Assembly (NCBI RefSeq): GCF_014268885.2
Contig: NZ_CP077095.1
Coordinates: 877,001-941,000 of the forward strand
Direction of reading: 5' to 3'
Origin: Pseudomonas xantholysinigenes
GTDB lineage: Bacteria > Pseudomonadota > Gammaproteobacteria > Pseudomonadales > Pseudomonadaceae
DNA length: 64,000 nt
Shown: one piece after another, positions 1 to 64,000 of the stretch
Layout: every line of letters begins with the position of its first letter
Numbering within the stretch: position 1 is the stretch's first letter
The notes under the pieces: generated by a model
What the model saw: only the letters and a program-made list of their open reading frames with translations
Database searches by the model: none
What the model was told of the DNA's origin: nothing
Translations under genes and position numbers: made by a program

Positions 1-2
1 AA

Positions 3-146
3 GGGGCGATCGGTATGGGCGATTTCTTCACGGCGATGGACAGCGGTGTATGGGCTTGGTTCACGCCACTGGTCGGATCGCGCTTCGATCCGACGGGTGC
101 CTGTGACTTTTGGCGGAGGCGGCCTTTTGCCACTGTCGGATGCTAG
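3..146 (+). CDS. possible 3' end of an unidentified gene (partial)
   Basis: The window opens inside a reading frame that stays open for 47 codons and ends at a TAG at 144-146, about 40 bases before the flavodoxin start. The first 35 codons have GC-rich third positions like the neighbouring genes. The visible residues are hydrophobic and Trp-containing (for example AMDSGVWAWF). I do not recognise the family, and the two other forward frames are also partly open here, so this could be non-coding. Confidence 0.22.
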   Translation, partial: GAIGMGDFFTAMDSGVWAWFTPLVGSRFDPTGACDFWRRRPFATVGC

Positions 147-184
147 TATCCTACGTTTTCACTCAGTTTCGGAATCCTCACCCG

Positions 185-640
185 ATGAAAGTCGCCATTA
201 TTTCCGGTTCGGTGTATGGCACCGCCGAAGAAGTCGCCCGTCACGCCGAGTCCCTGCTCAAGGCGGCAGGCCTTGAAGCCTGGCACGCTTCCCGTGCCAC
301 GTTGCAGGATCTCGAGGGGTTCGCCCCCGAAGCGTTGTTGGCCGTGACTTCGACCACCGGTATGGGCGAGTTGCCCGATAACCTGATGCCGCTGTTCAGC
401 GCCATCCGCGACATCCTGCCAGCAGCATGGCGTGGGTTGCCGGGCGCGGTGATCGGCCTGGGCGATTCGAGTTATGGCGATACGTATTGCGGGGGCGGCG
501 AGCAGATGCGCGAGTTGTTCGCCGAGTTGGGGGTGCGGGAGGTGCTGCCGATGCTGAGGCTCGATGCCAGTGAGACGGTGACGCCGGAGACCGATGCCGA
601 GCCGTGGTTGGCGGAGCTTGTAGCCGTTCTCAAGGGCTGA
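185..640 (+). CDS. MioC-like flavodoxin
   Basis: A 151-residue short-chain flavodoxin, a soluble FMN-binding electron carrier. The N-terminus MKVAIISGSVYGTAEEVARH carries the phosphate-binding loop (SGSVYGTAEE, residues about 7-16), which matches the G/S-x-T-G-x-T-type loop of flavodoxins. The segment STTGMGELPDN (about 57-67) and GLGDSSYGDTYCGGG (about 94-108) are the isoalloxazine-contacting loops seen in MioC and in the flavodoxin domains of reductases. ATG 185 is chosen because the FMN loop follows at once; an ATG at 110 in the same frame would add 25 residues unlike any flavodoxin. The gene stands alone and the redox partner is not evident from context. Confidence 0.9.
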   Translation: MKVAIISGSVYGTAEEVARHAESLLKAAGLEAWHASRATLQDLEGFAPEALLAVTSTTGMGELPDNLMPLFSAIRDILPAAWRGLPGAVIGLGDSSYGDTYCGGGEQMRELFAELGVREVLPMLRLDASETVTPETDAEPWLAELVAVLKG

Positions 641-650
641 TGCGGTTCAC

Positions 651-737
651 CTGTAGGAGCGGCTTCAGCCGCGATGGAGGCAACGCGGTGCCTGGTACCC
701 GCTTTGCGGGTGATCGCGGCTGAAGCCGCTCCTACAG
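651..737. repeat. REP inverted pair
   Basis: Two oppositely oriented copies of the element GTAGGAGCGGCTTCAGCCGC, at 653-672 and 716-735, flank a short inner palindrome. Each half can fold alone and the whole can form a long hairpin. It lies between the convergent 3' ends of the flavodoxin gene and the LysR gene, the usual position for extragenic REP elements. Confidence 0.85.
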
Positions 738-758
738 GGGGGCGAGCCAAATAGATGT

Positions 759-1637
759 TTAACGTGGCTCCCGTAACAACGCCAGCCACGCCTGCGCCGC
801 CCGTGACAGATACGCCCCCCGCCGCCAGATGAAGGCGATGTCCCACTTCAGGTAATCCGGCGCCCGCAACGGCAGGCGCACCACCCCGGGCCGTTCCAGC
901 GCCCGCGCCACGATGGCCGGCAACAGCACCACGCCCTGGCCCGCCGCCACCAGCGCGGCGAGAAAGTCCGCCTGACCACTGCGCCCGCCTTCCTTCGGCG
1001 TGAACCCCACCTGCTGGCAAGCGCTGAGCAAGCGGTCGTTGAGCACGAAGCTGCGTTGGTACAGCAGGAACGGCGTATCGGCCAGTTGCCCCAGCTCGAC
1101 CTCGGCCAGCCCCGCCAGGGCATGATCGGCCGGCAGCAAGGCTTCCAACGCCTCGTTGCAGAACGGCTGGCAGTCGAACGCCGGATCGCTCGGTGTCAGG
1201 CTGCCGCCCAGCTCCAGCTCACCGTTCCTGACCGCCTGCTCGACCATGCGGCTGCCGCCTTCGAGCAATTGCACGGAGATATTCGGGTAACGTCGGCGGT
1301 ATTCGGCGAACAGTCCGGCGAACAGGGCATCGCTGCCCAGCAACGGCAGGCCGAGGCGCAGCTCGCCACGGGTCAGCTGGCCCAAGTCGTCCAGTTCATT
1401 GAGCAGTTCCTGGCGCTGGCGCATCAGCACTTCGCCGCGCTGCAGGACGATGCGCCCGGCGGCGGTCAGGTGCAGTTGCGAGCCTTGTCGCTCCAGCAAG
1501 GGCTGGCCGATGGCTTGCTCCAACTGGGCGACCTGCTTGCTTACTGCCGACTGACTGATGTGCAAGGTGCTCGCCGCCTGGGTGAAGCCACCGCGATGAA
1601 CAACCTCGATGAAACTGCGCAGTTGTTTGAATTCCAT
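759..1637 (-). CDS. LysR-family transcriptional regulator
   Basis: A 292-residue LysR-type regulator. The N-terminal winged HTH (MEFKQLRSFIEVVHRGGFTQ, then AASTLHISQSAVSKQVAQLE, residues 1-60) is typical, followed by the periplasmic-binding-like effector domain. ATG 1637 is preferred; a GTG two codons upstream (1643) is also possible. It is divergent from the cidA/cidB-like pair, and an ATTCC-N5-GGAAT inverted repeat (1645-1659) of the LysR T-N11-A kind lies just upstream of its start. This layout resembles cidR-cidAB, so I infer control of the neighbouring holin-like pair, possibly in response to an overflow metabolite such as acetate. The effector cannot be read from the sequence. Confidence 0.9.
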   Translation of the reverse strand: MEFKQLRSFIEVVHRGGFTQAASTLHISQSAVSKQVAQLEQAIGQPLLERQGSQLHLTAAGRIVLQRGEVLMRQRQELLNELDDLGQLTRGELRLGLPLLGSDALFAGLFAEYRRRYPNISVQLLEGGSRMVEQAVRNGELELGGSLTPSDPAFDCQPFCNEALEALLPADHALAGLAEVELGQLADTPFLLYQRSFVLNDRLLSACQQVGFTPKEGGRSGQADFLAALVAAGQGVVLLPAIVARALERPGVVRLPLRAPDYLKWDIAFIWRRGAYLSRAAQAWLALLREPR

Positions 1638-1644
1638 GATCACA

Positions 1645-1659
1645 ATTCCATTTTGGAAT
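1645..1659. promoter_or_regulatory. candidate LysR-type binding site
   Basis: ATTCCATTTTGGAAT is a 15-bp perfect inverted repeat (5-bp arms, 5-bp centre) that fits the T-N11-A rule for LysR regulators. It lies between the LysR gene and the divergent cidA-like gene, immediately upstream of the regulator start. Its role is inferred. Confidence 0.5.
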
Positions 1660-1737
1660 GCCGATCAGTCTAACAATTCGCTTCTGGCCTGGGTGGCCGA
1701 ATTCTACAATGGGCACGTTGTCGAGGAACCCCCGCCC

Positions 1738-2124
1738 ATGAATGCCGAAATACTCAAGAAAACCCTCCGCCTGCTCGCCGAGCTGGCGGTGTTGCTCGCC
1801 CTGTTCCTGTTCGGTGGCCAACTCACCGCCTGGCTTGCCTGGCCGATCCCTGGCGGCGTGATGGGCCTGGCCCTGTTGCTGGCGCTGTTTGCCACCGGCG
1901 TGGTCAAGCCTGCCACCTTGCAGCTGGGCGCCAAGTGGCTGATGGCCGAGATGCTGTTGTTCTTCATCCCGGCGCTGATGAGCCTGCTGGACTACGGCAG
2001 CCTGCTGCGCAGCGAAGGCTGGCGCATCCTGCTGGTGATTGCTGTGAGCACCCTGCTGGTGATGGTGGTCACTGCGGTGACCGTGGAGCTGGTGTGCCGC
2101 TGGAGGTTGCGCCATGAGCCTTGA
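1738..2124 (+). CDS. CidA/LrgA family holin-like membrane protein
   Basis: A 128-residue inner-membrane protein with four hydrophobic segments and a short basic C-terminus (CRWRLRHEP). The conserved family core (FLFGGQLTAWLAWPIPGGVMG, residues about 21-41, with the PGG/PIPG turn) is clear. CidA/LrgA proteins pair with CidB/LrgB to influence murein hydrolase activity, cell lysis or metabolite (pyruvate) transport. ATG 1738 is the start because it opens just before the first membrane segment. The next gene starts inside this one (11-bp overlap), so the two are translationally coupled. Confidence 0.9.
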   Translation: MNAEILKKTLRLLAELAVLLALFLFGGQLTAWLAWPIPGGVMGLALLLALFATGVVKPATLQLGAKWLMAEMLLFFIPALMSLLDYGSLLRSEGWRILLVIAVSTLLVMVVTAVTVELVCRWRLRHEP

Positions 2125-2800
2125 GCCCATGCCGGTGTTCTGGCTTGTGCTGACCCTGGCGGCCTATCTCGGCAGCCGCTGGTTGTACCGGCGCAGCGGG
2201 CGCTATCTGTTGTCGCCATTGATCCTGGTGCCGGCCCTGCTGCTGGCGGTGGCCGTGCCGCTGCACACCGCCTACGCCGAATACGCGCGCAACACCCATT
2301 GGCTGATGGGCGTGCTGGGCCCGGTGACCGTGGCCTTCGCCGTGCCGATCTGGCAGCAGCGAGCCATGCTGGCCCGGCACTGGCCGGCGCTGCTGGCGGG
2401 CATGCTGGCCGGCAGCGTGGCGTCAATCGGCAGTTCGTGGGTGCTGGCGCACCTGCTGGCGCTGGACGAGGCGGTCAGCCTGTCGCTGCTGCCGCGCTCG
2501 ATCACCACGCCATTCGCCATGCCGGTGGCCCAGGACCTGGGCGGCGTGCCGGAGCTGACTGCGGTGTTCGTGATGTTCACCGGGGTGCTGGGCGCGCTGT
2601 TCGGCGGCGTGCTGCTGCGCTGGTTGCCGTTACGCACGCCGCTGGCCCGTGGCGCGCTATTCGGGGTCGGTGCCCATGGCGCGGGCGTGAGCCGGGCCCA
2701 GGAAGTGGGGCGCGAGGAGGGTTCGGTGGCCGGGTTGGTCATGGTCCTGACCGGCCTGCTCAACCTGCTGGCCGCACCACTGCTGGTCATGCTGCTGTGA
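2114..2800 (+). CDS. CidB/LrgB family membrane protein
   Basis: A 228-residue polytopic membrane protein of the LrgB/CidB family. The signature segment is visible at about residues 124-150 (LLPRSITTPFAMPVAQDLGG), and the C-terminal third has the conserved GVGAHGAGVSRAQEVG stretch (about 183-198). A good ribosome-binding site (TGGAGG at 2101-2106) lies inside the cidA-like gene and sets ATG 2114. It is the functional partner of the preceding gene. In other bacteria the pair modulates autolysis, programmed cell death or organic-acid transport. No gene follows in the same operon. Confidence 0.92.
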   Translation: MSLEPMPVFWLVLTLAAYLGSRWLYRRSGRYLLSPLILVPALLLAVAVPLHTAYAEYARNTHWLMGVLGPVTVAFAVPIWQQRAMLARHWPALLAGMLAGSVASIGSSWVLAHLLALDEAVSLSLLPRSITTPFAMPVAQDLGGVPELTAVFVMFTGVLGALFGGVLLRWLPLRTPLARGALFGVGAHGAGVSRAQEVGREEGSVAGLVMVLTGLLNLLAAPLLVMLL

Positions 2801-2973
2801 CCGTTCGTGCCACTGACTCGCACGGTCATCAGGCTGGCTGCCAAGGCGACCTATCACCTTCGTAGGGGCTTCTAGACTGTGCCTCGACATAGAGAGCACA
2901 TGCATGTGCCGAGGTGACTTGCAATGAACGCAGCCTTGCCCTATTCCGACCCTTACCCACCGGGACGACCGTG

Positions 2974-3879
2974 ATGCCTCTGGCCGAGATACCACTGTGC
3001 GTCTGGCGTACCCGGAGCATGAGTTTCAGCTTCCGAGGCCAGAGCATCCGCTACTGGACGGCAGGGCAAGGAGAGCCGCTGCTATTGCTTCACGGTTTCC
3101 CCACCGCCAGCTGGGATTGGCACTACCTGTGGGCACCGCTCACCCAACGCTACCGTGTGGTGGCCTGCGACATGCTGGGCTTCGGCGATTCAGCCAAGCC
3201 CCCGGACCACGACTACAGCCTGCTGGAGCAGGCCGACCTGCAACAGGCGCTGCTTGCTCACCTGCAGATCGACCAGCCGGTGCACCTGCTGGCCCACGAC
3301 TACGGTGGCAGCGTGGCCCAGGAGCTGTTGGCGCGGCATCATGAGCAGCGTCTGGAGATTGCCAGCTGCGTGTTTCTCAACAGCGGGCTGTTCCCTGAAA
3401 GCTGCCGGGTGCTGCTGATCCAGAAGCTGTTGCTCAGCCGCCTGGGCTGGCTGGTCGGGCGCTCGTTCGGGCGCGACGACCTGGTGCGCAATGTCACCCA
3501 GGTCTACGGGCCCTGCACGCACCCCAGCGAGAGCGCCCTGGATGACTACTGGAGCCTGATCGCCGCCAATCACGGCCCGCGCATCCTGCACAAACTCATC
3601 AACTTCCTGCCCGAACGTCGGGCCCAGCGTGAACGCTGGGTCAGCGCCTTGCAGCGCGCGAGCGTGCCACTACGCTTCATCAATGGCGCGGTAGACCCGT
3701 TGTCGGGCATGCACATGGTCGAGCGTTACCGGCAGGTGGTGCCGGATCCGGACACCGTCGTGCTGCAGGGGATCGGCCATTACCCGCACACCGAGGCGCC
3801 GGTGCAGGTGTTGCGCCATTACCTGGCGTTTCGTGAACAGCCGTTGAGTTTCATCCCGCAGAAGGTTGCCTGGTCGTGA
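2974..3879 (+). CDS. alpha/beta-fold hydrolase with Asp nucleophile (haloalkane dehalogenase/epoxide hydrolase-like)
   Basis: A 301-residue soluble alpha/beta hydrolase. The oxyanion-hole motif HGFP is at residues 40-43, the nucleophile elbow is HDYGG with Asp109 where esterases have Ser, the acid is probably in GAVDPLSG, and the catalytic His is in GIGHYP. An Asp nucleophile is the mark of the haloalkane/fluoroacetate dehalogenase and epoxide hydrolase branch. The substrate is not known. ATG 2974 is used; a GTG at 2914 would add 20 residues with no family similarity, and Met16 (position 3019) is also a possible start. It is a single-gene unit. Confidence 0.82.
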   Translation: MPLAEIPLCVWRTRSMSFSFRGQSIRYWTAGQGEPLLLLHGFPTASWDWHYLWAPLTQRYRVVACDMLGFGDSAKPPDHDYSLLEQADLQQALLAHLQIDQPVHLLAHDYGGSVAQELLARHHEQRLEIASCVFLNSGLFPESCRVLLIQKLLLSRLGWLVGRSFGRDDLVRNVTQVYGPCTHPSESALDDYWSLIAANHGPRILHKLINFLPERRAQRERWVSALQRASVPLRFINGAVDPLSGMHMVERYRQVVPDPDTVVLQGIGHYPHTEAPVQVLRHYLAFREQPLSFIPQKVAWS

Positions 3880-3994
3880 CCGGACGAACATCGCCGGGCG
3901 TTATCGCCCGGCATTCGCCACGGTGGGCTTGATTGCCCGGCGCCCATGGCAGGCGGAGACTGGTTGAATCCATCCATTGCCTGGAGCCCTGAGC

Positions 3995-4909
3995 ATGAGC
4001 GAGCCGGTACGTCTGCAAGATCGAGTGGTGATTGTCACGGGGGCCGGTGGTGGCCTGGGCCGGGCCCATGCGCTGCTGTTCGCGGCAAGGGGCGCCAGGG
4101 TGGTGGTCAACGACCTGGGCGGCAGCACCCATGGCGAAGGCGCCAATGCCTCGGCGGCCGACCGGGTGGTGGAAGAGATCCGCGCCGCGGGCGGCACGGC
4201 AGTGGCCAACCATGATTCGGTGACCGATGGCGCCCGCATTGTCGAGCAGGCCCTGGACAGCTTCGGCCAGGTCGATGTGCTGGTGAACAACGCCGGCATC
4301 CTGCGCGACAAGACCTTCCACAAGATGGAAGACAGCGACTGGGAACTGGTCTACCGCGTACATGTCGAGGGTGCCTACAAGCTCACCCACGCCGCTTGGC
4401 CACACCTGCGCGCGCAGAACTGGGGGCGGGTGATCTTCACCTCGTCCACGTCGGGCATCTACGGCAATTTCGGCCAGGCCAACTACGGCATGGCCAAGCT
4501 CGGGCTCTACGGACTGACTCGCACCCTGGCCATCGAGGGGAGCAAGAATGGCATCCTGGTCAACGCCATTGCGCCAACCGGCGCGACCCGCATGACCGAA
4601 GGGCTGATCCCACCCCAGGTGTTCGAACAACTCAAGCCGGAACTGATCAGCCCGCTGGTGGTGTACCTGGGCAGCGAGCAGTGCCAGGACAGCGGCCAGT
4701 TGTTCGAGGTGGGTGGTGGCTGGGTCGGCAAAGTGCGTTGGGAGCGCAGCCTGGGGGTGGGCTTCGATCCGCGGGAGGGCTTCACGCCGGAACAGGTGGC
4801 GGACAACTGGGAGCGGATCGGCGATTTCGCAGACGCGGTGCATCCGCAGGACAGCCTGCAGGCGTTGCAGCAGATGATGGCGAACTTGCAGCGGTTCCCG
4901 TTGGTGTAA
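3995..4909 (+). CDS. SDR family oxidoreductase (HSD17B4/multifunctional-enzyme-type 3-hydroxyacyl-CoA dehydrogenase-like)
   Basis: A 304-residue short-chain dehydrogenase. The NAD(P)-binding motif TGAGGGLGRAHA starts at residue 15, NNAG is at 97-100, Ser150 and the YGMAK pair (Tyr163, Lys167) form the active site. The long insert after the first strand (NDLGGSTHGEGANASAADRV) is typical of the dehydrogenase domain of peroxisomal multifunctional enzyme 2 and bacterial relatives, which act on 3-hydroxyacyl-CoA or steroid substrates. No hydratase domain is fused. ATG 3995 follows a GGAG at 3982; a TTG at 3977 is less likely. Substrate specificity is inferred only from family resemblance. Confidence 0.85.
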   Translation: MSEPVRLQDRVVIVTGAGGGLGRAHALLFAARGARVVVNDLGGSTHGEGANASAADRVVEEIRAAGGTAVANHDSVTDGARIVEQALDSFGQVDVLVNNAGILRDKTFHKMEDSDWELVYRVHVEGAYKLTHAAWPHLRAQNWGRVIFTSSTSGIYGNFGQANYGMAKLGLYGLTRTLAIEGSKNGILVNAIAPTGATRMTEGLIPPQVFEQLKPELISPLVVYLGSEQCQDSGQLFEVGGGWVGKVRWERSLGVGFDPREGFTPEQVADNWERIGDFADAVHPQDSLQALQQMMANLQRFPLV

Positions 4910-4935
4910 GCAACATCTCTGAGAGGGTGCGACCT

Positions 4936-5022
4936 CTGTAGGAGCGGCTTGAGCCGCGATCACCCGCGAAGCGGGGGCCAGACACCACGTTGCCTGAATC
5001 GCGGCTAAAGCCGCTCCTACAG
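4936..5022. repeat. REP inverted pair
   Basis: Inverted copies of CTGTAGGAGCGGCTT...GCCGCGAT, with arms at about 4936-4960 and 4999-5022 around an inner CCCGCGAAGCGGG palindrome. It is the same element class as at 651-737 and sits just 3' of the SDR gene. Confidence 0.85.
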
Positions 5023-5102
5023 ATGATTTTGCACAGCTCAAGGAGCGGGCCTTGTACCGCCCCCCATAAGGCCATGAAAAAGCCGGTGATTCTTGCAGAA
5101 AT

Positions 5103-5130
5103 AAAAAAGGCCGCTGCAACCGCAGCGGCC
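5103..5130 (-). terminator. intrinsic terminator, minus strand, with no assigned gene
   Basis: On the minus strand a 9-bp GC-rich stem (GGCCGCTGC/GCAGCGGCC, loop GGTT) is followed directly by six T residues. No minus-strand protein gene ends here: the nearest minus-strand coding sequence to the right is at 8.6 kb. The terminator may end a small RNA that starts somewhere in 5135-5440. Confidence 0.6.
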
Positions 5131-5441
5131 AATCGAGACGTAGATCAAGGAGCTTCAAAATCAACGTCGGTGAACCATGGTGGCCCGAAAGGCGGGGGGG
5201 AGAGCACTTCGTGCCGACCAGTGAGGTAAGAATAAGCACTTGTTGCTGTGGGAAAAATACCGGCTTCTGACATTCTCTATTACATCGACCGTGATAATCC
5301 TTCCGTTTTCAGGCTGTAGGTCCAGAGCATTCTTCAGTCAGCGTAGGCTAGTTGAACTTTGGCCTGTCAGGCTTTCCCTCCTCCCTCCCTCTTTCACATT
5401 GTTCATTGTCCAGGCTCCTACACAAATATTGGAGAGTGAAC

Positions 5442-8400
5442 ATGAACTTCGAGCCGATTTTCCTAGCCGGAATCACCGATGCCGCTGACTTTCCCGGGCA
5501 GATGCTCGGTGCCGCCAACCTGAGCCACCCCGGTACGCAGGCACTGCAATTCAAGGACGATGTGCTCGGCGCACTGGCCTTGAGCACGCTGGCGCTCCAG
5601 GCACAGCTGAGCAGCGCGCCAAGGCCGCCCGAGGAAATCGAACAGTGGTGGTCGGAGCAGTCGGAGGTGTTATCCCAGCAGCTTCAGCAGCATGTGGCGC
5701 TTGAGCTCCAGGCCTGGGCGATGCAACGCCGCACTGAAAGGCTGGCCATCGAGGCACTGTTGCCCAATGACCAGGCCAACCCGGTCATCGCTTCCGTCTC
5801 GCTGCGCACACAGGACGACCTGAGCATTCGGATTCCGGGATGCGTGGCGATGCTTGCGCCTGGGGTGGACAGCAAGGCGCCCAAAGTGGTCTACGGCTTG
5901 GGTCTGGGTAAGTGGTTCGGTGTCGATCAGGACATGGCCAAGCAGATGCTTTGGGATTTGAAGCAGGATGAGCAATGGTTAGCTAACTTGCTGCCGAAAG
6001 AACATGAGGCTTTGTCGAGCGCGGACGCCGTCGAGCTTGAATTCGAACAACTGGACGAGCCATTTGAAGACTATCTGATTCGGGACATGCAGGTGCTTCA
6101 GGCATGGCTGGTCGAGCAGGCCTTGGATGAGGAAGTGGGTGATATCGAGGCGGCGGTGTCGCTGTACCCACTGGCCGGGCGGACCCAGAAGGCGGTGGCC
6201 GATCTACTCGAAACCTTCCGGCGCAGGCGGATGCCGGAGTGGATGCGCAACCTGTCGGACAAGGAGCGTGAGCGGATCGTCGAGCTCGACAAGGCGCTGG
6301 CCCAGGCGCAGGAGGCCCTTGTGCAGCACACCGGGCACACTGACTTTCACGGGTATGCCCTGGAGAAAATGAACAAATGGCTCGAGGCGGCCGGTGTCAT
6401 GGATGTTTTCGCGCAGGACATCGAACTGCACGTCAGCCATGACTTCGTTGCCGAGGGGCAGACGCATGCGACCAGCTTGCTGGAGTGGGTATGTGGCGGC
6501 GCCTATCTCGGGGATCACCTGACGGTGGTGTGCACCTGTGAAGACCTGCGGGATGTGTTGACGCCGGAGCACCTAGTGCAAATGGCGCAGGCGCTGGACC
6601 TTCAGGCGAGCTATGCCGAAATGGTCGAGAACGCTTACCAGGGGGATACCGCTGACACGCTGTTGCGCGAAACGCTGGACGCCAAGCTACGGCTGGCAAT
6701 CCAGGCGGCCGACTATCAAGGGCTGGACCGGCATGGGGTGGCACTGCTCGATGCTGCCTTGGAAAACGACTGGTCCGGCTCGGCGATGGGGGTCGCGAGA
6801 GTGTGCATCCTGCACGACGATCATCAGTTTGCCCTCACCGACCACCTGTGCCTGCACAACGACGAGGGTTACCTTCTCTACGCACCTGGCTCACCGAAAG
6901 GCGACTTCCGCTTCTTCACTTCGCTGGAGGCATTGAGCTTCGGCGTGGGTGAGCTGACCGCGACCGCCGAGGGTAACGCCTATCTGTTGAAGCATGGGCT
7001 GCATGACGACCGTCTTGAGCTGGGCAGGTTACTCCAGCTGATCCAGCGTCTGCCATCTGCCTGGTCTGGGCAAACCGTGGCGTTGCAGGAGGCGCAGGCC
7101 AAACGCTGGGATGAAGTGGTTGATACGTGGGCGGTAATGAAGAAGGAGAAGATCGAGGATGACCTCAAGGCGATCAGGCCTGAAGCGTATCCCCATGCCG
7201 ACGCGGACAAGCTGAAACGTGTGACGGACCTTGGCCATGAACTGCGGGTGCTGGCGCTGGAATATCAGGCCACCGTGAACATCCCCACCGCCGAAGAGTA
7301 CTTCCACAAGGCTGCGGATGACCTGCTCAATGTAGGGGGAGTGGGACCATGGATCGACCCCGACACCGTCGTGGTCGAGCAGGGCGATGGGGAGAGGCAG
7401 GCGTTGGTCAGCCTGCTGATCGAGTCCGGGGAGAGTTTCTTCACACCCAGGGTCGCCCGGCTTCACTCCACCATTGGTCAGGACCTGTCGCATCTTAACA
7501 GGAGGGTGATCGAGCGCAGCATGCGCGAGCGCACGATCCAGAAGAACTATCAGGCCGAACTGGAGCGCCTCTACCTTGGGGACGACGAGCGAATCGACAC
7601 CCCCGCGCTGGAGCTGCATCGGTTCTTGTTGGGGTTGACTATGCAACGTGATTGCCTGGTCGAGATCATGCGTGGATCACTCGAGGATCCGGCACATGTC
7701 CAGTGGCTTTCCAAGGTGTGTACGCAGTTCAACGAGGGTAGCTTCATCGAGGACTGCAATCTGGCCGAGCTGATGATCAATGGGTGCCCGGTGCAAGGGG
7801 CTTATCTGCTTGAGTCCGACGCGGCGCGAGGCACGTTGGTCTATCTGAGCGATGGTCCACAAGGGCGGTCTTTGCTGACTGCATGGGACTTTGCCCAGCA
7901 ATGGCAGGGGGACGACATCCAGGATTGGATGTTCAAGCATATCCCGGTGGCGCAGGAGGAAAAAATCTATGCGCTGATCAGGGACCTTGAGGACGACAAC
8001 GAGAACGATCCGACGGGTTTCAAGGGGCACGAGCGAATACTCTTCTCGTTGCGGACCTATCGCAATATCGACCACCTGGGGGCTTCGCTACGTGGCCAAC
8101 TGCGGCAACTGCTCGATGAGGCCGAACGCAATGCCCGGGGTGTGCTGGCGCGTATCGGCTGGCAGATCTACTCGCACCTGTGGACTATCCTCAAGATCGT
8201 GACATTGCCATTTCCGCCAGCGCGGCTGGCCATTGCATTCGTCGATGCGGTCTACGCCTTCTACAAGGCGGCCGTGGCGCTTCGCGATGGCGAGCATTTC
8301 GAGGCAATCAAGCTCTATGTGACCGGCGTGCTCGCCTTCCCGGGCATTGTCGATGCACTGAAACCGCTGGCGCAAACGGTGCTCATCACGCCAGTCATGA

Positions 8401-8609
8401 AGGTTTGGTCGCATCTGTTCCCAGGCCCATCGTCGCCTTGGTTCAGCAAACTCAAGACGTTCATCCTGACCCACAAGCTGGAAAGACGAATCACCATGGA
8501 GATAGGCGGCGAAATCGTTTCGGGGCTCCACGAGAAGTTCGATAAGGAACTGTTGCTCTACACCGCATACATCGCCTTGGGGCGTGAGCCTGATCGCCTG
8601 CCGGCCTAA
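5442..8609 (+). CDS. large dermonecrotic-toxin-like protein (DUF6543 type)
   Basis: A 1055-residue protein with no signal peptide. The layout and sequence style (repeated acidic/helical segments, 'PEWMRNLSDKERERIVELDK', a central region like SFTTRVARLHSTIG) resemble the very large Pseudomonas proteins annotated as dermonecrotic toxin domain (DUF6543) proteins. A hydrophobic stretch near the C-terminus (about residues 910-1000, FPPARLAIAFVDAVYAFYKAA and following) could insert in a membrane. ATG 5442 has a strong GGAGAG site at 5431; in-frame ATGs upstream lack one. The product is shorter than many relatives (1,500 residues or more), so it may lack a C-terminal domain. No cognate immunity gene or secretion cue is visible. 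Its stop overlaps the convergent hmgR stop by 4 bp. The function is inferred. Confidence 0.65.
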   Translation: MNFEPIFLAGITDAADFPGQMLGAANLSHPGTQALQFKDDVLGALALSTLALQAQLSSAPRPPEEIEQWWSEQSEVLSQQLQQHVALELQAWAMQRRTERLAIEALLPNDQANPVIASVSLRTQDDLSIRIPGCVAMLAPGVDSKAPKVVYGLGLGKWFGVDQDMAKQMLWDLKQDEQWLANLLPKEHEALSSADAVELEFEQLDEPFEDYLIRDMQVLQAWLVEQALDEEVGDIEAAVSLYPLAGRTQKAVADLLETFRRRRMPEWMRNLSDKERERIVELDKALAQAQEALVQHTGHTDFHGYALEKMNKWLEAAGVMDVFAQDIELHVSHDFVAEGQTHATSLLEWVCGGAYLGDHLTVVCTCEDLRDVLTPEHLVQMAQALDLQASYAEMVENAYQGDTADTLLRETLDAKLRLAIQAADYQGLDRHGVALLDAALENDWSGSAMGVARVCILHDDHQFALTDHLCLHNDEGYLLYAPGSPKGDFRFFTSLEALSFGVGELTATAEGNAYLLKHGLHDDRLELGRLLQLIQRLPSAWSGQTVALQEAQAKRWDEVVDTWAVMKKEKIEDDLKAIRPEAYPHADADKLKRVTDLGHELRVLALEYQATVNIPTAEEYFHKAADDLLNVGGVGPWIDPDTVVVEQGDGERQALVSLLIESGESFFTPRVARLHSTIGQDLSHLNRRVIERSMRERTIQKNYQAELERLYLGDDERIDTPALELHRFLLGLTMQRDCLVEIMRGSLEDPAHVQWLSKVCTQFNEGSFIEDCNLAELMINGCPVQGAYLLESDAARGTLVYLSDGPQGRSLLTAWDFAQQWQGDDIQDWMFKHIPVAQEEKIYALIRDLEDDNENDPTGFKGHERILFSLRTYRNIDHLGASLRGQLRQLLDEAERNARGVLARIGWQIYSHLWTILKIVTLPFPPARLAIAFVDAVYAFYKAAVALRDGEHFEAIKLYVTGVLAFPGIVDALKPLAQTVLITPVMKVWSHLFPGPSSPWFSKLKTFILTHKLERRITMEIGGEIVSGLHEKFDKELLLYTAYIALGREPDRLPA

Positions 8610-9382
8610 GGCTGGTAACCCATCCGCCTGCTGACGGCCTCCACCGCCGCCAGCAGGCGTTGTGCCGCAGGCCCCTGTTCATCGGCATGAAAGATCGACG
8701 TCGGCCCGACCACGGTCATCACCGCGGCGATCTGGCCCATGGCGTTGAATATCGGGGCCGACAGCGCGTCAACCCCAGGCATCAGCAGGCCGTGGACGTG
8801 GTGCAGTCCGCGCTCACGGATCTGCGTCAGCAACGATGCATAGTCTTCGGCGGTCTGGTTCAACTGGGCCAGTTCCTGGTCACGCAGTTCCACGGTTTCC
8901 CGCTCAGGCAAATGGGCGGCGAACACCAGCCCGGTGGATGAGCTCAGCAGTGGCAGCACCGAGCCGATCTGGGTCACCACCGTGACCGCGCGCACGGCGG
9001 GCTCGATGCTCACCACGGTCGCGCCCTGGTTGCCCCATACCGCGATGAAACAGCTTTCGTTCAGTTCGTCGCGCAGTTGCGACAGCGGCAGCGCCGCCAC
9101 CTTCAGTACATCGATACTGCCCAGCGCCGCCATGCCCACCCGCAGCGCCTCACGCCCCAGGCCGTAGTGGTTGGTGGCCGGGTCTTGTTCGGCGAAGCCA
9201 CTGGCGATCAGCGCCTGCAGATAGCGGTGCACCTTGCTCGCGGGCATGTCGACATGCTCGGCCAAGCGTGACAGCGAGGTGGAGGGGGAGAGTTCGGCCA
9301 GGGCCTTGAGGATATCGGTGCCGACTTCCGCCGAACGGACCTTCTGTTTGCCGTTGTCGGTGTTGCTGCTGGCTTTGGCCAT
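8606..9382 (-). CDS. hmgR: IclR-family repressor of homogentisate catabolism HmgR
   Basis: A 258-residue IclR regulator. The N-terminal winged HTH (about residues 18-80, including SRLAEHVDMPASKVHRYLQA) is followed by the GAF-like effector-binding domain (about 90-250). It is divergent from hmgA with a 190-bp gap that contains the 17-bp palindrome 9457-9473. In P. putida, HmgR represses hmgABC and is released by homogentisate; assigning this gene that role rests on its position and family. The start ATG 9382 gives the expected length for the family. Its 3' end overlaps the toxin-like gene tail by 4 bp. Confidence 0.93.
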   Translation of the reverse strand: MAKASSNTDNGKQKVRSAEVGTDILKALAELSPSTSLSRLAEHVDMPASKVHRYLQALIASGFAEQDPATNHYGLGREALRVGMAALGSIDVLKVAALPLSQLRDELNESCFIAVWGNQGATVVSIEPAVRAVTVVTQIGSVLPLLSSSTGLVFAAHLPERETVELRDQELAQLNQTAEDYASLLTQIRERGLHHVHGLLMPGVDALSAPIFNAMGQIAAVMTVVGPTSIFHADEQGPAAQRLLAAVEAVSRRMGYQP

Positions 9383-9456
9383 GGGGGGCTTCTATACGGA
9401 ATTCGTGGGGTGGCGCCTTTATAGCTTGACGCCTGCGCGGGAGCAAATTACGTTAT

Positions 9457-9473
9457 TCGTAATCTGATTACGA
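9457..9473. promoter_or_regulatory. HmgR operator palindrome
   Basis: TCGTAATCTGATTACGA is a perfect 17-bp palindrome between hmgR and hmgA. A further partial copy (ATTACG-N5-CGTAAT, 9448-9464) overlaps it on the left. A 17-bp palindromic HmgR operator is described in P. putida; I infer that this is it. Confidence 0.8.
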
Positions 9474-9572
9474 TAAAAACAATGCAGACGCGCTGCCGCC
9501 CTTGGTGCCGGTTTCAGGATCGGGCTACGCAGCCAACTGCCCGCAACGGCTCCCAGCAGCCCGGAGGCACCG

Positions 9573-10874
9573 ATGACCCGCGCTACATCCCCAGAACTCC
9601 AGTACCTGAGCGGCTTCGGCAACGAATTCGCCAGCGAAGCCCTGCCCGGTGCGCTGCCGGTGGGGCAGAACTCGCCGCAGAAGGCGCCCTATGGCCTGTA
9701 TGCCGAACTGCTGTCGGGCACGGCGTTCACCATGACCCGCAGCGAGCTGCGCCGTACCTGGCTGTACCGCATCCGCCCATCGGCGCTGCACCCGCGCTTC
9801 GAGCGCCTGGTGCGCCAGCCGCTGACCGGGGCCCTGGGCCCGATCAACCCCAACCGCCTGCGCTGGAGCCCCCAGCCGATGCCGACCGAACCGACCGATT
9901 TCATCGACGGTTGGCTGCCGATGGTGGCCAACTCGGCATCGGAAAAACCGGCTGGCGTGAGCATCTACATCTACCGCGCCAACCGTTCCATGGAGCGGAT
10001 GTTCTTCAACGCCGACGGCGAGCTGCTGCTGGTGCCCGAGCAGGGCCGTCTGCGCATCGCCACCGAACTGGGCGTGCTCGAGGTCGAGCCGCTGGAGATC
10101 GCGGTGATCCCGCGGGGCATGAAGTTCCGTGTCGAGCTGCTCGATGCCCAGGCTCGTGGCTACCTCGCCGAGAACCATGGCGCACCGCTGCGTATTCCAG
10201 ACCTTGGTCCGATCGGCAGCAACGGCCTGGCCAACCCGCGTGATTTCCTCACCCCGGTGGCCCACTACGAAGAAACCACCGGCCCGGTGCAGTTGGTGCA
10301 GAAGTTCCTCGGCGAACACTGGGGCTGCGAGCTGCAGCATTCGCCGTTGGATGTGGTCGCCTGGCACGGCAGCAATGTGCCGTACAAGTACGACCTGCGC
10401 CGTTTCAACACCATCGGCACGGTCAGCTTCGACCACCCCGACCCATCGATCTTCACCGTGCTGACCTCGCCGACCAGCGTGCATGGCATGGCCAACATGG
10501 ACTTCGTGATCTTCCCGCCACGTTGGATGGTGGCCGAGAACACCTTCCGTCCACCATGGTTCCACCGCAACCTGATGAACGAGTTCATGGGCCTGATCCA
10601 GGGCGCCTACGATGCCAAGGCCGAAGGCTTCCTGCCCGGCGGCGCCTCGTTACACGGGGTGATGAGCGCCCATGGCCCGGATGCCGAAACCTGCGACAAG
10701 GCCATTGCCGCAGAGCTGGCGCCGCACAAGATCGACAACACCATGGCCTTCATGTTCGAGACCAGCCAGGTGCTGCGTCCGAGCCTCCAGGCCCTCGAAA
10801 GCCCGCAGTTGCAGGCCGACTACGATAGTTGCTGGGCGACCCTGCCGAGCACCTTCAACCCGAACCGGAGATAA
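9573..10874 (+). CDS. hmgA: homogentisate 1,2-dioxygenase
   Basis: A 433-residue non-haem Fe(II) extradiol-type dioxygenase that opens homogentisate to maleylacetoacetate, the central step of tyrosine and phenylalanine breakdown. The iron ligands expected for the family are present: His331 and Glu337 in HRNLMNEF and His367 in SAHGPD, and His288 in FDHPD sits where the acid/base residue is expected. The length is normal and nothing is truncated. A GGAGG at 9563-9567 supports ATG 9573. It is the first gene of the hmgA-fahA-maiA operon, followed after 3 bp by fahA. The cytoplasmic enzyme acts as a hexamer in studied members. Confidence 0.97.
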
Positions 10875-10877
10875 CCG

Positions 10878-12170
10878 ATGAACCACACCGCCATTGCCCG
10901 TAGCTGGGTCGAGCACGCCAACGGGCACCGCGACTTCCCGCTGCAGAACCTGCCGCTGGGCATCTTCAGCCGGCCAGGCCAGGCACCGCGTTGCGGCGTG
11001 GCCATCGGCGACGCCATCCTCGACCTTGAAGCCGTGCTGGCCGCCGGGCTGTTCGATGGCGCGGCCAAGGCCGCTGTCGAGGCCACCGTCGGTGGCGCGT
11101 TGAACGCCTTCTTCGCCCTGGGCCGCACCGCCCGCGTGACCCTGCGCGAGCGCCTGCTGGCACTGCTGGGCGAGGGTAGCGAGCACCAGGATGCGCTGAA
11201 AGCCGCCCTGTATCCGGCCAGCGAGTGCCAACTGCACTTGCCGGCGAGGATCGGCGACTACACCGACTTCTACGTGGGCATCGAGCATGCCAAGAACGTC
11301 GGCAAGCTGTTCCGCCCGGACAACCCGCTGCTGCCCAACTACAAGTACGTGCCGATCGGCTACCACGGCCGCGCCTCGACCATTCGCCCGTCCGGCACTG
11401 ACGTGCGCCGCCCCAAGGGTCAGACCTTGCCGGCCGGCCAGACCGAGCCGAGCTTCGGTCCCTGCGCGCGCCTGGACTATGAGCTGGAGCTGGGTATCTG
11501 GATCGGCCAGGGCAATGAGATGGGACAGTCGATTGCGGTGGGCGACGCCGCCGAGCACGTGGCCGGCTACTGCCTGCTCAATGACTGGTCGGCGCGGGAC
11601 ATCCAGGCCTGGGAATACCAGCCGCTAGGCCCGTTCCTGTCCAAGAGCTTCATCACCAGCGTCTCACCCTGGGTGGTCACCGCCGAGGCCCTGGAGCCAT
11701 TCCGTTGCGCCCAACCCGCGCGCCCCGAGGGCGACCCGCAGCCGCTGTCGTACCTTCTGGACAAGCGCGACCAGGCCGGCGGTGCCTTCGATATCGAGCT
11801 GGAAGTGCTGCTGCTGACCGCGCGCATGCGCGAGCAGAACCTGCCGGCTCATCGCCTTACGCTGAGCAACACCCGCAGCATGTACTGGACCGTGGCGCAG
11901 ATGGTCGCCCACCACAGCGTCAACGGCTGCCAGCTGCAACCGGGCGACCTGTTCGGTTCGGGCACTTTGTCGGGGGCAGCGGCGGGTTCGTTCGGCAGCC
12001 TGCTCGAGATCACCGAGGGCGGCAAGCACCCGGTGCAGCTGGCCAGTGGCGAGGTGCGCAAGTTCCTCGAGGACGGCGACGAGATCATCCTGCGGGCCCG
12101 CTGCGTGTCTGACGGCGTGGCCAGCATCGGCTTCGGCGAGTGCCGCGGCACCATCGTCGCGGCCAACTGA
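10878..12170 (+). CDS. fahA: fumarylacetoacetase
   Basis: A 430-residue fumarylacetoacetate hydrolase (hmgB in P. putida nomenclature) that splits fumarylacetoacetate into fumarate and acetoacetate. The N-terminal SH3-like domain (about residues 1-120) is followed by the FAH catalytic fold. Metal-binding and catalytic features are visible: DYTDFYVGIEHAKNVG (about 125-140), GYHGRAS, the LDYELELG Glu pair and NDWSARDIQAWEYQPLGPF. A ribosome-binding site (CCGGAG, 10865-10870) lies at the end of hmgA, so expression is coupled to hmgA. Its stop is 9 bp before maiA. Confidence 0.97.
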   Translation: MNHTAIARSWVEHANGHRDFPLQNLPLGIFSRPGQAPRCGVAIGDAILDLEAVLAAGLFDGAAKAAVEATVGGALNAFFALGRTARVTLRERLLALLGEGSEHQDALKAALYPASECQLHLPARIGDYTDFYVGIEHAKNVGKLFRPDNPLLPNYKYVPIGYHGRASTIRPSGTDVRRPKGQTLPAGQTEPSFGPCARLDYELELGIWIGQGNEMGQSIAVGDAAEHVAGYCLLNDWSARDIQAWEYQPLGPFLSKSFITSVSPWVVTAEALEPFRCAQPARPEGDPQPLSYLLDKRDQAGGAFDIELEVLLLTARMREQNLPAHRLTLSNTRSMYWTVAQMVAHHSVNGCQLQPGDLFGSGTLSGAAAGSFGSLLEITEGGKHPVQLASGEVRKFLEDGDEIILRARCVSDGVASIGFGECRGTIVAAN

Positions 12171-12181
12171 GGAGGCAGGCG

Positions 12182-12811
12182 ATGGAGCTGTTCACCTACT
12201 ACCGTTCCACCTCGTCGTATCGGGTGCGCATCGCCCTGGCGCTCAAAGGCCTTGAGTACCAGGCCAAGCCTGTGAACCTGCTCAAGGGCGAACAGCGCGG
12301 TGAGGATTACCTGGCGCTCAACCCGCAAGGGCGGGTGCCGGCCCTGCGTACCGATGACGGCGCGTTGCTGGTGCAGTCGCCGGCAATCATCGAGTACCTC
12401 GAAGAGGCTTATCCACAGCCCGCGCTGCTGCCGACCTGTGCCAAGACCCGGGCCCAGGTGCGTGGCGTGGCGGCGATCATCGGCTGCGATATCCATCCAT
12501 TGCACAACGTCAGCGTGCTCAACCAGCTGCGTCAGTTGGGGCATGACGAAACCCAGGTCAACCAGTGGATTGGTCACTGGATCAGCCAAGGGTTGGCGGC
12601 GATCGAGCAGTTGATTGGCGATGATGGCTTTTGCTTCGGTGCCACGCCGGGGCTGGCTGATATCTACCTGATCCCGCAGTTGTATGCGGCCGAGCGATTC
12701 AACATCGACCTCGGCGGTTACCCGCGCATTCGCCGCGTGGCCGCCCTGGCCGAGCAGCACCCAGCCTTCCAGCAAGCCCACCCAGCGAGGCAGCCCGACA
12801 CTCCCAACTGA
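12182..12811 (+). CDS. maiA: maleylacetoacetate isomerase (zeta-class GST)
   Basis: A 209-residue zeta-class glutathione transferase (hmgC) that isomerises maleylacetoacetate to fumarylacetoacetate using glutathione. The N-terminal thioredoxin-like domain opens MELFTYYRSTSSYRVRIALA; the usual SSC(S/A)xRVR signature reads STSSYRVR, so the Cys of many members is absent but the active-site Ser pair remains. Residues about 50-70 (NPQGRVPALRTDDGALL...SPAIIEYL) are the glutathione gamma-Glu binding loop. ATG 12182 follows GGAGG at 12171-12175. It is the last enzyme gene of the operon; a REP pair and the MFS gene follow. Confidence 0.95.
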   Translation: MELFTYYRSTSSYRVRIALALKGLEYQAKPVNLLKGEQRGEDYLALNPQGRVPALRTDDGALLVQSPAIIEYLEEAYPQPALLPTCAKTRAQVRGVAAIIGCDIHPLHNVSVLNQLRQLGHDETQVNQWIGHWISQGLAAIEQLIGDDGFCFGATPGLADIYLIPQLYAAERFNIDLGGYPRIRRVAALAEQHPAFQQAHPARQPDTPN

Positions 12812-12839
12812 ACACCAACTCCTGGTGTTGGCTGGGACT

Positions 12840-12912
12840 CTGTGGGAGCGGGTTTACCCGCGAATGCAATGGTGAGGCCACCGACGCTTTCGCGGGTAAA
12901 CCGGCTCCCAAA
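12840..12912. repeat. REP inverted pair
   Basis: CTGTGGGAGCGGGTTTACCCGCGAA (from 12840) faces a copy in the opposite orientation (TTTCGCGGGTAAACCGGCTCCCA, to 12910). It lies between maiA and the MFS gene, so it could attenuate read-through or stabilise the upstream mRNA. Confidence 0.8.
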
Positions 12913-13004
12913 GAGACCGTGTCAACCGGCAGGAGCCGGCAAGCCGGCACCTGCGGATACCATCGCGCTCCCATGGCATAACAATAAAAGACAGGTACCT
13001 TGCG

Positions 13005-14354
13005 ATGAACAACCAGATAGCCAGCTTCCGCGCGGCGCTCGACGCGCGCCCGGTGTCCCCCTACCAGTGGTGCCTGTTGTTGCTGTTGGTCCTGCTGCTG
13101 GTCACCGATGGTTATGATGCCCAGGTGCTGGGCTATGTGATCCCCGCGCTGGCCCAGGACTGGGGCCTGGAAAAGGCCGCCTTCGGGCCGGTGTTCAGCG
13201 CCAACCTTCTGGGCCTGACGCTCGGTTCGCTGGCGGTGACGCCGTTGGCCGACCGCTTCGGCGTGCGGCGGGTGTTGCTGTGCTGCGTGCTGCTGTATGC
13301 CAGCCTGACGGTGCTGATGGTGTTCGCTACGTCCCTCGATAGCCTGATGCTGGCGCGCTTTCTTTGCGGTATCGGCATGGGCGGCGCCATGCCCAGCGCC
13401 ATGGCACTGATGGCCGATTACGCACCGCCGCGCCTGCGCACCCTGATGGTGACCCTGGCTGCCTGCGGTTTTTCGTTGGGCGGCGCGGCGGGAGGCTTTG
13501 TCGCCGCAGGCTTCATCGACCGTCATGGTTGGCAGGCGGTGTTCCTGGCCGGTGGCGTGGCACCGTTGCTGCTGTTCCCCTTCCTGTATTTCTTCTTGCC
13601 CGAATCACTGCCACGCCTGTTGCGCGACGCGCCGCCCTATTGGCGTTTGCAGCATATCTGCACGCGGCTGCTGCCCGGCTGGAAGGTGCCGGAGGCGCAG
13701 TTGGACGCCGATGAGCCAGCACCCGGCAAGTTGACCGTGGTGGCGTTGTTCCGTGGCGGTTTTGCCCGGCCAACCCTGCTGCTGTGGAGCACCTTCTTCG
13801 TCAGCCTGATCCTGCTGTACTTCATGATCAGCTGGCTGCCGTCGCTGTTGCAGGACAGCGGCCTGGCGCTGAACCAGGCGAACCTGGTGACCTCGCTGTT
13901 CCTGTTTGCCGGCACCCTGGGCGCGGTATGCATGGCCTGGTGCGCCGACCGCATGCTCAACAAGGCACGCCTGCTGGCCGGTGTGCTGCTGGGGGCGGCG
14001 CTGTTCAGCGTGCTGGTGGGCTTGAACCATGCAGACCCGCGCTGGTTGGTGCCGAGCGTGTTCGCCGCCGGCTTCTGCATCATTGGCGGACAGCTCACGC
14101 TCAATGCCTTTGTCAGCAACTTCTACCCGGCCCAGGTGCGCGCCACCGGCACCGGTTGGGCCCTCGGCGTGGGGCGCTTCGGCTCGATCCTCGGGCCGTT
14201 GCTGGGGAGCCTGCTGCTGACCTTGCACATGCCGGTGGAACAGATTTTCTATTTCTGTGCGGTGCCGGCATTGCTTGGCGCCTTGCTGATCTGCCAAGTG
14301 CGTGCGCCTCGCTCGCATGAGGTGGCGGTCAAGGCCCAAGCGTTAGTGGATTGA
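13005..14354 (+). CDS. MFS transporter, aromatic acid:H+ symporter type
   Basis: A 449-residue inner-membrane permease with about 12 hydrophobic segments. The DGYDAQVLGYVIPAL motif at the end of the first helix and the loop 2-3 motif PLADRFGVRRVL match the AAHS family (PcaK, BenK and relatives). It lies on the same strand as hmgA-fahA-maiA, 193 bp downstream, with a REP pair between them. This suggests uptake of homogentisate or another aromatic acid that feeds the pathway, but the substrate is an inference. The 3' end overlaps the convergent SirB1-type gene by 12 bp. Confidence 0.85.
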   Translation: MNNQIASFRAALDARPVSPYQWCLLLLLVLLLVTDGYDAQVLGYVIPALAQDWGLEKAAFGPVFSANLLGLTLGSLAVTPLADRFGVRRVLLCCVLLYASLTVLMVFATSLDSLMLARFLCGIGMGGAMPSAMALMADYAPPRLRTLMVTLAACGFSLGGAAGGFVAAGFIDRHGWQAVFLAGGVAPLLLFPFLYFFLPESLPRLLRDAPPYWRLQHICTRLLPGWKVPEAQLDADEPAPGKLTVVALFRGGFARPTLLLWSTFFVSLILLYFMISWLPSLLQDSGLALNQANLVTSLFLFAGTLGAVCMAWCADRMLNKARLLAGVLLGAALFSVLVGLNHADPRWLVPSVFAAGFCIIGGQLTLNAFVSNFYPAQVRATGTGWALGVGRFGSILGPLLGSLLLTLHMPVEQIFYFCAVPALLGALLICQVRAPRSHEVAVKAQALVD

Positions 14355-15149
14355 GCGCTTGCTGGCGGGCAGTTGGCCGAGTCGTTCGCTCAGTTTCAGC
14401 CGTTGTACCGGGTCGTCGGTCAGCAGCAGGGCATGCTCCAGGTCGAAGCGTTCGGCCTGCGGGCAGTCCAGATGCTGGTACAGGGTGGCACGGGCCAGAT
14501 AATCGTTGACCTGCACCGGCCCTAACTGCATGACCCGCTCGGCGTCGACCAGCGCGGCCAGGTCGTTGTCGTTGCTGCTGTGCAGCTGGCGCAGGTTGCG
14601 TGACAGGCGCTGGAGCATCTGCATCGGCGTGGCCGCGCGCAGGTGTTCGGCGGTCAGTGGCAGGTGCGGGCCGAACTGGCGGGCGAGCAGCTCGCGGCAA
14701 TCGGCGGGGTACAGGCGGCGGCCGCCGCAGGGGTCGAGCAGATGATCGGCGCCGGGCACCCGCAGCAGGAAATGGCCGGGAAAATTGACCCCTTCCAGCG
14801 GGATCGACAGGCGCCGCGCCAGCTCCAGGGCAAGGATGGCCAGCAGCAGCGGTTGCCCGCGCCGGCGTTGCAGCACTTTGTCCATCAGCGCGGCTTGTGG
14901 ACGCAGCGGCAGGTACTCATCCTGCTGGTAACCCAAGGCATTGAGCTGGCGCAGCAGCGGTTGCGCCAGTTCGTTCAATGGCAGCATCGGCAGTTGGGTG
15001 CTGACCTCTCGCTGCAGGGTGTGCAGGTGCGTGAGGCTGGCAGCGGGTTCGACGCTGCAGTCATGCTCGGCGGCGATCCACAGCGCGGCTTCCAGCAGGG
15101 CGACCGGCTCGCGCTCCAGGCAGGCCAGGCAGGCTTGGCGTGGGTTCAT
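14343..15149 (-). CDS. SirB1-family transglutaminase-like/TPR protein
   Basis: A 268-residue soluble protein. The N-terminal two thirds are a SirB1 N-terminal (transglutaminase-like) domain: LMDKVLQRRRGQPLLLAILALELARRL at about 88-114, then FPGHFLLR and LLDPCGGRRLYPADC. In this family the segment following 'RRG' normally carries a conserved Pro/Ser motif and His (GHFLLR). The last part is TPR-like (LARATLYQHLDCPQAERFDLEHAL). The biochemical function of the family is not known. It converges on the MFS gene with overlapping stops and diverges from the leucine-dehydrogenase-like gene. Confidence 0.82.
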   Translation of the reverse strand: MNPRQACLACLEREPVALLEAALWIAAEHDCSVEPAASLTHLHTLQREVSTQLPMLPLNELAQPLLRQLNALGYQQDEYLPLRPQAALMDKVLQRRRGQPLLLAILALELARRLSIPLEGVNFPGHFLLRVPGADHLLDPCGGRRLYPADCRELLARQFGPHLPLTAEHLRAATPMQMLQRLSRNLRQLHSSNDNDLAALVDAERVMQLGPVQVNDYLARATLYQHLDCPQAERFDLEHALLLTDDPVQRLKLSERLGQLPASKRSIH

Positions 15150-15273
15150 GGGGGCTTCTCCATCACGCTTAACTTGTAGCCCTGGCCGGGCTTTTCGTCC
15201 AGTGGTCCGCCCGCGCGGTGACTGGGCTTGACCTGTTTATACTGGTAGCAGCACCTCACGGGGGAGCCCGTCG

Positions 15274-16293
15274 ATGTTCGCGCTCATGCAAAGCACCCGT
15301 ACCCAGTCATTGCACCTGTTCATCGACCCGCCCACGGGCCTGAAGGCGGTGGTTGTGATCCACAGCGAACAGCTGGGCCCCGCCATGGGCGGTTGCCGCT
15401 ACCTGCCGTATGCCGACGACGAAAGCGCCATGAGCGACGCCATCCGCCTGGCCCAGGGCATGAGCTACAAGGCCGCCCTGGCCGGGCTACCCATGGGTGG
15501 CGGCAAGGCGGTGATCGTGCGCAATCCCCATGTGGAAAACCGCGCGGCGCTGTTCGAGGCGTTTGGCCGCTTCGTCGATACCTTGCAGGGGCGCTTCATC
15601 ACCGCGGTGGACAGTGGCACGTCGACCCTGGACATGGACTGCATCGCCCAGTCCACGCCTTACGTCACCAGCACCACCGCCTCGGGCGATCCCTCGCCCC
15701 ACGCGGCGTTGGGCGTGTTCGCCGGTATTCGCGCGACTTCGATGGCCCGCCTGGGCAGCGATAACCTGGAAGGCTTGCGGGTGGCGGTGCAGGGCTTGGG
15801 GAACGTGGGTTATGCGTTGGCCGAGCAACTGCATGCGGCGGGGGCCGAGTTGCTGGTCAGCGACCTGGACCCGGGGCGGGTGCGCCTGGCCGTGGAGCAG
15901 TTCAATGCCCATCCCGTGCCCCACGAAGCCCTGGTCAGCACGCCGTGCGACATCTTTGCGCCTTGCGGCGTAGGGCCGGTGTTGAACGGGCAGAGCGTGA
16001 TGCAGCTGCGCTGTGCGGCGGTGGCGGGCTCGGCAAACAACCAACTGACCACGATGCAGGTGGCTGATCAACTGGAAAGCCGCGGAATCCTGTACGCGCC
16101 GGATTACGTGATCAATGCAGGTGGGTTGATCTATGTGGCGTTGACCCATAGAGGGGAAGCGGTGGGGACCATCACGGCGCACTTGGCGCGAATTCCCACG
16201 CGCCTGACCGAGGTGTTCGCCCATGCCCAGGCCGAGAAGCGCTCGCCGGCCAGGGTGGCGCAGATGCTGGCCGAGCGCTTGTTGTACGGCTGA
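15274..16293 (+). CDS. Glu/Leu/Phe/Val dehydrogenase (leucine dehydrogenase-like)
   Basis: A 339-residue NAD-dependent amino-acid dehydrogenase of the Leu/Phe/Val type (the short hexameric/octameric class). MSYKAALAGLPMGGGKAV (residues 63-80) carries the substrate-binding Lys67 and catalytic Lys78; the Rossmann motif GLGNVG follows at about 174-179, and CGVGPVLN and NNQL are conserved in leucine dehydrogenases. It oxidatively deaminates branched-chain or aromatic amino acids to 2-oxo acids. Next to homogentisate genes a role in phenylalanine or branched-chain amino acid use is plausible, but specificity is unproven. GGGGGAG at 15260-15266 supports ATG 15274. Confidence 0.9.
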   Translation: MFALMQSTRTQSLHLFIDPPTGLKAVVVIHSEQLGPAMGGCRYLPYADDESAMSDAIRLAQGMSYKAALAGLPMGGGKAVIVRNPHVENRAALFEAFGRFVDTLQGRFITAVDSGTSTLDMDCIAQSTPYVTSTTASGDPSPHAALGVFAGIRATSMARLGSDNLEGLRVAVQGLGNVGYALAEQLHAAGAELLVSDLDPGRVRLAVEQFNAHPVPHEALVSTPCDIFAPCGVGPVLNGQSVMQLRCAAVAGSANNQLTTMQVADQLESRGILYAPDYVINAGGLIYVALTHRGEAVGTITAHLARIPTRLTEVFAHAQAEKRSPARVAQMLAERLLYG

Positions 16294-16361
16294 AAAACGG
16301 GTGCTGTGTGCTGTCATGCTCCCAGTGCAAGCAACGGTCTTGCTGAGATTGCTCAACCGGG

Positions 16362-16624
16362 CGCGATCCCTGTGGGAGCAACTGTCTTGCTCAATTTCTA
16401 GAATCTGGCGCGATCCGTACGGGAGCGGGCTTGCCCGCGAACACCGGCGAAGCCGGTGCCAGGCACCGCGTCGCCTGCTTCGCGGGTAAACCCGCTCCCA
16501 CAGGTGCAGTGCATGTCCTGAGGTCGGCGCGATCCCTGTGGGAGCGGCTTTAGCCGCGAACACCGGCGTAGCCGGTGCCAGGCATCGCGTTGCTTGCTTC
16601 GCGGTAGCCCGCTCCCACAGGGGG
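16362..16624. repeat. REP cluster (several alternating elements)
   Basis: At least four elements alternate in orientation: one degenerate type (GGGAGCAACTGTCTTGCTCAA, 16374-16394) and three of the GGGAGCGGGC/CCCGCTCCCA type, the latter separated by ACACCGGCGnAGCCGGTGCCAGGC palindromes. The spacer CAGTGCATGTCCTGAGGTCGGCGCGATCC between the two larger hairpins recurs with small changes near 36.3 kb and 43.6 kb. The cluster fills the 360-bp gap between the leucine-dehydrogenase-like gene and yebG. Confidence 0.85.
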
Positions 16625-16652
16625 CGCGCAAGGCACTGGGGTAGTGTCGAAG

Positions 16653-16916
16653 TTACTCGGCCGCGCCGCCTTCGAGCAGCTCGGCCAGCGCATCAGGCTG
16701 GCTCTTGAACGCGCGGGCGAACACATCGCGGTTCTTGGCCATGTAGATACCGGCCTCTTCGACCTGCTGCTCGCTCAGCGACGGCACCGCCTTGTGCAGT
16801 ACCTCGGCCAGGCGCTCGGCCAGCTCGAGCATCTTGTCGTGACGGTCTGCTTCGGCCTTATCCATGAACAAGCGCTCCGGGTCGCGGCTGCTGCGGTACA
16901 TCACTTCGACGGCCAT
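16653..16916 (-). CDS. yebG: YebG-family SOS-induced protein
   Basis: An 87-residue small acidic protein. The opening MAVEVMYRSSRDPERLFMDK and EADRHDKMLELAERLAEVL match the E. coli DNA-damage-inducible protein YebG (MAVEVKY..., EADAYDKMLDLADLL). The function in the SOS response is not defined biochemically; it is regulated by LexA in E. coli. The 16-bp LexA box 42 bp upstream of its start, at 16959-16974, supports the same control here. It is divergent from psiE. Confidence 0.9.
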   Translation of the reverse strand: MAVEVMYRSSRDPERLFMDKAEADRHDKMLELAERLAEVLHKAVPSLSEQQVEEAGIYMAKNRDVFARAFKSQPDALAELLEGGAAE

Positions 16917-16958
16917 TCATCACCTCTATGCCTTTTTGCTGGTTGGGTTGGCAGATAA

Positions 16959-16974
16959 CTGTATTTTTATACAG
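16959..16974. promoter_or_regulatory. LexA (SOS) box
   Basis: CTGTATTTTTATACAG fits the gammaproteobacterial LexA consensus CTG-N10-CAG with an AT-rich centre and good inner symmetry. It lies in the yebG/psiE divergent region, close to the yebG start. It could also affect psiE, whose start is 163 bp away. Confidence 0.88.
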
Positions 16975-17137
16975 TACAGGTTCAAGCCACCGCCCCGCAA
17001 CCGCAATGATGGCCCTTTATGCTGAAAACAGCGTAGCCCACAGGTGCCCTGCGGCAATCGGCCGCCTTCCAAGGCAAGGGCCTGGCCCTTTAACTGCATG
17101 CCACAAGACCTTCAGCCGTATCGGGGAATCGAACATC

Positions 17138-17608
17138 GTGAACATCAAATGGGCAGAAAAACTGCGCAAGGGCCTGCATGGCTCGGCCGACTCGCTGGGC
17201 AACCTGTGCGTGGAGGCGTTCCACTACCTGGCGCTGTTCGGTATCGGCGCGATCACCGCCTATGCGGCAGTGGTGACATTCCTCGACATGCTGGGCAAGG
17301 GCGGGGTCAGCGTCGACGACATCCTGCTGCTGTTCATCTACCTGGAACTGGGCGCGATGGTGGGGATTTATTTCAAGACCAACCACATGCCGATCCGCTT
17401 CCTGCTGTATGTGGCGATCACCGCGCTGACCCGCCTGCTGATCGGCGACGTGTCGCACCACAAGGCGCCGGATGTCGGCTTGCTGTATGTGTGCGGCGGC
17501 ATCCTGCTGCTGGCCTTCGCCATTCTGGTGGTGCGCTACGCCTCGTATCGCTACCCATCGACCAAGGCGCTGGATGCCAGCGGCAAGGAAGTGGATGAGG
17601 GCAAGTAG
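17138..17608 (+). CDS. psiE: PsiE-family membrane protein (phosphate-starvation-inducible type)
   Basis: A 156-residue inner-membrane protein with four hydrophobic segments (about residues 28-48, 61-76, 87-103 and 112-132). The stretch LLLFIYLELGAMVGIYFKTNHMPIRFLLYVAITALTR is characteristic of PsiE, a phosphate-starvation-inducible protein of unknown function in E. coli. GTG 17138 is chosen since it opens directly before the first conserved residues (NIKWAEKLRKG) and GGGG lies upstream; the frame is open further upstream but has no conserved sequence. The family assignment is good; the physiological role is unknown. Confidence 0.85.
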   Translation: MNIKWAEKLRKGLHGSADSLGNLCVEAFHYLALFGIGAITAYAAVVTFLDMLGKGGVSVDDILLLFIYLELGAMVGIYFKTNHMPIRFLLYVAITALTRLLIGDVSHHKAPDVGLLYVCGGILLLAFAILVVRYASYRYPSTKALDASGKEVDEGK

Positions 17609-17611
17609 GCC

Positions 17612-17911
17612 TCAGTTGGCCAGGCCCGCGCTGGGAAAGCGCTGTTCGCCGTGCTGGCTGCGGGTCAGGGCGGCGAGGACCTCCAGCGGGTTCTGCCCTA
17701 GCTCGATGGCCAGGCCCAGGCGGATGCTGTCGATGACCCGCTGCAGGCGTATCGGGTCGTTGCGCTGGGCTTCGCTGACCAGGCGCTTGGCTACTACGCC
17801 GCTGTCGTCGGACAGGGTCAGCATGATGCTGCCGTCCAGGCGCTCGATGCTCAGGTTGACCCGGTATTCCGGGGCGAAGGCGGCGCTGATTTGTTCGAAG
17901 GGGTTGTGCAT
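17612..17911 (-). CDS. DUF3509 domain protein
   Basis: A 99-residue small protein of a family confined largely to Pseudomonas (DUF3509). Conserved features include NPFEQISAAFAPEYRVNLSIERLDGSIMLTLSD at the N-terminus and RVIDSIRLGLAIELG in the middle. The start at ATG 17911 gives the family length; a second ATG lies three codons upstream (17920). Function unknown. It converges on psiE with 3 bp between the stops and lies downstream of the HPF-like gene on the same strand, separated from it by a terminator. Confidence 0.8.
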   Translation of the reverse strand: MHNPFEQISAAFAPEYRVNLSIERLDGSIMLTLSDDSGVVAKRLVSEAQRNDPIRLQRVIDSIRLGLAIELGQNPLEVLAALTRSQHGEQRFPSAGLAN

Positions 17912-18009
17912 GGTCGGCATCTGCAATGAATGACTGCAGGAATTGACCGGGGCCGTCTGGGCTTGGTTCAGGCCCGTTGATCGGTGCGCAATGAAGAGTG
18001 CAATGAAAA

Positions 18010-18032
18010 CGCCCGGCGCAAGGCCGGGCGTT
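18010..18032 (-). terminator. intrinsic terminator of the HPF-like gene
   Basis: On the minus strand ACGCCCGGCC-TTGC-GCCGGGCG forms a stem loop followed by TTTTC. It lies 22 bp past the HPF-like stop at 18054. Confidence 0.65.
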
Positions 18033-18053
18033 GGTGTGTGACACAAGGCCGGA

Positions 18054-18401
18054 TCAGGCGTCCGGATCACTCAGTTCCAGGGCGCCGCGCTTGCTGCGCA
18101 GTTTGCCGTAGAAGTGCTCCAGGGCGTGGTTCAGCTTGCTGGCGGCGCCATCGACCGCCTGGTCCAGCGAGGCGGCGGTATGGGTCACGGAAATCGGTTG
18201 GTGGCCTTTCGGGCGAGCCTCCATCTGGCAGCGTTTGTCATGCGGGCCGGGCTTGGCACCGTTCTCGTCGCGCAGGTGGACCTCGATGCGGGTGAGGTCG
18301 TCCTCGTAGCGTTCGAGGCTGCTTTGCAGGGTGCTGCGCACCCATTGGTCGAGACGGATGTTGCCTTCGATGTGGTTGCTGCTGTTGACCTGGATTTGCA
18401 T
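18054..18401 (-). CDS. HPF/RaiA-family ribosome-associated protein
   Basis: A 115-residue protein resembling hibernation-promoting factor/RaiA: MQIQVNSSNHIEGNIRLDQWV at the start corresponds to strand 1 and helix 1, the centre has IEVHLRDENGAKPGPHDKRCQMEA, and the C-terminal helix SLDQAVDGAASKLNHALEHFYGKLR is the family's second helix. These proteins bind the 30S/100S ribosome in stationary phase and reduce translation. This copy is of the separate 'HPF/RaiA family' type rather than the rpoN-linked hpf. It is followed by an intrinsic terminator at 18010-18032. Confidence 0.82.
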   Translation of the reverse strand: MQIQVNSSNHIEGNIRLDQWVRSTLQSSLERYEDDLTRIEVHLRDENGAKPGPHDKRCQMEARPKGHQPISVTHTAASLDQAVDGAASKLNHALEHFYGKLRSKRGALELSDPDA

Positions 18402-18540
18402 GATTCAATCCTTATTCAGCTTGCTCGCGAGAGGCGTGCCTAGGCCACTGAGGGCGTTGGGTTTTCTGCGCCTCTTGACTCTAAGGTCAGGCATCGGCGC
18501 GACGAATTCAAGCCCCTGTCGAAGAAAAATGTGTTGTTGC

Positions 18541-18570
18541 AAAAAGCCCGGCGATTGCCGGGCTTTTCTT
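18541..18570. terminator. bidirectional intrinsic terminator
   Basis: AAAAAGCCCGGC-GATT-GCCGGGCTTTTCTT: a 7-bp GC stem with A-tract on one side and T-tract on the other. It ends the fecA transcript on the minus strand (fecA stop at 18579). Confidence 0.8.
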
Positions 18571-18578
18571 GCCGTCGA

Positions 18579-20885
18579 TCAGAACTCGACCGAGGTTTGC
18601 AGGTATAAAGTACGAGGTTCACCCACGTACTTGCCCTTGTTGTTGTCGTCGAACGAACGGGTGTAGTACTCGCGGTTGAACAGGTTCTTCACCCCCACCG
18701 CCACCTTCAAGTTCGACAGCTGCGGGCCGAAGTCGTAGCCAGCGCGGCTGCTGACCAGCATGTAGCCGGGAATGCGTCCGGTGCTGCCGTCGGCGCTCTC
18801 GCTACCGGTGTTGGCGTTGTCGGCGTATTGGCTGCTCTGGAAGCTGCTGTCGAGGTTAAGTTGCCACGGGCCCTGGGTGTAGCCGAGCCCCAGGGTGCCC
18901 TTGTGGCGCGACGAGAACGGCACCTGGTTGCCCTTGTTCGGCCCGTCCTCGCGAATGCTGGCATCGACGAAGGCATAGCCGGCATGCACGTCGAAGCCCG
19001 CCAGTGCCGGGCTCAGGCCATCGAGGGCGTAGCGCACGCTGGTCTCGATCCCTTGGTGGCGGGTCTCGCCGCGGGCGATTACCGAATCGTTGGTCTGGTT
19101 GCTTTCGTACTGATTGTCGAAGTTGATCAGAAACGCGCCGATCTCCGCTTGCAGGTCGCCATTGTCATAGCGGGTACCGACTTCCCAGGTGCGCGCCTTT
19201 TCCGGCTTCACCTCGCCACTGCTGACCCGGTTGGGCATCTGGCTGTACTGCACGCTGCCGAACGAGCCTTCGGTGTTGGCGTAGAGGTTCCAGTTGTCGG
19301 TCAGGTGGTACATCACGTTCAGTGCCGGCAGGGCGGTGTTGTAGCTGCCCTGGTAGCGTTGGCCGCTGAGCTTGTTGTTCTGCTCGGAGTCGATCATCTC
19401 GTAGCGGATGCCCGGGGTGATGGTCCAGCGGCCGATGTCGATGCGGTCGTCCAGGTAGATCGCGTGGGCCTCGGTACTGCCGCGGGTGTCGCGGTCATTG
19501 CGGCTGTTGGTGGTCGGCAGCAGGTTGGCGCGGGTCGGCTCGCGGTAGCGCAGTTCGTGGCCGGCTTCGTTGATGTAGCGGTAGCCGATGCCCAGTTCGT
19601 GCCAGCTGTCGCCCAGGGCCAGGCCCTGAGAAAAACGCGTTTCGATGCCGCGTACCCAGTACTCGCGGGGCGACAGCGAGACGAAGCTGCCCTGGTCGAG
19701 GTAGCCGCTGCGCAGGGTCTTGGTGAAGAAGCTGTTGACGCTGAACTGGCGGTCGTCCTGCTTGTAGTCGTAGCCCAGGTTGAACAGCGTGCGGCGGCCC
19801 CAGAACTTGTCCTTGAGGCGGGTCGACTGGTACGGGTCGGCGTCGAAGTCGGCCGCGCTCAGGCCACCGGGCATCTCGGCCTCGCCCTCGTAGTACTGGG
19901 CCATGGCGTGCAGGCTGTTGGCTTCGTCCAGTTGCAGCTTGCCCTTGAGCATCAGGTCGTCGATCTGGGTGTCGCTGTGTTCGCGCCAGTCACTGCCTCG
20001 GCTGCCGGAGTAGAGCAGGGCGCCGCCCAGGCCGTTGGCATTGGTACCACCGATCAACAGGTTGGCGCTGTTCTTCAGGCCATCCTGGCTGGACGACGGG
20101 CTGATCTGGTTCTGCATCGCCGCCTTGAAGGTGGCCTCTTCGGGGATGGCGCGGGTGACGAAGTTGACGATGCCGCCGACGTTCTGCGGCCCGTAGCGCA
20201 CCGCGCCGCCGCCGCGCACCACGTCCACCGCGTCCATGTTGCCCAGGCTGATCGGCGCCAGCGACAGCTGCGGTTGGCCGTAAGGGGCGAAGGGCACCGG
20301 AATGCCGTCCATCAGCACGGTGGAGCGTGAGGCCAGGCGAGGGTTCAGGCCACGGATGCCGAAGTTCAGCGCCAGGTCATGGCTGCCGGTGCCGTTGTTT
20401 TCCGGGGCATTGACCCCGGGAATGCGGTTGAGCACTTCGCGGGCGCTGCTGGCGCCGCTGCGTTCGAACTGCTCGCGGCGCACCACGTCGCGGGCGCCGG
20501 GATGTTCGAAGACGTTGTCCTGGCGCGCCTCGGCCAGCCAGTCGCCGACCACGGTCGAGGCGCCCAGCTCCACGCTGCCAGTGCCGCCGGCGGCTTGCGC
20601 CGGTTGCAGGTTGAAGGCGTTGTCGGTCTGCTGGTGGGCTTGCAGGCCACTGCCGCGCAACAGCGCGTCGAGGCCTTGCGCCGTCTCGTACTGGCCGTCC
20701 AGACCAGGGCTGCTCAGGCCTTGGGTGAGGGCCGGGCTGAACGAGATCAGCGCGCCGCTTTCGTGGCCAAACTGGTTGAGCGCCTGCTCCAGGGTACCGG
20801 CGGCGATGTGGTAGTCGCGGGTTTCGCCGGCCAGGGCGAACGGGGCGGCGAGCATCAGGGCGTAGACGAGGGGGCTGGGGCGCAT
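18579..20885 (-). CDS. fecA: TonB-dependent ferric citrate receptor FecA
   Basis: A 768-residue outer-membrane receptor/transducer. A signal peptide (MRPSPLVYALMLAAPFALAG) leads to an N-terminal signalling (STN) domain (about residues 25-100), then the plug domain and a 22-strand barrel ending in aromatic Phe (TSVEF). The plug sequence NFGIRGLNPRLASRSTVLMD and GIPVPFAPYGQPQLSLAP is nearly identical to E. coli FecA, so ferric dicitrate is the likely ligand. ATG 20885 follows AGGAC; a TTG at 20906 is unlikely. It is the last gene of fecI-fecR-fecA, with a 124-bp gap before it, and is expected to be under FecI control. Confidence 0.93.
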   Translation of the reverse strand: MRPSPLVYALMLAAPFALAGETRDYHIAAGTLEQALNQFGHESGALISFSPALTQGLSSPGLDGQYETAQGLDALLRGSGLQAHQQTDNAFNLQPAQAAGGTGSVELGASTVVGDWLAEARQDNVFEHPGARDVVRREQFERSGASSAREVLNRIPGVNAPENNGTGSHDLALNFGIRGLNPRLASRSTVLMDGIPVPFAPYGQPQLSLAPISLGNMDAVDVVRGGGAVRYGPQNVGGIVNFVTRAIPEEATFKAAMQNQISPSSSQDGLKNSANLLIGGTNANGLGGALLYSGSRGSDWREHSDTQIDDLMLKGKLQLDEANSLHAMAQYYEGEAEMPGGLSAADFDADPYQSTRLKDKFWGRRTLFNLGYDYKQDDRQFSVNSFFTKTLRSGYLDQGSFVSLSPREYWVRGIETRFSQGLALGDSWHELGIGYRYINEAGHELRYREPTRANLLPTTNSRNDRDTRGSTEAHAIYLDDRIDIGRWTITPGIRYEMIDSEQNNKLSGQRYQGSYNTALPALNVMYHLTDNWNLYANTEGSFGSVQYSQMPNRVSSGEVKPEKARTWEVGTRYDNGDLQAEIGAFLINFDNQYESNQTNDSVIARGETRHQGIETSVRYALDGLSPALAGFDVHAGYAFVDASIREDGPNKGNQVPFSSRHKGTLGLGYTQGPWQLNLDSSFQSSQYADNANTGSESADGSTGRIPGYMLVSSRAGYDFGPQLSNLKVAVGVKNLFNREYYTRSFDDNNKGKYVGEPRTLYLQTSVEF

Positions 20886-21009
20886 GTGGCGGAAGTCCTG
20901 TGACAAGGGGTTCTGCCTTGTCTGTCACGCGAGGTTCGGGAAATGGCTCAGGTGGATGGAAAAAAGTTGCGTCACGCTCTGCGCTGGCTCCGACAGGGGA
21001 GAGGGGTGT

Positions 21010-21933
21010 TCAGCTTGTGGCCGCTTCAACATTGACCCAGTAGCGAGTGAAGCGCCGCACCCGCACCGGCAACGCCACTTCGAGCATGGCCAGGATCCGT
21101 TCGCTGTCCGCCAGCGGGTAGGAGCCGGAGATCCGCAGGTCGGCCACCCGCTCGCTGCAACCCAGCTGGCCCAGGCGATAGCGTGACAACTCCGCGAGAA
21201 AATCGCCCAGGCGCATCTGTGACACCACCAGCATGCCGTCCACCCACGCCGCGCGGTTGGGGTCCAACGGCGCGACCGCTTGCCAGCCGCCCGCGGCGAA
21301 ACGCGCCTGGTGCCCGGCCAGCAACGGTTGCCCGGCCACGCTGACGCTGCCGCTGAATACCGAGACCAGGCTGAAACCATCGAACTGGCGAACGTCGAAA
21401 CGGCCACTGCCCAGGCGCAGCTCGCCCTGGGCGGTAAGCAGGTGCAGCGGGCGTGGGTCGTTGACCACCTCCAGCAGCAACTCGCCCTCCTGCAAGCGCA
21501 CTCGACGCTGCTGGCCATCGAAGCGTACATCGGCGGCACTGCGGGTATTCAGGTGCAACTGGCTGCCATCATCGAGGGTCAGGCGCCGGCGCTGGCCGAC
21601 TGGGCTGCGATAGTCGGCCAGCAGCCCCGGCAGCGGGTTGTGTGGCTGCAGGCCGAGCCCGGCGGCGCTGGCCACCCCGACCAGCAACAGCGCCTTGAGC
21701 GCGCGACGCCGGGCCGGCGAGGGCGGCGCCTGCAAGGTGGCATGCACCACCGGCGAGGCGACCCCGCGCAGGCGTTGGTTGACCTGCTGGATATGCGCCC
21801 AGGCGCGCTGGTGCTCGCTGTCGGCCTGCAACCAGTGCTGCAGGGCCTGATGCTGGTCGAAATCGTCACTCTGCGACTCGATCAGCCAGTGCACCGCCTG
21901 CTCGGCGATGTGCGCGGAGAACGACGGGTTCAC
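21010..21933 (-). CDS. fecR: FecR-type anti-sigma factor/regulator
   Basis: A 307-residue inner-membrane regulator. The N-terminal cytoplasmic part with FecR N-terminal (DUF4880) features (HWLIESQSDDFDQHQALQHWLQAD...HQRAWAHI, about 15-50) binds the sigma factor, one membrane helix lies at about 80-100 (LKALLLVGVASAAGLG), and the FecR periplasmic domain follows (RRLTLDDGSQLHLNTRSAADV). It relays the FecA signal to FecI. The start is GTG 21933, overlapping the fecI stop by 4 bp (GTGA), so translation is coupled. Confidence 0.92.
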   Translation of the reverse strand: MNPSFSAHIAEQAVHWLIESQSDDFDQHQALQHWLQADSEHQRAWAHIQQVNQRLRGVASPVVHATLQAPPSPARRRALKALLLVGVASAAGLGLQPHNPLPGLLADYRSPVGQRRRLTLDDGSQLHLNTRSAADVRFDGQQRRVRLQEGELLLEVVNDPRPLHLLTAQGELRLGSGRFDVRQFDGFSLVSVFSGSVSVAGQPLLAGHQARFAAGGWQAVAPLDPNRAAWVDGMLVVSQMRLGDFLAELSRYRLGQLGCSERVADLRISGSYPLADSERILAMLEVALPVRVRRFTRYWVNVEAATS

Positions 21934-22424
21934 AGGGCGAAGTAGCAGCGCAGCGCTGCCTTGTGCAGGTAGCGTTTGACCGTGGCCAGGGAAATGCCCA
22001 GTTCACGGGCGATCTCGCCCTGGCCCAGGCCATCGACCTGGGCCAGCAGGAAGGTGCGCTTGACCAGCGGTGGCAGGCCATCGAGCAAGCGGTCGAGTTC
22101 GAGCAGGGTGTCGAAGATGATCGCTTTTTGCTCTTCGCTCGGCGCCACCTGTTCCGGCACCTGGGCCAGGGCCTCAAGGTAGGCGCGCTCCAGTTCCTGG
22201 CGGCGGAAGTGGTTGCACAGCACACGCTTGGCCACGGTGGCGAGGAAGGCGCGCGGTTCGACCAGCTGCGGCGCCTCGCGGGCCTGGAGCAGGCGCACGT
22301 AAGTGTCCTGGGCCAGGTCGGCGGCACTTTGCGGGCAGCCCAGGCGCCGGCGCAACCAGCCGGTGAGCCAGGTGTGGTGGGCGAGGTAGAGGCCTTCGAC
22401 GGTGGCGGAAAGCGCGCTGGGCAC
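21930..22424 (-). CDS. fecI: ECF sigma factor FecI
   Basis: A 164-residue iron-starvation ECF sigma factor. Region 2 is at about residues 10-75 (LAHHTWLTGWLRRRLGCPQSAADLAQDTYVRLL) and region 4 at about 105-160 (LPPLVKRTFLLAQVDGLGQGEIARELGISLATVKRYLHKA). GTG 22424 is chosen: it follows a GGAG at proper spacing and gives the usual length, whereas starts up to 33 codons upstream add unlike sequence. Region 4 directs the fecA promoter. It is the first gene of the leftward operon, reading away from the Fur-like region 22542-22568. Confidence 0.9.
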   Translation of the reverse strand: MPSALSATVEGLYLAHHTWLTGWLRRRLGCPQSAADLAQDTYVRLLQAREAPQLVEPRAFLATVAKRVLCNHFRRQELERAYLEALAQVPEQVAPSEEQKAIIFDTLLELDRLLDGLPPLVKRTFLLAQVDGLGQGEIARELGISLATVKRYLHKAALRCYFAL

Positions 22425-22541
22425 CGATGCGACTCCGGCGCCCGATGGCGCAATTGGAAGTAAGAATTGTTCGCATTGTATTCGGCGGACCATGCTTCGG
22501 CAATGATGTTCTCCCGGCTCCAACGGTGGTCGCGTGCTCTT

Positions 22542-22568
22542 TGATTATGAGAATTGAAATCATTACTA
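22542..22568. promoter_or_regulatory. candidate Fur box in a divergent iron-regulated promoter
   Basis: TGATTATGAGAATTGAAATC (22542-22561) followed by ATTACTA contains two overlapping registers that each match the 19-bp Fur consensus (GATAATGATAATCATTATC) at about 13 positions by my count. It lies between fecI (leftward) and the DUF3649 gene (rightward), 29 bp before the latter. I infer that Fur represses both operons from here. Confidence 0.7.
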
Positions 22569-22596
22569 TTGCAGCCCCATTCCCCGGACCCTCGTC

Positions 22597-22902
22597 ATGA
22601 AGAGCAAAGCCGCCGGCCTTCCCCTGAGCTACCGCCTGGCCGTGACCTCACGCAGCCTGGCCGCTTTGTTGGGTGGCTACCTGCTGGCGTCGATGGTCAG
22701 CGTGTGCGTCGCCCTGCTGGCGCCTATGAGCCAGGTCGATGCCGCGTTGACCGGGATGATGCTGTCGTTCGTCTTCTACCTGCTGGCTTTCCTCTGGTGT
22801 TTCGCCTGCCGCAGCGCCTGGCGCGCCTGGCAGGGGGTGCTGCTGCCGAGCCTGGTGCTGGGGGTGGTCAATGCGCTGGCCTACTGGATGAAGCAGCCAT
22901 GA
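22597..22902 (+). CDS. DUF3649 domain membrane protein
   Basis: A 101-residue inner-membrane protein with three hydrophobic helices (about residues 20-42, 50-66 and 80-97). Homologous small genes precede PepSY-domain genes in Pseudomonas iron-acquisition operons (DUF3649). The molecular function is unknown. It overlaps the PepSY gene by 4 bp (ATGA). It is the first gene of the rightward six-gene operon that begins under the Fur-like region. Confidence 0.85.
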   Translation: MKSKAAGLPLSYRLAVTSRSLAALLGGYLLASMVSVCVALLAPMSQVDAALTGMMLSFVFYLLAFLWCFACRSAWRAWQGVLLPSLVLGVVNALAYWMKQP

Positions 22903-24461
22903 AAGAAGGATTCCGCCAGGCCATGGCCTGGCTGCACACCTGGACCGGCCTGATTTTCGGCTGGTTGCTGTTTGCGATCTTCCTGACCGGGACGCTGTCC
23001 TATTTCAAGGAAGAAATCACCCACTGGACCAAGCCCGAGATCCAGGGCCATCCGCTGGACCCGGCGACCAGCCTAGGCCTGGCCCAGCGCTACCTGCAGG
23101 CCAACGCCGGGCATGCCAGCACCTGGTTCATCCGCTTGCCCAGCGAGCGAGAGGCGGCGCTCGGCGTCACCTGGCGCGACCCCAACGGCGGGGGGCGGCG
23201 TGGCTTTACCAACAAAGACCTCGATGCCCAGACCGGCGCAGAGGTGCAGACCCGCGACAGCCGCGGCGGCGAGTTCTTCTACCGGTTCCATTTCCAGTTG
23301 CAGATGCCGCACCCCTGGGGCCGCTGGTTGTCGACCTTCTGCGCCTTCATCATGCTGCTGGGGCTGGTCACCGGGATCATCACCCACAAGAAGATCTTCA
23401 AGGAGTTCTTCACCTTCCGTCCGGGCAAGGGCCAGCGTTCCTGGCTCGATGGCCACAACGCCATTGGCGTGCTGGTGCTGCCGTTCCACCTGATGATCAG
23501 CTACAGCAGCCTGGTGATCTTCATGTACATGGTCATGCCGGCCGGCATCCTCGCCAGTTATGGCGACAGTGATCGCTACTTCAACGATTTGTTCGGTCGC
23601 GATGAGTCTGTCGCGGCCTCGGCCCAGGCGGCACCGCTGGTGCCACTGGGCGAGTTGTACGCCAAGGTCCAGGCCCATGTGCCGGGCGCGCGCCTGGGCT
23701 TCATTCAGGTGCAGAACCCAGGCGACGCCAATGCCAGGGTGAGTTTCTCCTGGTCCGCCCCCGACAGCGTGGCCTACCAGCGCAGCGCCAGCTGGACCTT
23801 CGATGGTGTCAGCGGCGAACTGCTCAACCAAGGCGCGACGGAAAGCGTGGCGATGCAGACCTCGTTCACCTTCGTCGGCCTGCACATGGGCAACTTCGCC
23901 GGGCCCTGGCTGCGCTGGTTGTACTTCGTCTTCGGCGTCGCCGGCACGGCGGTGATCGGCACCGGGCTGGTGATGTGGCTGGGCAAGCGCCAGCTCAAGC
24001 ATGCCAAGAGCGCACAGATGCCGGGCGAATTGCGCCTGGTGGAGGTGCTCAATATCGCCAGCATGAGCGGCCTGATGCTCGCGGTGGCGGCATTTTTCTG
24101 GGCCAACCGCCTGTTCCCGGTAGGCCTGCAAGGGCGTGCCGACTGGGAAATCGACAGCTTCCTGTGGGTTTGGGCGCTGTCACTGCTGCATGCGTTGCTG
24201 CGTCCCGGGCGTCGAGCTTGGGCCGAGCAACTGGCCCTGGGAGCGTTGGCGTTTGCCTTGTTGCCCCTGCTCAATGCGCTGACCACGGGCAAGGGCCTGG
24301 ACCACTCCCTGGTCAGTGGCGACTGGGTCATGGCCGGGTTCGATCTCACGGCGCTGGCCACCGGCCTGTTCCTCGCCTGGGCCGCCGGCAAGATGCTGCG
24401 TGCGCCCAAGCCTGCCGCCAAGCGCGCGCCACGCGCCGGCACTGTCGTGGAGGCCAGCTGA
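22899..24461 (+). CDS. PepSY-associated TM protein (putative siderophore ferric reductase)
   Basis: A 520-residue inner-membrane protein with four or more helices. MKEGFRQAMAWLHTWTGLIFGWLLFAIFLTGTLS, conserved His residues (HTW, FHFQL, GLHMG) and the long periplasmic loop match the PepSY_TM family, whose members (FoxB, FpvG type) reduce ferric siderophores in the periplasm or inner membrane. The start is set by the 4-bp overlap with the DUF3649 stop. The last codon overlaps the first base of the DUF3325 start (TGATG). The reductase role is inferred from family and operon. Confidence 0.88.
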   Translation: MKEGFRQAMAWLHTWTGLIFGWLLFAIFLTGTLSYFKEEITHWTKPEIQGHPLDPATSLGLAQRYLQANAGHASTWFIRLPSEREAALGVTWRDPNGGGRRGFTNKDLDAQTGAEVQTRDSRGGEFFYRFHFQLQMPHPWGRWLSTFCAFIMLLGLVTGIITHKKIFKEFFTFRPGKGQRSWLDGHNAIGVLVLPFHLMISYSSLVIFMYMVMPAGILASYGDSDRYFNDLFGRDESVAASAQAAPLVPLGELYAKVQAHVPGARLGFIQVQNPGDANARVSFSWSAPDSVAYQRSASWTFDGVSGELLNQGATESVAMQTSFTFVGLHMGNFAGPWLRWLYFVFGVAGTAVIGTGLVMWLGKRQLKHAKSAQMPGELRLVEVLNIASMSGLMLAVAAFFWANRLFPVGLQGRADWEIDSFLWVWALSLLHALLRPGRRAWAEQLALGALAFALLPLLNALTTGKGLDHSLVSGDWVMAGFDLTALATGLFLAWAAGKMLRAPKPAAKRAPRAGTVVEAS

Positions 24462-24787
24462 TGCTTGGCATCGCCTTGCTCGGGTTTGCCGGGTTCGCCG
24501 GCTTGTGCCTGGCCATGGAAAAACATTGCAACGATCTGCTCGGGCGCAAGCCCACGCTGCTCCAGCAGCGGGCCCTGCGCGCAGGCGGCTGGGCCTTGTT
24601 GCTGGTGGCGTTGGTGCTGGCCGTGCACCTGCGCGGTTGGGCCCTGGGCCTGGTGCAGTGGATCGCCGTGCTGATGGCCGGGGGCACGCTGTGGGTGTTT
24701 GGCTTGCCCTACCAACCGCGCCTGTTGCTGGCGGCGGCTGCGCTCAGCCTGATACTGGGGCCGCTGCTGGCCCTGTTGTCGGTGTGA
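24461..24787 (+). CDS. DUF3325 domain membrane protein
   Basis: A 108-residue protein with three hydrophobic segments (about residues 1-20, 48-66 and 70-85) and a conserved CLAMEKHCNDLLGRKP turn. DUF3325 genes regularly lie after PepSY genes in iron-uptake operons. Function unknown. Its start overlaps the PepSY stop, and the sigma factor gene follows after 4 bp, so it is part of one polycistronic unit. Confidence 0.85.
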   Translation: MLGIALLGFAGFAGLCLAMEKHCNDLLGRKPTLLQQRALRAGGWALLLVALVLAVHLRGWALGLVQWIAVLMAGGTLWVFGLPYQPRLLLAAAALSLILGPLLALLSV

Positions 24788-24791
24788 GCCC

Positions 24792-25331
24792 TTGAACGAC
24801 GGCGGCCGGGCACGTTTCGTCCAGGTGTTCCTCGCCCAGCGCGCGCGCATGGAGGCGCTGGTCAGCCGGCGCATTGGCTGTCGCGCTACCGCCGCGGACC
24901 TGGTCCAGGACTTGTTCCTGCGCTTCTGGCGCCGCCCCGAGGTGCAGGTCGAGGCGCTCGACACCTACCTGCTGCGCAGCGCCAGCAACCTGGCCATCGA
25001 CTACCTGCGCAGCGAGGGCAGCCGCGACCGCGCCGCCGAAGGGCTGCATGCGGACGATGAGGCCCGGGGCAGCCAGGCGCCGGAACAGGCCCTGGCCGCC
25101 GAACACGACCTGCAACGCATCGAGGCAGCGCTGCGCGCGTTGCCCGAGCGCACCCGGCAGATCTTCCTGCTCAACCGCATCCACGGTTGCACCTACGGCG
25201 AGATCGCCCGGGCCATGCAGCTGTCCCAGAGCGCGGTGGAAAAGCATATGATGCGCGCCCTCGAAGCGTGCAAGGCGAGTGTCGCCGAGCCCGCGTCCCT
25301 ACTGCGCCGGCCAGGGAGTGCCCGTCGATGA
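24792..25331 (+). CDS. ECF sigma factor, FecI-like (second system)
   Basis: A 179-residue iron-starvation ECF sigma factor. Region 2 (residues about 10-70, with GCRATAADLVQDLFLRFWRRPEVQ) and region 4 (about 110-160, ALPERTRQIFLLNRIHGCTYGEIARAMQLSQSAVEKHMMRALE) are both intact. The start is TTG 24792 (LNDGGRAR), 4 bp after the DUF3325 stop; no ATG fits better. Its own anti-sigma FecR-like gene overlaps its stop by 4 bp. It likely activates the downstream TonB receptor gene. Confidence 0.9.
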   Translation: MNDGGRARFVQVFLAQRARMEALVSRRIGCRATAADLVQDLFLRFWRRPEVQVEALDTYLLRSASNLAIDYLRSEGSRDRAAEGLHADDEARGSQAPEQALAAEHDLQRIEAALRALPERTRQIFLLNRIHGCTYGEIARAMQLSQSAVEKHMMRALEACKASVAEPASLLRRPGSARR

Positions 25332-26299
25332 ATGCTGAGCCGCCGATCACCGCCGAACAGTCCCGTGCCGCGCTCAGTTGGTTGGGGCGTATCAACCAAC
25401 AGCCGCAACAGGCCCAGGACGCGGCCTTCAAGCGCTGGTTGCTGGCCGACCCGGCCCATCGCCGGGCCTATGCCCAGGCCCAGGCGCTGTGGGACCTGAG
25501 CGAGGCGCCGGCGGCGCGCCTGGCGCAGGAGGAGGCGGGTGACCTGGGTCGCTACCTCGAGGCCATGCGCCAGCCACCGCGTCGGCGTCCGTGGCGCGGC
25601 CTGGCCGTGGCCGCGTGCTTGCTGCTGGCGTTGGGCTGTGTGGCCGGTTGGCAGCCGCAGTTCTGGTTGCAGGACCTGCGCGCCGACTACAGCAGCGGCG
25701 CCGAGGTCCGCCAGGTGACGTTGGCCGACCACTCGCGGCTGACCCTGGACGCCGGCAGTGCCGTGGCACTGGACTTCCAGCACGGCGAGCGACGGGTGCG
25801 CCTGCTGCGTGGCGCCGCGTTCTTCGAGGTGAGCCACACCGGCGCGCCTTTCCTGGTCGATGCCCAGGGTGGCGAGGTGCGGGTGCTGGGCACCCAGTTC
25901 GAGGTGCGCGAGCAGGGGCAGGGCGCCCGGGTCACGGTGCGCAGTGGACGGGTGGCGGTGACGCCGGCCAAGGGGCAACAGCCCCGCGAACTGATCGCCA
26001 ACCAGCAGCTGGACTACGCCGATGGGCTGGCCGGCGCGGTCGAGGCGGTGGACAGCGACAGCCGCCTGGCTTGGCGCGAGGGCTGGCTGAACTACTACCA
26101 GGTGCCGTTGGGGCAGGTGGTCGAGGACCTTGGCCGTTACTATCCCGGGCGCATCCTGTTGCTCGACGGCGAGCTGGCGCAGCGCAAGGTCAGCGGCAGC
26201 TTCCCGGCGGCCGAGCCGTTGGCTGCACTGGATTCGCTGGGCCAGGTGCTGGGCTTTTCGCGGCAGACGGTGCTCGGGCGGTTGACCGTATTGCGTTAA
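25328..26299 (+). CDS. FecR-type anti-sigma factor (second system)
   Basis: A 323-residue regulator. The cytoplasmic N-terminus has the DUF4880-like sigma-binding domain (AALSWLGRINQQPQQAQDAAFKRWLLADPAHRRAYAQAQALW, about residues 14-55), one helix spans about 97-112 (LAVAACLLLALGCVAG), and the FecR domain (VTLADHSRLTLDAGSAVALDF) and C-terminal secretin-like repeat follow. ATG 25328 overlaps the sigma stop (ATGA). It transmits the state of the receptor downstream. The pairing with the receptor at 26434 is by position. Confidence 0.9.
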   Translation: MNAEPPITAEQSRAALSWLGRINQQPQQAQDAAFKRWLLADPAHRRAYAQAQALWDLSEAPAARLAQEEAGDLGRYLEAMRQPPRRRPWRGLAVAACLLLALGCVAGWQPQFWLQDLRADYSSGAEVRQVTLADHSRLTLDAGSAVALDFQHGERRVRLLRGAAFFEVSHTGAPFLVDAQGGEVRVLGTQFEVREQGQGARVTVRSGRVAVTPAKGQQPRELIANQQLDYADGLAGAVEAVDSDSRLAWREGWLNYYQVPLGQVVEDLGRYYPGRILLLDGELAQRKVSGSFPAAEPLAALDSLGQVLGFSRQTVLGRLTVLR

Positions 26300-26433
26300 C
26301 CGATAGCGCCGGCGAACGCGCAGCGGCACAAAAAATATTGATCAGTGGGGTGAGGTACTTCATCTCGGTATCCGTGTAGTGATTGAAAGTGCGATTCATT
26401 CGCAAAAAACAATCCCTGCACAGGTCCGCGTCC

Positions 26434-28836
26434 ATGAAGTTCACCCCGCGTTGCGCTCCGCTCTGGTTCGGTCTCAGCGTCTTGCCCGCCCTGGTTTGCG
26501 CCCCCCAGGCACTGGCCGCGCAGCAGAGCCAGGTTTACAGTTTCGCCCAGCCTGGCCTGCCGCTGGCCCAGGCGCTCAACGCCTTCAGCCGCGTCACCGG
26601 GCAGAGCGTGGTCTACACCCTCAGCCTGCCAGACCGACAAGCCCCGGCCCTGAACGGCACCTATGCCGCCGAGCAGGCGCTGCAGCAACTGCTGGCTGGC
26701 GCCGGCCTGACCTGGCGCCGCCTGGATGCGCGAACCCTGACCCTGGAGCCGCTGGACACCGGCGGCGCGCTCGACCTGCAGGCGATCAACATCGACGCGC
26801 AGATGGACAGCTACAGCTACCAGCCACCGGCCAGCGCCGCGATCATGCGCGGGCAGGGGCCGAGCCAGGACATTCCCCAGGCCATCAACCTGGTCCCGGC
26901 CCAGGTGCTGCGCGACCAGGCCCCGCGCAACCTCGACGACGCGCTGTACAACGTCAGCGGCATCACCCAGGGCAACAACTTTGGTGGCACCGCCGACACG
27001 GTGATGAAACGTGGTTTTGGCGACAACCGCGACGGCTCGATCATGCGTGATGGCATGCCGGTGGTGCAGGGGCGCGCGCTCAATGCCAGCACCGAACGGG
27101 TCGAAGTGCTCAAGGGCCCGGCCTCGTTGCTGTACGGCATCCAGGATCCGGGCGGGGTGATCAACGTGGTCAGCAAGCGCCCGCAGCTGCAGGCCTACAA
27201 TGCCCTGACCCTGCGTGGCTCGAGCTATGGCAGCGGCAAGAACGGCAGCGGCGCCGGCCTGGACAGCACCGGCGCGCTGGGTGACAGCAACCTGGCCTAC
27301 CGGCTGATCGTCGACCATGAGGACGAGGACTACTGGCGCAACTACGGTGTGCACCGTGAGTCGCTGGTGGCGCCGTCGCTGGCCTGGTACGGCGAGGATA
27401 CCCAGGTGGTGCTGGCCTACGAACACCGCGAGTTTCTCTACCCGTTCGACCGCGGCACGGCCTTTGGCAGCGACGGTCATCCGCTGCCGATCCCGGCCAG
27501 CCGCCGGCTGGACGAACCGTTCAACGACATGGAAGGGCGCTCCGACCTGTATCGGCTGGAGGTCGACCACAGGTTGAGCGAGGACTGGAAGCTGCACGTG
27601 GGCTACAGCTTCAACCGCGAGACCTACGATGCCAGCCAGGTGCGGGTGACCGGTGTCAACGAGCAGAAGGGCACCCTGTCGCGCAGTATCGATGGCACCC
27701 GGGGCGCCCTGAGCCGCGACCAGTTCGCCAGCGTGAGCCTCAATGGCAGCGTCGAGCTGGCAGGCATGCGCCACGACCTGGTATTCGGTGCCGACCACGA
27801 AGACCGCAAGGTCTATCGCGCCGACCTGATCCGCCAGAACAGCCGCTCGACCTTCAGTTACCTGAACCCGGTCTATGGTCGCGAAGTGCAAGGCACCTCG
27901 GTGCGCGCCACCGACAGCGACCAGACCGACAAGCTGCGTACCGACGCGTTGTTCATGCAGGATGCCTGGCACCTGGACGAGCACTGGATCCTGGTTGCCG
28001 GCGGGCGCTTCCAGCAATACGACCAGTACGCCGGGCGTGGGCGACCGTTCAACGTCAACACCGACACCAGCGACCAGACCTGGGTGCCCCATGCCGGGGT
28101 GGTGTACAAGGTCGATGAGCAGCTGTCGTTGTATGGCAGCTACAGCGAGTCGTTCAAACCCAACTCGACCATCGCGCCACTGAGCATCGGCGGCGATCGC
28201 ACCCTGACCCTGGACTCCGGGATCGCCCCGGAGCAAGGCAAGGCCTGGGAGGTGGGCGCCAAGCTCGACATGCCGGGCGCCCTGACTGGCACCTTGGCCC
28301 TGTTCGACATCACCAAGCGCAATGTGCTGGTGGCCGACGGCGACAGCCTGCCGGGCACCATCCTCTACAGCAACGCGGGCGAGGTGCGCTCGCGCGGTGT
28401 CGAACTGGACCTGAGCGGTCAGCTCAGCGAGCGCTGGAGCCTGATCGGCGCCTACGCCTTCACTGACGCCGAGGTGACCAAGGACCCGCAACTCAAGGGC
28501 AATCGCCTGCAGAACGTGGCCCGGCACAGTGGCTCGCTGTCGGCGGTGTATGACTATGGCAGCCTGTTGGGCGGCGACCGCCTGCGTCTGGGGGCTGGCG
28601 CGCGCTACGCGGGTGAGCGTGCGGGGAACGCGACCAATGACTTCGACCTGCCGGCCTACACCGTGGCCGATGCCTTCGCCAGCTACGAAACGAAGCTGGA
28701 CGAGCACAAGGTGCGCCTGCAATTGAACGTGAAGAACCTGTTCGACAAGGTGTACTACAGCTCGGCGGTGAACCGGTACTTCGTCGCGGTGGGGGATGCG
28801 CGGCAGGTGAGCCTGTCGAGTACCTTGGAGTTCTAA
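26434..28836 (+). CDS. TonB-dependent siderophore receptor with STN domain
   Basis: An 800-residue outer-membrane receptor. A signal peptide ends near ALA (about residue 30), followed by the STN signalling domain (about 40-110, PLAQALNAFSRVTGQSVVYTLS), the plug with NVSGITQGNNFGGTADTVMK and RVEVLKGPASLLYGIQDPGG, and a barrel that ends in F (STLEF). The plug and barrel resemble receptors for hydroxamate-type siderophores (FoxA/FiuA/FpvA class); the ligand cannot be fixed from sequence alone. ATG 26434 is used because it gives the signal peptide; a TTG at 26383 adds no signal. It is the target gene of the second surface-signalling system and is probably under the sigma encoded two genes upstream. 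Confidence 0.9.
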   Translation: MKFTPRCAPLWFGLSVLPALVCAPQALAAQQSQVYSFAQPGLPLAQALNAFSRVTGQSVVYTLSLPDRQAPALNGTYAAEQALQQLLAGAGLTWRRLDARTLTLEPLDTGGALDLQAINIDAQMDSYSYQPPASAAIMRGQGPSQDIPQAINLVPAQVLRDQAPRNLDDALYNVSGITQGNNFGGTADTVMKRGFGDNRDGSIMRDGMPVVQGRALNASTERVEVLKGPASLLYGIQDPGGVINVVSKRPQLQAYNALTLRGSSYGSGKNGSGAGLDSTGALGDSNLAYRLIVDHEDEDYWRNYGVHRESLVAPSLAWYGEDTQVVLAYEHREFLYPFDRGTAFGSDGHPLPIPASRRLDEPFNDMEGRSDLYRLEVDHRLSEDWKLHVGYSFNRETYDASQVRVTGVNEQKGTLSRSIDGTRGALSRDQFASVSLNGSVELAGMRHDLVFGADHEDRKVYRADLIRQNSRSTFSYLNPVYGREVQGTSVRATDSDQTDKLRTDALFMQDAWHLDEHWILVAGGRFQQYDQYAGRGRPFNVNTDTSDQTWVPHAGVVYKVDEQLSLYGSYSESFKPNSTIAPLSIGGDRTLTLDSGIAPEQGKAWEVGAKLDMPGALTGTLALFDITKRNVLVADGDSLPGTILYSNAGEVRSRGVELDLSGQLSERWSLIGAYAFTDAEVTKDPQLKGNRLQNVARHSGSLSAVYDYGSLLGGDRLRLGAGARYAGERAGNATNDFDLPAYTVADAFASYETKLDEHKVRLQLNVKNLFDKVYYSSAVNRYFVAVGDARQVSLSSTLEF

Positions 28837-28843
28837 GGACTGG

Positions 28844-28946
28844 GACCGCTTTGCGGTCCTTTCGCGGCACAAGGCCGCTACAGGAGACCGCAATCAACTG
28901 TAGGAGCGGCCTTGTGCCGCGAAAGGGCCGCAAAGCGGCCCCCAAA
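28844..28946. repeat. REP pair
   Basis: Two inverted units: GACCGCTTTGCGGTC...TTTCGCGGCACAAGGCCGCTACAG (28848-28882) and TGTAGGAGCGGCCTTGTGCCGCGAAAGGGCCGCAAAGCGGC (28900-28940). They lie between the convergent receptor and AraC genes. Confidence 0.8.
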
Positions 28947-28947
28947 T

Positions 28948-29823
28948 TCAACAGGAAAACGCTGCCCGGTACGCCCCCGGCGTCGCCCCCAGCGCCTGCC
29001 TGAAGCGGTTGCTGAAATGGCTGGCGCTGGCAAACCCGCACGACAACGCCACTTCACCCAGTGGCAACGCGCCCATGCGCAGCAGTTGGCAGGCGCGGTG
29101 CAGCCGTCGAGCCAGCAGGTACTGGTGCGGTGGCAGGCCGAAACTCGCCCGGAACATCCGCGCAAAGTGGTACGCGGACAGGTTGCAGCGCAGCGCCAGC
29201 TCTTCCAGCGTCAGCGGCTGCTCGAGGTTGGCCTCGATGAAGTCCAGCAGTTGCCGACGCTGGTGCGGCGCCAGCCCGCCCTTGAGTTTCAGCCCTTGGC
29301 GCAGGCCGACCTGGTTGAGCACGGCGTGATCAATGATGGCGTGGGCCAGGCTGCTGGCCAGCAGACGTTCGGCGGGCTCGGCCCAGTCCAGGCCAATTAG
29401 CTGGCGAAAGCGCCGGGCCTGTTGCGGGTCGTCGAGGAAGGTCGCCTCGCGCAGTTGCAGCTCCCGGGGCTCGCGGTCCAGCAGGCGGGTGCAGCCGAGG
29501 GCGAACTGTTCCTCGCTGATATACAGGTGGGCGAGGCGGATCGAGCCGTTGATCACCCAGTTCGATTCGTGGCCGGCGGGCATCACGCACAGCTTGTCCG
29601 GCGCGCCGCGGTCGCTCGGGCGCTGGCGGCGGAAGGTGCCGGTGCCGTCGGCGATATAGCACGACAAGGTGTGGTGGCTGGGGGCCTGGTAGTCGCGGGC
29701 ATCGTCGCGGTTGCTCCACAACGCCGCGGCCAGCCCATCGCCTAGCTGCGCGCTCAGCTCCAGCCGGGTGTGGGGCGAGGCGTTAAGGGCATTGAAGACC
29801 TGCAGGTGGTCGAGTGGGGGCAT
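28948..29823 (-). CDS. AraC-family transcriptional regulator
   Basis: A 291-residue regulator. The N-terminal cupin-like effector domain (about residues 20-170) precedes a two-helix-turn-helix AraC domain (LLDFIEANLEQPLTLEELAL and AYHFARMFRASFG, then LGEVALSCGFASASHFSNRFRQALGATPGAYR, about 190-290). ATG 29823 gives the usual domain boundaries; the frame remains open upstream into a REP element, which is unlikely to be coding. It is divergent from the EamA-family transporter gene and may regulate it; the effector is unknown. Confidence 0.88.
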   Translation of the reverse strand: MPPLDHLQVFNALNASPHTRLELSAQLGDGLAAALWSNRDDARDYQAPSHHTLSCYIADGTGTFRRQRPSDRGAPDKLCVMPAGHESNWVINGSIRLAHLYISEEQFALGCTRLLDREPRELQLREATFLDDPQQARRFRQLIGLDWAEPAERLLASSLAHAIIDHAVLNQVGLRQGLKLKGGLAPHQRRQLLDFIEANLEQPLTLEELALRCNLSAYHFARMFRASFGLPPHQYLLARRLHRACQLLRMGALPLGEVALSCGFASASHFSNRFRQALGATPGAYRAAFSC

Positions 29824-29952
29824 GGGCGATTCCTCTGCGGGCCATCGTACTGCGATAGCGCTGGGTTGGCAGCTACGGCTGGAGGAAAAGCGCAAGTTTA
29901 TGCAAGCGGTTGCACAGGGTGTGGATGGAGACTGAACGCACAATCGTGTGGC

Positions 29953-30024
29953 CCTGCATCGCGGGCAAGCCCGCTCCCACAGGGATTGCACAAAGCTGTG
30001 GGAGCGGGCTTGCCCGCGAAGGGG
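29953..30024. repeat. REP inverted pair
   Basis: Inverted copies ATCGCGGGCAAGCCCGCTCCCACAG (29958-29982) and CTGTGGGAGCGGGCTTGCCCGCGAA (29996-30020) lie between the AraC gene and the EamA gene. It is one of the few pairs in a divergent promoter region. Confidence 0.85.
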
Positions 30025-30050
30025 CCGGTCCTGGCCTTCGAGGTATCAGC

Positions 30051-30947
30051 ATGAACCTGTCGCTCTATCTGCTCACCGTCCTGATCTGGGGCACCACCTG
30101 GATCGCCCTGAAGTGGCAATTGGGCACGGTCGCCATCCCGGTGTCGATCGTCTACCGCTTCGCCCTGGCCGGGCTGATCCTGTTCGCCTTCCTGCTGCTC
30201 ACCCGCCGCCTGCAACCGATGAACCGGCGTGGCCACCTGGTGTGCCTGGCCCAAGGCCTGTGCCTGTTCTGCGTCAACTTCATGTGTTTTCTCACCGCCA
30301 GCCAATGGGTGGCCAGCGGCCTGATCGCCGTGGTGTTCTCCACCGCGACGCTGTGGAACGCCATCAATGCGCGGATTTTCTTCGGCCAGAAGATCGCCGC
30401 CAATGTCCTCGGTGGTGGCGCCCTGGGCTTGCTCGGGCTGGGCTTGCTGTTCTGGCCGGAACTGTCGCACCACGCCGCCAGCCGCGAGACCCTGTACGGC
30501 CTGGGGCTGGGCCTGCTTGGCACCCTGTGCTTCTCGGCGGGCAACATGCTTTCCAGTGTGCAGCAAAAGGCCGGGCTCAGGCCGCTGACCACCAATGCCT
30601 GGGGCATGCTCTATGGCGCCTCGATGCTGGCGCTGTACTGCGTGCTCAGCGGCATCCCTTTCACCATGGAATGGAATGCCCGCTACGTCGGCGCGCTGCT
30701 GTACCTGGTGATCCCGGGCTCGGTGATCGCCTTCACCGCCTACCTGACCCTGGTCGGGCGCATGGGGCCTGAGCGGGCGGCGTACTGCACGGTGCTGTTC
30801 CCGCTGGTCGCGTTGAATGTGTCGGCGCTGGCCGAGGGCTACCAGTGGACGGCGCCGGCGTTGCTGGGGCTGGTGGCGGTGATGGCGGGGAATGTGCTGG
30901 TGTTTCGCAAGCCGACGCGCAAGACGGGGATGGCGCTGGTCAGGTGA
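30051..30947 (+). CDS. EamA-family (DMT) transporter
   Basis: A 298-residue inner-membrane permease with ten hydrophobic segments in two EamA repeats (about residues 3-135 and 150-290). The opening LYLLTVLIWGTTWIALKWQLG with the conserved GTTW motif fits a drug/metabolite transporter. ATG 30051 is preceded by GAGG. The substrate is unknown. Its last 135 bp or so (about 30776-30912) are repeated with about four differences at 33203-33340, as a fragment next to a truncated dehydrogenase gene; the downstream C-terminal residues differ (VFRKPTRKTG here, VFRKPSQRGQ in the fragment). Confidence 0.88.
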   Translation: MNLSLYLLTVLIWGTTWIALKWQLGTVAIPVSIVYRFALAGLILFAFLLLTRRLQPMNRRGHLVCLAQGLCLFCVNFMCFLTASQWVASGLIAVVFSTATLWNAINARIFFGQKIAANVLGGGALGLLGLGLLFWPELSHHAASRETLYGLGLGLLGTLCFSAGNMLSSVQQKAGLRPLTTNAWGMLYGASMLALYCVLSGIPFTMEWNARYVGALLYLVIPGSVIAFTAYLTLVGRMGPERAAYCTVLFPLVALNVSALAEGYQWTAPALLGLVAVMAGNVLVFRKPTRKTGMALVR

Positions 30948-31088
30948 GCACAGGCAAGCGTCTGTACGTGTTGCGCTGAACGGCAGTCGCCACTCGGTGC
31001 GGTGTTATGCCGAGCCTTGTGGTGACTGCTGTTCAGCTGTACTGGGTCATGTATTCCAGGTCAACCGCGTGTCAAGAAGACACCGTGT

Positions 31089-32606
31089 TCAAGAGTTTTT
31101 ATCCAAAATTTTCTGATTCTGTTTTTCAGCAGTAAGGAGGTCATAAGCTTCCGCAGCACTCAGTAGTGGGACAGGGAGGACATAGAAACCCTCCAAGACG
31201 TAGAGATCGGACTGTCCTTCGACCATTCGGGCATTGTCGGTAATCCTGCCCTTCGCTTGGAATTCGAGGGTGAGCTTGGCCACGGAAAACGATGAGCCTC
31301 CCTTAGCCGGAGGGAAAAATACGCCCTCTTCGTTGATGCTGCCGCCCCCATGAATGATTTTCCATGTGAGTATGTCATCGGGATAAAGTTCGAATTCAGG
31401 CACCAGCTTCAACGCGTTGTCGGTTATGTCTATACTAAAGCTCAGCGCGCTGCTGGTTGTAGTGAGGAATGCTGTTTCATAGGTTGAGCTGTTGTACCGT
31501 GCGGTTGCTGTTTCATAGATGAAGAATTCATCGCGCGAGGGCGATGGCGAAGAGTAGCTATTGTTTTCAATTTTACCTTTTGCTCCGGCCTCAAGCTCCC
31601 AGGCACCCGTGCCTTCAGGGAACAGACCAAGGTCAACTTGAGCACCAGGTGGGAGCACGAAAAGAGGATAGTAGGGCAGACCTGAGGGTTCATGCTTCCC
31701 AGGCTGACTCTTTCCTCCGATTGGTTCGAACACGCCAACCCGCACCGCCGGGCCTTGTACGACTTTCTGTTGCGTGTTGAACTTCTGCCCAGGCATGAGC
31801 AACTGCGGGATGGCAGTGCATAGTTTTTCAGGAGAAGGGACATCTTTGTTGATGATCACAGAGGCGCCCAGCGGTGTAGTGTAGGGCCCAGGAAAGTTCA
31901 GCCCCGCGCCTTCTCCCACCAGCAGGAGGTTATTTACTGATGGAGGGGGAAGCAGAGTAGGGGATACAAATGCGAGAATCTGATCTGGATTTACGGCGTC
32001 TGCATAGGCCTGGAAGGTAACGTCCTTTGGAAGGGCGTCCGATGGCAGTCTGGGCAGTGAGTCATTATGGATCTCGAAGTTCCTGAAAATGCTTTGGTAC
32101 AGGTGTCCGTCAGAAACATTTCCTCCTGATTCTACGGAGAATTTAATGTCGTGGTCTTTCCAATTCAGACTAAGATCTCCATTGGATTTGGCGGAGAACT
32201 CGGCATTTTTTTCAATATCGATGACCAGTTTCTTAGGTGAGCTTAGTGCGCCAATTTTTTTAATTGTGAACGGAGGCTTGTTTCCAGAAAGGTGGAGAAC
32301 ATCCTCCCTGGAAATCGCTCTATTAAGCTGGTTGTTGTCGGTCTGAAAGAAAATTGACGGCTTCCCGGTTTCGCTGACTAAGTACATTGCAGGTTTTTCG
32401 TTTACGATGATCGGTAACCGAAAACGGTTTGCTACTCCCTCGTCGAGCAACTCTAGCTCTTTATACTTCCAGAAGGACTCAAGCTTACCATTCTCAAAAG
32501 CCGCCAGCGCGTCAGTATGCTTGATATACCCTTCGTCACTCTCTGCAAATGAGACCAGCTGATTGAAGCTGATCCCGCTTTGGTTGTCGTTCTTATCGTT
32601 GCTCAT
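31089..32606 (-). CDS. orphan protein of unknown function, AT-rich gene
   Basis: A 505-residue soluble-looking protein with no signal peptide or clear membrane segment. I recognise no family. It has many beta-favouring stretches (NGDLSLNWKDHDIKFSVESG, ALSFSIDITDNALKLVPEFE) and a Pro/Gly-rich centre (LPYYPLFVLPPGAQVDLGLF). Codons are clearly more AT-rich at third positions than in both flanks, suggesting acquisition. The start at ATG 32606 is followed by a polar, Asn/Asp/Gln-rich N-terminus. It lies in the gap between the intact EamA gene and the fragment pair at 32773-33376, so it is the cargo of one arm of the duplication mosaic. Confidence 0.7.
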   Translation of the reverse strand: MSNDKNDNQSGISFNQLVSFAESDEGYIKHTDALAAFENGKLESFWKYKELELLDEGVANRFRLPIIVNEKPAMYLVSETGKPSIFFQTDNNQLNRAISREDVLHLSGNKPPFTIKKIGALSSPKKLVIDIEKNAEFSAKSNGDLSLNWKDHDIKFSVESGGNVSDGHLYQSIFRNFEIHNDSLPRLPSDALPKDVTFQAYADAVNPDQILAFVSPTLLPPPSVNNLLLVGEGAGLNFPGPYTTPLGASVIINKDVPSPEKLCTAIPQLLMPGQKFNTQQKVVQGPAVRVGVFEPIGGKSQPGKHEPSGLPYYPLFVLPPGAQVDLGLFPEGTGAWELEAGAKGKIENNSYSSPSPSRDEFFIYETATARYNSSTYETAFLTTTSSALSFSIDITDNALKLVPEFELYPDDILTWKIIHGGGSINEEGVFFPPAKGGSSFSVAKLTLEFQAKGRITDNARMVEGQSDLYVLEGFYVLPVPLLSAAEAYDLLTAEKQNQKILDKNS

Positions 32607-32772
32607 TGCCTTGCCCTCGATAGATGGAGATATCGTTTTATCGTGGCTGGCCGATCGCCGAAACTGGTGAAAATGATAGGTCTCGGCGTTTGTCTGGGGG
32701 GCAACGAGTGAAAGGTAGGCTATTGATAATAGTCAGTAAAAGGTATCGCTCGCAGCCGGCGATGCCTGTCCC

Positions 32773-33207
32773 TTACTTCTGCCACACCTGCGGATTCACC
32801 AGATCCCGCGGCCGCTCATCCAGCAACGCCGCCCGCAGGTTGTCCAGCGCCCGGGTGGCCATGGCCTCGCGGGTCTCGGCGGTGGCCGAGCCGATGTGCG
32901 GCAGGGTCAAGGCGTTGGGCAGTTTGAACAATGGCGAATCGGCGAATGGCTCCTTTTCGTACACATCCAGCTCGGCGCCGCGAATCGTGCCGTTTTGCAG
33001 CGCCTCGACCAGCGCCGCCTCGTCCACCACCGGCCCGCGGGCGATGTTGATCAGGAATGCGCTGGGCTTCATCAGCTTCAGCTCGCGGGCACCGATCAGC
33101 TTGCGGGTGGCGTCGGACAGCGGCACCACGATGCCGACGAAATCGGCTTCGGCCAGCAGTTGGTCCAGGCTGCGGTACAGCGCGCCCAGCTCCTGCTCCA
33201 GCGCGGC
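32773..33207 (-). pseudogene. 3' fragment of a 2-hydroxyacid dehydrogenase gene
   Basis: A truncated second copy of the dehydrogenase at 36395-37369. It encodes the C-terminal 145 or so residues (from ALEQELGALYRSLDQLLAEA to NPQVWQK and stop). It differs from the intact copy at scattered residues, for example AELDVYEKEPFAD against AGLDVYEKEPLSD, and DERPRD against GERPRD. The 5' half, including the NAD-binding GLGNIG motif, is missing. At about 33200-33210 the sequence runs straight into the 3' end of the EamA gene. The longest reading frame with its own ATG (33129) would lack the cofactor site, so it cannot be a working dehydrogenase. Confidence 0.88.
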
Positions 33208-33376
33208 CTATTGCACGGTGCTGTTCCCGCTGGTGGCGTTGAATGTGTCGGCGCTGGCCGAGGGCTACCAGTGGACGGCGCCGGCGTTGCTGGGGCTGGT
33301 GGCGGTGATGGCGGGGAACGTGCTGGTGTTTCGCAAGCCGTCGCAACGTGGCCAGGGCGCCCTGGCCAGAAGCTAG
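33203..33376 (+). pseudogene. 3' fragment of the EamA transporter gene
   Basis: From about 33203 the sequence matches the end of the EamA gene at 30773-30912 (AAYCTVLFPLVALNVSALAEG and on), with about four mismatches over 135 bp, then diverges before its own stop at 33376. The first nine helices are absent. The break with the dehydrogenase fragment falls in a GCGGCC/GCGGCG-like stretch shared by both parents. This fragment and the one on the minus strand form a tandem-duplication-type junction. Confidence 0.88.
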
Positions 33377-33459
33377 TCAGGTACAGCTGGTATTCCTGAC
33401 AGGTGCGGCCAGCCAGCGGGTGGCTAGACTAGCCCAGGGGTGACTGACTGGGGAGCGCA

Positions 33460-34980
33460 ATGGCCGTTTTGGCAATTATGGACCATCGACTGTCTCGCAG
33501 GGATGCGTGGCTGTTGTGCTGTATGGCTATCGGGTTGCATATCTTGCCTCTGGTGCTGGCAGACCTGGCCTACATCGACGATGTCTGGCGTTCACAATTG
33601 GCGGGGCAGTTGCAGGATCCGGGGGATTCCTGGACGGGCCAGGGCAGGGTGTTGGTGGATGTGCTGTACAGCGGGCTGGGTTTCGACAAGGCGACGCCGA
33701 ACATTTATCCACTGCCACTGCTGCTGGCCATGGTGGTGGCTGCCAAGGCATTGTCGGACCTGGCGTTTCACTACTTCGAGGCGCCCACGGGCACAGCGCT
33801 GTTGGTGGTCTTGCCCCTGTGGTACAACCCCTTCTTCTTGCAGAACCTGTCCTACCAGTACGACGGTGCCGCCATGGCATTGGCCCTTGCCGCGAGTGTC
33901 ATGGCCATCACGCAAGGGGCACGGCACCGGTGGGGCACAGGCCTGGCGATGGTGCTGGTTGCGGCGGCGGCCAGCCTTTATCAGATAAGTGTCAATGTCT
34001 TCGCAGGGTTGTGCTGCATCGAAGTCATTCGTCAGGTCGCCGCGCATGCGCCTTTGCGGCAGGTGGTGCGGCAGTTGGCGCGGCGCCTGGTTCAGTTGCT
34101 GGGGGGCGGCCTGCTTTACCTGCTCACGGGATATCGACTGATTGATGTTCCACGCACGGCGTTGCTTCCACTGGACCACGCATGGCCGGAAACCCTGGCG
34201 CGGCGCCTGCTGTTGGCCTTCGAGCATGTGGGCCTGTTGGTCACGACCGGTACAGCCTGGCTGTTCCTCATCCTCGCTGGCCTGGCTGGCGCGACGCTGG
34301 TGCTGCGCTCCTGGCAGGTGCTGCGCAGTGCGCGCCCGGTGATATCGAGGGTGGCGTTGTTGGCGTTGCTTTGGTGCTCCTTGGTGGCGCTCATGCTCCT
34401 GGTGCCGGGCATCTCGCTGCTGTTCGACTATTACAACCAAGGCGCGCGATTGCTCATGGGGGTGGGCCCCGCCATGGTGCTGGTGCTGTTGCTGGCACAT
34501 GAGCGGCTTGCTGGCCTGCATGGGCGACTGGCCTGGTTCACGGTCATCCCCTTGGTGTTCATGCTGTCGTTTTCCTATGCCTATGGGCGGCTGCTGGTGG
34601 CGCAAAAGGAAATGGAGCGGGTCATGACCTCCAGTATCGCGCAAGCCATCCAGGCCAACCCTGCGGTGTATGACGCCAAGCGCTTCTACATCCTCGGCCA
34701 TGACAGCCGTCAAGTGTGGTTGCCCGCCGGCAGCGGCTCGTTCCAGGCCATGCCAGCCTTGCGGTATGTGTTCGCCATCGCTTACCAGGTGCTGCCCGAA
34801 ATGATGCCGAGAGTGGGCATGACGACGTTCGGCAGCCACCCGCCCCTGCAAAAGGCGCAAGTGCTGGCGTCCAGCCCTCAGCCCCAAGTGGATGGAAAGT
34901 TCTTTGCCATTCATCGGGTCGGCGACGTCGGCTATGTGTTGATGAAGCCGATTATCGACGCAGAGGCTTTTCACAAATGA
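33460..34980 (+). CDS. GtrII-type membrane glucosyltransferase (serotype conversion)
   Basis: A 506-residue polytopic membrane protein (ten or more helices) of the glucosyltransferase-II-like family (Glucos_trans_II), the serotype-specific enzyme in gtr clusters. The first loop IDDVWRSQLAGQLQDPGDSW has the D-D pair after helix 1 (about residues 39-40) typical of GT-C-type enzymes, and NIYPLPLL and NLSYQYDGAAMALALAAS are conserved. It would add a glucosyl residue from undecaprenyl-phosphate-glucose to O-antigen or another glycan in the periplasm. GGGGAGCG at 33450-33457 supports ATG 33460. The gene overlaps the GtrA gene by 4 bp. Confidence 0.83.
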   Translation: MAVLAIMDHRLSRRDAWLLCCMAIGLHILPLVLADLAYIDDVWRSQLAGQLQDPGDSWTGQGRVLVDVLYSGLGFDKATPNIYPLPLLLAMVVAAKALSDLAFHYFEAPTGTALLVVLPLWYNPFFLQNLSYQYDGAAMALALAASVMAITQGARHRWGTGLAMVLVAAAASLYQISVNVFAGLCCIEVIRQVAAHAPLRQVVRQLARRLVQLLGGGLLYLLTGYRLIDVPRTALLPLDHAWPETLARRLLLAFEHVGLLVTTGTAWLFLILAGLAGATLVLRSWQVLRSARPVISRVALLALLWCSLVALMLLVPGISLLFDYYNQGARLLMGVGPAMVLVLLLAHERLAGLHGRLAWFTVIPLVFMLSFSYAYGRLLVAQKEMERVMTSSIAQAIQANPAVYDAKRFYILGHDSRQVWLPAGSGSFQAMPALRYVFAIAYQVLPEMMPRVGMTTFGSHPPLQKAQVLASSPQPQVDGKFFAIHRVGDVGYVLMKPIIDAEAFHK

Positions 34981-35345
34981 GCCTGGTGCGCTTCAACCGT
35001 TATGCCCTGATTGGCGTCGGCAACACGCTGATCCATTGGCTGACCTTTCTGCTGCTCCACCTGCTGATGGGGTTGTCGCAGGGGGCGAGCAACCTGCTGG
35101 CGTTTCTGTTGGCGGCGAGCCTGTCCTATTTCATGAATGCCCGCTACACCTTTGCCGTCAGGGCTCGCACGAGGCGCTACCTGGTGTTCCTGATCGGCAT
35201 GGGTAGCCTGAGCCTGGCCCTGGGTGCGTTTTCTGATGCTGTCCGTCTGTCTCCGTGGTTGACCTTGGTGACCTTTTCGATGGTCAGTCTTGTTGTCGGT
35301 TATACCTTTTCACACACCGTGGTGTTCAAGAGGAGGGACCCATGA
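34977..35345 (+). CDS. gtrA: GtrA-family flippase
   Basis: A 122-residue membrane protein with four helices. [20 protein letters not shown] (about residues 5-24) and [22 protein letters not shown] (about 41-62) are hallmarks of GtrA, which translocates undecaprenyl-phosphate-glucose across the inner membrane. ATG 34977 overlaps the upstream stop (ATGA), and the gene overlaps gtrB by 4 bp; the three genes form a tightly coupled cluster. Confidence 0.92.
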
Positions 35346-36271
35346 ACATTACCTTGGTGGTGCCGCTGTACAACGAGCAGGAAACCCTGGAGCGTTTCTA
35401 CCGAACGGTACGTGGCGAACCCTCGTTGCAGGGCAAGACCGTGGAAATCGTTTTCGTCAACGACGGCAGCACCGACGACACCGAGGCCATCTGCGCCGAG
35501 CTGGCGGCCAGGGACGAGTGGGTCACGGCAATCACCTTCTCGCGCAATTTCGGCAAGGAGTCGGCGTTGTTCGCCGGGCTGGAGCACGCCGAAGGCGACG
35601 CGGTGGTGCCGATCGATGTCGACCTGCAAGATCCCATCGAAGTCGTCGCGCAGATGATCGAGCGCTGGCAGGGCGGCGCCGACGTGGTGCTGGCCAAGCG
35701 CCGTAGCCGGCTTGCCGATACGCGGTTCAAACGCTGGACGGCGCGGCTGTACTATCGCCTGCATAACGCTATTGCCGCAGTGCCGATCGAAGAAAACGTC
35801 GGCGATTTTCGCCTGCTCGACCGTAAGGTGGTGGCCGCGATCCGGCAGATGCCGGAGCAGCAGTTGTTCATGAAGGGAGTGCTGTCGTGGGTGGGGTTTC
35901 GCACCGAAATCATCGAGTACGACCGCCAGGAGCGGGCGGCGGGCAACAGCAAGTTCAGCTTCTGGCGCCTGTGGAACCTGGCGTTGGACGGCATCACCTC
36001 GTTCAGCACGGTGCCGTTGCGGCTGTGGACCTATATCGGTGGCGGTGTGTCGTTGTTCGCGCTGTTGTACGCGGCGTTCCTGGTGCTGGACAAACTGCTG
36101 TTCGGCAACGACCTGCCGGGGTATCCGTCACTGATGACGGCGATCCTGTTTCTCGGTGGGGTGCAGTTGATCGGGATTGGCATCCTGGGCGAGTACATCG
36201 GGCGGATCTACCAGGAAACCAAGCACCGGCCGCGCTATGTGGTGCGCAAGGTTTTGGGTAGGCGGCGGTAA
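35342..36271 (+). CDS. gtrB: GtrB-type bactoprenol glucosyltransferase
   Basis: A 309-residue family 2 glycosyltransferase with two C-terminal membrane helices (about residues 228-250 and 262-285). [18 protein letters not shown] at the N-terminus, [16 protein letters not shown], and PIDVDLQDP (the D-x-D-type metal site, about 92-100) match GtrB/GT2 enzymes that move glucose from UDP-glucose to undecaprenyl phosphate on the cytoplasmic side. It supplies the lipid-linked donor for GtrA and the GtrII-type enzyme. The stop is 20 bp before a REP cluster. Confidence 0.92.
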
Positions 36272-36276
36272 TCGCA

Positions 36277-36373
36277 GTGATGCCATTCGCGGGTAAACCC
36301 GCTCCCACAGGTGTGGCGCATGCCCTGAGGTCGGCGCGGTCCCTGTGGGAGCGGGTTTACCCGCGAAAGGGCC
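36277..36373. repeat. REP inverted pair
   Basis: TTCGCGGGTAAACCCGCTCCCACAG (36287-36311) faces CTGTGGGAGCGGGTTTACCC (36343-36362), with spacer GTGTGGCGCATGCCCTGAGGTCGGCGCGGTCC between. The spacer is shared with the clusters at 16.5 and 43.6 kb. Confidence 0.85.
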
Positions 36374-36394
36374 AGTGTAGGCAGCGAAAAGCGT

Positions 36395-37369
36395 TCAGCC
36401 TTTCCACACCTGAGGATTCACCAGGTCCCGCGGCCGCTCACCCAGCAACGCCGCGCGCAGGTTGTCCAGCGCCCTGTTGGCCATGGCTTCGCGGGTCTCG
36501 GCGGTGGCCGAGCCGATGTGCGGCAGGGTCAGGGCGTTGGGCAGCTTGAACAGTGGCGAATCGCTTAGCGGCTCCTTCTCATACACATCCAGCCCGGCGC
36601 CGCGAATCGTGCCGTTTTGCAGCGCCTCGACCAGCGCCGCCTCGTCCACCACCGGCCCGCGGGCGATGTTGATCAGGAATGCGCTGGGCTTCATCAGCTT
36701 CAGCTCGCGGGCACCGATCAGCTTGCGGGTGGCGTCGGACAGCGGCACCACAATGCAGACGAAATCGGCTTCGGCCAGTAGTTGGTCCAGGCTGCGGTAT
36801 TGCGCGCCCAGCTCCTGCTCCAGCGCGGCCTTGCGGCTGTTGCCGGCATACAGCACGTGCATGTTGAAGCCGAAGCGACCACGCCGGGCGATGGCCGCGC
36901 CGATGTTGCCCAGGCCGACGATGCCCAGCGTCTTGCCATGCACATCGCTGCCGAACTGCGCCGGGCCCACGGTAGCCTGCCACTGGCCGGCCTTGGTCCA
37001 GGCGTCCAGCTCGGCGGTGCGCCGGGCGCAGCCCATGACCAGGGCGAAGCCCAGGTCGGCGGTGCTTTCGGTGAGCACGTCGGGGGTGTTGGTCAGGGCG
37101 ATGCCGCGTTCGTTGAAGTAGTCCAGATCGTAGTTGTCGTACCCCACCGAGACGCTGGACACCACCTCGAGCTTGCCCGCGCCTTCGAGCTGCGCGCGGC
37201 CGAGTTTGCGGCCGACGCCGATCAGGCCGTGGGCCTCGGGCAGGGCTTCGTTGAACTGGGCGGCGATATCGCCCAGTTTCGGGTTAGGCACGATCAGGTT
37301 GAAGTCTTGCTGCAGGCGTTCGGCCATGGCCGGGGTGATGCGGCTGAAGGCCAGGACGGTCTTTTTCAT
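36395..37369 (-). CDS. 2-hydroxyacid dehydrogenase (glyoxylate/2-ketogluconate reductase type)
   Basis: A 324-residue NAD(P)H-dependent D-2-hydroxyacid dehydrogenase. VSSVSVGYDNYDLDYF is the substrate-side motif (about residues 71-86), GIVGLGNIGAAIARRG the Rossmann fold (about 148-163), NIARGPVVDE holds the catalytic Arg, and LPHIGSATAETR the catalytic His (about 280-291). Members reduce glyoxylate, hydroxypyruvate or 2-ketogluconate (GhrB/TkrA type). The product starts MKKTVLAFSR. A truncated, slightly different copy lies at 32773-33207, so this locus took part in a duplication. A LysR gene follows upstream on the same strand. Confidence 0.88.
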   Translation of the reverse strand: MKKTVLAFSRITPAMAERLQQDFNLIVPNPKLGDIAAQFNEALPEAHGLIGVGRKLGRAQLEGAGKLEVVSSVSVGYDNYDLDYFNERGIALTNTPDVLTESTADLGFALVMGCARRTAELDAWTKAGQWQATVGPAQFGSDVHGKTLGIVGLGNIGAAIARRGRFGFNMHVLYAGNSRKAALEQELGAQYRSLDQLLAEADFVCIVVPLSDATRKLIGARELKLMKPSAFLINIARGPVVDEAALVEALQNGTIRGAGLDVYEKEPLSDSPLFKLPNALTLPHIGSATAETREAMANRALDNLRAALLGERPRDLVNPQVWKG

Positions 37370-37389
37370 CGGGCTGCTCCTGGAAAAAG

Positions 37390-37476
37390 CTACAAGCTAC
37401 AAGCTGCAAGCCATAAGCAAAAGCAAGATGTGTGTAATTACACTTTGTCTTGCAGCTTGCAGCTTGCAGCTTGCAG
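37390..37476. repeat. inverted array of heptamers around a palindrome
   Basis: Left arm: CTACAAG, CTACAAG, CTGCAAG, CCATAAG (37390-37417). Right arm: four perfect CTTGCAG units (37449-37476), the reverse complement of the third left unit. Between them is the palindrome GTGTAATTACAC (37432-37443). The array fills the gap between the dehydrogenase and the LysR gene, both on the minus strand. Confidence 0.8.
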
Positions 37477-37484
37477 CTGCCCTT

Positions 37485-38432
37485 TCAATTGGCGACCAGC
37501 AACTCGTGGGTCTTCAGGTCGGCCTCGTGGGCGGCGAGGATCTCCGGCAGCGAATTGCGCAGGTACTCGACCCAGGTCTTGATCTTGGCATCCAGGTACT
37601 GGCGCGACGGGTAGATCGCGTACAGGTTCAGCTCCTGCAGGCGGTATTGCGGCAGGATCCGCACCAGGCTGCCGTCGCGCAGGCCGTCGATGGCCGTGTA
37701 GATCGGCAACACGCCCACGCCCATGCCGCTGCGGATCGCGGTTTTCATCGCGTCAGCCGAGTTCACTTGGAATGGCGAGGTGGTGATGTTGACCATTTCT
37801 TGCCCCTCGGGGCCGTCGAACAGCCACTTTTCCAGCGGGATCACCGGGCTGACCATGCGCAGGCAGGCGTGCTTGAGCAGGTCGGCGGGCTTGTGGGCGA
37901 AGCCGTGACGGGCCACGTAGTCCGGCGAGGCGCAGACGATGCTGTAGGTGATGCCCAGGCGCTGGGAGACGAAGCCTGAGTCTGGCAGCTCGCTGGCCAG
38001 CACGATGGACACGTCGTAACCCTCGTCGAGCAGGTCGGGCACACGGTTGGCCATGGTCAGGTCAAAGGTGACGTCCGGGTGCGACTCGCGGTAGCGGGCG
38101 ATGGCGTCGACCACGAAATGCTGGCCGACCCCGGTCATCGAGTGCACCTTCAACTGCCCGGCGGGGCGGGCGTGGGCATCGCTGGCCTCGGCCTCGGCCT
38201 CTTCGACGAAGGTGAGGATCTGTTCACAGCGCATCAGGTAACGCTTGCCGGCCTCGGTCAGCGCGATGCGCCGCGTGGTGCGGTTGAGCAGGCGGGTTTG
38301 CAGATGGGCTTCCAGGTTGGAGACCGCCCGCGACACGTTCGCGGTGGTCGTATCCAGTTGCGCCGCGGCAGCGGTGAAGCTGCCGAGCTGGGCCACGCAA
38401 CTGAAAGCACGCATGTTTTGCAGGGTGTCCAT
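37485..38432 (-). CDS. LysR-family transcriptional regulator
   Basis: A 315-residue LysR-type regulator with the N-terminal HTH (MRAFSCVAQLGSFTAAAAQLDTTTANVSRAVSNLEAHLQ, about residues 7-46) and a substrate-binding-like C-terminal domain. It is divergent from the outer-membrane factor/FUSC/HlyD exporter genes, which is the layout of AaeR with aaeXAB and related aromatic-acid exporters. I infer that it controls that operon. ATG 38432 is the start; the 180-bp intergenic region with the exporter would hold the operators. Confidence 0.88.
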   Translation of the reverse strand: MDTLQNMRAFSCVAQLGSFTAAAAQLDTTTANVSRAVSNLEAHLQTRLLNRTTRRIALTEAGKRYLMRCEQILTFVEEAEAEASDAHARPAGQLKVHSMTGVGQHFVVDAIARYRESHPDVTFDLTMANRVPDLLDEGYDVSIVLASELPDSGFVSQRLGITYSIVCASPDYVARHGFAHKPADLLKHACLRMVSPVIPLEKWLFDGPEGQEMVNITTSPFQVNSADAMKTAIRSGMGVGVLPIYTAIDGLRDGSLVRILPQYRLQELNLYAIYPSRQYLDAKIKTWVEYLRNSLPEILAAHEADLKTHELLVAN

Positions 38433-38612
38433 GGGTCACTCTCGGTTTAGAGGACAAAATTGTGACATGAAGCAAGGTGATGTCGCTTCCGACTAAAGCC
38501 GGATTATCGCTGTTTTGGTAACAAAGATTCGCAGGATTATGCGCTTATCGCCAATGAAACCCGCCCCTAGAATTGTTCGGCCCCTCCACCTCTTCCTCGG
38601 GAAATCGCAGCT

Positions 38613-40139
38613 GTGCCGCGTCGCCACATCAGAGCGCTCCATGCGTTCAGTGCCTGTGCCCTTTGTCTCACCTTGAGCGGCTGTATCGGAACCTGGGGCA
38701 TCGCCCCGCAAAGCAAGACCCTTCAAGCCAACCAACTGACCACCGACGACGCGATCCGCGAGGCCGCGCGCGACGCCCACTGGCCGGCCCAGCAATGGTG
38801 GCGCGGCTATGGCGACCCGCAGCTCGACGCCTGGATCGACCAGGCCCTGGCCGGCAGTCCGAGCCTGGCCATGGCTGCCGCGCGGGTGCGTGAAGCCAAG
38901 GCCCTGGCCGGAGTGGTCGAGTCGGCGGAAAAGCTCCAGGCCAACGGCAATGCCACGCTCAAGCGCCACAACTGGCCAGAGGATCAGTTCTACGGCCCCG
39001 GCGCGCTGTCTGGCGCCAACACCTGGGACAACAATGCCTCCATCGGTTTCAGCTACGCCCTGGACCTGTGGGGCCGCGAGCGCAATGCCAGCGAGCAGGC
39101 CGTGGACCAGGCGCACATGAGCGTCGCCGAGGCGCGCCAGGCCCAATTGGAGCTTGAGAACAACGTGGTGCGTGCGTACATCCAGCTCAGCCTGCATTAC
39201 GCCCAACGCGACATCGTCCAGGCCGAACTGGCCCAGCAGGAGCAGATCGTCGCCCTGGCCAAGCGTCGTCTCGACGGCGGCATCGGTACCCATTTCGAGG
39301 TCAGCCAGGCCGAGGCGCCCTTGCCTGAGACCCACCGGCAGATCGACAGCCTCAACGAAGACATCGCCCTGACCCGCAACCAGCTCGCGGCGCTGGCCGG
39401 CAAGGGCCCGGGGGAGGGCGCAAAGCTGCAGCGCCCGAGCCTGGCCCTTGCTGCGCCGCTGAAGCTGCCATCGAACCTGCCCGCCGAACTGGTCGGCCAG
39501 CGTCCCGATGTGGTCGCCAGCCGTTGGCAGGTCGCGGCCCAGGCCCGGGGCATCGACGTGGCCCACGCCGGCTTCTTCCCCAATGTCGACCTGGTCGGCA
39601 GCCTCGGCTTCATGGCCACCGGCGGCGGCCCGCTGGAATTCCTCACCGGGCGCAAGTTCAACTACAACGTTGGCCCGGCCATCAGCCTGCCGATCTTCGA
39701 TGGCGGTCGCCTGCGTTCGCAGCTGGGCGTGGCCGCGGCGGGCTATGACGTGGCCGTGGCGCGCTACAACCAGACAGTGATCGGCGCGCTGAAGAACATT
39801 TCCGACCAGCTGATTCGCCGTGAATCGATGAAAGAGCAGTCGCACTTCGCCGCCGAGAGCGTCGCCGCCGCGCAGAAAACCTACGACATCGCCATGATTG
39901 CCTTCCAGCGCGGCCTGACCGACTACCTCAACGTACTCAACGCGCAGACCTTGCTGTTCCGCCAGCAACAGGTGCAGCAGCAGGTCCAGGCCGCGCGCCT
40001 GGTGGCTCATGCCGAGCTGGTCACTGCCCTGGGCGGGGGCCTTGAGGCGGGCAAGGACGTGCCTGACGAGCAGCGCCAGCGCGCACCGAAAACCCCGGCC
40101 ACCCTGGCCATCTTCGACACCCCGGACCACGCCGAATGA
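38613..40139 (+). CDS. outer-membrane efflux factor (NodT/OprM type), lipoprotein
   Basis: A 508-residue TolC-like outer-membrane channel of tripartite exporters. A lipoprotein signal ends in LSGC (Cys about residue 24), and two TolC/OEP repeats follow. RDAHWPAQQWWRGYGDPQLDAWID is typical for NodT-family channels, as is SYALDLWGRERN. The start is GTG 38613. The gene overlaps the FUSC gene by 4 bp. It would form an outer-membrane exit for the exporter complex. Confidence 0.9.
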   Translation: MPRRHIRALHAFSACALCLTLSGCIGTWGIAPQSKTLQANQLTTDDAIREAARDAHWPAQQWWRGYGDPQLDAWIDQALAGSPSLAMAAARVREAKALAGVVESAEKLQANGNATLKRHNWPEDQFYGPGALSGANTWDNNASIGFSYALDLWGRERNASEQAVDQAHMSVAEARQAQLELENNVVRAYIQLSLHYAQRDIVQAELAQQEQIVALAKRRLDGGIGTHFEVSQAEAPLPETHRQIDSLNEDIALTRNQLAALAGKGPGEGAKLQRPSLALAAPLKLPSNLPAELVGQRPDVVASRWQVAAQARGIDVAHAGFFPNVDLVGSLGFMATGGGPLEFLTGRKFNYNVGPAISLPIFDGGRLRSQLGVAAAGYDVAVARYNQTVIGALKNISDQLIRRESMKEQSHFAAESVAAAQKTYDIAMIAFQRGLTDYLNVLNAQTLLFRQQQVQQQVQAARLVAHAELVTALGGGLEAGKDVPDEQRQRAPKTPATLAIFDTPDHAE

Positions 40140-42313
40140 GCACATCGAGCTTGCCCCTGCGCTGGCTGCAGAGCCTGGAATGGCGCCGGGGCTTCTTTGC
40201 CTGGGCGCGCACCGACGGGGTCACCTGGGTCTATATCTTCAAGGTCCTGGCCGCCGCCTTCATCACCCTGTGGCTGGCCATGCGCCTGGAGCTGCCGCAA
40301 CCGCGCACGGCGATGATCACCGTGTTCATCGTCATGCAGCCGCAGAGCGGCCATGTGTTCGCCAAGAGTTTCTACCGGGTGCTCGGCACCCTGGCCGGCT
40401 CGGCGATGATGGTCGCCTTGATCGCGATCTTCCCGCAGAACACCGAGCTGTTCCTGCCCAGCCTGGCCCTGTGGGTCGGCCTGTGCTCGGCCGGCGCCAT
40501 GCGCTACCGCACCTTCCGCGCCTATGGCTTCGTGCTGGCCGGCTACACCGCGGCGATGATCGGCCTGCCGGTGTTGCAGCACCCGGACCAGGCGTTCATG
40601 GCGGCGGTGTGGCGGGTGCTGGAGATTGCCCTGGGGATCCTGGTATCGACCTTCGTCAGCGCCGCGATCCTGCCGCAGTCAGCCAGCGCCGCCATGCGCA
40701 ATGCCCTGTACCAGCGCTTCGGCGTGTTTGCCGGGGTGGTGGTCGAGGCCTTGCGCGGCGACAGCCAGCGCGACCGCTACGAGACCAGCAACGTGCGTTT
40801 CGTCGCCGAGGCCGTGGGCCTGGAAAGCCTGCGCAACGTCACTGCCTTCGAAGACCCGCACATGCGCCGGCGTTCCGGCCGCCTGGTGCGCATGAACAGC
40901 GAGTTCATGGCCATCACCACCCGTTTCAACGCCCTGCACCGCTTGCTCGAGCGCCTGCGCGCACGGGGGCCGCTGCAGATCGTCGGGGCCATCGAGCCGG
41001 GGATCGAGACCCTTGCGCAACTGTTGCAGCCTTACGTCGGTCGCGCCCTGACCGATGCCGATGCCTTGCGCCTGGCGCTGGAGCTGGGGACCTACAAGGA
41101 GGGCCTGCAAGCGCAGGTACGTGGCTTGCGCGCCCAGTACCTGGAGACCAACCCCAGCGAGTCCGACCTGCTCGACTTCCACACGGCCTTCGAGCTGCTC
41201 TACCGCTTCGTCGACGAGATGTACAGCTACGCCGAAACCCACGCCTCGCTGGCCGTGCACAAGCATGAGCGCGAGCAGTGGGACGAGCCCTATGTGGCCC
41301 AGACCAGCTGGCTGGTGTCGCTGGCCGCCGGGGTGCGGGCCTCGGCGGTGCTGTTGCTGCTGGGCAGCTACTGGTTGCTCAGTGACTGGCCCAGCGGCGG
41401 CATGATGACCCTGATCGCCACGGTCACCGTGTGCCTGTCGGCGGCTTCGCCGAACCCCAAGCGCATGTCGTTCCAGATGGCCTGCGGCACGGCGATCGGC
41501 GCCTTCGTCGGCTTCTTCGAAACCTTCTTCGTGTTCCCCTGGATCGACGGTTTTGCGCTGCTGTGCATGGTCCTGGCGCCGGTGTTCGTGCTCGGCGCGT
41601 TCCTCGCCTCGCGCCCGGCCTATGCCGGTTACGGCCTGGGCCTGCTGGTGTTCTTCGCCATCGGCACGGTGCCCAACAACCTGACGGTCTACGACCCCTA
41701 TACCTTCATCAATGACTACATCGGCATGGTCATCGGCATGTTCGTCTGCGCCGCCGCCGGGGCGATCATCCTGCCGCCCAATAGCCGCTGGCTGTGGAGC
41801 CGCCTGGAACAGGAGCTGCGCGAGCAGGTGTTGTTCGCCATCGGCGGACGCCTGCGCGGCCTGGGCTCGGCGTTCGAGAGCCGTACCCGCGACCTGCTGC
41901 ACCAGGCCTATGGTCTGGCCGCCGGCAAGCCACAGGTACAGAGCGAGCTGATGGGCTGGATGTTCACCGTGCTGGAAATCGGCCACGCCATCATCGAGCT
42001 GCGCAAGGAGCAGGCACGGGCGCCAGTCCATCCGGCGTACGCCGAGTCGCAGCCCTGGCGCCAGGCCATCCGCGTGATGGGGCGCGCCCTGGCGCGGCTG
42101 TTCCTGCAACCCAGCGCCAGCAACCATGAACGCGCCCTGGTGGCGGTGGACCACGCCATCAGCCGTGTGCAGGCCACCGACGAACCCTTCGCCCGGCACT
42201 TCGACACCTCGGTGCTGCGCCGCGCGCAAAGCTACCTGCACTTCATCCGTTCCTCCCTGCTCGACCCACAGTCGCCGCTGGCACCGGCGAAAGGACTGCA
42301 CGATGCCCCGTGA
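40136..42313 (+). CDS. FUSC-family inner-membrane exporter (AaeB-like)
   Basis: A 725-residue inner-membrane protein of the fusaric-acid-resistance/AaeB family. Membrane segments form two clusters (about residues 28-175 and 400-545) around soluble domains; the motif ARTDGVTWVYIFKVLAAAFIT and ELPQPRTAMITVFIVMQPQSG opens the first cluster. It exports aromatic carboxylic acids or similar compounds in known members. ATG 40136 overlaps the preceding stop (ATGA), and its end overlaps the DUF1656 start by 11 bp. Confidence 0.9.
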   Translation: MSTSSLPLRWLQSLEWRRGFFAWARTDGVTWVYIFKVLAAAFITLWLAMRLELPQPRTAMITVFIVMQPQSGHVFAKSFYRVLGTLAGSAMMVALIAIFPQNTELFLPSLALWVGLCSAGAMRYRTFRAYGFVLAGYTAAMIGLPVLQHPDQAFMAAVWRVLEIALGILVSTFVSAAILPQSASAAMRNALYQRFGVFAGVVVEALRGDSQRDRYETSNVRFVAEAVGLESLRNVTAFEDPHMRRRSGRLVRMNSEFMAITTRFNALHRLLERLRARGPLQIVGAIEPGIETLAQLLQPYVGRALTDADALRLALELGTYKEGLQAQVRGLRAQYLETNPSESDLLDFHTAFELLYRFVDEMYSYAETHASLAVHKHEREQWDEPYVAQTSWLVSLAAGVRASAVLLLLGSYWLLSDWPSGGMMTLIATVTVCLSAASPNPKRMSFQMACGTAIGAFVGFFETFFVFPWIDGFALLCMVLAPVFVLGAFLASRPAYAGYGLGLLVFFAIGTVPNNLTVYDPYTFINDYIGMVIGMFVCAAAGAIILPPNSRWLWSRLEQELREQVLFAIGGRLRGLGSAFESRTRDLLHQAYGLAAGKPQVQSELMGWMFTVLEIGHAIIELRKEQARAPVHPAYAESQPWRQAIRVMGRALARLFLQPSASNHERALVAVDHAISRVQATDEPFARHFDTSVLRRAQSYLHFIRSSLLDPQSPLAPAKGLHDAP

Positions 42314-42503
42314 AATCGCCTTCCATGGCGTGTACATGCCCACCATGACCTTGATGTTCCTGTTCGCCCTGGGCCTGGCCTGGGGCCTGGACCGGTTCAT
42401 CGCCAGCGTGGATGGCTATCGCTTCTTCTGGCACCCGGCGCTGCTGCGCCTTTGCCTGTTCGTCTGCCTGTTCGGCGCCCTGGCGCTTTCGCTCTACTGG
42501 TGA
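42303..42503 (+). CDS. DUF1656 (AaeX-like) small membrane protein
   Basis: A 66-residue protein with two hydrophobic segments (about residues 12-30 and 46-65). MPREIAFHGVYMPTMTLMFLFAL is typical of the DUF1656/AaeX family, small proteins encoded beside FUSC and HlyD genes. Its 5' end overlaps the FUSC gene by 11 bp. The function is not known in detail. Confidence 0.9.
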   Translation: MPREIAFHGVYMPTMTLMFLFALGLAWGLDRFIASVDGYRFFWHPALLRLCLFVCLFGALALSLYW

Positions 42504-42513
42504 GAATCCTTCG

Positions 42514-43374
42514 ATGAAAAAGTTCTTCAGCCTGATCGCCACCCTGCTGGTGCTGGCCGCTGCCGTGGCGATCGGCCGCCAGTTGTGGCTGCACTACATG
42601 ACCACACCGTGGACCCGCGACGGCCGGGTGCGTGCCGACATCATCAACGTCGCCGCCGACGTGCCGGGCTATGTGGTCGATGTCCCGGTGCTGGACAACC
42701 AGCGGGTGAAGAAGGGCGATGTGCTGATGCGCATCGACCCCGAGCATTATCAGCTGGCGGTGGACCAGGCCAAGGCCCTGGTCGCCGCGCGCAAGGCCAC
42801 CTGGGAGATGCGCAAGGTCAACGCCAAGCGCCGCGCCGACATGGACAACCTGGTGATCTCCAAGGAAAACCGCGACGATGCCAGCAACATCGCCAACGCC
42901 GCCCTGGCCGATTACCAGCATGCCCAGGCGCAGCTGGCTGCGGCCGAACTGAACCTCAAGCGCACGCAGATCATCGCCACCGTCGATGGCTACGTGACCA
43001 ACCTGAACATCCACCGGGGCGACTACGCGCGCACCGGCGAGGCAGTGATGGCGGTGGTGGACGAGCATTCGTTCTGGGTCTACGGCTTCTTCGAGGAAAC
43101 CAAGCTGCCGCATGTGAAGGTGGGCAACCAGGCCGAGCTGCAGATGATGAGCGGTGAGCGTCTCAAGGGGCATGTGGAAAGCATCGCCCGGGGCATCTAC
43201 GACCGCGACAACCCACAGAGTCGCGAGTTGATCGCCGATGTGAACCCGACCTTCAACTGGGTGCGCCTGGCGCAGCGGGTGCCGGTACGCATCCACATCG
43301 ACGAGGTGCCCGAGGGCTTCCTGCTGGCGGCGGGTACCACCTGCACCGTGGTGGTCACGCCGGAGGGCGATTGA
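42514..43374 (+). CDS. HlyD/AaeA-family membrane fusion protein
   Basis: A 286-residue periplasmic adaptor with one N-terminal membrane anchor (about residues 5-22). TRDGRVRADIINVAADVPGYVVDVPVLDNQRVKKGDVL is the biotinyl-lipoyl-like half, the helical hairpin is at about 80-140, and NLNIHRGDYARTGEAVMAVVDE follows. It links the FUSC pump to the outer-membrane factor. ATG 42514 is 10 bp after the DUF1656 stop. It is the last gene of the exporter operon. Confidence 0.92.
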   Translation: MKKFFSLIATLLVLAAAVAIGRQLWLHYMTTPWTRDGRVRADIINVAADVPGYVVDVPVLDNQRVKKGDVLMRIDPEHYQLAVDQAKALVAARKATWEMRKVNAKRRADMDNLVISKENRDDASNIANAALADYQHAQAQLAAAELNLKRTQIIATVDGYVTNLNIHRGDYARTGEAVMAVVDEHSFWVYGFFEETKLPHVKVGNQAELQMMSGERLKGHVESIARGIYDRDNPQSRELIADVNPTFNWVRLAQRVPVRIHIDEVPEGFLLAAGTTCTVVVTPEGD

Positions 43375-43377
43375 CGC

Positions 43378-43795
43378 GCTTTGGTGCCGGGTACCGCGGG
43401 CGTTTGCTTCGCGGGTGAACCCGCTCCCACAGGTACAGCGCCTAACATCAAAGTGGCGCGTATCCTGTGGGAGCAACTGTCTTGCTCAACTGCTAAAGCT
43501 AGCGCGAACCCTGTGGGAGCGGGCTTGTCCGCGAACACCGGCACAGCCGGTGCCAGGCACCGCTTCGCTTGCTTCGCGGGTAAACCCGCTCCCACAGGTA
43601 TGGTGCATGCCCCGAGGTTGGCGCGGTCGCTGTGGGAGCGGCTTTAGCCGCGAACACCGGCGCAGCCGGTGCCAAACACCGCGTCGACTGCTTCGCGGGC
43701 AAGCCCGCTCCCACAGGTGTGGTGCATGCCCTGAGGTCGGCGCGATCCCAGTGGGAGCGGCTTCAGCCGCGAACACCGGCATAGCCGGTGCCTAG
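43378..43795. repeat. REP cluster filling a 437-bp gap
   Basis: About seven elements in alternating orientation: GCGGGTGAACCCGCTCCCACAGGT (from 43411), the GGGAGCAACTGTCTTGCTCAA variant (43470-43490), GGGAGCGGGCTTGTCC, GCGGGTAAACCCGCTCCCAC, GGGAGCGGCTTTAGCC, GCGGGCAAGCCCGCTCCCAC, GGGAGCGGCTTCAGCC. Palindromes ACACCGGCnnAGCCGGTG separate them. Spacers such as TGGTGCATGCCCTGAGGTCGG recur. No gene is seen. Confidence 0.88.
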
Positions 43796-43811
43796 GGTTT
43801 GGCGCCGGGGC

Positions 43812-44588
43812 TCAGCGGTGCATGAACTGCGGAGCGCGTTTCTCGGCGAAGGCTGCCATGCCTTCCTTCTGGTCGTCGATGGCGAAGGTGGAGTGGAACA
43901 ACCGGCGCTCGACCCGCACGCCTTCGCTCAGGCTGGTTTCGAACGCGTGGTTGACCGCTTCCTTGGCCATCATGGTCACCGGGCCCGAATAGCCGGCAAT
44001 GCGCGAGGCGGCTTGCAGCGCTTCGTCGAGCAGCGTGGCGTCGCTGACCCGGCGGCTGACCAGGCCACAGCGTTCGGCTTCCTCGGCGTCCATGGTGCGC
44101 CCGGTCAGCACCAGGTCCATGGTCTTGGCCTTGCCGATCGAGCGCGCCAGGCGCTGGCTGCCACCGGCACCGGGGATGGTGCCGATCTTGATTTCCGGCT
44201 GGCCGAAGCGGGCGCTTTCGCCAGCGATGATCATGTCGCACATCAGCGCCAGTTCGCAGCCGCCGCCCAGGGCGTAGCCGGCCACCGCGGCAATGCTGGG
44301 CTTGCGGAAGCTGGCCAGGCGTTCCCAGTTCACCGTCACGAAGTCACTGGTGTAGACGTCCATGTAGCTGCGATCGCGCATGGCCTTGATGTCGGCGCCC
44401 GCGGCGAACACAGTGTCGCCGCCGGTCAGCACCAGGGCGCGCACGCTGCGGTCCTGTTCCAGGCGCTCGAGCACGCCGGCCAGCTCTTCCATCAGCTCGA
44501 CGCAGAGGGCGTTGAGGGCTTCGGGGCGGCTCAGGCGCAGCAGCGCGACGGCGCCAAACTGTTCCAGTTGCAGGTAGTCGAGTTTCAT
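43812..44588 (-). CDS. enoyl-CoA hydratase/isomerase family protein
   Basis: A 258-residue crotonase-fold protein. The oxyanion-hole motif FAAGADIKAM lies at about residues 61-70 and GYALGGGCELALMCD at about 105-119. The catalytic Glu pair of crotonase is represented by the Glu in CELAL and that in FGQPEIKIGTIPGAGG (about 127-142), so hydratase activity is likely rather than only isomerase. It is on the minus strand with a universal stress protein gene 15 bp upstream, so the two may be cotranscribed. It lies beside a REP cluster. Substrate not identifiable; a fatty acid or phenylacetate type is possible. Confidence 0.88.
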   Translation of the reverse strand: MKLDYLQLEQFGAVALLRLSRPEALNALCVELMEELAGVLERLEQDRSVRALVLTGGDTVFAAGADIKAMRDRSYMDVYTSDFVTVNWERLASFRKPSIAAVAGYALGGGCELALMCDMIIAGESARFGQPEIKIGTIPGAGGSQRLARSIGKAKTMDLVLTGRTMDAEEAERCGLVSRRVSDATLLDEALQAASRIAGYSGPVTMMAKEAVNHAFETSLSEGVRVERRLFHSTFAIDDQKEGMAAFAEKRAPQFMHR

Positions 44589-44603
44589 CCGTGTCGTCTC
44601 GGT

Positions 44604-45068
44604 TCAGTGGCGTGGGGATTGAGGGTGGGCATCGATCAGCACCGGGCAGCTGGCTTCGTCGATGACCTTGCTGGCGATCGAAGGGTCGAGCATGCGCTTG
44701 AGGCGTGACAGGTGGCGATGGCCCATGACGATCAGGTCGATGTTACGTGCCTTGGCAGCCTTGATGATGGCGTCGGCCGGCTCGCCGAGCTCCTGGCTGC
44801 CGGTGGTCGAGAAACCTGCCTGCTCAAAGGCCTGGATGGCTTCTTGCATGATCTTGTCCGCCTGCAGTTGCTCCTGGGCGGCGGCCGGGTATTCGGTCTG
44901 GTCGAAGCGGCTCAGGCGCTGGTCGAATTCTTCCAGGGCATAGGCGCTGTCGACGGCCAGCAATACGTGCAGCAAGTACTGCTCGGGGTCGCAGAAGCGC
45001 TTGACGGTGTCGAGGATGCCAAGGCTGCGCGGGGTGCCATCGATGGCGATCAGTACCGAGCGGAACAT
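44604..45068 (-). CDS. universal stress protein (UspA family)
   Basis: A 154-residue soluble Usp-fold protein. MFRSVLIAIDGTPRSLGILD opens strand 1 with the family Asp (VLIAIDGT), and IDLIVMGHRHLSRLKRMLDPSIASKVIDEASCPVLI near the C-terminus holds a GHR-type loop followed by SxxxxV, the ATP-binding features of nucleotide-binding Usp proteins (GxxGxnGx(S/T)), although here the loop is shorter (GHRHLSRLKR). ATG 45068 is selected for proper length; the frame is open for 26 codons upstream. It lies 15 bp before the enoyl-CoA hydratase gene. Confidence 0.85.
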   Translation of the reverse strand: MFRSVLIAIDGTPRSLGILDTVKRFCDPEQYLLHVLLAVDSAYALEEFDQRLSRFDQTEYPAAAQEQLQADKIMQEAIQAFEQAGFSTTGSQELGEPADAIIKAAKARNIDLIVMGHRHLSRLKRMLDPSIASKVIDEASCPVLIDAHPQSPRH

Positions 45069-45229
45069 GGTTGCAAGTCCATTGGTTATGCGAGAGGCAG
45101 CTATTTTTGGTAATGATTGCGGCGGGGTAAATGGTGTGCGGTGCAATCACAAGTTGCGTCGTATGCAAAGGCAGGAAAACCGGCAAAGACTGGTAATATT
45201 GCAGCGGATTCACCGAAATTCTTGAATGG

Positions 45230-46144
45230 ATGCTTACCATGCACTTTCCGGATATGAACCTTCTGGTCGCACTGGACGCCCTGCTCGACGAGGGCAGCGT
45301 GGTCGGAGCGGCGCGCCGCATGAACCTCAGCCCGGCGGCCATGAGCCGCACCCTGACGCGGATTCGCCACGCCGTCGGCGACCCGATCCTGGTGCGCGCC
45401 GGCCGTGGGCTGGTGCCCACGCCCAAGGCCATGGCCTTGCGCAGCCAGGTGCGCAGCGTGGTCGAACAGGCCGGCCAGGTCTTCAGCTCCAGTGACGAGG
45501 TCGACTTGCCGACCCTGGAGCGTTCCTTCAACCTGCGGGCCAACGATGTGTTCATCGCACCCTTCGCCACGCCGTTGCTGGAAACCATGCGCAAGCAGGC
45601 GCCCCGTACCGTGTTGCGCTTCGTGCCTGAGGGCGAGGGTGGCGACGAGGACGAAAGCCTGCGCGATGGACGCCTGGACCTGTACATCAGCGCCACCCGC
45701 AACCTGGGGCCGGAGATCAAGGTGCAGAGCCTGTTCTCCACCACCTTCGTCGGCCTGGCCCGGGTCGATCACCCGATCTTCAATGACGAGATCACCCCGG
45801 AGCGCTTCGCCGCCTACGAGCAGATCAGCGTGTCGCGTCGTGGTCGCGCCACCGGGCCGATCGACCAGGCGCTGGCGGGCATGGGCTTGAGCCGGCGAGT
45901 GGCGTTGATCACGCCGAGTTTCCACTCGGCGATGTTCTCGCTGCCCGAGTCCGACCTGCTGCTGCCGTTGCCGCAGCATGTGCTGCTGAGTGTCGCGCGC
46001 CTCGGCTTGCCGTTGCGCTCGTTCCGCATTCCCATCGCGTTGGAGTCGGTGGCGATCATGCAGGCCTGGCACCCGCGCTATGACAACGACCCGGCGCACC
46101 GCTGGCTGCGCCAGACGCTCAAGGAGTGCTGCAGCAGGCATTGA
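45230..46144 (+). CDS. LysR-family transcriptional regulator (NodD/LeuO-like)
   Basis: A 304-residue LysR-type regulator. The N-terminal HTH (MNLLVALDALLDEGSVVGAARRMNLSPAAMSRTLTRIRHAVGD, about residues 9-51) and PILVRAGRGLVPTPKAMAL are typical of the branch with LinR/NodD-like regulators, followed by the effector domain. The start is ATG 45230 or, three codons later, 45239. It is divergent from the universal stress protein gene and precedes, after a 400-bp REP-bearing gap, the MFS/HlyD/outer-membrane exporter genes. I infer it may regulate one of these. Confidence 0.86.
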   Translation: MLTMHFPDMNLLVALDALLDEGSVVGAARRMNLSPAAMSRTLTRIRHAVGDPILVRAGRGLVPTPKAMALRSQVRSVVEQAGQVFSSSDEVDLPTLERSFNLRANDVFIAPFATPLLETMRKQAPRTVLRFVPEGEGGDEDESLRDGRLDLYISATRNLGPEIKVQSLFSTTFVGLARVDHPIFNDEITPERFAAYEQISVSRRGRATGPIDQALAGMGLSRRVALITPSFHSAMFSLPESDLLLPLPQHVLLSVARLGLPLRSFRIPIALESVAIMQAWHPRYDNDPAHRWLRQTLKECCSRH

Positions 46145-46545
46145 GTGCAATGTGGGGTGGCAAACCGGGCGGCGCGGTGCATGGCACCGGCTGCGCCGGT
46201 GTTCGCGGGTAAACCCGCTCCCACAGGGATCGCGCAGGCCGCAAGCCATGCGCATTTTTCTGTAGGAACCAGCCTTGCTGGCGAACCGGGCGGCGCGGTG
46301 CATGGCACCGGCTGTGCCGGTGTTCGCGGGTAAACCCGCCCCCACAGGGATCGCGCAGGCTCCAAGCCATGCGCCTCCTGGCACCGGCTGCGCAGGGCGC
46401 TCTGCCGGGCCTGCCGTCGCACTTATGATTAAGTGACTTTATAGTTGCATAGCATGCAGCATAAAGCTGCGAATATGTCAGTTTTCGTCAGCATTGTGCC
46501 TCCCTAGACTTGCCGGGTATCTACTTTTCCCGGAGTTCTATAGCC
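46145..46545. other. 401-bp intergenic region with REP-containing direct repeat
   Basis: It contains a 90-bp direct repeat (46164-46253 and 46285-46374), then an AT-richer stretch (46425-46530) that likely holds the promoter of the MFS operon, including ATTAAGTGACTTTATAGTTG. A GGAG at 46532-46535 precedes the short leader ORF. No other gene is seen. Confidence 0.6.
46164..46374. repeat. 90-bp direct repeat containing REP elements
   Basis: Copies 46164-46253 and 46285-46374 are about 95 percent identical by eye. Each reads ACCGGGCGGCGCGGTGCATG..., a CACCGGCTGnGCCGGTG palindrome, then a TTCGCGGGTAAACCCGC REP, then CACAGGGATCGCGCAGGC. The 31-bp spacer (TTTTCTGTAGGAACCAGCCTTGC...) holds another palindrome-like unit. 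Confidence 0.8.
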
Positions 46546-46602
46546 ATGCGTGCCTATCTGCCTTGCCCCGCCCCTGCCCGTGCCGCCGGGGCCAGGCCAT
46601 GA
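46546..46602 (+). CDS. short leader ORF coupled to the MFS exporter
   Basis: An 18-codon ORF (MRAYLPCPAPARAAGARP) with a CCCGGAG ribosome-binding site 10 bp upstream. Its stop TGA overlaps the ATG of the MFS gene (ATGA at 46599-46602), whose own site is weaker. The arrangement suggests translational coupling or a leader peptide. It is short and rich in GC and Pro/Ala codons, so it may be fortuitous, but it is well placed. Confidence 0.4.
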   Translation: MRAYLPCPAPARAAGARP

Positions 46603-48155
46603 CGTCGCTGGCCGCCACGGCTGGCGTGGCCGCACCGGCGGCCGCCGCAGCCCCGGCCCCGGCCAAGCCGGCCGCGCCACCGGCGTTCGGCCCGCGCATC
46701 GTGGTCGGCCTGGTTGGCGTGTTGCTGGCGGTGCTGTGTGCCGGCCTCAACGAGATGGTCACCAAGATGGCCCTGGCCGATATCCGTGGCGGCATGGGCA
46801 TCGGCGCCGATGAAGGCTCGTGGCTGGTGGCGCTGTACTCGGCGACCTCGGTGTCGGCCATGGCCTTCGCGCCCTGGTGCTCGGTGACCTTTTCCCTGCG
46901 CCGCTTCACCCTCTGTGCCATTGGTGCGTTCGCCGTGCTCGGCCTGCTGTGCCCGTTCGCGCCCAACCAGGAAACCTTGATGGTGCTGCGCACCTTGCAA
47001 GGCTTCGCCGGTGGCGCCCTGCCGCCGATGCTGATGAGCGTGGCGCTGCGCTTCCTGCCGCCGGGCATCAAGCTCTACGGCCTGGCCGGCTATGCCCTGA
47101 CCGCCACCTTCGGCCCCAGCCTTGGCCTGCCATTGGCCGGCCTGTGGACCGAATACGTGGGTTGGCAGTGGGCTTTCTGGCAGATCATCGTGCCCTCGCT
47201 GCTGGCCATGGCCTGTGTGGCCTGGGGCCTGCCACAGGATCCCCTGCGCCTGGAACGTTTCAAGCAGTTCGACTGGCGCGGCCTGTTGCTGGGGTTGCCG
47301 GCGATCTGCTCGATCGTCATCGGCCTGTCCCAGGGTGATCGCTACGGCTGGTTCAACTCACCGCTGATCTGCTGGCTGCTCGGCGGTGGCCTGGCGCTGC
47401 TGGTGCTGTTCATGATCAACGAATGGTCCCACCCGCTGCCGTTTTTCAAGTTGCAGATGCTCACCAACCGCAACCTCACCCACGCGCTGATCACCTTGGG
47501 CGGCGTGCTGGTGGTGCTGTCGGCGGTGATCATCATTCCGTCGAGCTTCCTCGCCCAGATCCAGGGCTACCGTCCGGCACAGACCGGCCCGGTGATGCTA
47601 CTGGTGGCCCTGCCGCAACTGCTGGCCCTGCCGCTGACCGCGGCGCTGTGCAACATCCGCGCGGTGGACTGCCGCTGGGTCCTGGCCACCGGCCTGGGCA
47701 TGCTGGCGATCTCCTGCTTCGGCGGCACCTTCGTCACCTCGCAGTGGATCCGCGACAACTTCTACGTGTTGCAGCTGTTCCAGATCTTCGGCCAACCCAT
47801 GGCGGTGATCCCGCTGCTGATGCTCGCCACCGGCGGCATGACACCGCAGGACGGCCCGTTCGCCTCGGCCTGGTTCAACACCATCAAGGGCCTGGCCTCG
47901 GTGGTCGCCGCCGGGGTGCTGGACGCGCTGACCACCAGCCGCCGGCATTTCCACTCGAACATGCTGGTGGACAACCTGGGCAACTCGCCGCTGGTCGACG
48001 GCAACGCCGCCGGCCTGGCCAAGCGTATTCACGAACAGGCCGTGGTCCTGACCTCGGCTGACCTCTACCTGTGCATGGCACTGCTGGCGCTGGCGCTGAT
48101 CGTGCTGATTCCCTTCGTGCCTACCCGGATCTATCCACCCCGCGCGGTGGCATAG
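46599..48155 (+). CDS. MFS exporter, DHA2 (EmrB) type
   Basis: A 518-residue drug:H+ antiporter with about 14 hydrophobic segments. A Pro/Ala-rich, Lys-containing N-terminus (about 30 residues) precedes the first helix. GGMGIGADEGSWLVALYSATSV and LRFLPPGIKLYGLAGYALTATFGPSLGLPLAGLW include the antiporter motif C-like segment. It works with the HlyD and outer-membrane factor genes downstream as an EmrAB-TolC-type pump. ATG 46599 is in ATGA overlap with the 18-codon leader ORF. The 27-bp gap to the HlyD gene fits an operon. Confidence 0.88.
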   Translation: MTSLAATAGVAAPAAAAAPAPAKPAAPPAFGPRIVVGLVGVLLAVLCAGLNEMVTKMALADIRGGMGIGADEGSWLVALYSATSVSAMAFAPWCSVTFSLRRFTLCAIGAFAVLGLLCPFAPNQETLMVLRTLQGFAGGALPPMLMSVALRFLPPGIKLYGLAGYALTATFGPSLGLPLAGLWTEYVGWQWAFWQIIVPSLLAMACVAWGLPQDPLRLERFKQFDWRGLLLGLPAICSIVIGLSQGDRYGWFNSPLICWLLGGGLALLVLFMINEWSHPLPFFKLQMLTNRNLTHALITLGGVLVVLSAVIIIPSSFLAQIQGYRPAQTGPVMLLVALPQLLALPLTAALCNIRAVDCRWVLATGLGMLAISCFGGTFVTSQWIRDNFYVLQLFQIFGQPMAVIPLLMLATGGMTPQDGPFASAWFNTIKGLASVVAAGVLDALTTSRRHFHSNMLVDNLGNSPLVDGNAAGLAKRIHEQAVVLTSADLYLCMALLALALIVLIPFVPTRIYPPRAVA

Positions 48156-48181
48156 CGTTCTTGTTGAGAGAGAAAGACATC

Positions 48182-49270
48182 ATGAGCATAAGTAAAAACC
48201 AGAAACTGGCCTTGATCGCGGCGGCGGTCATCGTCGTCGGCGGCATCGCCTTCAGCGCCTTGCCTTCGCTGTTCGGCGCCGGCGGCGTGCAGTCGACCAA
48301 CGACGCCTATGTCTCGGCCGACTACACCGTGGTCGCGCCGAAAGTGGCCGGTTTCATCACCCAGGTCCTGGTGGAAGACAACCAGCAGGTGAAGGCCGGG
48401 CAGACCTTGGCGCGCATCGACGACCGTGACTTCCAGGCCGCCTTGGCGGCGGCCGAGGCCCAGGCGCAGATGGCTCGCGCGCAACTGCAAAATGCCAAGG
48501 CCACCCTCGAGCGCCAGGCCTCGCTGATTTCCCAGGCCGAGGCCGCCGTGGCCGCCGACAAAGCCGAACTGGCGTTCTCCAGCCATGAGCTGACCCGCCA
48601 CACGCGCCTGGCCGAGCAGGGCGCCGGCACCGTGCAGAACGCCCAGCAGGCGCGCAGCCGGGTCGACCAGGCCCAGGCACGCCTGACCAACTCCAGCGCG
48701 GCCCTGGCGGCGGCGCGTAAACAGACCGATATCCTCAGCGCGCAACTGCAGGCCGCCGAGGCCGGGCGCAAGCATGCCGATGCGGCACTGGACCGGGCTC
48801 GCCTGGACCTGTCCTACACCACCATCGTCGCGCCGATCGACGGCATGGTCGGCGAGCGCGCGGTGCGCATTGGCTCCTATGTGCAGCCCGGGGCGAAGAT
48901 GCTTTCGGTGGTGCCGCTGCAGCGCGCCTACGTGATCGGCAACTTCCGCGAAACCCAACTGACCCATGTGCTGCCGGGCCAACGCGTGGAAGTGAGCGTC
49001 GATACCTTCCCCGGCGAGCGTCTGCGTGGCTACGTGCAGAGCGTCGCGCCGGCCACCGGCCTGACGTTCGCGGCGGTCAAGCCAGACAACGCCACCGGCA
49101 ACTTCACCAAGGTGGTGCAGCGGATCCCGGTGAAAATCGTCTTCGACGCCGACCAGCCGTTGCTGCAGCGCCTGCGCGTGGGCATGTCGGTGATCGCCGA
49201 CATCGACACCCGTAGCGAAGCGGGCCAGGACACCCGGGGCAAGGCCAACCAGGAGGTCAGCGCCCGATGA
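48182..49270 (+). CDS. HlyD/EmrA-family membrane fusion protein
   Basis: A 362-residue periplasmic adaptor. One N-terminal anchor (about residues 9-31) is followed by the lipoyl-like motif TNDAYVSADYTVVAPKVAGFITQVLVEDNQQVKAGQTL, an alpha-helical hairpin rich in Ala/Gln (about 90-190), and YTTIVAPIDGMVGERAVRIGSYVQPG. The C-terminus has a polar tail. ATG 48182 follows a GAGAGAGAAAGA stretch. The gene overlaps the outer-membrane factor gene by 4 bp. Confidence 0.92.
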   Translation: MSISKNQKLALIAAAVIVVGGIAFSALPSLFGAGGVQSTNDAYVSADYTVVAPKVAGFITQVLVEDNQQVKAGQTLARIDDRDFQAALAAAEAQAQMARAQLQNAKATLERQASLISQAEAAVAADKAELAFSSHELTRHTRLAEQGAGTVQNAQQARSRVDQAQARLTNSSAALAAARKQTDILSAQLQAAEAGRKHADAALDRARLDLSYTTIVAPIDGMVGERAVRIGSYVQPGAKMLSVVPLQRAYVIGNFRETQLTHVLPGQRVEVSVDTFPGERLRGYVQSVAPATGLTFAAVKPDNATGNFTKVVQRIPVKIVFDADQPLLQRLRVGMSVIADIDTRSEAGQDTRGKANQEVSAR

Positions 49271-50733
49271 AGCTTGCACGCACCGGCACGCCCTTGCTGT
49301 TGGGCGCCACCTTGGCCCTGAGTGCCTGCACCCTCGGTCCGGACTTCCACAAGCCCGCCTCGACTGCGCCGGCGGCCTGGCCTGCGTTGCAGGAAAAGGC
49401 CGCGCCCAGCCAGCCGCAGAGCACGCCGCTGGAGGCGCGTTGGTGGGAGACCTTCCATGATGCGCAACTGACGGCGCTGATCCAGCGCGCGGTGGAGCGT
49501 AACCTGGACCTGCAAATCGCCACCTCGCGCCTGATGCAGAGCCGTGCGCTACGCATGAGCATCGCCTCCGAGCAGTACCCGTCGGTTGACGTCAACGCCG
49601 GCTACAGCCGCACGCGCAACAGTGCCGAGGGCCTTGCCGATCCGTCCGGCAAGAATGGCAAGTCGGCGTTCAACCTGTGGCAGGGCGACTTCGTCGCGGC
49701 CTGGGAGCTGGACCTGTGGGGCCGGGTACGCCGCGAAGTGGAAGCGGCCGATGCCAGTGTCGAGGTCGCCGAAAACGACCGCCAGGGCGTGCTGCTGTCG
49801 TTGCTGGCCGACACCGCCAGCACCTACATCCAGCTGCGTTCGGTGCAGAGCACCCTGGCCGTGGTCCGCGAGAACCTCGACGTCTCCCGGCATTCGCTGC
49901 GCCTGTCGCAGATGCGCCTGAGCGACGGCGTGGCGACCAACCTCGATGTGGCCCAGGCCGCCGCCCAGGTGGCGGCGGTCGAGGCGCGCCTGCCGACCCT
50001 CGAAGAGCGCCAGGCCCAGTTGATCAACGCCCTGAGCCTGCTGGTGGCCGAGCCGCCGCGCAGCTTGCAGAACGAGTTGCTGACCCCCGGCGAACTGCCG
50101 CGCACGGCTCAGCGCTTCGCCATGGGCCTGCCGTCGGAGCTGGCCGAGCGCCGGCCCGACATCCGTCAGGCCGAGGCGCGGCTGCACGCGGCTACTGCCA
50201 GCATTGGCGTGGCCAAGGCCAATTTCTATCCGAGCATCCGCCTGTCCGGCAGCGCTGGGTTCCAGTCGATGCAACTGTCGGACTTCGGTAACTGGGACTC
50301 ACGGCGCTTTGCCATCGGGCCTCAGTTGAACCTGCCGATCTTCGAAGGTGGGCGGCTCAAGGGCGTGCTCGAACTGCGCGAGGCGCAGCAACAGGAAGCG
50401 GCCTTGCAGTACCAGCAGACGGTGCTGCGCGCCTGGCACGAAGTCGACGATGTGCTGCGCCAGTACAACGCCAGCCAGTTGCGCCGTGACCTGCTCGAGG
50501 AGGCGGTGCGCCAGAGCCGGGTGGCCCTGGACAACGCCAAGCGCCAGTACGTGGAGGGCGCGGTGGATTTCCTCAACGTGCTGACGGTGCAGAGCGCGTT
50601 GCTGGCCAACCAGGAGCAGTGGGTGGAAAGCAGCGCCGCCACATCGTTGTCCATGGTGGGGTTGTACAAGTCCCTGGGCGGCGGTTGGCAATCGTTTGCG
50701 CCGATGATGCAAGCCAAGGTTGAACGCGATTGA
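49267..50733 (+). CDS. outer-membrane efflux factor (NodT/OprM type), lipoprotein
   Basis: A 488-residue TolC-type channel with lipoprotein signal (LALSAC, Cys about residue 19) followed by TLGPDFHKP, typical for OprM/NodT. The two OEP repeats contain AWELDLWGRVRREVEAAD and GLPSELAERRPDIRQAEARLHAATASIGVAKANFYPSIRL. It completes the tripartite pump with the MFS and HlyD proteins. ATG 49267 overlaps the HlyD stop. A strong hairpin (50761-50802) terminates the operon. Confidence 0.92.
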   Translation: MKLARTGTPLLLGATLALSACTLGPDFHKPASTAPAAWPALQEKAAPSQPQSTPLEARWWETFHDAQLTALIQRAVERNLDLQIATSRLMQSRALRMSIASEQYPSVDVNAGYSRTRNSAEGLADPSGKNGKSAFNLWQGDFVAAWELDLWGRVRREVEAADASVEVAENDRQGVLLSLLADTASTYIQLRSVQSTLAVVRENLDVSRHSLRLSQMRLSDGVATNLDVAQAAAQVAAVEARLPTLEERQAQLINALSLLVAEPPRSLQNELLTPGELPRTAQRFAMGLPSELAERRPDIRQAEARLHAATASIGVAKANFYPSIRLSGSAGFQSMQLSDFGNWDSRRFAIGPQLNLPIFEGGRLKGVLELREAQQQEAALQYQQTVLRAWHEVDDVLRQYNASQLRRDLLEEAVRQSRVALDNAKRQYVEGAVDFLNVLTVQSALLANQEQWVESSAATSLSMVGLYKSLGGGWQSFAPMMQAKVERD

Positions 50734-50760
50734 ACGCAGCGCTCAAAGAGCCATGAGGCC

Positions 50761-50802
50761 CGCCGCCAACAATGCTTGCGTTGTTGGCGGCGTGTCGTTT
50801 TT
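50761..50802 (+). terminator. intrinsic terminator after the exporter operon
   Basis: CGCCGCCAACAA-TGCTTGCG-TTGTTGGCGGCG forms a 12-bp perfect stem, followed by TGTCGTTTTT. It lies 28 bp past the outer-membrane factor stop and before the SDR gene. Confidence 0.88.
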
Positions 50803-50836
50803 GGGAACAGATATCATCCAGAAAAAGGACGCAGGT

Positions 50837-51631
50837 ATGAATATTTCCTTGCACGGCAAAAGTGCAATCGTCAGCGGTTCCACGGCCGGCATAGGGTTCG
50901 CCGTCGCTTTTGGCTTGGCCGAGGCGGGTGCGAATGTGGTGATCAACGGCCGCGACGAAGGCCGGGTCAAGCGCGCGATCAAGAAAATCACCGACAAGCT
51001 GCCCGGCGCCAGGGTCTCCGGCGTGGTGGCCGACCTGGGCACGGTCGAAGGTGTGAAGAAGCTGATCGCCAAGGAGCCGGAAGCCGACATCCTGGTGAAC
51101 AACCTGGGTATCTTCGAGCCCAAGGGCTTCTTCGAGATCAGCGATGAAGACTGGCAGCATTTCTTCGAGGTCAACGTGATGAGCGCGGTGCGCCTGTCGC
51201 GGCATTACGCCCAGGGCATGAAAGTGCGCAACTGGGGGCGGGTGCTGTTCATGTCCAGCGAGTCGGCGCTGCAGATTCCGACCGAGATGATCCACTACGG
51301 CACCACCAAGACCGCGTTGCTGGCGGTGTCCCGTGGCCTGGCCGAGACCCTGGCCGGTACCGGGGTGACGGTCAACGCCGTGTTGCCGGGGCCAACCCGC
51401 TCCGAGGGCGTGGGTGGTTACTTCGAGAAGATGGCCGACGAGGCCGGCAAGCCGGTCGAGGAACTGGAAGCCAGCTTCATTGCCGAGCACCGTTCCAGCT
51501 CGATCATCAAGCGCCTGGCCACGGTGGAAGAGGTTGCCAGCCTGGTGGTCTACCTGGCCTCGCGCCAGGCCAGTGCCACCACCGGCGCGGCCATGCGCGT
51601 GGATGGCGGCGTGGTGCGTTCGATCGCCTGA
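50837..51631 (+). CDS. SDR family oxidoreductase
   Basis: A 264-residue classical short-chain dehydrogenase. SGSTAGIGFAV (about residues 13-23) is the cofactor loop, NNLG at about 88-91 replaces the common NNAG, MSSESA and YGTTKTALL hold the Ser and Tyr-x3-Lys active site (about 138-160), and TGAAMRVDGG near the end matches the family. ATG 50837 follows AAAGGACG and starts the conserved sequence. It is a single-gene unit between two terminators. Substrate unknown. Confidence 0.9.
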   Translation: MNISLHGKSAIVSGSTAGIGFAVAFGLAEAGANVVINGRDEGRVKRAIKKITDKLPGARVSGVVADLGTVEGVKKLIAKEPEADILVNNLGIFEPKGFFEISDEDWQHFFEVNVMSAVRLSRHYAQGMKVRNWGRVLFMSSESALQIPTEMIHYGTTKTALLAVSRGLAETLAGTGVTVNAVLPGPTRSEGVGGYFEKMADEAGKPVEELEASFIAEHRSSSIIKRLATVEEVASLVVYLASRQASATTGAAMRVDGGVVRSIA

Positions 51632-51634
51632 TGC

Positions 51635-51671
51635 AAAAAGCCCGGGCGGTCATTGCCGCCCGGGCTTTGTT
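51635..51671. terminator. bidirectional intrinsic terminator
   Basis: AAAAAGCCCGGGCGG-TCATTG-CCGCCCGGGCTTTGTTG: a long GC stem with A and T tracts. It ends the SDR transcript and the convergent decarboxylase transcript (stop at 51706). Confidence 0.88.
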
Positions 51672-51705
51672 GTTGTCGCGATTGCCGGAGAGCACCGGCG
51701 CAGGG

Positions 51706-53397
51706 TCAATGCGCCAAGGTTGGCTGGCTCAGGGCCGGCAGCCCATAGTCGAACTCGGCGAACAGTCGGGCGAAGCGCTTGAGCGACTCCGGCGCGTCCA
51801 TGCGCTCCATGACCACTTCGATGAATACCAGCGTGTCGCAGGCTTCAGCCTCGATCAACGCCACTTCCAGTTGGTCCTCGGTATGCACGGTGAAATGCCG
51901 GGCCCGCTCGCGGGTGTCGAGCACCTTGGGCAACTGGGCATAGCGCCATGGGTTGATGTCGTTGTAGCTGGAGTTCTCGCCGAGGATCAGGCGCTCGATG
52001 GTGTAGCCATCGTTGTTGATCAGGAAAATGATCGGCTTGAGATCGTGGGCCAGGATGGTCGACAGTTCCTGCACGGTCATCTGCAACGAACCGTCGCCGA
52101 TGAACAGCATCTGCCGGCGCTGCGGCTGGGCCAGCAGGGTGCCGAGCAGGGCTGGCAGGGTATAGCCGATCGAGCCCCAGATCGGTTGGGTCAGGTAGGT
52201 CACCCCACGCGGCATGCGCAGGCCGTTGAGACCCGCCGAGGAAGTGCCGCTCTCGGCGATGATCAGCTCGTCGCCACGGATCAGGTGGGCGATGCGCTGC
52301 CAGAAACGCAGCTGGCTCAGCGGGTGTTCAGGCAGCGCGCGGAACGCTGCCGGGCCACTGAACGGTGGCACCTGGCGTGGCGCGGCCTGCATCAGCGGAG
52401 GTTGCTGTACCAAGGTTTCCAGCACCTGGCGCATGCTCACCGCGTTGTAGTGCACCTTGGCCATCGACGCGGCGTAGGGCTGCAGCTGGATCAGCGCGCC
52501 ATCCTGGAATTTCTGCGAGAACAGCGCGGTGCTGACATCGGTGAAACGCGCGCCGATGCTCAGCACGCAGTCGGCCTGCTCGATCGCCTCGCGCACCGCT
52601 GGGGCACTGCCAGCGCCGGCATAGGTGCCGAGGAACAGGTGGTGGGTTTCTGGCAGCATGGCCTTGGCCGGCGGCAGGTTGGCGAACGGCAGCTCGAGGC
52701 GTTCGATCAACTCGAGCACCTGGTCGGTCAGGCCGAAGCGTTCGACGTCGATGTCCACCAGCACCACGGGGTGGCTGGCCTTGGCCAGGCGTTCGCGCAG
52801 CTGGGCCACCACATGTTGCAGCTGGCCCGGCTCGCTGCGGGCTTCGCACAGTTGCAGCGGGGTGTCGGGCACTTCGATGTGCAGGTAGGCGAGGTCCGAC
52901 GGCAGTTGCAGGTACACCGGCCGGCGCTCGCGCAGGCAGGTCTGCAGCACCCGGTCGATCTCCTGCGCGGCGTTTTCAACGGTGATGCGCGCCTGGGCCA
53001 CGGTGAACTGGCGCACGGCAACCATGATGTTGTCGTAGTTGCCGTCGGCCAGGGTGTGGTGCATGAGCGCGCGGTCGATGATCGCGTGCAAAGGCGGCAT
53101 GCCGGAGATCATGACCACCGGGACCCGCTCGGCATAGGCGCCGGCGATGCCGTTCAGGGCGCTCAGGTCGCCGACGCCATAGGTGGTCAGCACGGCGCCG
53201 AAACCTTGGGCGCGGGCATAGCCGTCGGCGGCGTAGGCGGCATTGAGCTCGTTGCAGTTGCCGATGAAGCGCAGGTCCGGCATGACCTCGACTTGTTCAA
53301 GCAAGGTCAGGTTGTAGTCGCCGGGCACGCCGAACAGATGGCGGATACCGAGTTCCTGCAGGCGACGCAGGAGAAAGTCGCCGATGGTCATGTCCAT
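51706..53397 (-). CDS. thiamine-diphosphate 2-oxo acid decarboxylase (IPDC/PDC-like)
   Basis: A 563-residue ThDP-dependent decarboxylase of the indolepyruvate/phenylpyruvate/pyruvate decarboxylase family. The catalytic Glu50 (CNELNAAYAADGYA), His113-His114 pair (LMHHTLADGN), the GDGS...NNDGY cofactor motif (about residues 440-470) and the following Glu (GYTIERLI) are all present, so an active decarboxylase producing an aldehyde is expected. Which 2-oxo acid is used cannot be told. It is on the minus strand upstream-linked to a PaaK-like ligase (46 bp away), so the two may be cotranscribed. Confidence 0.88.
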   Translation of the reverse strand: MDMTIGDFLLRRLQELGIRHLFGVPGDYNLTLLEQVEVMPDLRFIGNCNELNAAYAADGYARAQGFGAVLTTYGVGDLSALNGIAGAYAERVPVVMISGMPPLHAIIDRALMHHTLADGNYDNIMVAVRQFTVAQARITVENAAQEIDRVLQTCLRERRPVYLQLPSDLAYLHIEVPDTPLQLCEARSEPGQLQHVVAQLRERLAKASHPVVLVDIDVERFGLTDQVLELIERLELPFANLPPAKAMLPETHHLFLGTYAGAGSAPAVREAIEQADCVLSIGARFTDVSTALFSQKFQDGALIQLQPYAASMAKVHYNAVSMRQVLETLVQQPPLMQAAPRQVPPFSGPAAFRALPEHPLSQLRFWQRIAHLIRGDELIIAESGTSSAGLNGLRMPRGVTYLTQPIWGSIGYTLPALLGTLLAQPQRRQMLFIGDGSLQMTVQELSTILAHDLKPIIFLINNDGYTIERLILGENSSYNDINPWRYAQLPKVLDTRERARHFTVHTEDQLEVALIEAEACDTLVFIEVVMERMDAPESLKRFARLFAEFDYGLPALSQPTLAH

Positions 53398-53442
53398 GTT
53401 GGAATCAACCTCGTGGGTCCGTTACGGAGGGTTACCGGGCCG

Positions 53443-54789
53443 TCAGCGCGTGCCGCGCAGGTCGAAGACCTTGCCGGCCTTGCCTTCGGAGCGTTTCAGG
53501 GAATGGCAGGGGTTGAGCACGATGCGGGTGCTGATGCCGACATGCACCTTGATCCGGTGGCTCAGTTGCTGGCACGCCGCATGTTGTTCTTCGTTGCTCA
53601 GGCGGCTGTGTTCCGGGCGCAGCTCGACCTGGACGGTGAGGGCGTCGAGGTTGCCTTCGCGGCTGACGTGCAGCTCGTGCACGGGGCTGAAGATGAACAG
53701 GTTCAGCAGCTGTTCCTCGATCTGGCTGGGAAACACGTTGACCCCGCGGATGATCAGCATGTCGTCGCTGCGTCCGGTGATCTTGTCCAGCCGGCGCATG
53801 GCGCGGCCGTTGCCGGGCAGCAGGCGGGTCAAGTCGCGGGTGCGGTAGCGCACCATCGGCAGCGCTTCCTTGCTCAGGGTGGTGAGCACCAGCTCGCCGA
53901 ACTCGCCGTCGGGCAGCACTTCGCCGGTTACCGGGTCGATGATTTCCGGGTAGAAGTGATCTTCCCAGAGCGTCGGGCCGTCCTTGGTGTCCAGGTGTTC
54001 CATGGCCACGCCTGGGCCCATGACTTCCGACAGGCCGTAGATGTCCAGGGCCTGGATGCCCAGGCGTTGCTCCAGCTCGCCGCGCATCTGCTGGCCCCAC
54101 GGCTCGGCGCCGAAAATCCCTACCCGCAACGACAACGCGCGTGGGTCCAGGCCCTGGCGTTCGATCTCTTCGGCGATGTTGAGCATGTACGACGGCGTGA
54201 CCATGATGATGTCGGGCTGGAAGTCGCGGATCAGCTGGACTTGTTTCTCGGTCTGGCCGCCGGACATCGGGATCACCGTGCAGCCGAGCTTCTCGGCGCC
54301 GTAGTGCGCGCCCAGGCCACCGGTGAACAGGCCGTAGCCGTAGGCGATGTGGATGCGGTCGCCACGCTGGCCGCCGGCGGCGCGGATCGAGCGGGCTACC
54401 AGCGACGACCAGACATCGATGTCATGCCGGGTGTAGCCGACCACGGTGGGTTTGCCGGTGGTGCCGCTGGAGGCGTGCAGGCGCACCACCTGGTCCATGG
54501 GCACGGCGAACAGGCCGAACGGATAGTGTTCGCGCAGCTCGGCCTTGCTGGTCAGGGGGAAGCGGGCCAGGTCTTCCAGGTTGTTCATGTCCTTGGGGTG
54601 GATCCCCAGGGCCTGGAACTGCTCGCGGTACCAGGGCACGTTGGCGTAGGCGTGCTCCAGGGTGACGCGCAGGCGTTGCAGTTGATGGGCGCGCAGCTGG
54701 TCGACGCTGGCGTGTTCGAAGCGGTCGTCGACCGGCTCGGCGAAGGCGGCGGACGAGGTGCTGTGCAAGGGCATCGATGGGATGGGCAT
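53443..54789 (-). CDS. phenylacetate-CoA ligase-like AMP-forming enzyme
   Basis: A 448-residue acid-CoA ligase of the PaaK family. LHASSGTTGKPTVVGYT (about residues 103-119) is the P-loop-like motif, IYGLSEVMGPGVAMEH (about 249-264) the adenine site, and RGVNVFPSQIEE (about 362-373) and KAGKVFDLRGTR the C-terminal lid with the Lys. PaaK-type enzymes activate phenylacetate or other arylacetates and short aliphatic acids. The start lies 141 bp upstream of the acyl-CoA dehydrogenase stop on the same strand. The substrate is likely the acid formed after the decarboxylase step or a related acid, an inference. Confidence 0.88.
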   Translation of the reverse strand: MPIPSMPLHSTSSAAFAEPVDDRFEHASVDQLRAHQLQRLRVTLEHAYANVPWYREQFQALGIHPKDMNNLEDLARFPLTSKAELREHYPFGLFAVPMDQVVRLHASSGTTGKPTVVGYTRHDIDVWSSLVARSIRAAGGQRGDRIHIAYGYGLFTGGLGAHYGAEKLGCTVIPMSGGQTEKQVQLIRDFQPDIIMVTPSYMLNIAEEIERQGLDPRALSLRVGIFGAEPWGQQMRGELEQRLGIQALDIYGLSEVMGPGVAMEHLDTKDGPTLWEDHFYPEIIDPVTGEVLPDGEFGELVLTTLSKEALPMVRYRTRDLTRLLPGNGRAMRRLDKITGRSDDMLIIRGVNVFPSQIEEQLLNLFIFSPVHELHVSREGNLDALTVQVELRPEHSRLSNEEQHAACQQLSHRIKVHVGISTRIVLNPCHSLKRSEGKAGKVFDLRGTR

Positions 54790-54930
54790 CGGGTCTGCTC
54801 TCTTTGTGTTGGGCGCAATGGAAGGCAGGCAAAGCCCCAGTGCCGGGCCACGCCAGGCCCACCCCGGAAGGGGCGCACCTGGCGTGCCGGCAGGGCATGA
54901 AAGGGCTTGCGGGCTGCGGTCTCGACCGTT

Positions 54931-56073
54931 TCAGACGGCCTGTGTCAGGCGCAGCAGCTGGTTGAAGATGTTCTTCTGGTGCATCTCTTCGGTGCCGCCG
55001 ACGCTGGCGAAACCGAGGGCATCCTTGACCAGGTTGGCGACGTCGCCTTCGTGGTAGCCCAGGCTGCCGTACAGCTTGAGCAGGCTGATGGCGCTGTTGA
55101 TGAAGTCCTGCGCGGCGCCGAGCTTGGCGATCGAGCAGTTCATCAGGGCCTGGGGTTGGTCGTTGAGCAACTGGTCGAGGGCGGCATAGGCCATCCAGCG
55201 GTTGCGTTCGATGCCCATGGCCAGGTCGACCAGGCGCTTCTGCACGTACTGGTGGTTGTCGATGGTGCTGTTGAAGCTTTCGCGCTTGGCCGCGTACTGC
55301 ATGGCCTCGGCGAGGAACGGCGTGGGCAGGTTGGCCGCCACCAGGCCGTAGTACAGGCGGCCCAGGGAAATGATTTTGATCAGCTGCTGCAGGCCACGGC
55401 CGGGTTCGCCAAGCACTTGGCTGGTTGGCACGTGCAGGTTGTCGAAGTGCAGAGGGCCGGTCGGCAGGTGCTTGTTGCCGAGCTTGTCGTCAGGCTGGCC
55501 GCGGGTCAGGCCCGGGGTGTCCTTGTCGATCATCACCAGGGCGATATTGGCCTTGGCGTCGGTGTCCAGCTTGGTGACGATCAGCATGAAGTCGGCCACG
55601 GGGGCGTGGGCGATGTTGAACTTGCTGCCGTTGAGGCGGTAGCCATCTGCGGTCGGGGTCAGCAGGCTGTGGATGCTGCGCACGTCGGTGCCGGTGCCGG
55701 GTTCGGCAATGCCGGTGGCACTCAGGGCGCCATTGAGGATCGCGGTGAGGTAGCGGTCCTTCTGTTCGTCGTTGCCGTACAGCATCAGGGCGCGGACCAT
55801 GCCGGCCTGGGCGATCACCGAGAGCAGCAGTTCGGGGGTGCGGATCGACGAGGCCAGGCCTTCGAGGGCGGCGGTGAAGCCCCACCAGTCCTCGCCCAGG
55901 CCACCATGGCTGGCGGGGATGACCAATTGCCAGAGGCCAGCATCGCACAGGCGTTGCCAGCCGTAATGATCGAAACCAGGTTCGGCGCTGCGGCGGGCTT
56001 CGGCCAGCTCGGCGCCGATGGCGCGGTATTTCACCAGCAGTTCATGTTGCTGGGGCGTCCAGGAAAATTTCAT
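54931..56073 (-). CDS. acyl-CoA dehydrogenase-like flavoprotein lacking the usual catalytic Glu
   Basis: A 380-residue FAD-dependent acyl-CoA dehydrogenase fold. Conserved segments include SATGIAEPGTGTDVRSI (flavin site, about residues 135-151) and GSLGYHEGDVANLVKDALGF near the C-terminus. The motif that is Y-E-G-T in MCAD/SCAD-type enzymes reads V-G-G-T here (first Gly about residue 358), so the classical catalytic base is missing. It may use a Glu at another site, as some family members do. It is in the leftward gene set with the ligase and thioesterase. A C-H oxidation step on a CoA thioester is inferred. Confidence 0.85.
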   Translation of the reverse strand: MKFSWTPQQHELLVKYRAIGAELAEARRSAEPGFDHYGWQRLCDAGLWQLVIPASHGGLGEDWWGFTAALEGLASSIRTPELLLSVIAQAGMVRALMLYGNDEQKDRYLTAILNGALSATGIAEPGTGTDVRSIHSLLTPTADGYRLNGSKFNIAHAPVADFMLIVTKLDTDAKANIALVMIDKDTPGLTRGQPDDKLGNKHLPTGPLHFDNLHVPTSQVLGEPGRGLQQLIKIISLGRLYYGLVAANLPTPFLAEAMQYAAKRESFNSTIDNHQYVQKRLVDLAMGIERNRWMAYAALDQLLNDQPQALMNCSIAKLGAAQDFINSAISLLKLYGSLGYHEGDVANLVKDALGFASVGGTEEMHQKNIFNQLLRLTQAV

Positions 56074-56145
56074 CGCGAGAGTTCCTTTGCAGTCTGCTCG
56101 CCGGCCGCCAGGCGCCCGGCGAAACCATCATCCCTGAGCCCGGGC

Positions 56146-56559
56146 TCAGCCTTCCTGGAATGCCAGGACCTGGTCCTTGAACGCTTGCGGTACAGGCACG
56201 GTGGCCTGTTTGTCGTAGTCGAACATCACGTGGTACGACTTGGCCTTGGCGACGATTTCCTTGCTGTCGTCCGAGCGGCGCATGATGTGCTCGATCTCGA
56301 AGCTCTTGGTGCCGAACTTGACCACCGAGCTGGTGACCACCAGGGTTTCGCCGTACATGGCCTGGGCCACGTAGTCGCACTCGCTGCGCACCATGATGTG
56401 CGGCAGTTTTTCGCGCTTGGGCAGGTTCAGCAGGTCGTGCATGTAGCACAGGTAGGCGTGCTGCATGTAGTCGTAATAAATCGGGCTGCTGACATGGCCC
56501 ATGGAGTCGGTGTCGCGGTATTTGATTTCAATGACGGTGTCAAAACCCTTGGTGCTCAT
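56146..56559 (-). CDS. 4HBT-family (YbgC-like) acyl-CoA thioesterase
   Basis: A 137-residue hot-dog-fold thioesterase. RDTDSMGHVSSPIYYDYM (about residues 15-32) carries the family catalytic Asp (Asp18) followed by GH, where YbgC-type enzymes have DxxGHVN; here Ser replaces the Asn. It would hydrolyse an acyl-CoA, perhaps as a release valve for the nearby ligase and dehydrogenase. ATG 56559 follows AAGGAC on the minus strand. It is the first gene of the leftward set, and its promoter should lie in the 56.56-57.06 kb region. Confidence 0.88.
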   Translation of the reverse strand: MSTKGFDTVIEIKYRDTDSMGHVSSPIYYDYMQHAYLCYMHDLLNLPKREKLPHIMVRSECDYVAQAMYGETLVVTSSVVKFGTKSFEIEHIMRRSDDSKEIVAKAKSYHVMFDYDKQATVPVPQAFKDQVLAFQEG

Positions 56560-57063
56560 TGTGAACGTCCTTTTATATGAGGGTGGAGAGAGAGTTGTCA
56601 TTATCTTGAAACTTTTTTGTCTCATGTCAGTGCCGGTGAAGTGCGACTGAAATATAAAGTTTCAAAGTGTTTTAAATCCTAAGCAGCTTGCCCGGCGATG
56701 GCTACTCGCATTCTTATAACTGACTGTTGTGCTCTGTTATATGGGCGCTGTGGGCCACGAAATACGCGGTCTTGCGGGGTTTTTTCGAGGCGCGTCACGG
56801 CCTGCCTGCGCGCTGCGACGATCGGGCGCAGGGAAATTTAAAATGAATTGGGAAAAGCTCGCGTTTTCACCGTGGCGACGAGTATCGCCACTGTTTATTT
56901 AGCGCGAATTGAAAATGCGAGTTTATATTCAGTGGGGCTGGATGAGGGCCCTGTTATTAGGCTGGATTGAATGCGAGTAGTTGAGTTGTATACATTCTTT
57001 TAGCATGTCGAAGAGCGTGCCCAGCTGCGAGCGGGCACTGTTGTCGCAAGGAGTGCTTTCGAT
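56560..57063. other. 504-bp AT-rich divergent control region
   Basis: No convincing gene. It is much richer in A+T than its flanks and separates the leftward thioesterase-led set from the rightward SDR-lyase pair. It contains an inverted pair TTGAAACTTT (56606-56615) and AAAGTTTCAA (56656-56665), which is a candidate regulator site, and a good AAGGAG (57047-57052) before the SDR start. Confidence 0.65.
56606..56665. promoter_or_regulatory. candidate operator pair TTGAAACTTT/AAAGTTTCAA
   Basis: Two perfect 10-bp inverted half-sites, one 47 bp upstream of the thioesterase start, are centred 50 bp apart (about five helical turns). They flank AT-rich sequence where a promoter is expected. A regulator such as the TetR protein encoded at 58744-59415 could bind them; this is not shown. 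Confidence 0.4.
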
Positions 57064-57804
57064 ATGTTGGAACAAACCAAGGTGGCGGTGGTGACCGGTG
57101 CCGCCAGTGGCATTGGTGCGGCGACCGCCCGCCTGCTGGCCGCCGATGGCTACCGGGTGGCGTGCCTGGACCTGGATGCCCAGGGCCTGGCCGCGACCCT
57201 TGACGCCATTGGCGCGCAGCATCGGCATTATTGCCTGGACCTATGTGACGAACAGGCCGTGGCGCAGGCGTTCAGCGACATCGAACGCGTGTTCGGCCGT
57301 GTCGATGCGCTGGCCACCTGTGCCGGCGTGGTCGACACCAGCGCCTTCGACGCCTTGAGCGTGGCGCGCCTGCGCCAGTTGCTCGACATCAACCTGATCG
57401 GCACCTTCAGCGTGGTCCAGCAGGCCGTGCGGCTGATGCCCGCTGGTGGGCGCATCTGCACCGTGGCCAGTGTCGCCGGCATCCGCGGCGGCGGCCTGGC
57501 CGGTACGCTGGGCTACGCCACCAGCAAAGGCGCGGTGATCACCCTGAGCAAAGGCCTGGCCCGTGAACTGGGGCCGCGCGGCATCAATGTCAACTGCGTG
57601 GCCCCGGCAGTGATCCGCACGCCGATGCTCGACGACACCACCCGGGTCGCCGGCAAGCTCGAGCAACTGCATGGCATGACAGCCCTGCGCCGCGAAGGCA
57701 GCGCCGAGGAGGCCGCCGAGGTGATCGGCTGGCTGCTGTCGGGTAAGTCGTCGTTCGTCAGTGGCACCACCATCGCCGTCGACGGCGGTTTGGCGATGCT
57801 CTAG
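57064..57804 (+). CDS. SDR family oxidoreductase
   Basis: A 246-residue classical SDR. TGAASGIGAATARLLA (about residues 12-27), a truncated NAG-like CAGVVD (about 83-88), ASVAG and YATSKGAVI (Tyr and Lys about 151-155), and TTIAVDGG near the end indicate an active dehydrogenase. ATG 57064 follows AAGGAG. It is followed 46 bp later by the HpcH/HpaI-type lyase gene on the same strand. It probably acts on a 3-hydroxyacyl-CoA or alcohol intermediate of the unknown pathway. Confidence 0.9.
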   Translation: MLEQTKVAVVTGAASGIGAATARLLAADGYRVACLDLDAQGLAATLDAIGAQHRHYCLDLCDEQAVAQAFSDIERVFGRVDALATCAGVVDTSAFDALSVARLRQLLDINLIGTFSVVQQAVRLMPAGGRICTVASVAGIRGGGLAGTLGYATSKGAVITLSKGLARELGPRGINVNCVAPAVIRTPMLDDTTRVAGKLEQLHGMTALRREGSAEEAAEVIGWLLSGKSSFVSGTTIAVDGGLAML

Positions 57805-57849
57805 CGCTGCCACGCATTCCCCTCTTTATCTCTACTACAGGACGTCATC

Positions 57850-58764
57850 ATGGCTGTTTCCAAGGACAATCCCCTGGCGCTTTGCCGCACCTTCCTTTTT
57901 ATTCCCGGCGCCGACCAGGCTGCTTTGCTCGATGCATTGAACGGCGACGGCGACGTGCTGGTGCAGGAGCTGGAAGACTTCACCCCGCCTGAGCGACGCG
58001 CCGAGGCGCGCCAGATCGCCGCGGGCGTCATGCAGCACTGGCGTGAATGCGGGCGCATTGCCTCGGTGCGCATCAACCCGTTCGAGACCTGCGGCCTGGA
58101 AGACCTCGAGGCGGTGATGGCGGCGCGTCCGCAAGTGGTGATGATGTCCAAGGTCGAGTCGCGCGAGCAAATGGCCCTGCTGGACTGGCACATCACCCGC
58201 CTGGAAGGCCAGTACGGCATCACCCCAGGTTCGACCCTGATCGTGCCGAACATCGAAACGGCCCTGGGCGTAGTCCGGGCTATCGAGATCGCCCATGCCA
58301 CCCCGCGCATCAAGGCGATGCTGGTGGCCACCGAGGACATGGTCGCCGATCTGGGCGCCGGCCGCAGCCGCGCCGGCACCGAGTTGTTCTACCCACGCTC
58401 GCGCTTTCTGCTCGAGTGCGCGGCGGCGGGCGTGCTGGCGATCGACTCGCCCTACACCTTCGCCGACGATGAAGGTGCCGAGGCGGACATGCAATTCGCC
58501 CGTTCCATCGGCTACCAGGCCAAGGGCGTGGTCAACCCGGCGCATGTCGCCGTGGCCAATCGCTACCTGACCCCGACGGCCGCCGAGGCCGAGCTGGCGC
58601 AACGCCAGATCGACGCCTTCGAGCACGCTACCCGCTCGGGTAGCGTGCGCGCCGAGGTCGATGGCCTGGTGGTGGAAGTGCCTAGCTACCTGCAGTCGCG
58701 CCGGCTGCTCGAGCGCTACCGGCAGCTCTTGCAGGTCCAGGCGTCACGCGGCACCCAGGTGTGA
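57850..58764 (+). CDS. HpcH/HpaI aldolase/CitE-family CoA-ester lyase
   Basis: A 304-residue TIM-barrel lyase of the CitE/malyl-CoA lyase type. FIPGADQAALLDAL at the start, QELEDFTPPERRAEAR (about residues 38-53), SKVESREQM, LIVPNIETALGVVRA (Glu metal ligand, about 133-147) and AIDSPYTFADDEGAEAD (Asp metal ligand, about 197-213) are conserved. The enzyme would cleave a (hydroxyacyl)-CoA such as citramalyl-, malyl- or related CoA ester to a smaller acyl-CoA and an oxo acid. The substrate is unknown. The 3' end overlaps the convergent TetR gene by 21 bp. Confidence 0.87.
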   Translation: MAVSKDNPLALCRTFLFIPGADQAALLDALNGDGDVLVQELEDFTPPERRAEARQIAAGVMQHWRECGRIASVRINPFETCGLEDLEAVMAARPQVVMMSKVESREQMALLDWHITRLEGQYGITPGSTLIVPNIETALGVVRAIEIAHATPRIKAMLVATEDMVADLGAGRSRAGTELFYPRSRFLLECAAAGVLAIDSPYTFADDEGAEADMQFARSIGYQAKGVVNPAHVAVANRYLTPTAAEAELAQRQIDAFEHATRSGSVRAEVDGLVVEVPSYLQSRRLLERYRQLLQVQASRGTQV

Positions 58765-59415
58765 ATGGGTGACAACACCCTTGGCCAGGTAACCGGCCTG
58801 GGTGAAGCTGCTGTGCGGACTGGCGCACAGCAGCCCGGTCACCGAACAGCAGATCGCGTCTTCGATGCCGGCCTGGCTGATCTGCGGCGCGTCCAGGGTG
58901 TAAGCCTTAACCATCGACATGATCATCTGCGCGGTCAGCCAGGCGGCTGATTGCAGGTTGCCCTGGGTCAGACGCCAGCGTTGCAGCAGGCATTCCATCG
59001 AATGGGTAATACGTGCCTGGTGCTCGCTGCTGCCAATGCTGAGGAAGGCGAAGTCCTTGTCCAGCATGCGGTGCAGCTCGGGCTCCTGCAGGTGCAGTTG
59101 CAGCAGGCCACGCACCAGCAGGGTGATGTGGCTTGGCAGGTCGGCCACATCCTGGCGTCCGGCGACGTCAAGGATGATCTGGTTCACCGCCTGGGCGTGG
59201 CGCTCGTAAAGGGCGGCGATCAACGCGTCCTTGTTGGGGAAATACTGGTAGACCGAACCGACACTGACGCCGGCGCGTTCCGCGACCAGGTTGGTGTTGG
59301 TTCCCGCATAGCCGTGCTTGACCACCACCGTGGCGGTGGTCTTCAGGATGGTCTCGACCATCATCCTGGAACGGGCTTGCGTGGGGACTTTGCGAGGAAG
59401 TTGAGCGTGTTTCAC
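58744..59415 (-). CDS. TetR-family transcriptional repressor
   Basis: A 223-residue TetR-type regulator. The N-terminal HTH (VETILKTTATVVVKHGYAGTNTNLVAERAGVSVGSVYQYFPNKDALIAAL, about residues 20-69) is clear, followed by an effector domain with helical segments. Being at the end of the 51.7-59.4 kb set, it is the likely regulator of the CoA-ester genes, perhaps responding to an acyl-CoA. ATG 59415 is the start. Its stop is inside the tail of the lyase gene on the other strand. Confidence 0.88.
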   Translation of the reverse strand: MKHAQLPRKVPTQARSRMMVETILKTTATVVVKHGYAGTNTNLVAERAGVSVGSVYQYFPNKDALIAALYERHAQAVNQIILDVAGRQDVADLPSHITLLVRGLLQLHLQEPELHRMLDKDFAFLSIGSSEHQARITHSMECLLQRWRLTQGNLQSAAWLTAQMIMSMVKAYTLDAPQISQAGIEDAICCSVTGLLCASPHSSFTQAGYLAKGVVTHSHLGAA

Positions 59416-59711
59416 GAATGACTCCAGAGTTTACCTGTATGCATTTGTGAGAAAGACTGCCAGCCAGACCTTGGGGCTCCGATCCTGGAGGTTTCTCCCT
59501 GATTGCTTTTGAGCCGGCAGTGTTTCTCCCCCGCAAAATGGGCCCCGCAGGGCAAATTTCAGCGGGAGATGACACTAATGTCTGGTGTGGCCGTTCAAAT
59601 GCGATAGGGATTCTTGGCCCTGGCGCAACATTGGAAAATGCTCTGGTGTGCACTTTATAGTTAGCGATAGGGTCAGCTATCGATTGCTCAAACCCCGTAA
59701 AACCGGGAAGA
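59416..59711. other. 296-bp gap between TetR gene and SDR
   Basis: No gene is seen. It is more AT-rich around 59630-59710. It should contain the TetR-gene promoter, since that gene reads leftward from 59415. Confidence 0.5.
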
Positions 59712-60524
59712 TCAAAGCGTTACGTCGAGGCCGAAACGCTTCATCAAGACTTTTTGCAGCATGCCGCCGGGCAGCCAGCGGGCCATCCAGGGCAGCGCAC
59801 GGCTGCCATTGCCCAGGCGTAACAGGTCCGGCACGCGATTGCGTTGTAGTGCCTTGAGCACTTGGTGGGCAAAATCCGTGGCCGGTGTCGGTCGATCCTG
59901 CGAGGCGCGAGCACGGGCGCGGATGCCTTCGCGCAGGGGCCACCAGGGTGAGTCCTCGGCAATCAGCAGCTCGGCCTCGCGCCCGGCATTGCTGGCGAAC
60001 TGCGAGGCGATCGCCCCCGGCTGCACCTCCATGACGCGGATGCCGAACGGCGCCAGCTCCAGGCGCAGCGCATCGCTCAGGGCATGCACCGCGGCCTTGG
60101 AGGCGCAATAAGCACCGGCGAAGGGGGTGACCAGCACGCCCGAGACACTGCCGATGTTCACCACCACGCCGCGGTTGTGGCGCAGTAAGGGAAACAATGC
60201 ACGGGTGACAGCCACCGGGGCGAACACGTTGGTTTCGAATTGCCGGCGCAGGGCGTCGGCACCACCGTCGAGCAACGGGCCCATGGCTCCGTAGCCGGCG
60301 TTGTTGATCAGGATATCCAGGCGTTCCAGTTCGTTGGCCAGTCGGGCGAGGCCGTGGGCATCGTTGACGTCCAGTTGCCGGGCATGGAAGCCGGCGGCGG
60401 CCAGGCGTTCGACATCTTCAGGCTTGCGGGCGGTGGCCCAGACTTCATGGCCGGCCTCGTGGAAGGCGTCGGCCAGGGCGCGGCCGATACCGCTGGAACA
60501 ACCGGTGATGAGGACGGTGGGCAT
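59712..60524 (-). CDS. SDR family oxidoreductase
   Basis: A 270-residue classical short-chain dehydrogenase. MPTVLITGCSSGIGRALADAF (cofactor loop residues 8-14), LINNAGYGAMGPLLDG (about 75-90), NIGSVSG and YCASKAAVHALSDAL (Tyr and Lys about 144-148) are conserved. It belongs to the group that includes retinol-dehydrogenase-like and oxidoreductases of unknown substrate. The start ATG 60524 gives the loop its normal distance. A large REP-type inverted repeat lies upstream. Confidence 0.9.
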   Translation of the reverse strand: MPTVLITGCSSGIGRALADAFHEAGHEVWATARKPEDVERLAAAGFHARQLDVNDAHGLARLANELERLDILINNAGYGAMGPLLDGGADALRRQFETNVFAPVAVTRALFPLLRHNRGVVVNIGSVSGVLVTPFAGAYCASKAAVHALSDALRLELAPFGIRVMEVQPGAIASQFASNAGREAELLIAEDSPWWPLREGIRARARASQDRPTPATDFAHQVLKALQRNRVPDLLRLGNGSRALPWMARWLPGGMLQKVLMKRFGLDVTL

Positions 60525-60566
60525 AGAGAGGGCCTGTGGTCTGGAGGTTGTGATAGCGCCTGTCCT

Positions 60567-60693
60567 GGCCTCTTCGCGGCGGTTCGACGCTTCGATAAAC
60601 CCGCTCCCACAGGTACTGCACAGGCCTCAAGAGCGGTGCCGTCTCTGTGGGAGCGGGTTTACCCGCGAAGCGTCGAACCGCCGCGAAGGGGCC
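60567..60693. repeat. long near-perfect inverted repeat built from REP elements
   Basis: The left arm (60567-60612, GGCCTCTTCGCGGCGGTTCG and on) and the right arm (60645-60693) pair over about 45 bp, with a four-base deletion on the left. Each contains the REP core TTTACCCGCG or its variant and GCGGGAGC-type sequence. The loop is about 32 bp. It fills most of the gap before the SDR gene. Confidence 0.85.
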
Positions 60694-60708
60694 AGCAAAG
60701 ACAAAACG

Positions 60709-61173
60709 TTAGTTGGCGAATGTACCTTGCAGATGCTCGGCGCGGAACTCCAGGGTCTGCGGCCGATACCCCGAACGCAGCGGCGGCAACGGCAGGCAGT
60801 CCTGCCACTCGGCGCCGGGCTGCAATTCGCCCGGTCCGCGATAACGCGGGGCAGCGTAGGTGTTCTCGGCCAGGTTGACGGTATCGCCCGGCGCATAGGC
60901 CCCGACGCGCCAGCGCAGTTCGGTGAGCGGGGCCTTGTTGCCGTTCTTCATGCGCACCTGCAGGGCGCGGTCGGCGGGGCATTGTTCGGGGGCGTAGGTC
61001 AGGCGGATATCGAGGCGGGCCAGTTGCGTGGCCTCGCGGGTGTCTTGCCAGGCTACCCAGAGCGCCACCAGGCCGAGACCACAGACCGCGGACAGGGAAA
61101 TCGGCAAGGCCTTGGCCGGGTAGCGCAGCAGCAGGACCAGCCAGGTGAGGACGAGCAGAGCGCCGATGAGCAT
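60709..61173 (-). CDS. membrane-anchored hypothetical protein
   Basis: A 154-residue protein with two N-terminal helices (about residues 1-16 and 22-42) and a soluble, probably periplasmic, C-terminal domain with a Cys pair (APEQCPADRA and EWQDCLPLP) that could form a disulfide. Conserved-looking beta segments include LQVRMKNGNKAPLTELRWRVG. The family is a common small Pseudomonas protein sometimes called a multidrug transporter, a label I see no support for. Function unknown. Confidence 0.7.
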   Translation of the reverse strand: MLIGALLVLTWLVLLLRYPAKALPISLSAVCGLGLVALWVAWQDTREATQLARLDIRLTYAPEQCPADRALQVRMKNGNKAPLTELRWRVGAYAPGDTVNLAENTYAAPRYRGPGELQPGAEWQDCLPLPPLRSGYRPQTLEFRAEHLQGTFAN

Positions 61174-61396
61174 GACAGGTGAGTCTCCGTTATCCCGGTC
61201 GATACATCCTAACGGGAAACTGGACGGTGCTCAAAAACCGAAAAAGCGCATCGATACCTGTGGGCGTGCAGCCGTTCGGTGTGGTGTTCTATTTGATGCC
61301 AGCCTGGTAGTTCTGCCAGTTTTCAGTGTGGCGATTACCCAGCACACTTTCTCGTGTCAGGCAATTTCGCCAATACATGCATAGGACGTGTGCATC

Positions 61397-62224
61397 ATGA
61401 AATTTGAGAATATTGGACAGGTCTACCAGCAGTTAAAACCTCATACCGTGCAGCGCGCAGTCGGCACATTTTCCATTGAACTAAAGGAGCCCCGTAGGAC
61501 ATTCGAGCCGGTGCGTTTCGAGTTGTTTTTCGGGCCGATATACTCAGGGATACTGGTCGCCGAAGGTTTTGAGGACACCAGCGAATACATGGTGTTCATG
61601 TTCCCTGAATTGCCAGGCAACAGCCCGCGGCTAAAGGACTATGACGTTACGCCGGAGAGTGGGACGGGAGCCAAGGTATATTTCTCTGTGGCGGGGCGAC
61701 ATGGCTATGCCGACTCGGGCAAGGTGCAAGATGTCCGGATCAGTAAGGAAGGTATTGAGGCCGCTAAGTTTAATTTCGCAGGGCAAGCGATATCAGGACC
61801 TTTCGAAGCGCTGACGGGCGACTTTGTCGTCGTGGATGTGAGGCCGAGTACACACAACGCGCAAGGCTCTGCCTCAATGACGATCACCCCGGCTCTGGGA
61901 GGGGTGAGTGATTACTCAACCGAAAAGGTGAGCTACCGCGGTGATCTTGAGAAACCTACCTACTTCCGGGCCTCGAAAACCGTTGGCAGCCTTCCAGGCG
62001 GCCAGCTCGATATCTTTCTCGTCGCAGGTTATACGGGTGAGCAAGTAGCCGCTAGGTATCTCTCCGTAGTGATTGATAGCTTCGTCCTTAACGCAAGGAA
62101 CATTCGCTTTGAGGTCACGGACTGGACGCCTGGTACAGTGCTGGCGTTCAACTTTGAATGTGATGTCACTTACAAGGGACAGGACCACCACCTGCGCAAC
62201 GGCCACTATCGGATCAACTGGTAA
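61397..62224 (+). CDS. orphan hypothetical protein (tandem pair, first)
   Basis: A 275-residue protein without signal peptide or membrane helix. Predominantly beta-like: RAVGTFSIELKEPRRTFEPVRFELFFGPIYSGI, ATYFRASKTV and ATVLAFNFECDVTYKG-type stretches. I recognise no domain. ATG 61397 follows AGGA with 10-bp spacing; a GTG three codons earlier is less well placed. Its GC content is clearly below that of neighbouring core genes. The next gene, in the same direction and 65 bp away, is also an orphan. Function unknown; an acquired pair is plausible. Confidence 0.7.
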   Translation: MKFENIGQVYQQLKPHTVQRAVGTFSIELKEPRRTFEPVRFELFFGPIYSGILVAEGFEDTSEYMVFMFPELPGNSPRLKDYDVTPESGTGAKVYFSVAGRHGYADSGKVQDVRISKEGIEAAKFNFAGQAISGPFEALTGDFVVVDVRPSTHNAQGSASMTITPALGGVSDYSTEKVSYRGDLEKPTYFRASKTVGSLPGGQLDIFLVAGYTGEQVAARYLSVVIDSFVLNARNIRFEVTDWTPGTVLAFNFECDVTYKGQDHHLRNGHYRINW

Positions 62225-62289
62225 GTCCGGTGTGGGGCTACGCCATATCAGAGATGGGTATCAAGTAATCAAACAGGGAGTAAACTTTC

Positions 62290-62721
62290 ATGGGGTTTAC
62301 AGTTGACGCCGGACCGTCTTATGGTTTCGACACTGAACTAAAAATCTACCCTGGACATTCCCGTGGAGCATTCGACCCCTCTATTGGTGAGCGGTCTGGG
62401 TATCAAACGGATGAGATTCTCTACACAAGGACTCGTACGTCGATTTCCGTGGTTGCGCCGCAAGAAATTACGGAAGAGTCGGGCTACCAGTGGCAGCTGG
62501 GCACAGCCTTTTACATTGAAGGTCTTGATCGAGAATCACCCATTGTAGTCGCTGCGTACATTGTCAAAGATAACCGTTTGCATATTGGCAGTGCCGTCAC
62601 GGGCACGATCAAGTTGGAAGGCAATGAACTGACGCTCTCGGGTTACAGTTTCACGGCCAGGGTGAGTCATACTCACCAAGCGCAGAACGTAGAGTTAAAG
62701 TTCACACTGCCGCCGAAGTGA
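62290..62721 (+). CDS. orphan hypothetical protein (tandem pair, second)
   Basis: A 143-residue beta-rich soluble protein with no recognised domain. Several short strands alternate with polar loops (TSISVVAPQEITEESG, IVVAAYIVKDNRLHIGS, TGTIKLEGNELTLSGYSFTARVSH). GGGAG at 62275-62279 supports ATG 62290. The gene is followed by a bidirectional terminator (62748-62777), so the pair forms a short operon. A two-component function such as toxin/immunity cannot be excluded but has no positive evidence. Confidence 0.7.
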   Translation: MGFTVDAGPSYGFDTELKIYPGHSRGAFDPSIGERSGYQTDEILYTRTRTSISVVAPQEITEESGYQWQLGTAFYIEGLDRESPIVVAAYIVKDNRLHIGSAVTGTIKLEGNELTLSGYSFTARVSHTHQAQNVELKFTLPPK

Positions 62722-62747
62722 ATCATCAAGGTATTGTCCTTCGAGCG

Positions 62748-62777
62748 AAAGCAGGCCCCATTGGGGGCCTGCTTGTT
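62748..62777. terminator. bidirectional intrinsic terminator
   Basis: AAAGCAGGCCCC-ATT-GGGGGCCTGCTTGTTG: a 9-bp stem that ends the orphan pair on the plus strand and the sugar-nucleotide gene on the minus strand. Confidence 0.88.
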
Positions 62778-62781
62778 GTGC

Positions 62782-64000
62782 TCACTGCGCGATGGTCTTC
62801 ACCGACACCCCACGCTCGGTCGGCGTCGAGGTGCGTCCATATACGTCCTCGAAACGCTCGATATCATCCTCGCCGAGGTAGCTGCCGGACTGCACTTCGA
62901 TGATCTCCAGGGGGATCTTGCCCGGATTGCGCAGGCGGTGCACCGAGGCGATGGGGATGTAGGTGGACTGGTTTTCGGTGAGCAGGAACACGTTCTCGTC
63001 GCAGGTCACCTCGGCGGTGCCGGACACCACGATCCAGTGCTCGGCGCGGTGGTGGTGCATCTGCAGCGACAGGCTGGCGCCGGGCTTGACGGTGATGTGC
63101 TTGACTTGGAAGCGCCCGCCCATGTCCACCGAATCGTACGAACCCCACGGGCGGTACACCTCGAGGTGGTTCTGGGTTTCGCTGCGACCCTGGGCGTCGA
63201 GGGTGTTGACCAGTTGCTTGACGCCTTGGACCTTGTCCTTGTGGGCGATCATCATGGCGTCCTTGGTCTCGACCACCACGATGTTCTCAAGGCCGATCAC
63301 CGACACCAGCTTGCCGTTGCCGTGGATCATGCAGTTGTGGCTGTCCTGCACCACCACGTCGCCTTTGGTGACGTTGCCGTTGTCGTCCTTCTCGTGCACG
63401 TCCCACAGCGACGACCAGCAACCCACGTCGCTCCAGCCCGCCGCCAGTGGTACCACGCAGGCGCGCAGGGTCTTCTCCATCACTGCGTAGTCGATGGAGT
63501 TGTCCGGGCAGCAGGCGAAGGTGGCTTCATCGATGCTCAGCACATCCTCTGCTTCGGCGCTGCGTTCCAGGGCCAACAGGCAAGTGTCGTAGATGTCCGG
63601 ATCGTGCTTCTTCAGCTCTTCGAGGAAGCGGCTGGCGCGGAACAGGAACATGCCGCTGTTCCAGAAGTAACCCCCGGCGCGGACAAATTCGTTGGCGCGC
63701 TTCTCGTCGGGCTTCTCGACAAACTGCGCGACCCGCGCCACGCCCTCGGGCAGCAGTGCATCCTGGCTGGAGCGGATATAGCCGTAGCCGGTTTCGGGCT
63801 TGGTCGCCGGCACGCCGAACAGCACCATCTCGCCGCGCTCGGCGGCCACGGTGGCCAGGGCCAGGGCGCGCTGCAGGGCCTTCTGGTCCTCGATCACGTG
63901 GTCGGCCGGCAGCACCAGCATCAGTTCATCGCGCCCTTCGTTGACCAGCTTCATCGCGGTGATCGCCACCGCAGGGGCGGTGTTGCGGCCAAACGGCTCC
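62782..64000 (-). CDS. mannose-1-phosphate guanylyltransferase/mannose-6-phosphate isomerase (5' end outside window)
   Basis: The C-terminal 406 or so codons of a bifunctional ManC/AlgA-type enzyme that makes GDP-mannose and interconverts mannose-6-phosphate and fructose-6-phosphate. The nucleotidyltransferase part has EPFGRNTAPAVAITA at the window edge and VLPADHVIEDQKALQ. The cupin PMI domain near the C-terminus includes RPWGSYDSVDMGGRF, SLQMHHHRAEHWIVVSGTAEV (metal-binding His/Glu) and SVHRLRNPG. The full protein is usually about 480 residues, so about 75 N-terminal residues are missing. GDP-mannose feeds alginate, LPS or other exopolysaccharide; which is not evident. Confidence 0.93.
   Translation of the reverse strand, partial: EPFGRNTAPAVAITAMKLVNEGRDELMLVLPADHVIEDQKALQRALALATVAAERGEMVLFGVPATKPETGYGYIRSSQDALLPEGVARVAQFVEKPDEKRANEFVRAGGYFWNSGMFLFRASRFLEELKKHDPDIYDTCLLALERSAEAEDVLSIDEATFACCPDNSIDYAVMEKTLRACVVPLAAGWSDVGCWSSLWDVHEKDDNGNVTKGDVVVQDSHNCMIHGNGKLVSVIGLENIVVVETKDAMMIAHKDKVQGVKQLVNTLDAQGRSETQNHLEVYRPWGSYDSVDMGGRFQVKHITVKPGASLSLQMHHHRAEHWIVVSGTAEVTCDENVFLLTENQSTYIPIASVHRLRNPGKIPLEIIEVQSGSYLGEDDIERFEDVYGRTSTPTERGVSVKTIAQ

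What the first reader, a model, noticed from the sequence alone, without database searches (positions are those of the whole stretch)
30051..37369. Duplication scar with two different cargos: EamA - orphan - (dehydrogenase 3' / EamA 3' junction) - gtr - dehydrogenase
The sequence shows the 3' part of the minus-strand 2-hydroxyacid dehydrogenase gene (32773-33207) joined directly to the 3' end of the EamA gene (33203-33376). Intact copies of both lie at the outer edges (30051-30947; 36395-37369). This is the novel-joint geometry of a tandem duplication. But the two intervals hold unrelated cargo: an AT-rich orphan gene on one side and a GtrII-GtrA-GtrB cluster on the other. The gene copies differ by a few percent (about four mismatches in 135 bp for EamA), more than a fresh duplication would show. 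So the interval between EamA and the dehydrogenase may be a variable slot where a foreign version of the slot was added next to the resident one.
Basis: partly seen in the sequence, partly recalled or inferred. Interest (0 to 1): 0.78.

Follow-up and report, generated by a model that had tools for sequence, protein, structure and literature searches.

The report
Scar of two merged gene slots
In this Pseudomonas genome the gap between two ordinary genes, which in related species is usually empty or holds one swappable gene set, holds two unrelated gene sets joined by broken ends of the flanking genes, most likely because a relative's version was added beside the resident one instead of replacing it.

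Summary
The 3' part of the 2-hydroxyacid dehydrogenase gene (DH) is fused at 33203-33209 to the 3' end of the EamA gene. Intact copies lie outside, with a lone gene on one side and gtrII-gtrA-gtrB on the other. Reading 116 distinct EamA-DH intervals from Pseudomonas shows a truly variable slot. Of the 53 most similar, 35 hold no cargo, 14 hold gtrII-A-B, 2 gtrII without a full gtrA/B, and 2 the lone gene's family. One of these genomes (L051) carries a second DH|EamA scar with other breakpoints. The DH copies differ at between-species level in one part (dS 0.29), are identical over 157 bp, then differ again; the EamA copies differ by 2.9%. The joint lies on a probable 7-bp microhomology. Best reading: additive lateral capture, one homologous crossover in a flanking gene plus one microhomology joint. 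Which half is the newcomer is unresolved. The mechanism is known in kind; the slot was not found in the papers searched. It is a legible natural fossil of additive capture, not a new system.

The parts
30051..30947 (+). intact EamA-family transporter gene, left wall of the slot
   Evidence: Pfam EamA E 6e-23
31089..32606 (-). cargo 1: 505-aa gene, lower G+C than its surroundings, no Pfam match at E 0.001; family also in this slot in L051 and L053
32773..33209 (-). truncated 3' part of the dehydrogenase gene, still an open frame from the joint to its stop
   Evidence: 94-95% to the intact copy; reading frame
33203..33209 (.). novel joint on GCGGCCT, shared by DH (36825-36831) and by EamA alleles of 7 of 116 relatives
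33203..33376 (+). truncated EamA 3' end
   Evidence: 4 of 138 sites differ from the intact copy
33460..34980 (+). cargo 2: gtrII-like glucosyltransferase gene
   Evidence: Pfam GtrII E 2e-14; PHROG GtrC-like O-antigen conversion
34977..35345 (+). cargo 2: gtrA
   Evidence: Pfam GtrA/DPMS E 6e-14
35342..36271 (+). cargo 2: gtrB
   Evidence: Pfam glycosyltransferase 2 E 7e-31; PHROG GtrB-like
36283..36370 (.). inverted pair of a dispersed repeat (REP-like, name recalled); not at the joint
   Evidence: I3; many copies in the own genome
36395..37369 (-). intact 2-hydroxyacid dehydrogenase gene, right wall of the slot
   Evidence: Pfam 2-Hacid_dh_C E 1e-60
36595..36751 (.). 157-bp tract identical to 32973-33129, with diverged sequence on both sides: candidate crossover or gene-conversion tract

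Best explanation
The EamA-DH interval is an exchangeable slot in the P. putida group. Normally recombination in the two wall genes swaps the whole content and leaves one clean cargo. Here a slot version from a related lineage was added instead of swapped: one end entered by a homologous crossover in a wall gene, the other was closed by a microhomology joint between the inside of DH and the inside of EamA. The product keeps one complete copy of each wall gene, both cargos, and a scar of truncated wall genes between them. The simplest physical route is a fragment EamA 3'-cargo-DH 3' whose trimmed ends were joined (DH|EamA) and which then integrated by a single crossover. Shown: the scar, single-cargo relatives of both kinds, the patchy divergence of the DH copies, and a second scar with other breakpoints in L051. 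Inferred: that the event was lateral, the 7-bp overlap (the donor allele is unknown), the crossover site, and the circular or linear state of the DNA. Which half is the newcomer is open; I lean to the lone-gene half at about 0.55.
For: Slot with empty, gtr-only and lone-gene-only versions; the gtr state changes at least 11 times on a tree of 52 relatives. DH copies: dS 0.287 in segment a, within the range seen to other species over the whole shared part (0.21-0.41), 0 over 157 bp, 0.166 after it; no identical run of 157 bp among 1378 pairs of relatives, longest 95. In segment a the fragment groups with L031 and L032 apart from the intact copy (100/92). A shared run of 7 bp spans about 0.1% of random DH/EamA joints. 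Independent scar in L051, whose DH piece is 97% identical to L060 and 90% to its own DH. In E. coli conjugation, trimmed linear DNA that recircularised gave partial duplications by single crossover (passages of PMC3240628).
Against: The EamA copies differ by only 2.9%, below the 1st percentile between species (3.6%), so that part looks like one lineage or was converted. An AU test does not reject that the two DH copies are sisters in segment a (p 0.23), and the next larger group there joins the intact copy to fragment + L031 + L032 (88/82). Nearest relatives change along the locus, so donor and resident cannot be named. No conspecific strain was available.
Confidence: 0.72

Rival explanations
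1. Tandem duplication within one lineage: an unequal exchange between DH and EamA at the microhomology duplicated the slot, and later ordinary homologous recombination with foreign DNA replaced the cargo of one unit with part of its DH.
For: Same novel-joint geometry; the EamA copies are close (2.9%); 157 bp of DH are identical; an AU test does not reject DH copies as sisters (p 0.23).
Against: Needs two events; DH segment a has dS 0.29 and b2 0.17; a second genome has the same geometry with a DH piece from another lineage; none of 116 relatives has a same-cargo duplication.
Confidence: 0.2
2. Classical linear homology-facilitated illegitimate recombination with the homologous anchor in DH: gtr DNA joined at a random end to resident DH and recombined inside DH.
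For: One-sided homology plus a 3-10 bp microhomology is its usual signature (introduction passage of PMC3240628); known in Pseudomonas stutzeri (cited in PMC5361080 and PMC2884548, passages).
Against: It usually deletes resident DNA, here resident DNA is duplicated; the copies should be identical from crossover to joint, but 5 of 80 sites differ. An anchor in EamA instead avoids the second objection. I count this as a sub-route of the best explanation, not added to its odds.
Confidence: 0.15
3. Assembly chimera of two strains or a merge error.
For: Two alternative versions of one slot side by side is what a bad merge could look like; reads could not be seen.
Against: Overlap assemblers do not join on about 7 bp; the joint lies inside two genes; the DH fragment has more amino-acid-changing differences than the intact copy to 7 of 7 relatives compared, so it has aged; another genome has its own scar.
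Confidence: 0.03

Closest known systems
Single-crossover integration of trimmed, recircularised linear DNA in E. coli conjugation (PMC3240628; passages seen)
   Same: Partial duplication of the homologous locus (109-950 bp there; about 430 and 140-174 bp here) with a short-homology or end-to-end joint
   Different: A laboratory plasmid there; here chromosomal slot DNA and no view of the intermediate
Sequential displacement of T6SS effector-immunity modules in Vibrio cholerae (PMC5361080; passages seen)
   Same: A new module is placed beside remnants of the old one at a conserved anchor; one-sided homology plus illegitimate joining proposed
   Different: There the old module is displaced and immunity genes are kept; here both walls stay intact and the cargos are a gtr cluster and an unknown gene
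Transformation-made merodiploids of Streptococcus pneumoniae (PMC3784515; passages seen)
   Same: Tandem duplication created while homologous DNA is taken up, by unequal pairing
   Different: Joints there lie in long repeats and duplications span about 100-900 kb; here about 7 bp and a few kb
Replacement flexible genomic islands (PMC4033161; passages seen)
   Same: Different gene content at one location, swapped through similar flanks, often surface glycosylation
   Different: Those are swapped cleanly; here a second version was added

Membership tests
Homology-facilitated illegitimate recombination product | 3-10 bp microhomology at the illegitimate joint | tested here: met
   GCGGCCT, 7 bp, assuming a donor EamA allele like that of 7 of 116 relatives
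Homology-facilitated illegitimate recombination product | insertion coupled with deletion of resident DNA | tested here: not met
   both wall genes and two cargos are kept; flank DNA is duplicated
Homology-facilitated illegitimate recombination product | homologous crossover at the other end | tested here: inconclusive
   157-bp identical tract in DH with diverged sides; later gene conversion would look alike
Single-crossover integration of a recircularised fragment | partial duplication of the flank with one complete copy kept | tested here: met
Single-crossover integration of a recircularised fragment | joint formed on the incoming molecule, so both sides of it come from the donor | tested here: inconclusive
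   nearest relatives of the pieces are mosaic
Replacement flexible genomic island | different gene content at one location between related genomes | tested here: met
   116 distinct intervals
Replacement flexible genomic island | no mobile-element gene at the borders | tested here: met
   Pfam on the six genes shows no integrase or transposase; no tRNA in the window
Sequential-displacement effector-immunity array | effector and immunity genes as cargo | tested here: not met
   cargo is gtrII-A-B and a gene without a known family
O-antigen gtr cassette (gtrA-gtrB-gtr[type]) | conserved GtrA/GtrB with a variable third enzyme | tested here: met
   17 full clusters: GtrII 39-90%, GtrA 53-92%, GtrB 72-97% identical to the window's
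O-antigen gtr cassette (gtrA-gtrB-gtr[type]) | modifies O-antigen | not testable with these tools
   needs LPS analysis of a deletion mutant

The most novel reading that the evidence does not exclude
The slot grows by a recurrent rather than accidental route: slot contents enter (or leave and re-enter) as small circles closed between DH and EamA, so that cargos are stacked side by side, a cassette-like system without an integrase. Both genomes with a full-length member of the lone-gene family in the slot also carry a scar (2 of 2), while none of the other 99 intervals longer than 60 bp does.
Probability: 0.08. Interest if true: 0.65.

Novelty: new member of a known kind. Interest (0 to 1): 0.42.

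Why it matters
It is a natural record of additive, rather than replacing, gene acquisition through conserved neighbours, with a readable joint and a second case at the same place. A small slot without mobile-element genes, with empty, single and double versions, could be used to measure how often incoming DNA adds a second cargo instead of swapping it, and it ties surface-glycosylation (gtr) clusters to such exchange in the P. putida group.

Tried and rejected
Phage or plasmid origin of the lone gene: tblastn against the plasmid and phage collections gave no match; one viral-contig scan with it and one with GtrII gave no confirmed relative; GtrII against phages none. These scans reach close relatives only. 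Defence function: no PADLOC match for three family members. Solved structure by sequence: none at E 1. Fold: no structure prediction was obtained, so 'Ig-like' is only a guess from YTPP-like motifs seen by eye and a sub-threshold Big_9 hit (E 0.21) in the distant relative L154. Naming donor and resident from nearest relatives along the locus: mosaic, no clear answer. A remnant of an older scar beside the lone gene (30915-31091, 32607-32773): no match to the 116 loci at E 0.001. Literature on this slot: no paper held 4 of the 5 terms EamA, hydroxyacid dehydrogenase, GtrA, Pseudomonas putida, genomic island; 6 papers held six broader terms and none looked relevant in the listing.
Full report
What is there. 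Left to right: an intact EamA transporter gene (30051-30947), a gene of lower G+C on the minus strand (31089-32606), a truncated 3' part of a 2-hydroxyacid dehydrogenase gene (32773-33209, minus), a truncated EamA 3' end (33203-33376), gtrII-gtrA-gtrB (33460-36271), an inverted pair of a dispersed repeat, and the intact dehydrogenase (36395-37369, minus).

The slot in relatives. I read the EamA-DH interval in 160 fetched loci (L031-L150, L166-L205). In 29 no EamA gene was found left of DH within reach; they were dropped without asking why (10 of them were fetched). The other 131 records give 116 distinct intervals. These loci are the best DH matches of two searches, not a random sample. Among the 53 whose DH protein is at least 90% identical, 35 hold no cargo (under 350 bp), 14 hold gtrII-gtrA-gtrB, 2 hold gtrII without a full gtrA/B, and 2 hold members of the lone-gene family (L051, L053). 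Over all 17 full clusters, GtrII is 39-90%, GtrA 53-92% and GtrB 72-97% identical to the window's; L040 is the top row each time and the other 16 GtrII lie at 39-54%. On a tree of the two genes right of DH (52 labelled loci, 15 with gtr; one of the 53, which lacked them in its stretch, was left out) the gtr state changes at least 11 times. Of the 50 intervals with DH below 85%, 32 hold 597-743 bp and one 6579 bp without gtr.

The lone gene. As a single sequence it matches 5 of 398 Pseudomonas genomes, its own included; only G156 is strong (E 2.5e-17; the other three 6e-5 to 7e-4), and that match lies in the same slot and orientation. A three-row profile (window, L051, L053) matches 54 of 398 at E 0.01, the three source genomes included. 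In 8 of 8 further loci that I looked at, the homologue sits beside the C-terminal end of an acyl-CoA dehydrogenase gene, so the family has a second usual home. No Pfam hit reached its cut-off, and there was no PADLOC, PHROGs or PDB match. Function unknown.

Divergence of the copies. DH segment a (36404-36594): 18 of 191 sites differ, dS 0.287; b1 (36595-36751): 0 of 157; b2 (36752-36831): 5 of 80, dS 0.166. Between the 53 relatives the same segments differ by medians of 12, 14 and 17.5%, so b2 is below the between-species 5th percentile (8.8%) while a is above it (7.3%). None of 1378 pairs of relatives has an identical run of 157 bp in this region (longest 95); with the 23 differences placed at random, 12 of 20,000 shuffles reach it. 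So two DH alleles of partly different ancestry stand side by side and are identical in one tract, through the crossover itself or later conversion. In segment a the fragment groups with L031 and L032 (100/92) apart from the intact copy, but the next larger group holds these three and the intact copy (88/82), and an AU test does not reject the two copies as sisters (p 0.23). The EamA copies differ by 4 of 138 (dS 0.11), below the 1st percentile between species (3.6%): a closer donor, or conversion. The DH fragment is still open but shows more amino-acid-changing differences than the intact copy to 7 of 7 relatives compared, and 4 private alleles against 2 (of 53 relatives): it is the decaying copy.

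The joint. DH reads AGC-GCGGCCT-TGCGG, EamA alleles of 7 of 116 relatives (among them L060 and L056) read GCGGCCT-ATTGC, and the window reads AGC-GCGGCCT-ATTGC. A shared run of at least 7 bp spans about 0.1% of random DH/EamA joints (five alleles tried). The window's own intact EamA differs inside this stretch, and the donor allele is not known, so the true overlap could be shorter.

A second scar. Of 116 intervals, 100 are longer than 60 bp and were searched for pieces of EamA or DH; one, L051 (same sequence as the named record L082, Pseudomonas sp. S37), has a DH 3' piece of about 102 bp joined to an EamA 3' piece, then the lone-gene homologue and the intact DH. Its breakpoints differ from the window's; its DH piece is 97% identical to L060 and 90% to its own DH; its EamA piece has an internal deletion. 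So the event type happened at least twice at this place.

Mechanism. Swapping by recombination in both walls leaves no scar and explains the clean single-cargo relatives. The scar needs one homologous and one short-homology joint. Linear homology-facilitated illegitimate recombination usually deletes resident DNA and, anchored in DH, would leave the copies identical from crossover to joint, which they are not. A trimmed and recircularised fragment integrating by single crossover gives partial duplications with a complete copy kept, as in E. coli conjugation (a PCR product typical of duplication in 56 of 60 Lac- clones, 14 sequenced; passages of PMC3240628). With that crossover in EamA the lone-gene half would be the newcomer and intact DH wholly resident, which fits the nearest relatives of DH slightly better. 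Nearest relatives shift along the whole region, so I give this direction only about 0.55.

Comparison. The geometry works like sequential displacement of T6SS modules in Vibrio (PMC5361080, passages) and like a replacement island that was added to rather than swapped (PMC4033161, passages). In P. donghuensis HYS a gtrA/B/II cluster contributes to killing of C. elegans (PMC8509367, passages); in the HYS record here (L097) the slot holds 557 bp without gtr, and a gtr-like match in the same genome lies elsewhere on that scaffold.

Verdict. Known in kind, unusually legible, with a second example at the same place. After re-checking, the odds of the main reading were set at 0.72 rather than about 0.75 because of the 88/82 grouping.

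Noticed in passing
L208, L209, L210, L212, L213, L215, L216, L217: In 8 of 8 of these loci the homologue of the 505-aa lone gene sits beside an acyl-CoA dehydrogenase gene (ACDH_C), perhaps a second variable slot.
   Followed up: partly
L148, EamA-DH interval of 6579 bp: In P. weihenstephanensis the slot holds one open frame of 2149 aa; not identified.
   Followed up: no
L100, L049, L056: Degraded or partial gtr versions of the slot: L100 has the start of gtrII and the end of gtrB only; L049 and L056 have gtrII without gtrA/gtrB.
   Followed up: no
L127, L142, L195 and similar loci with DH below 85%: The slot often holds about 0.7 kb of lower G+C with one small open frame (169-205 aa in these three), shared by many fluorescens-like genomes.
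   Followed up: no
own genome G000, contig 1, 2829574-2830369: Seven copies, about 119 bp apart, of the dispersed repeat that also lies between gtrB and DH.
   Followed up: no
window 4000-7000 and 27600-29600: Nearest relatives change sharply along the window: the L034/L035 genomes at 4000-7000, L031/L032/L040 at much of the receptor-like and AraC genes, a sign of frequent recombination.
   Followed up: partly
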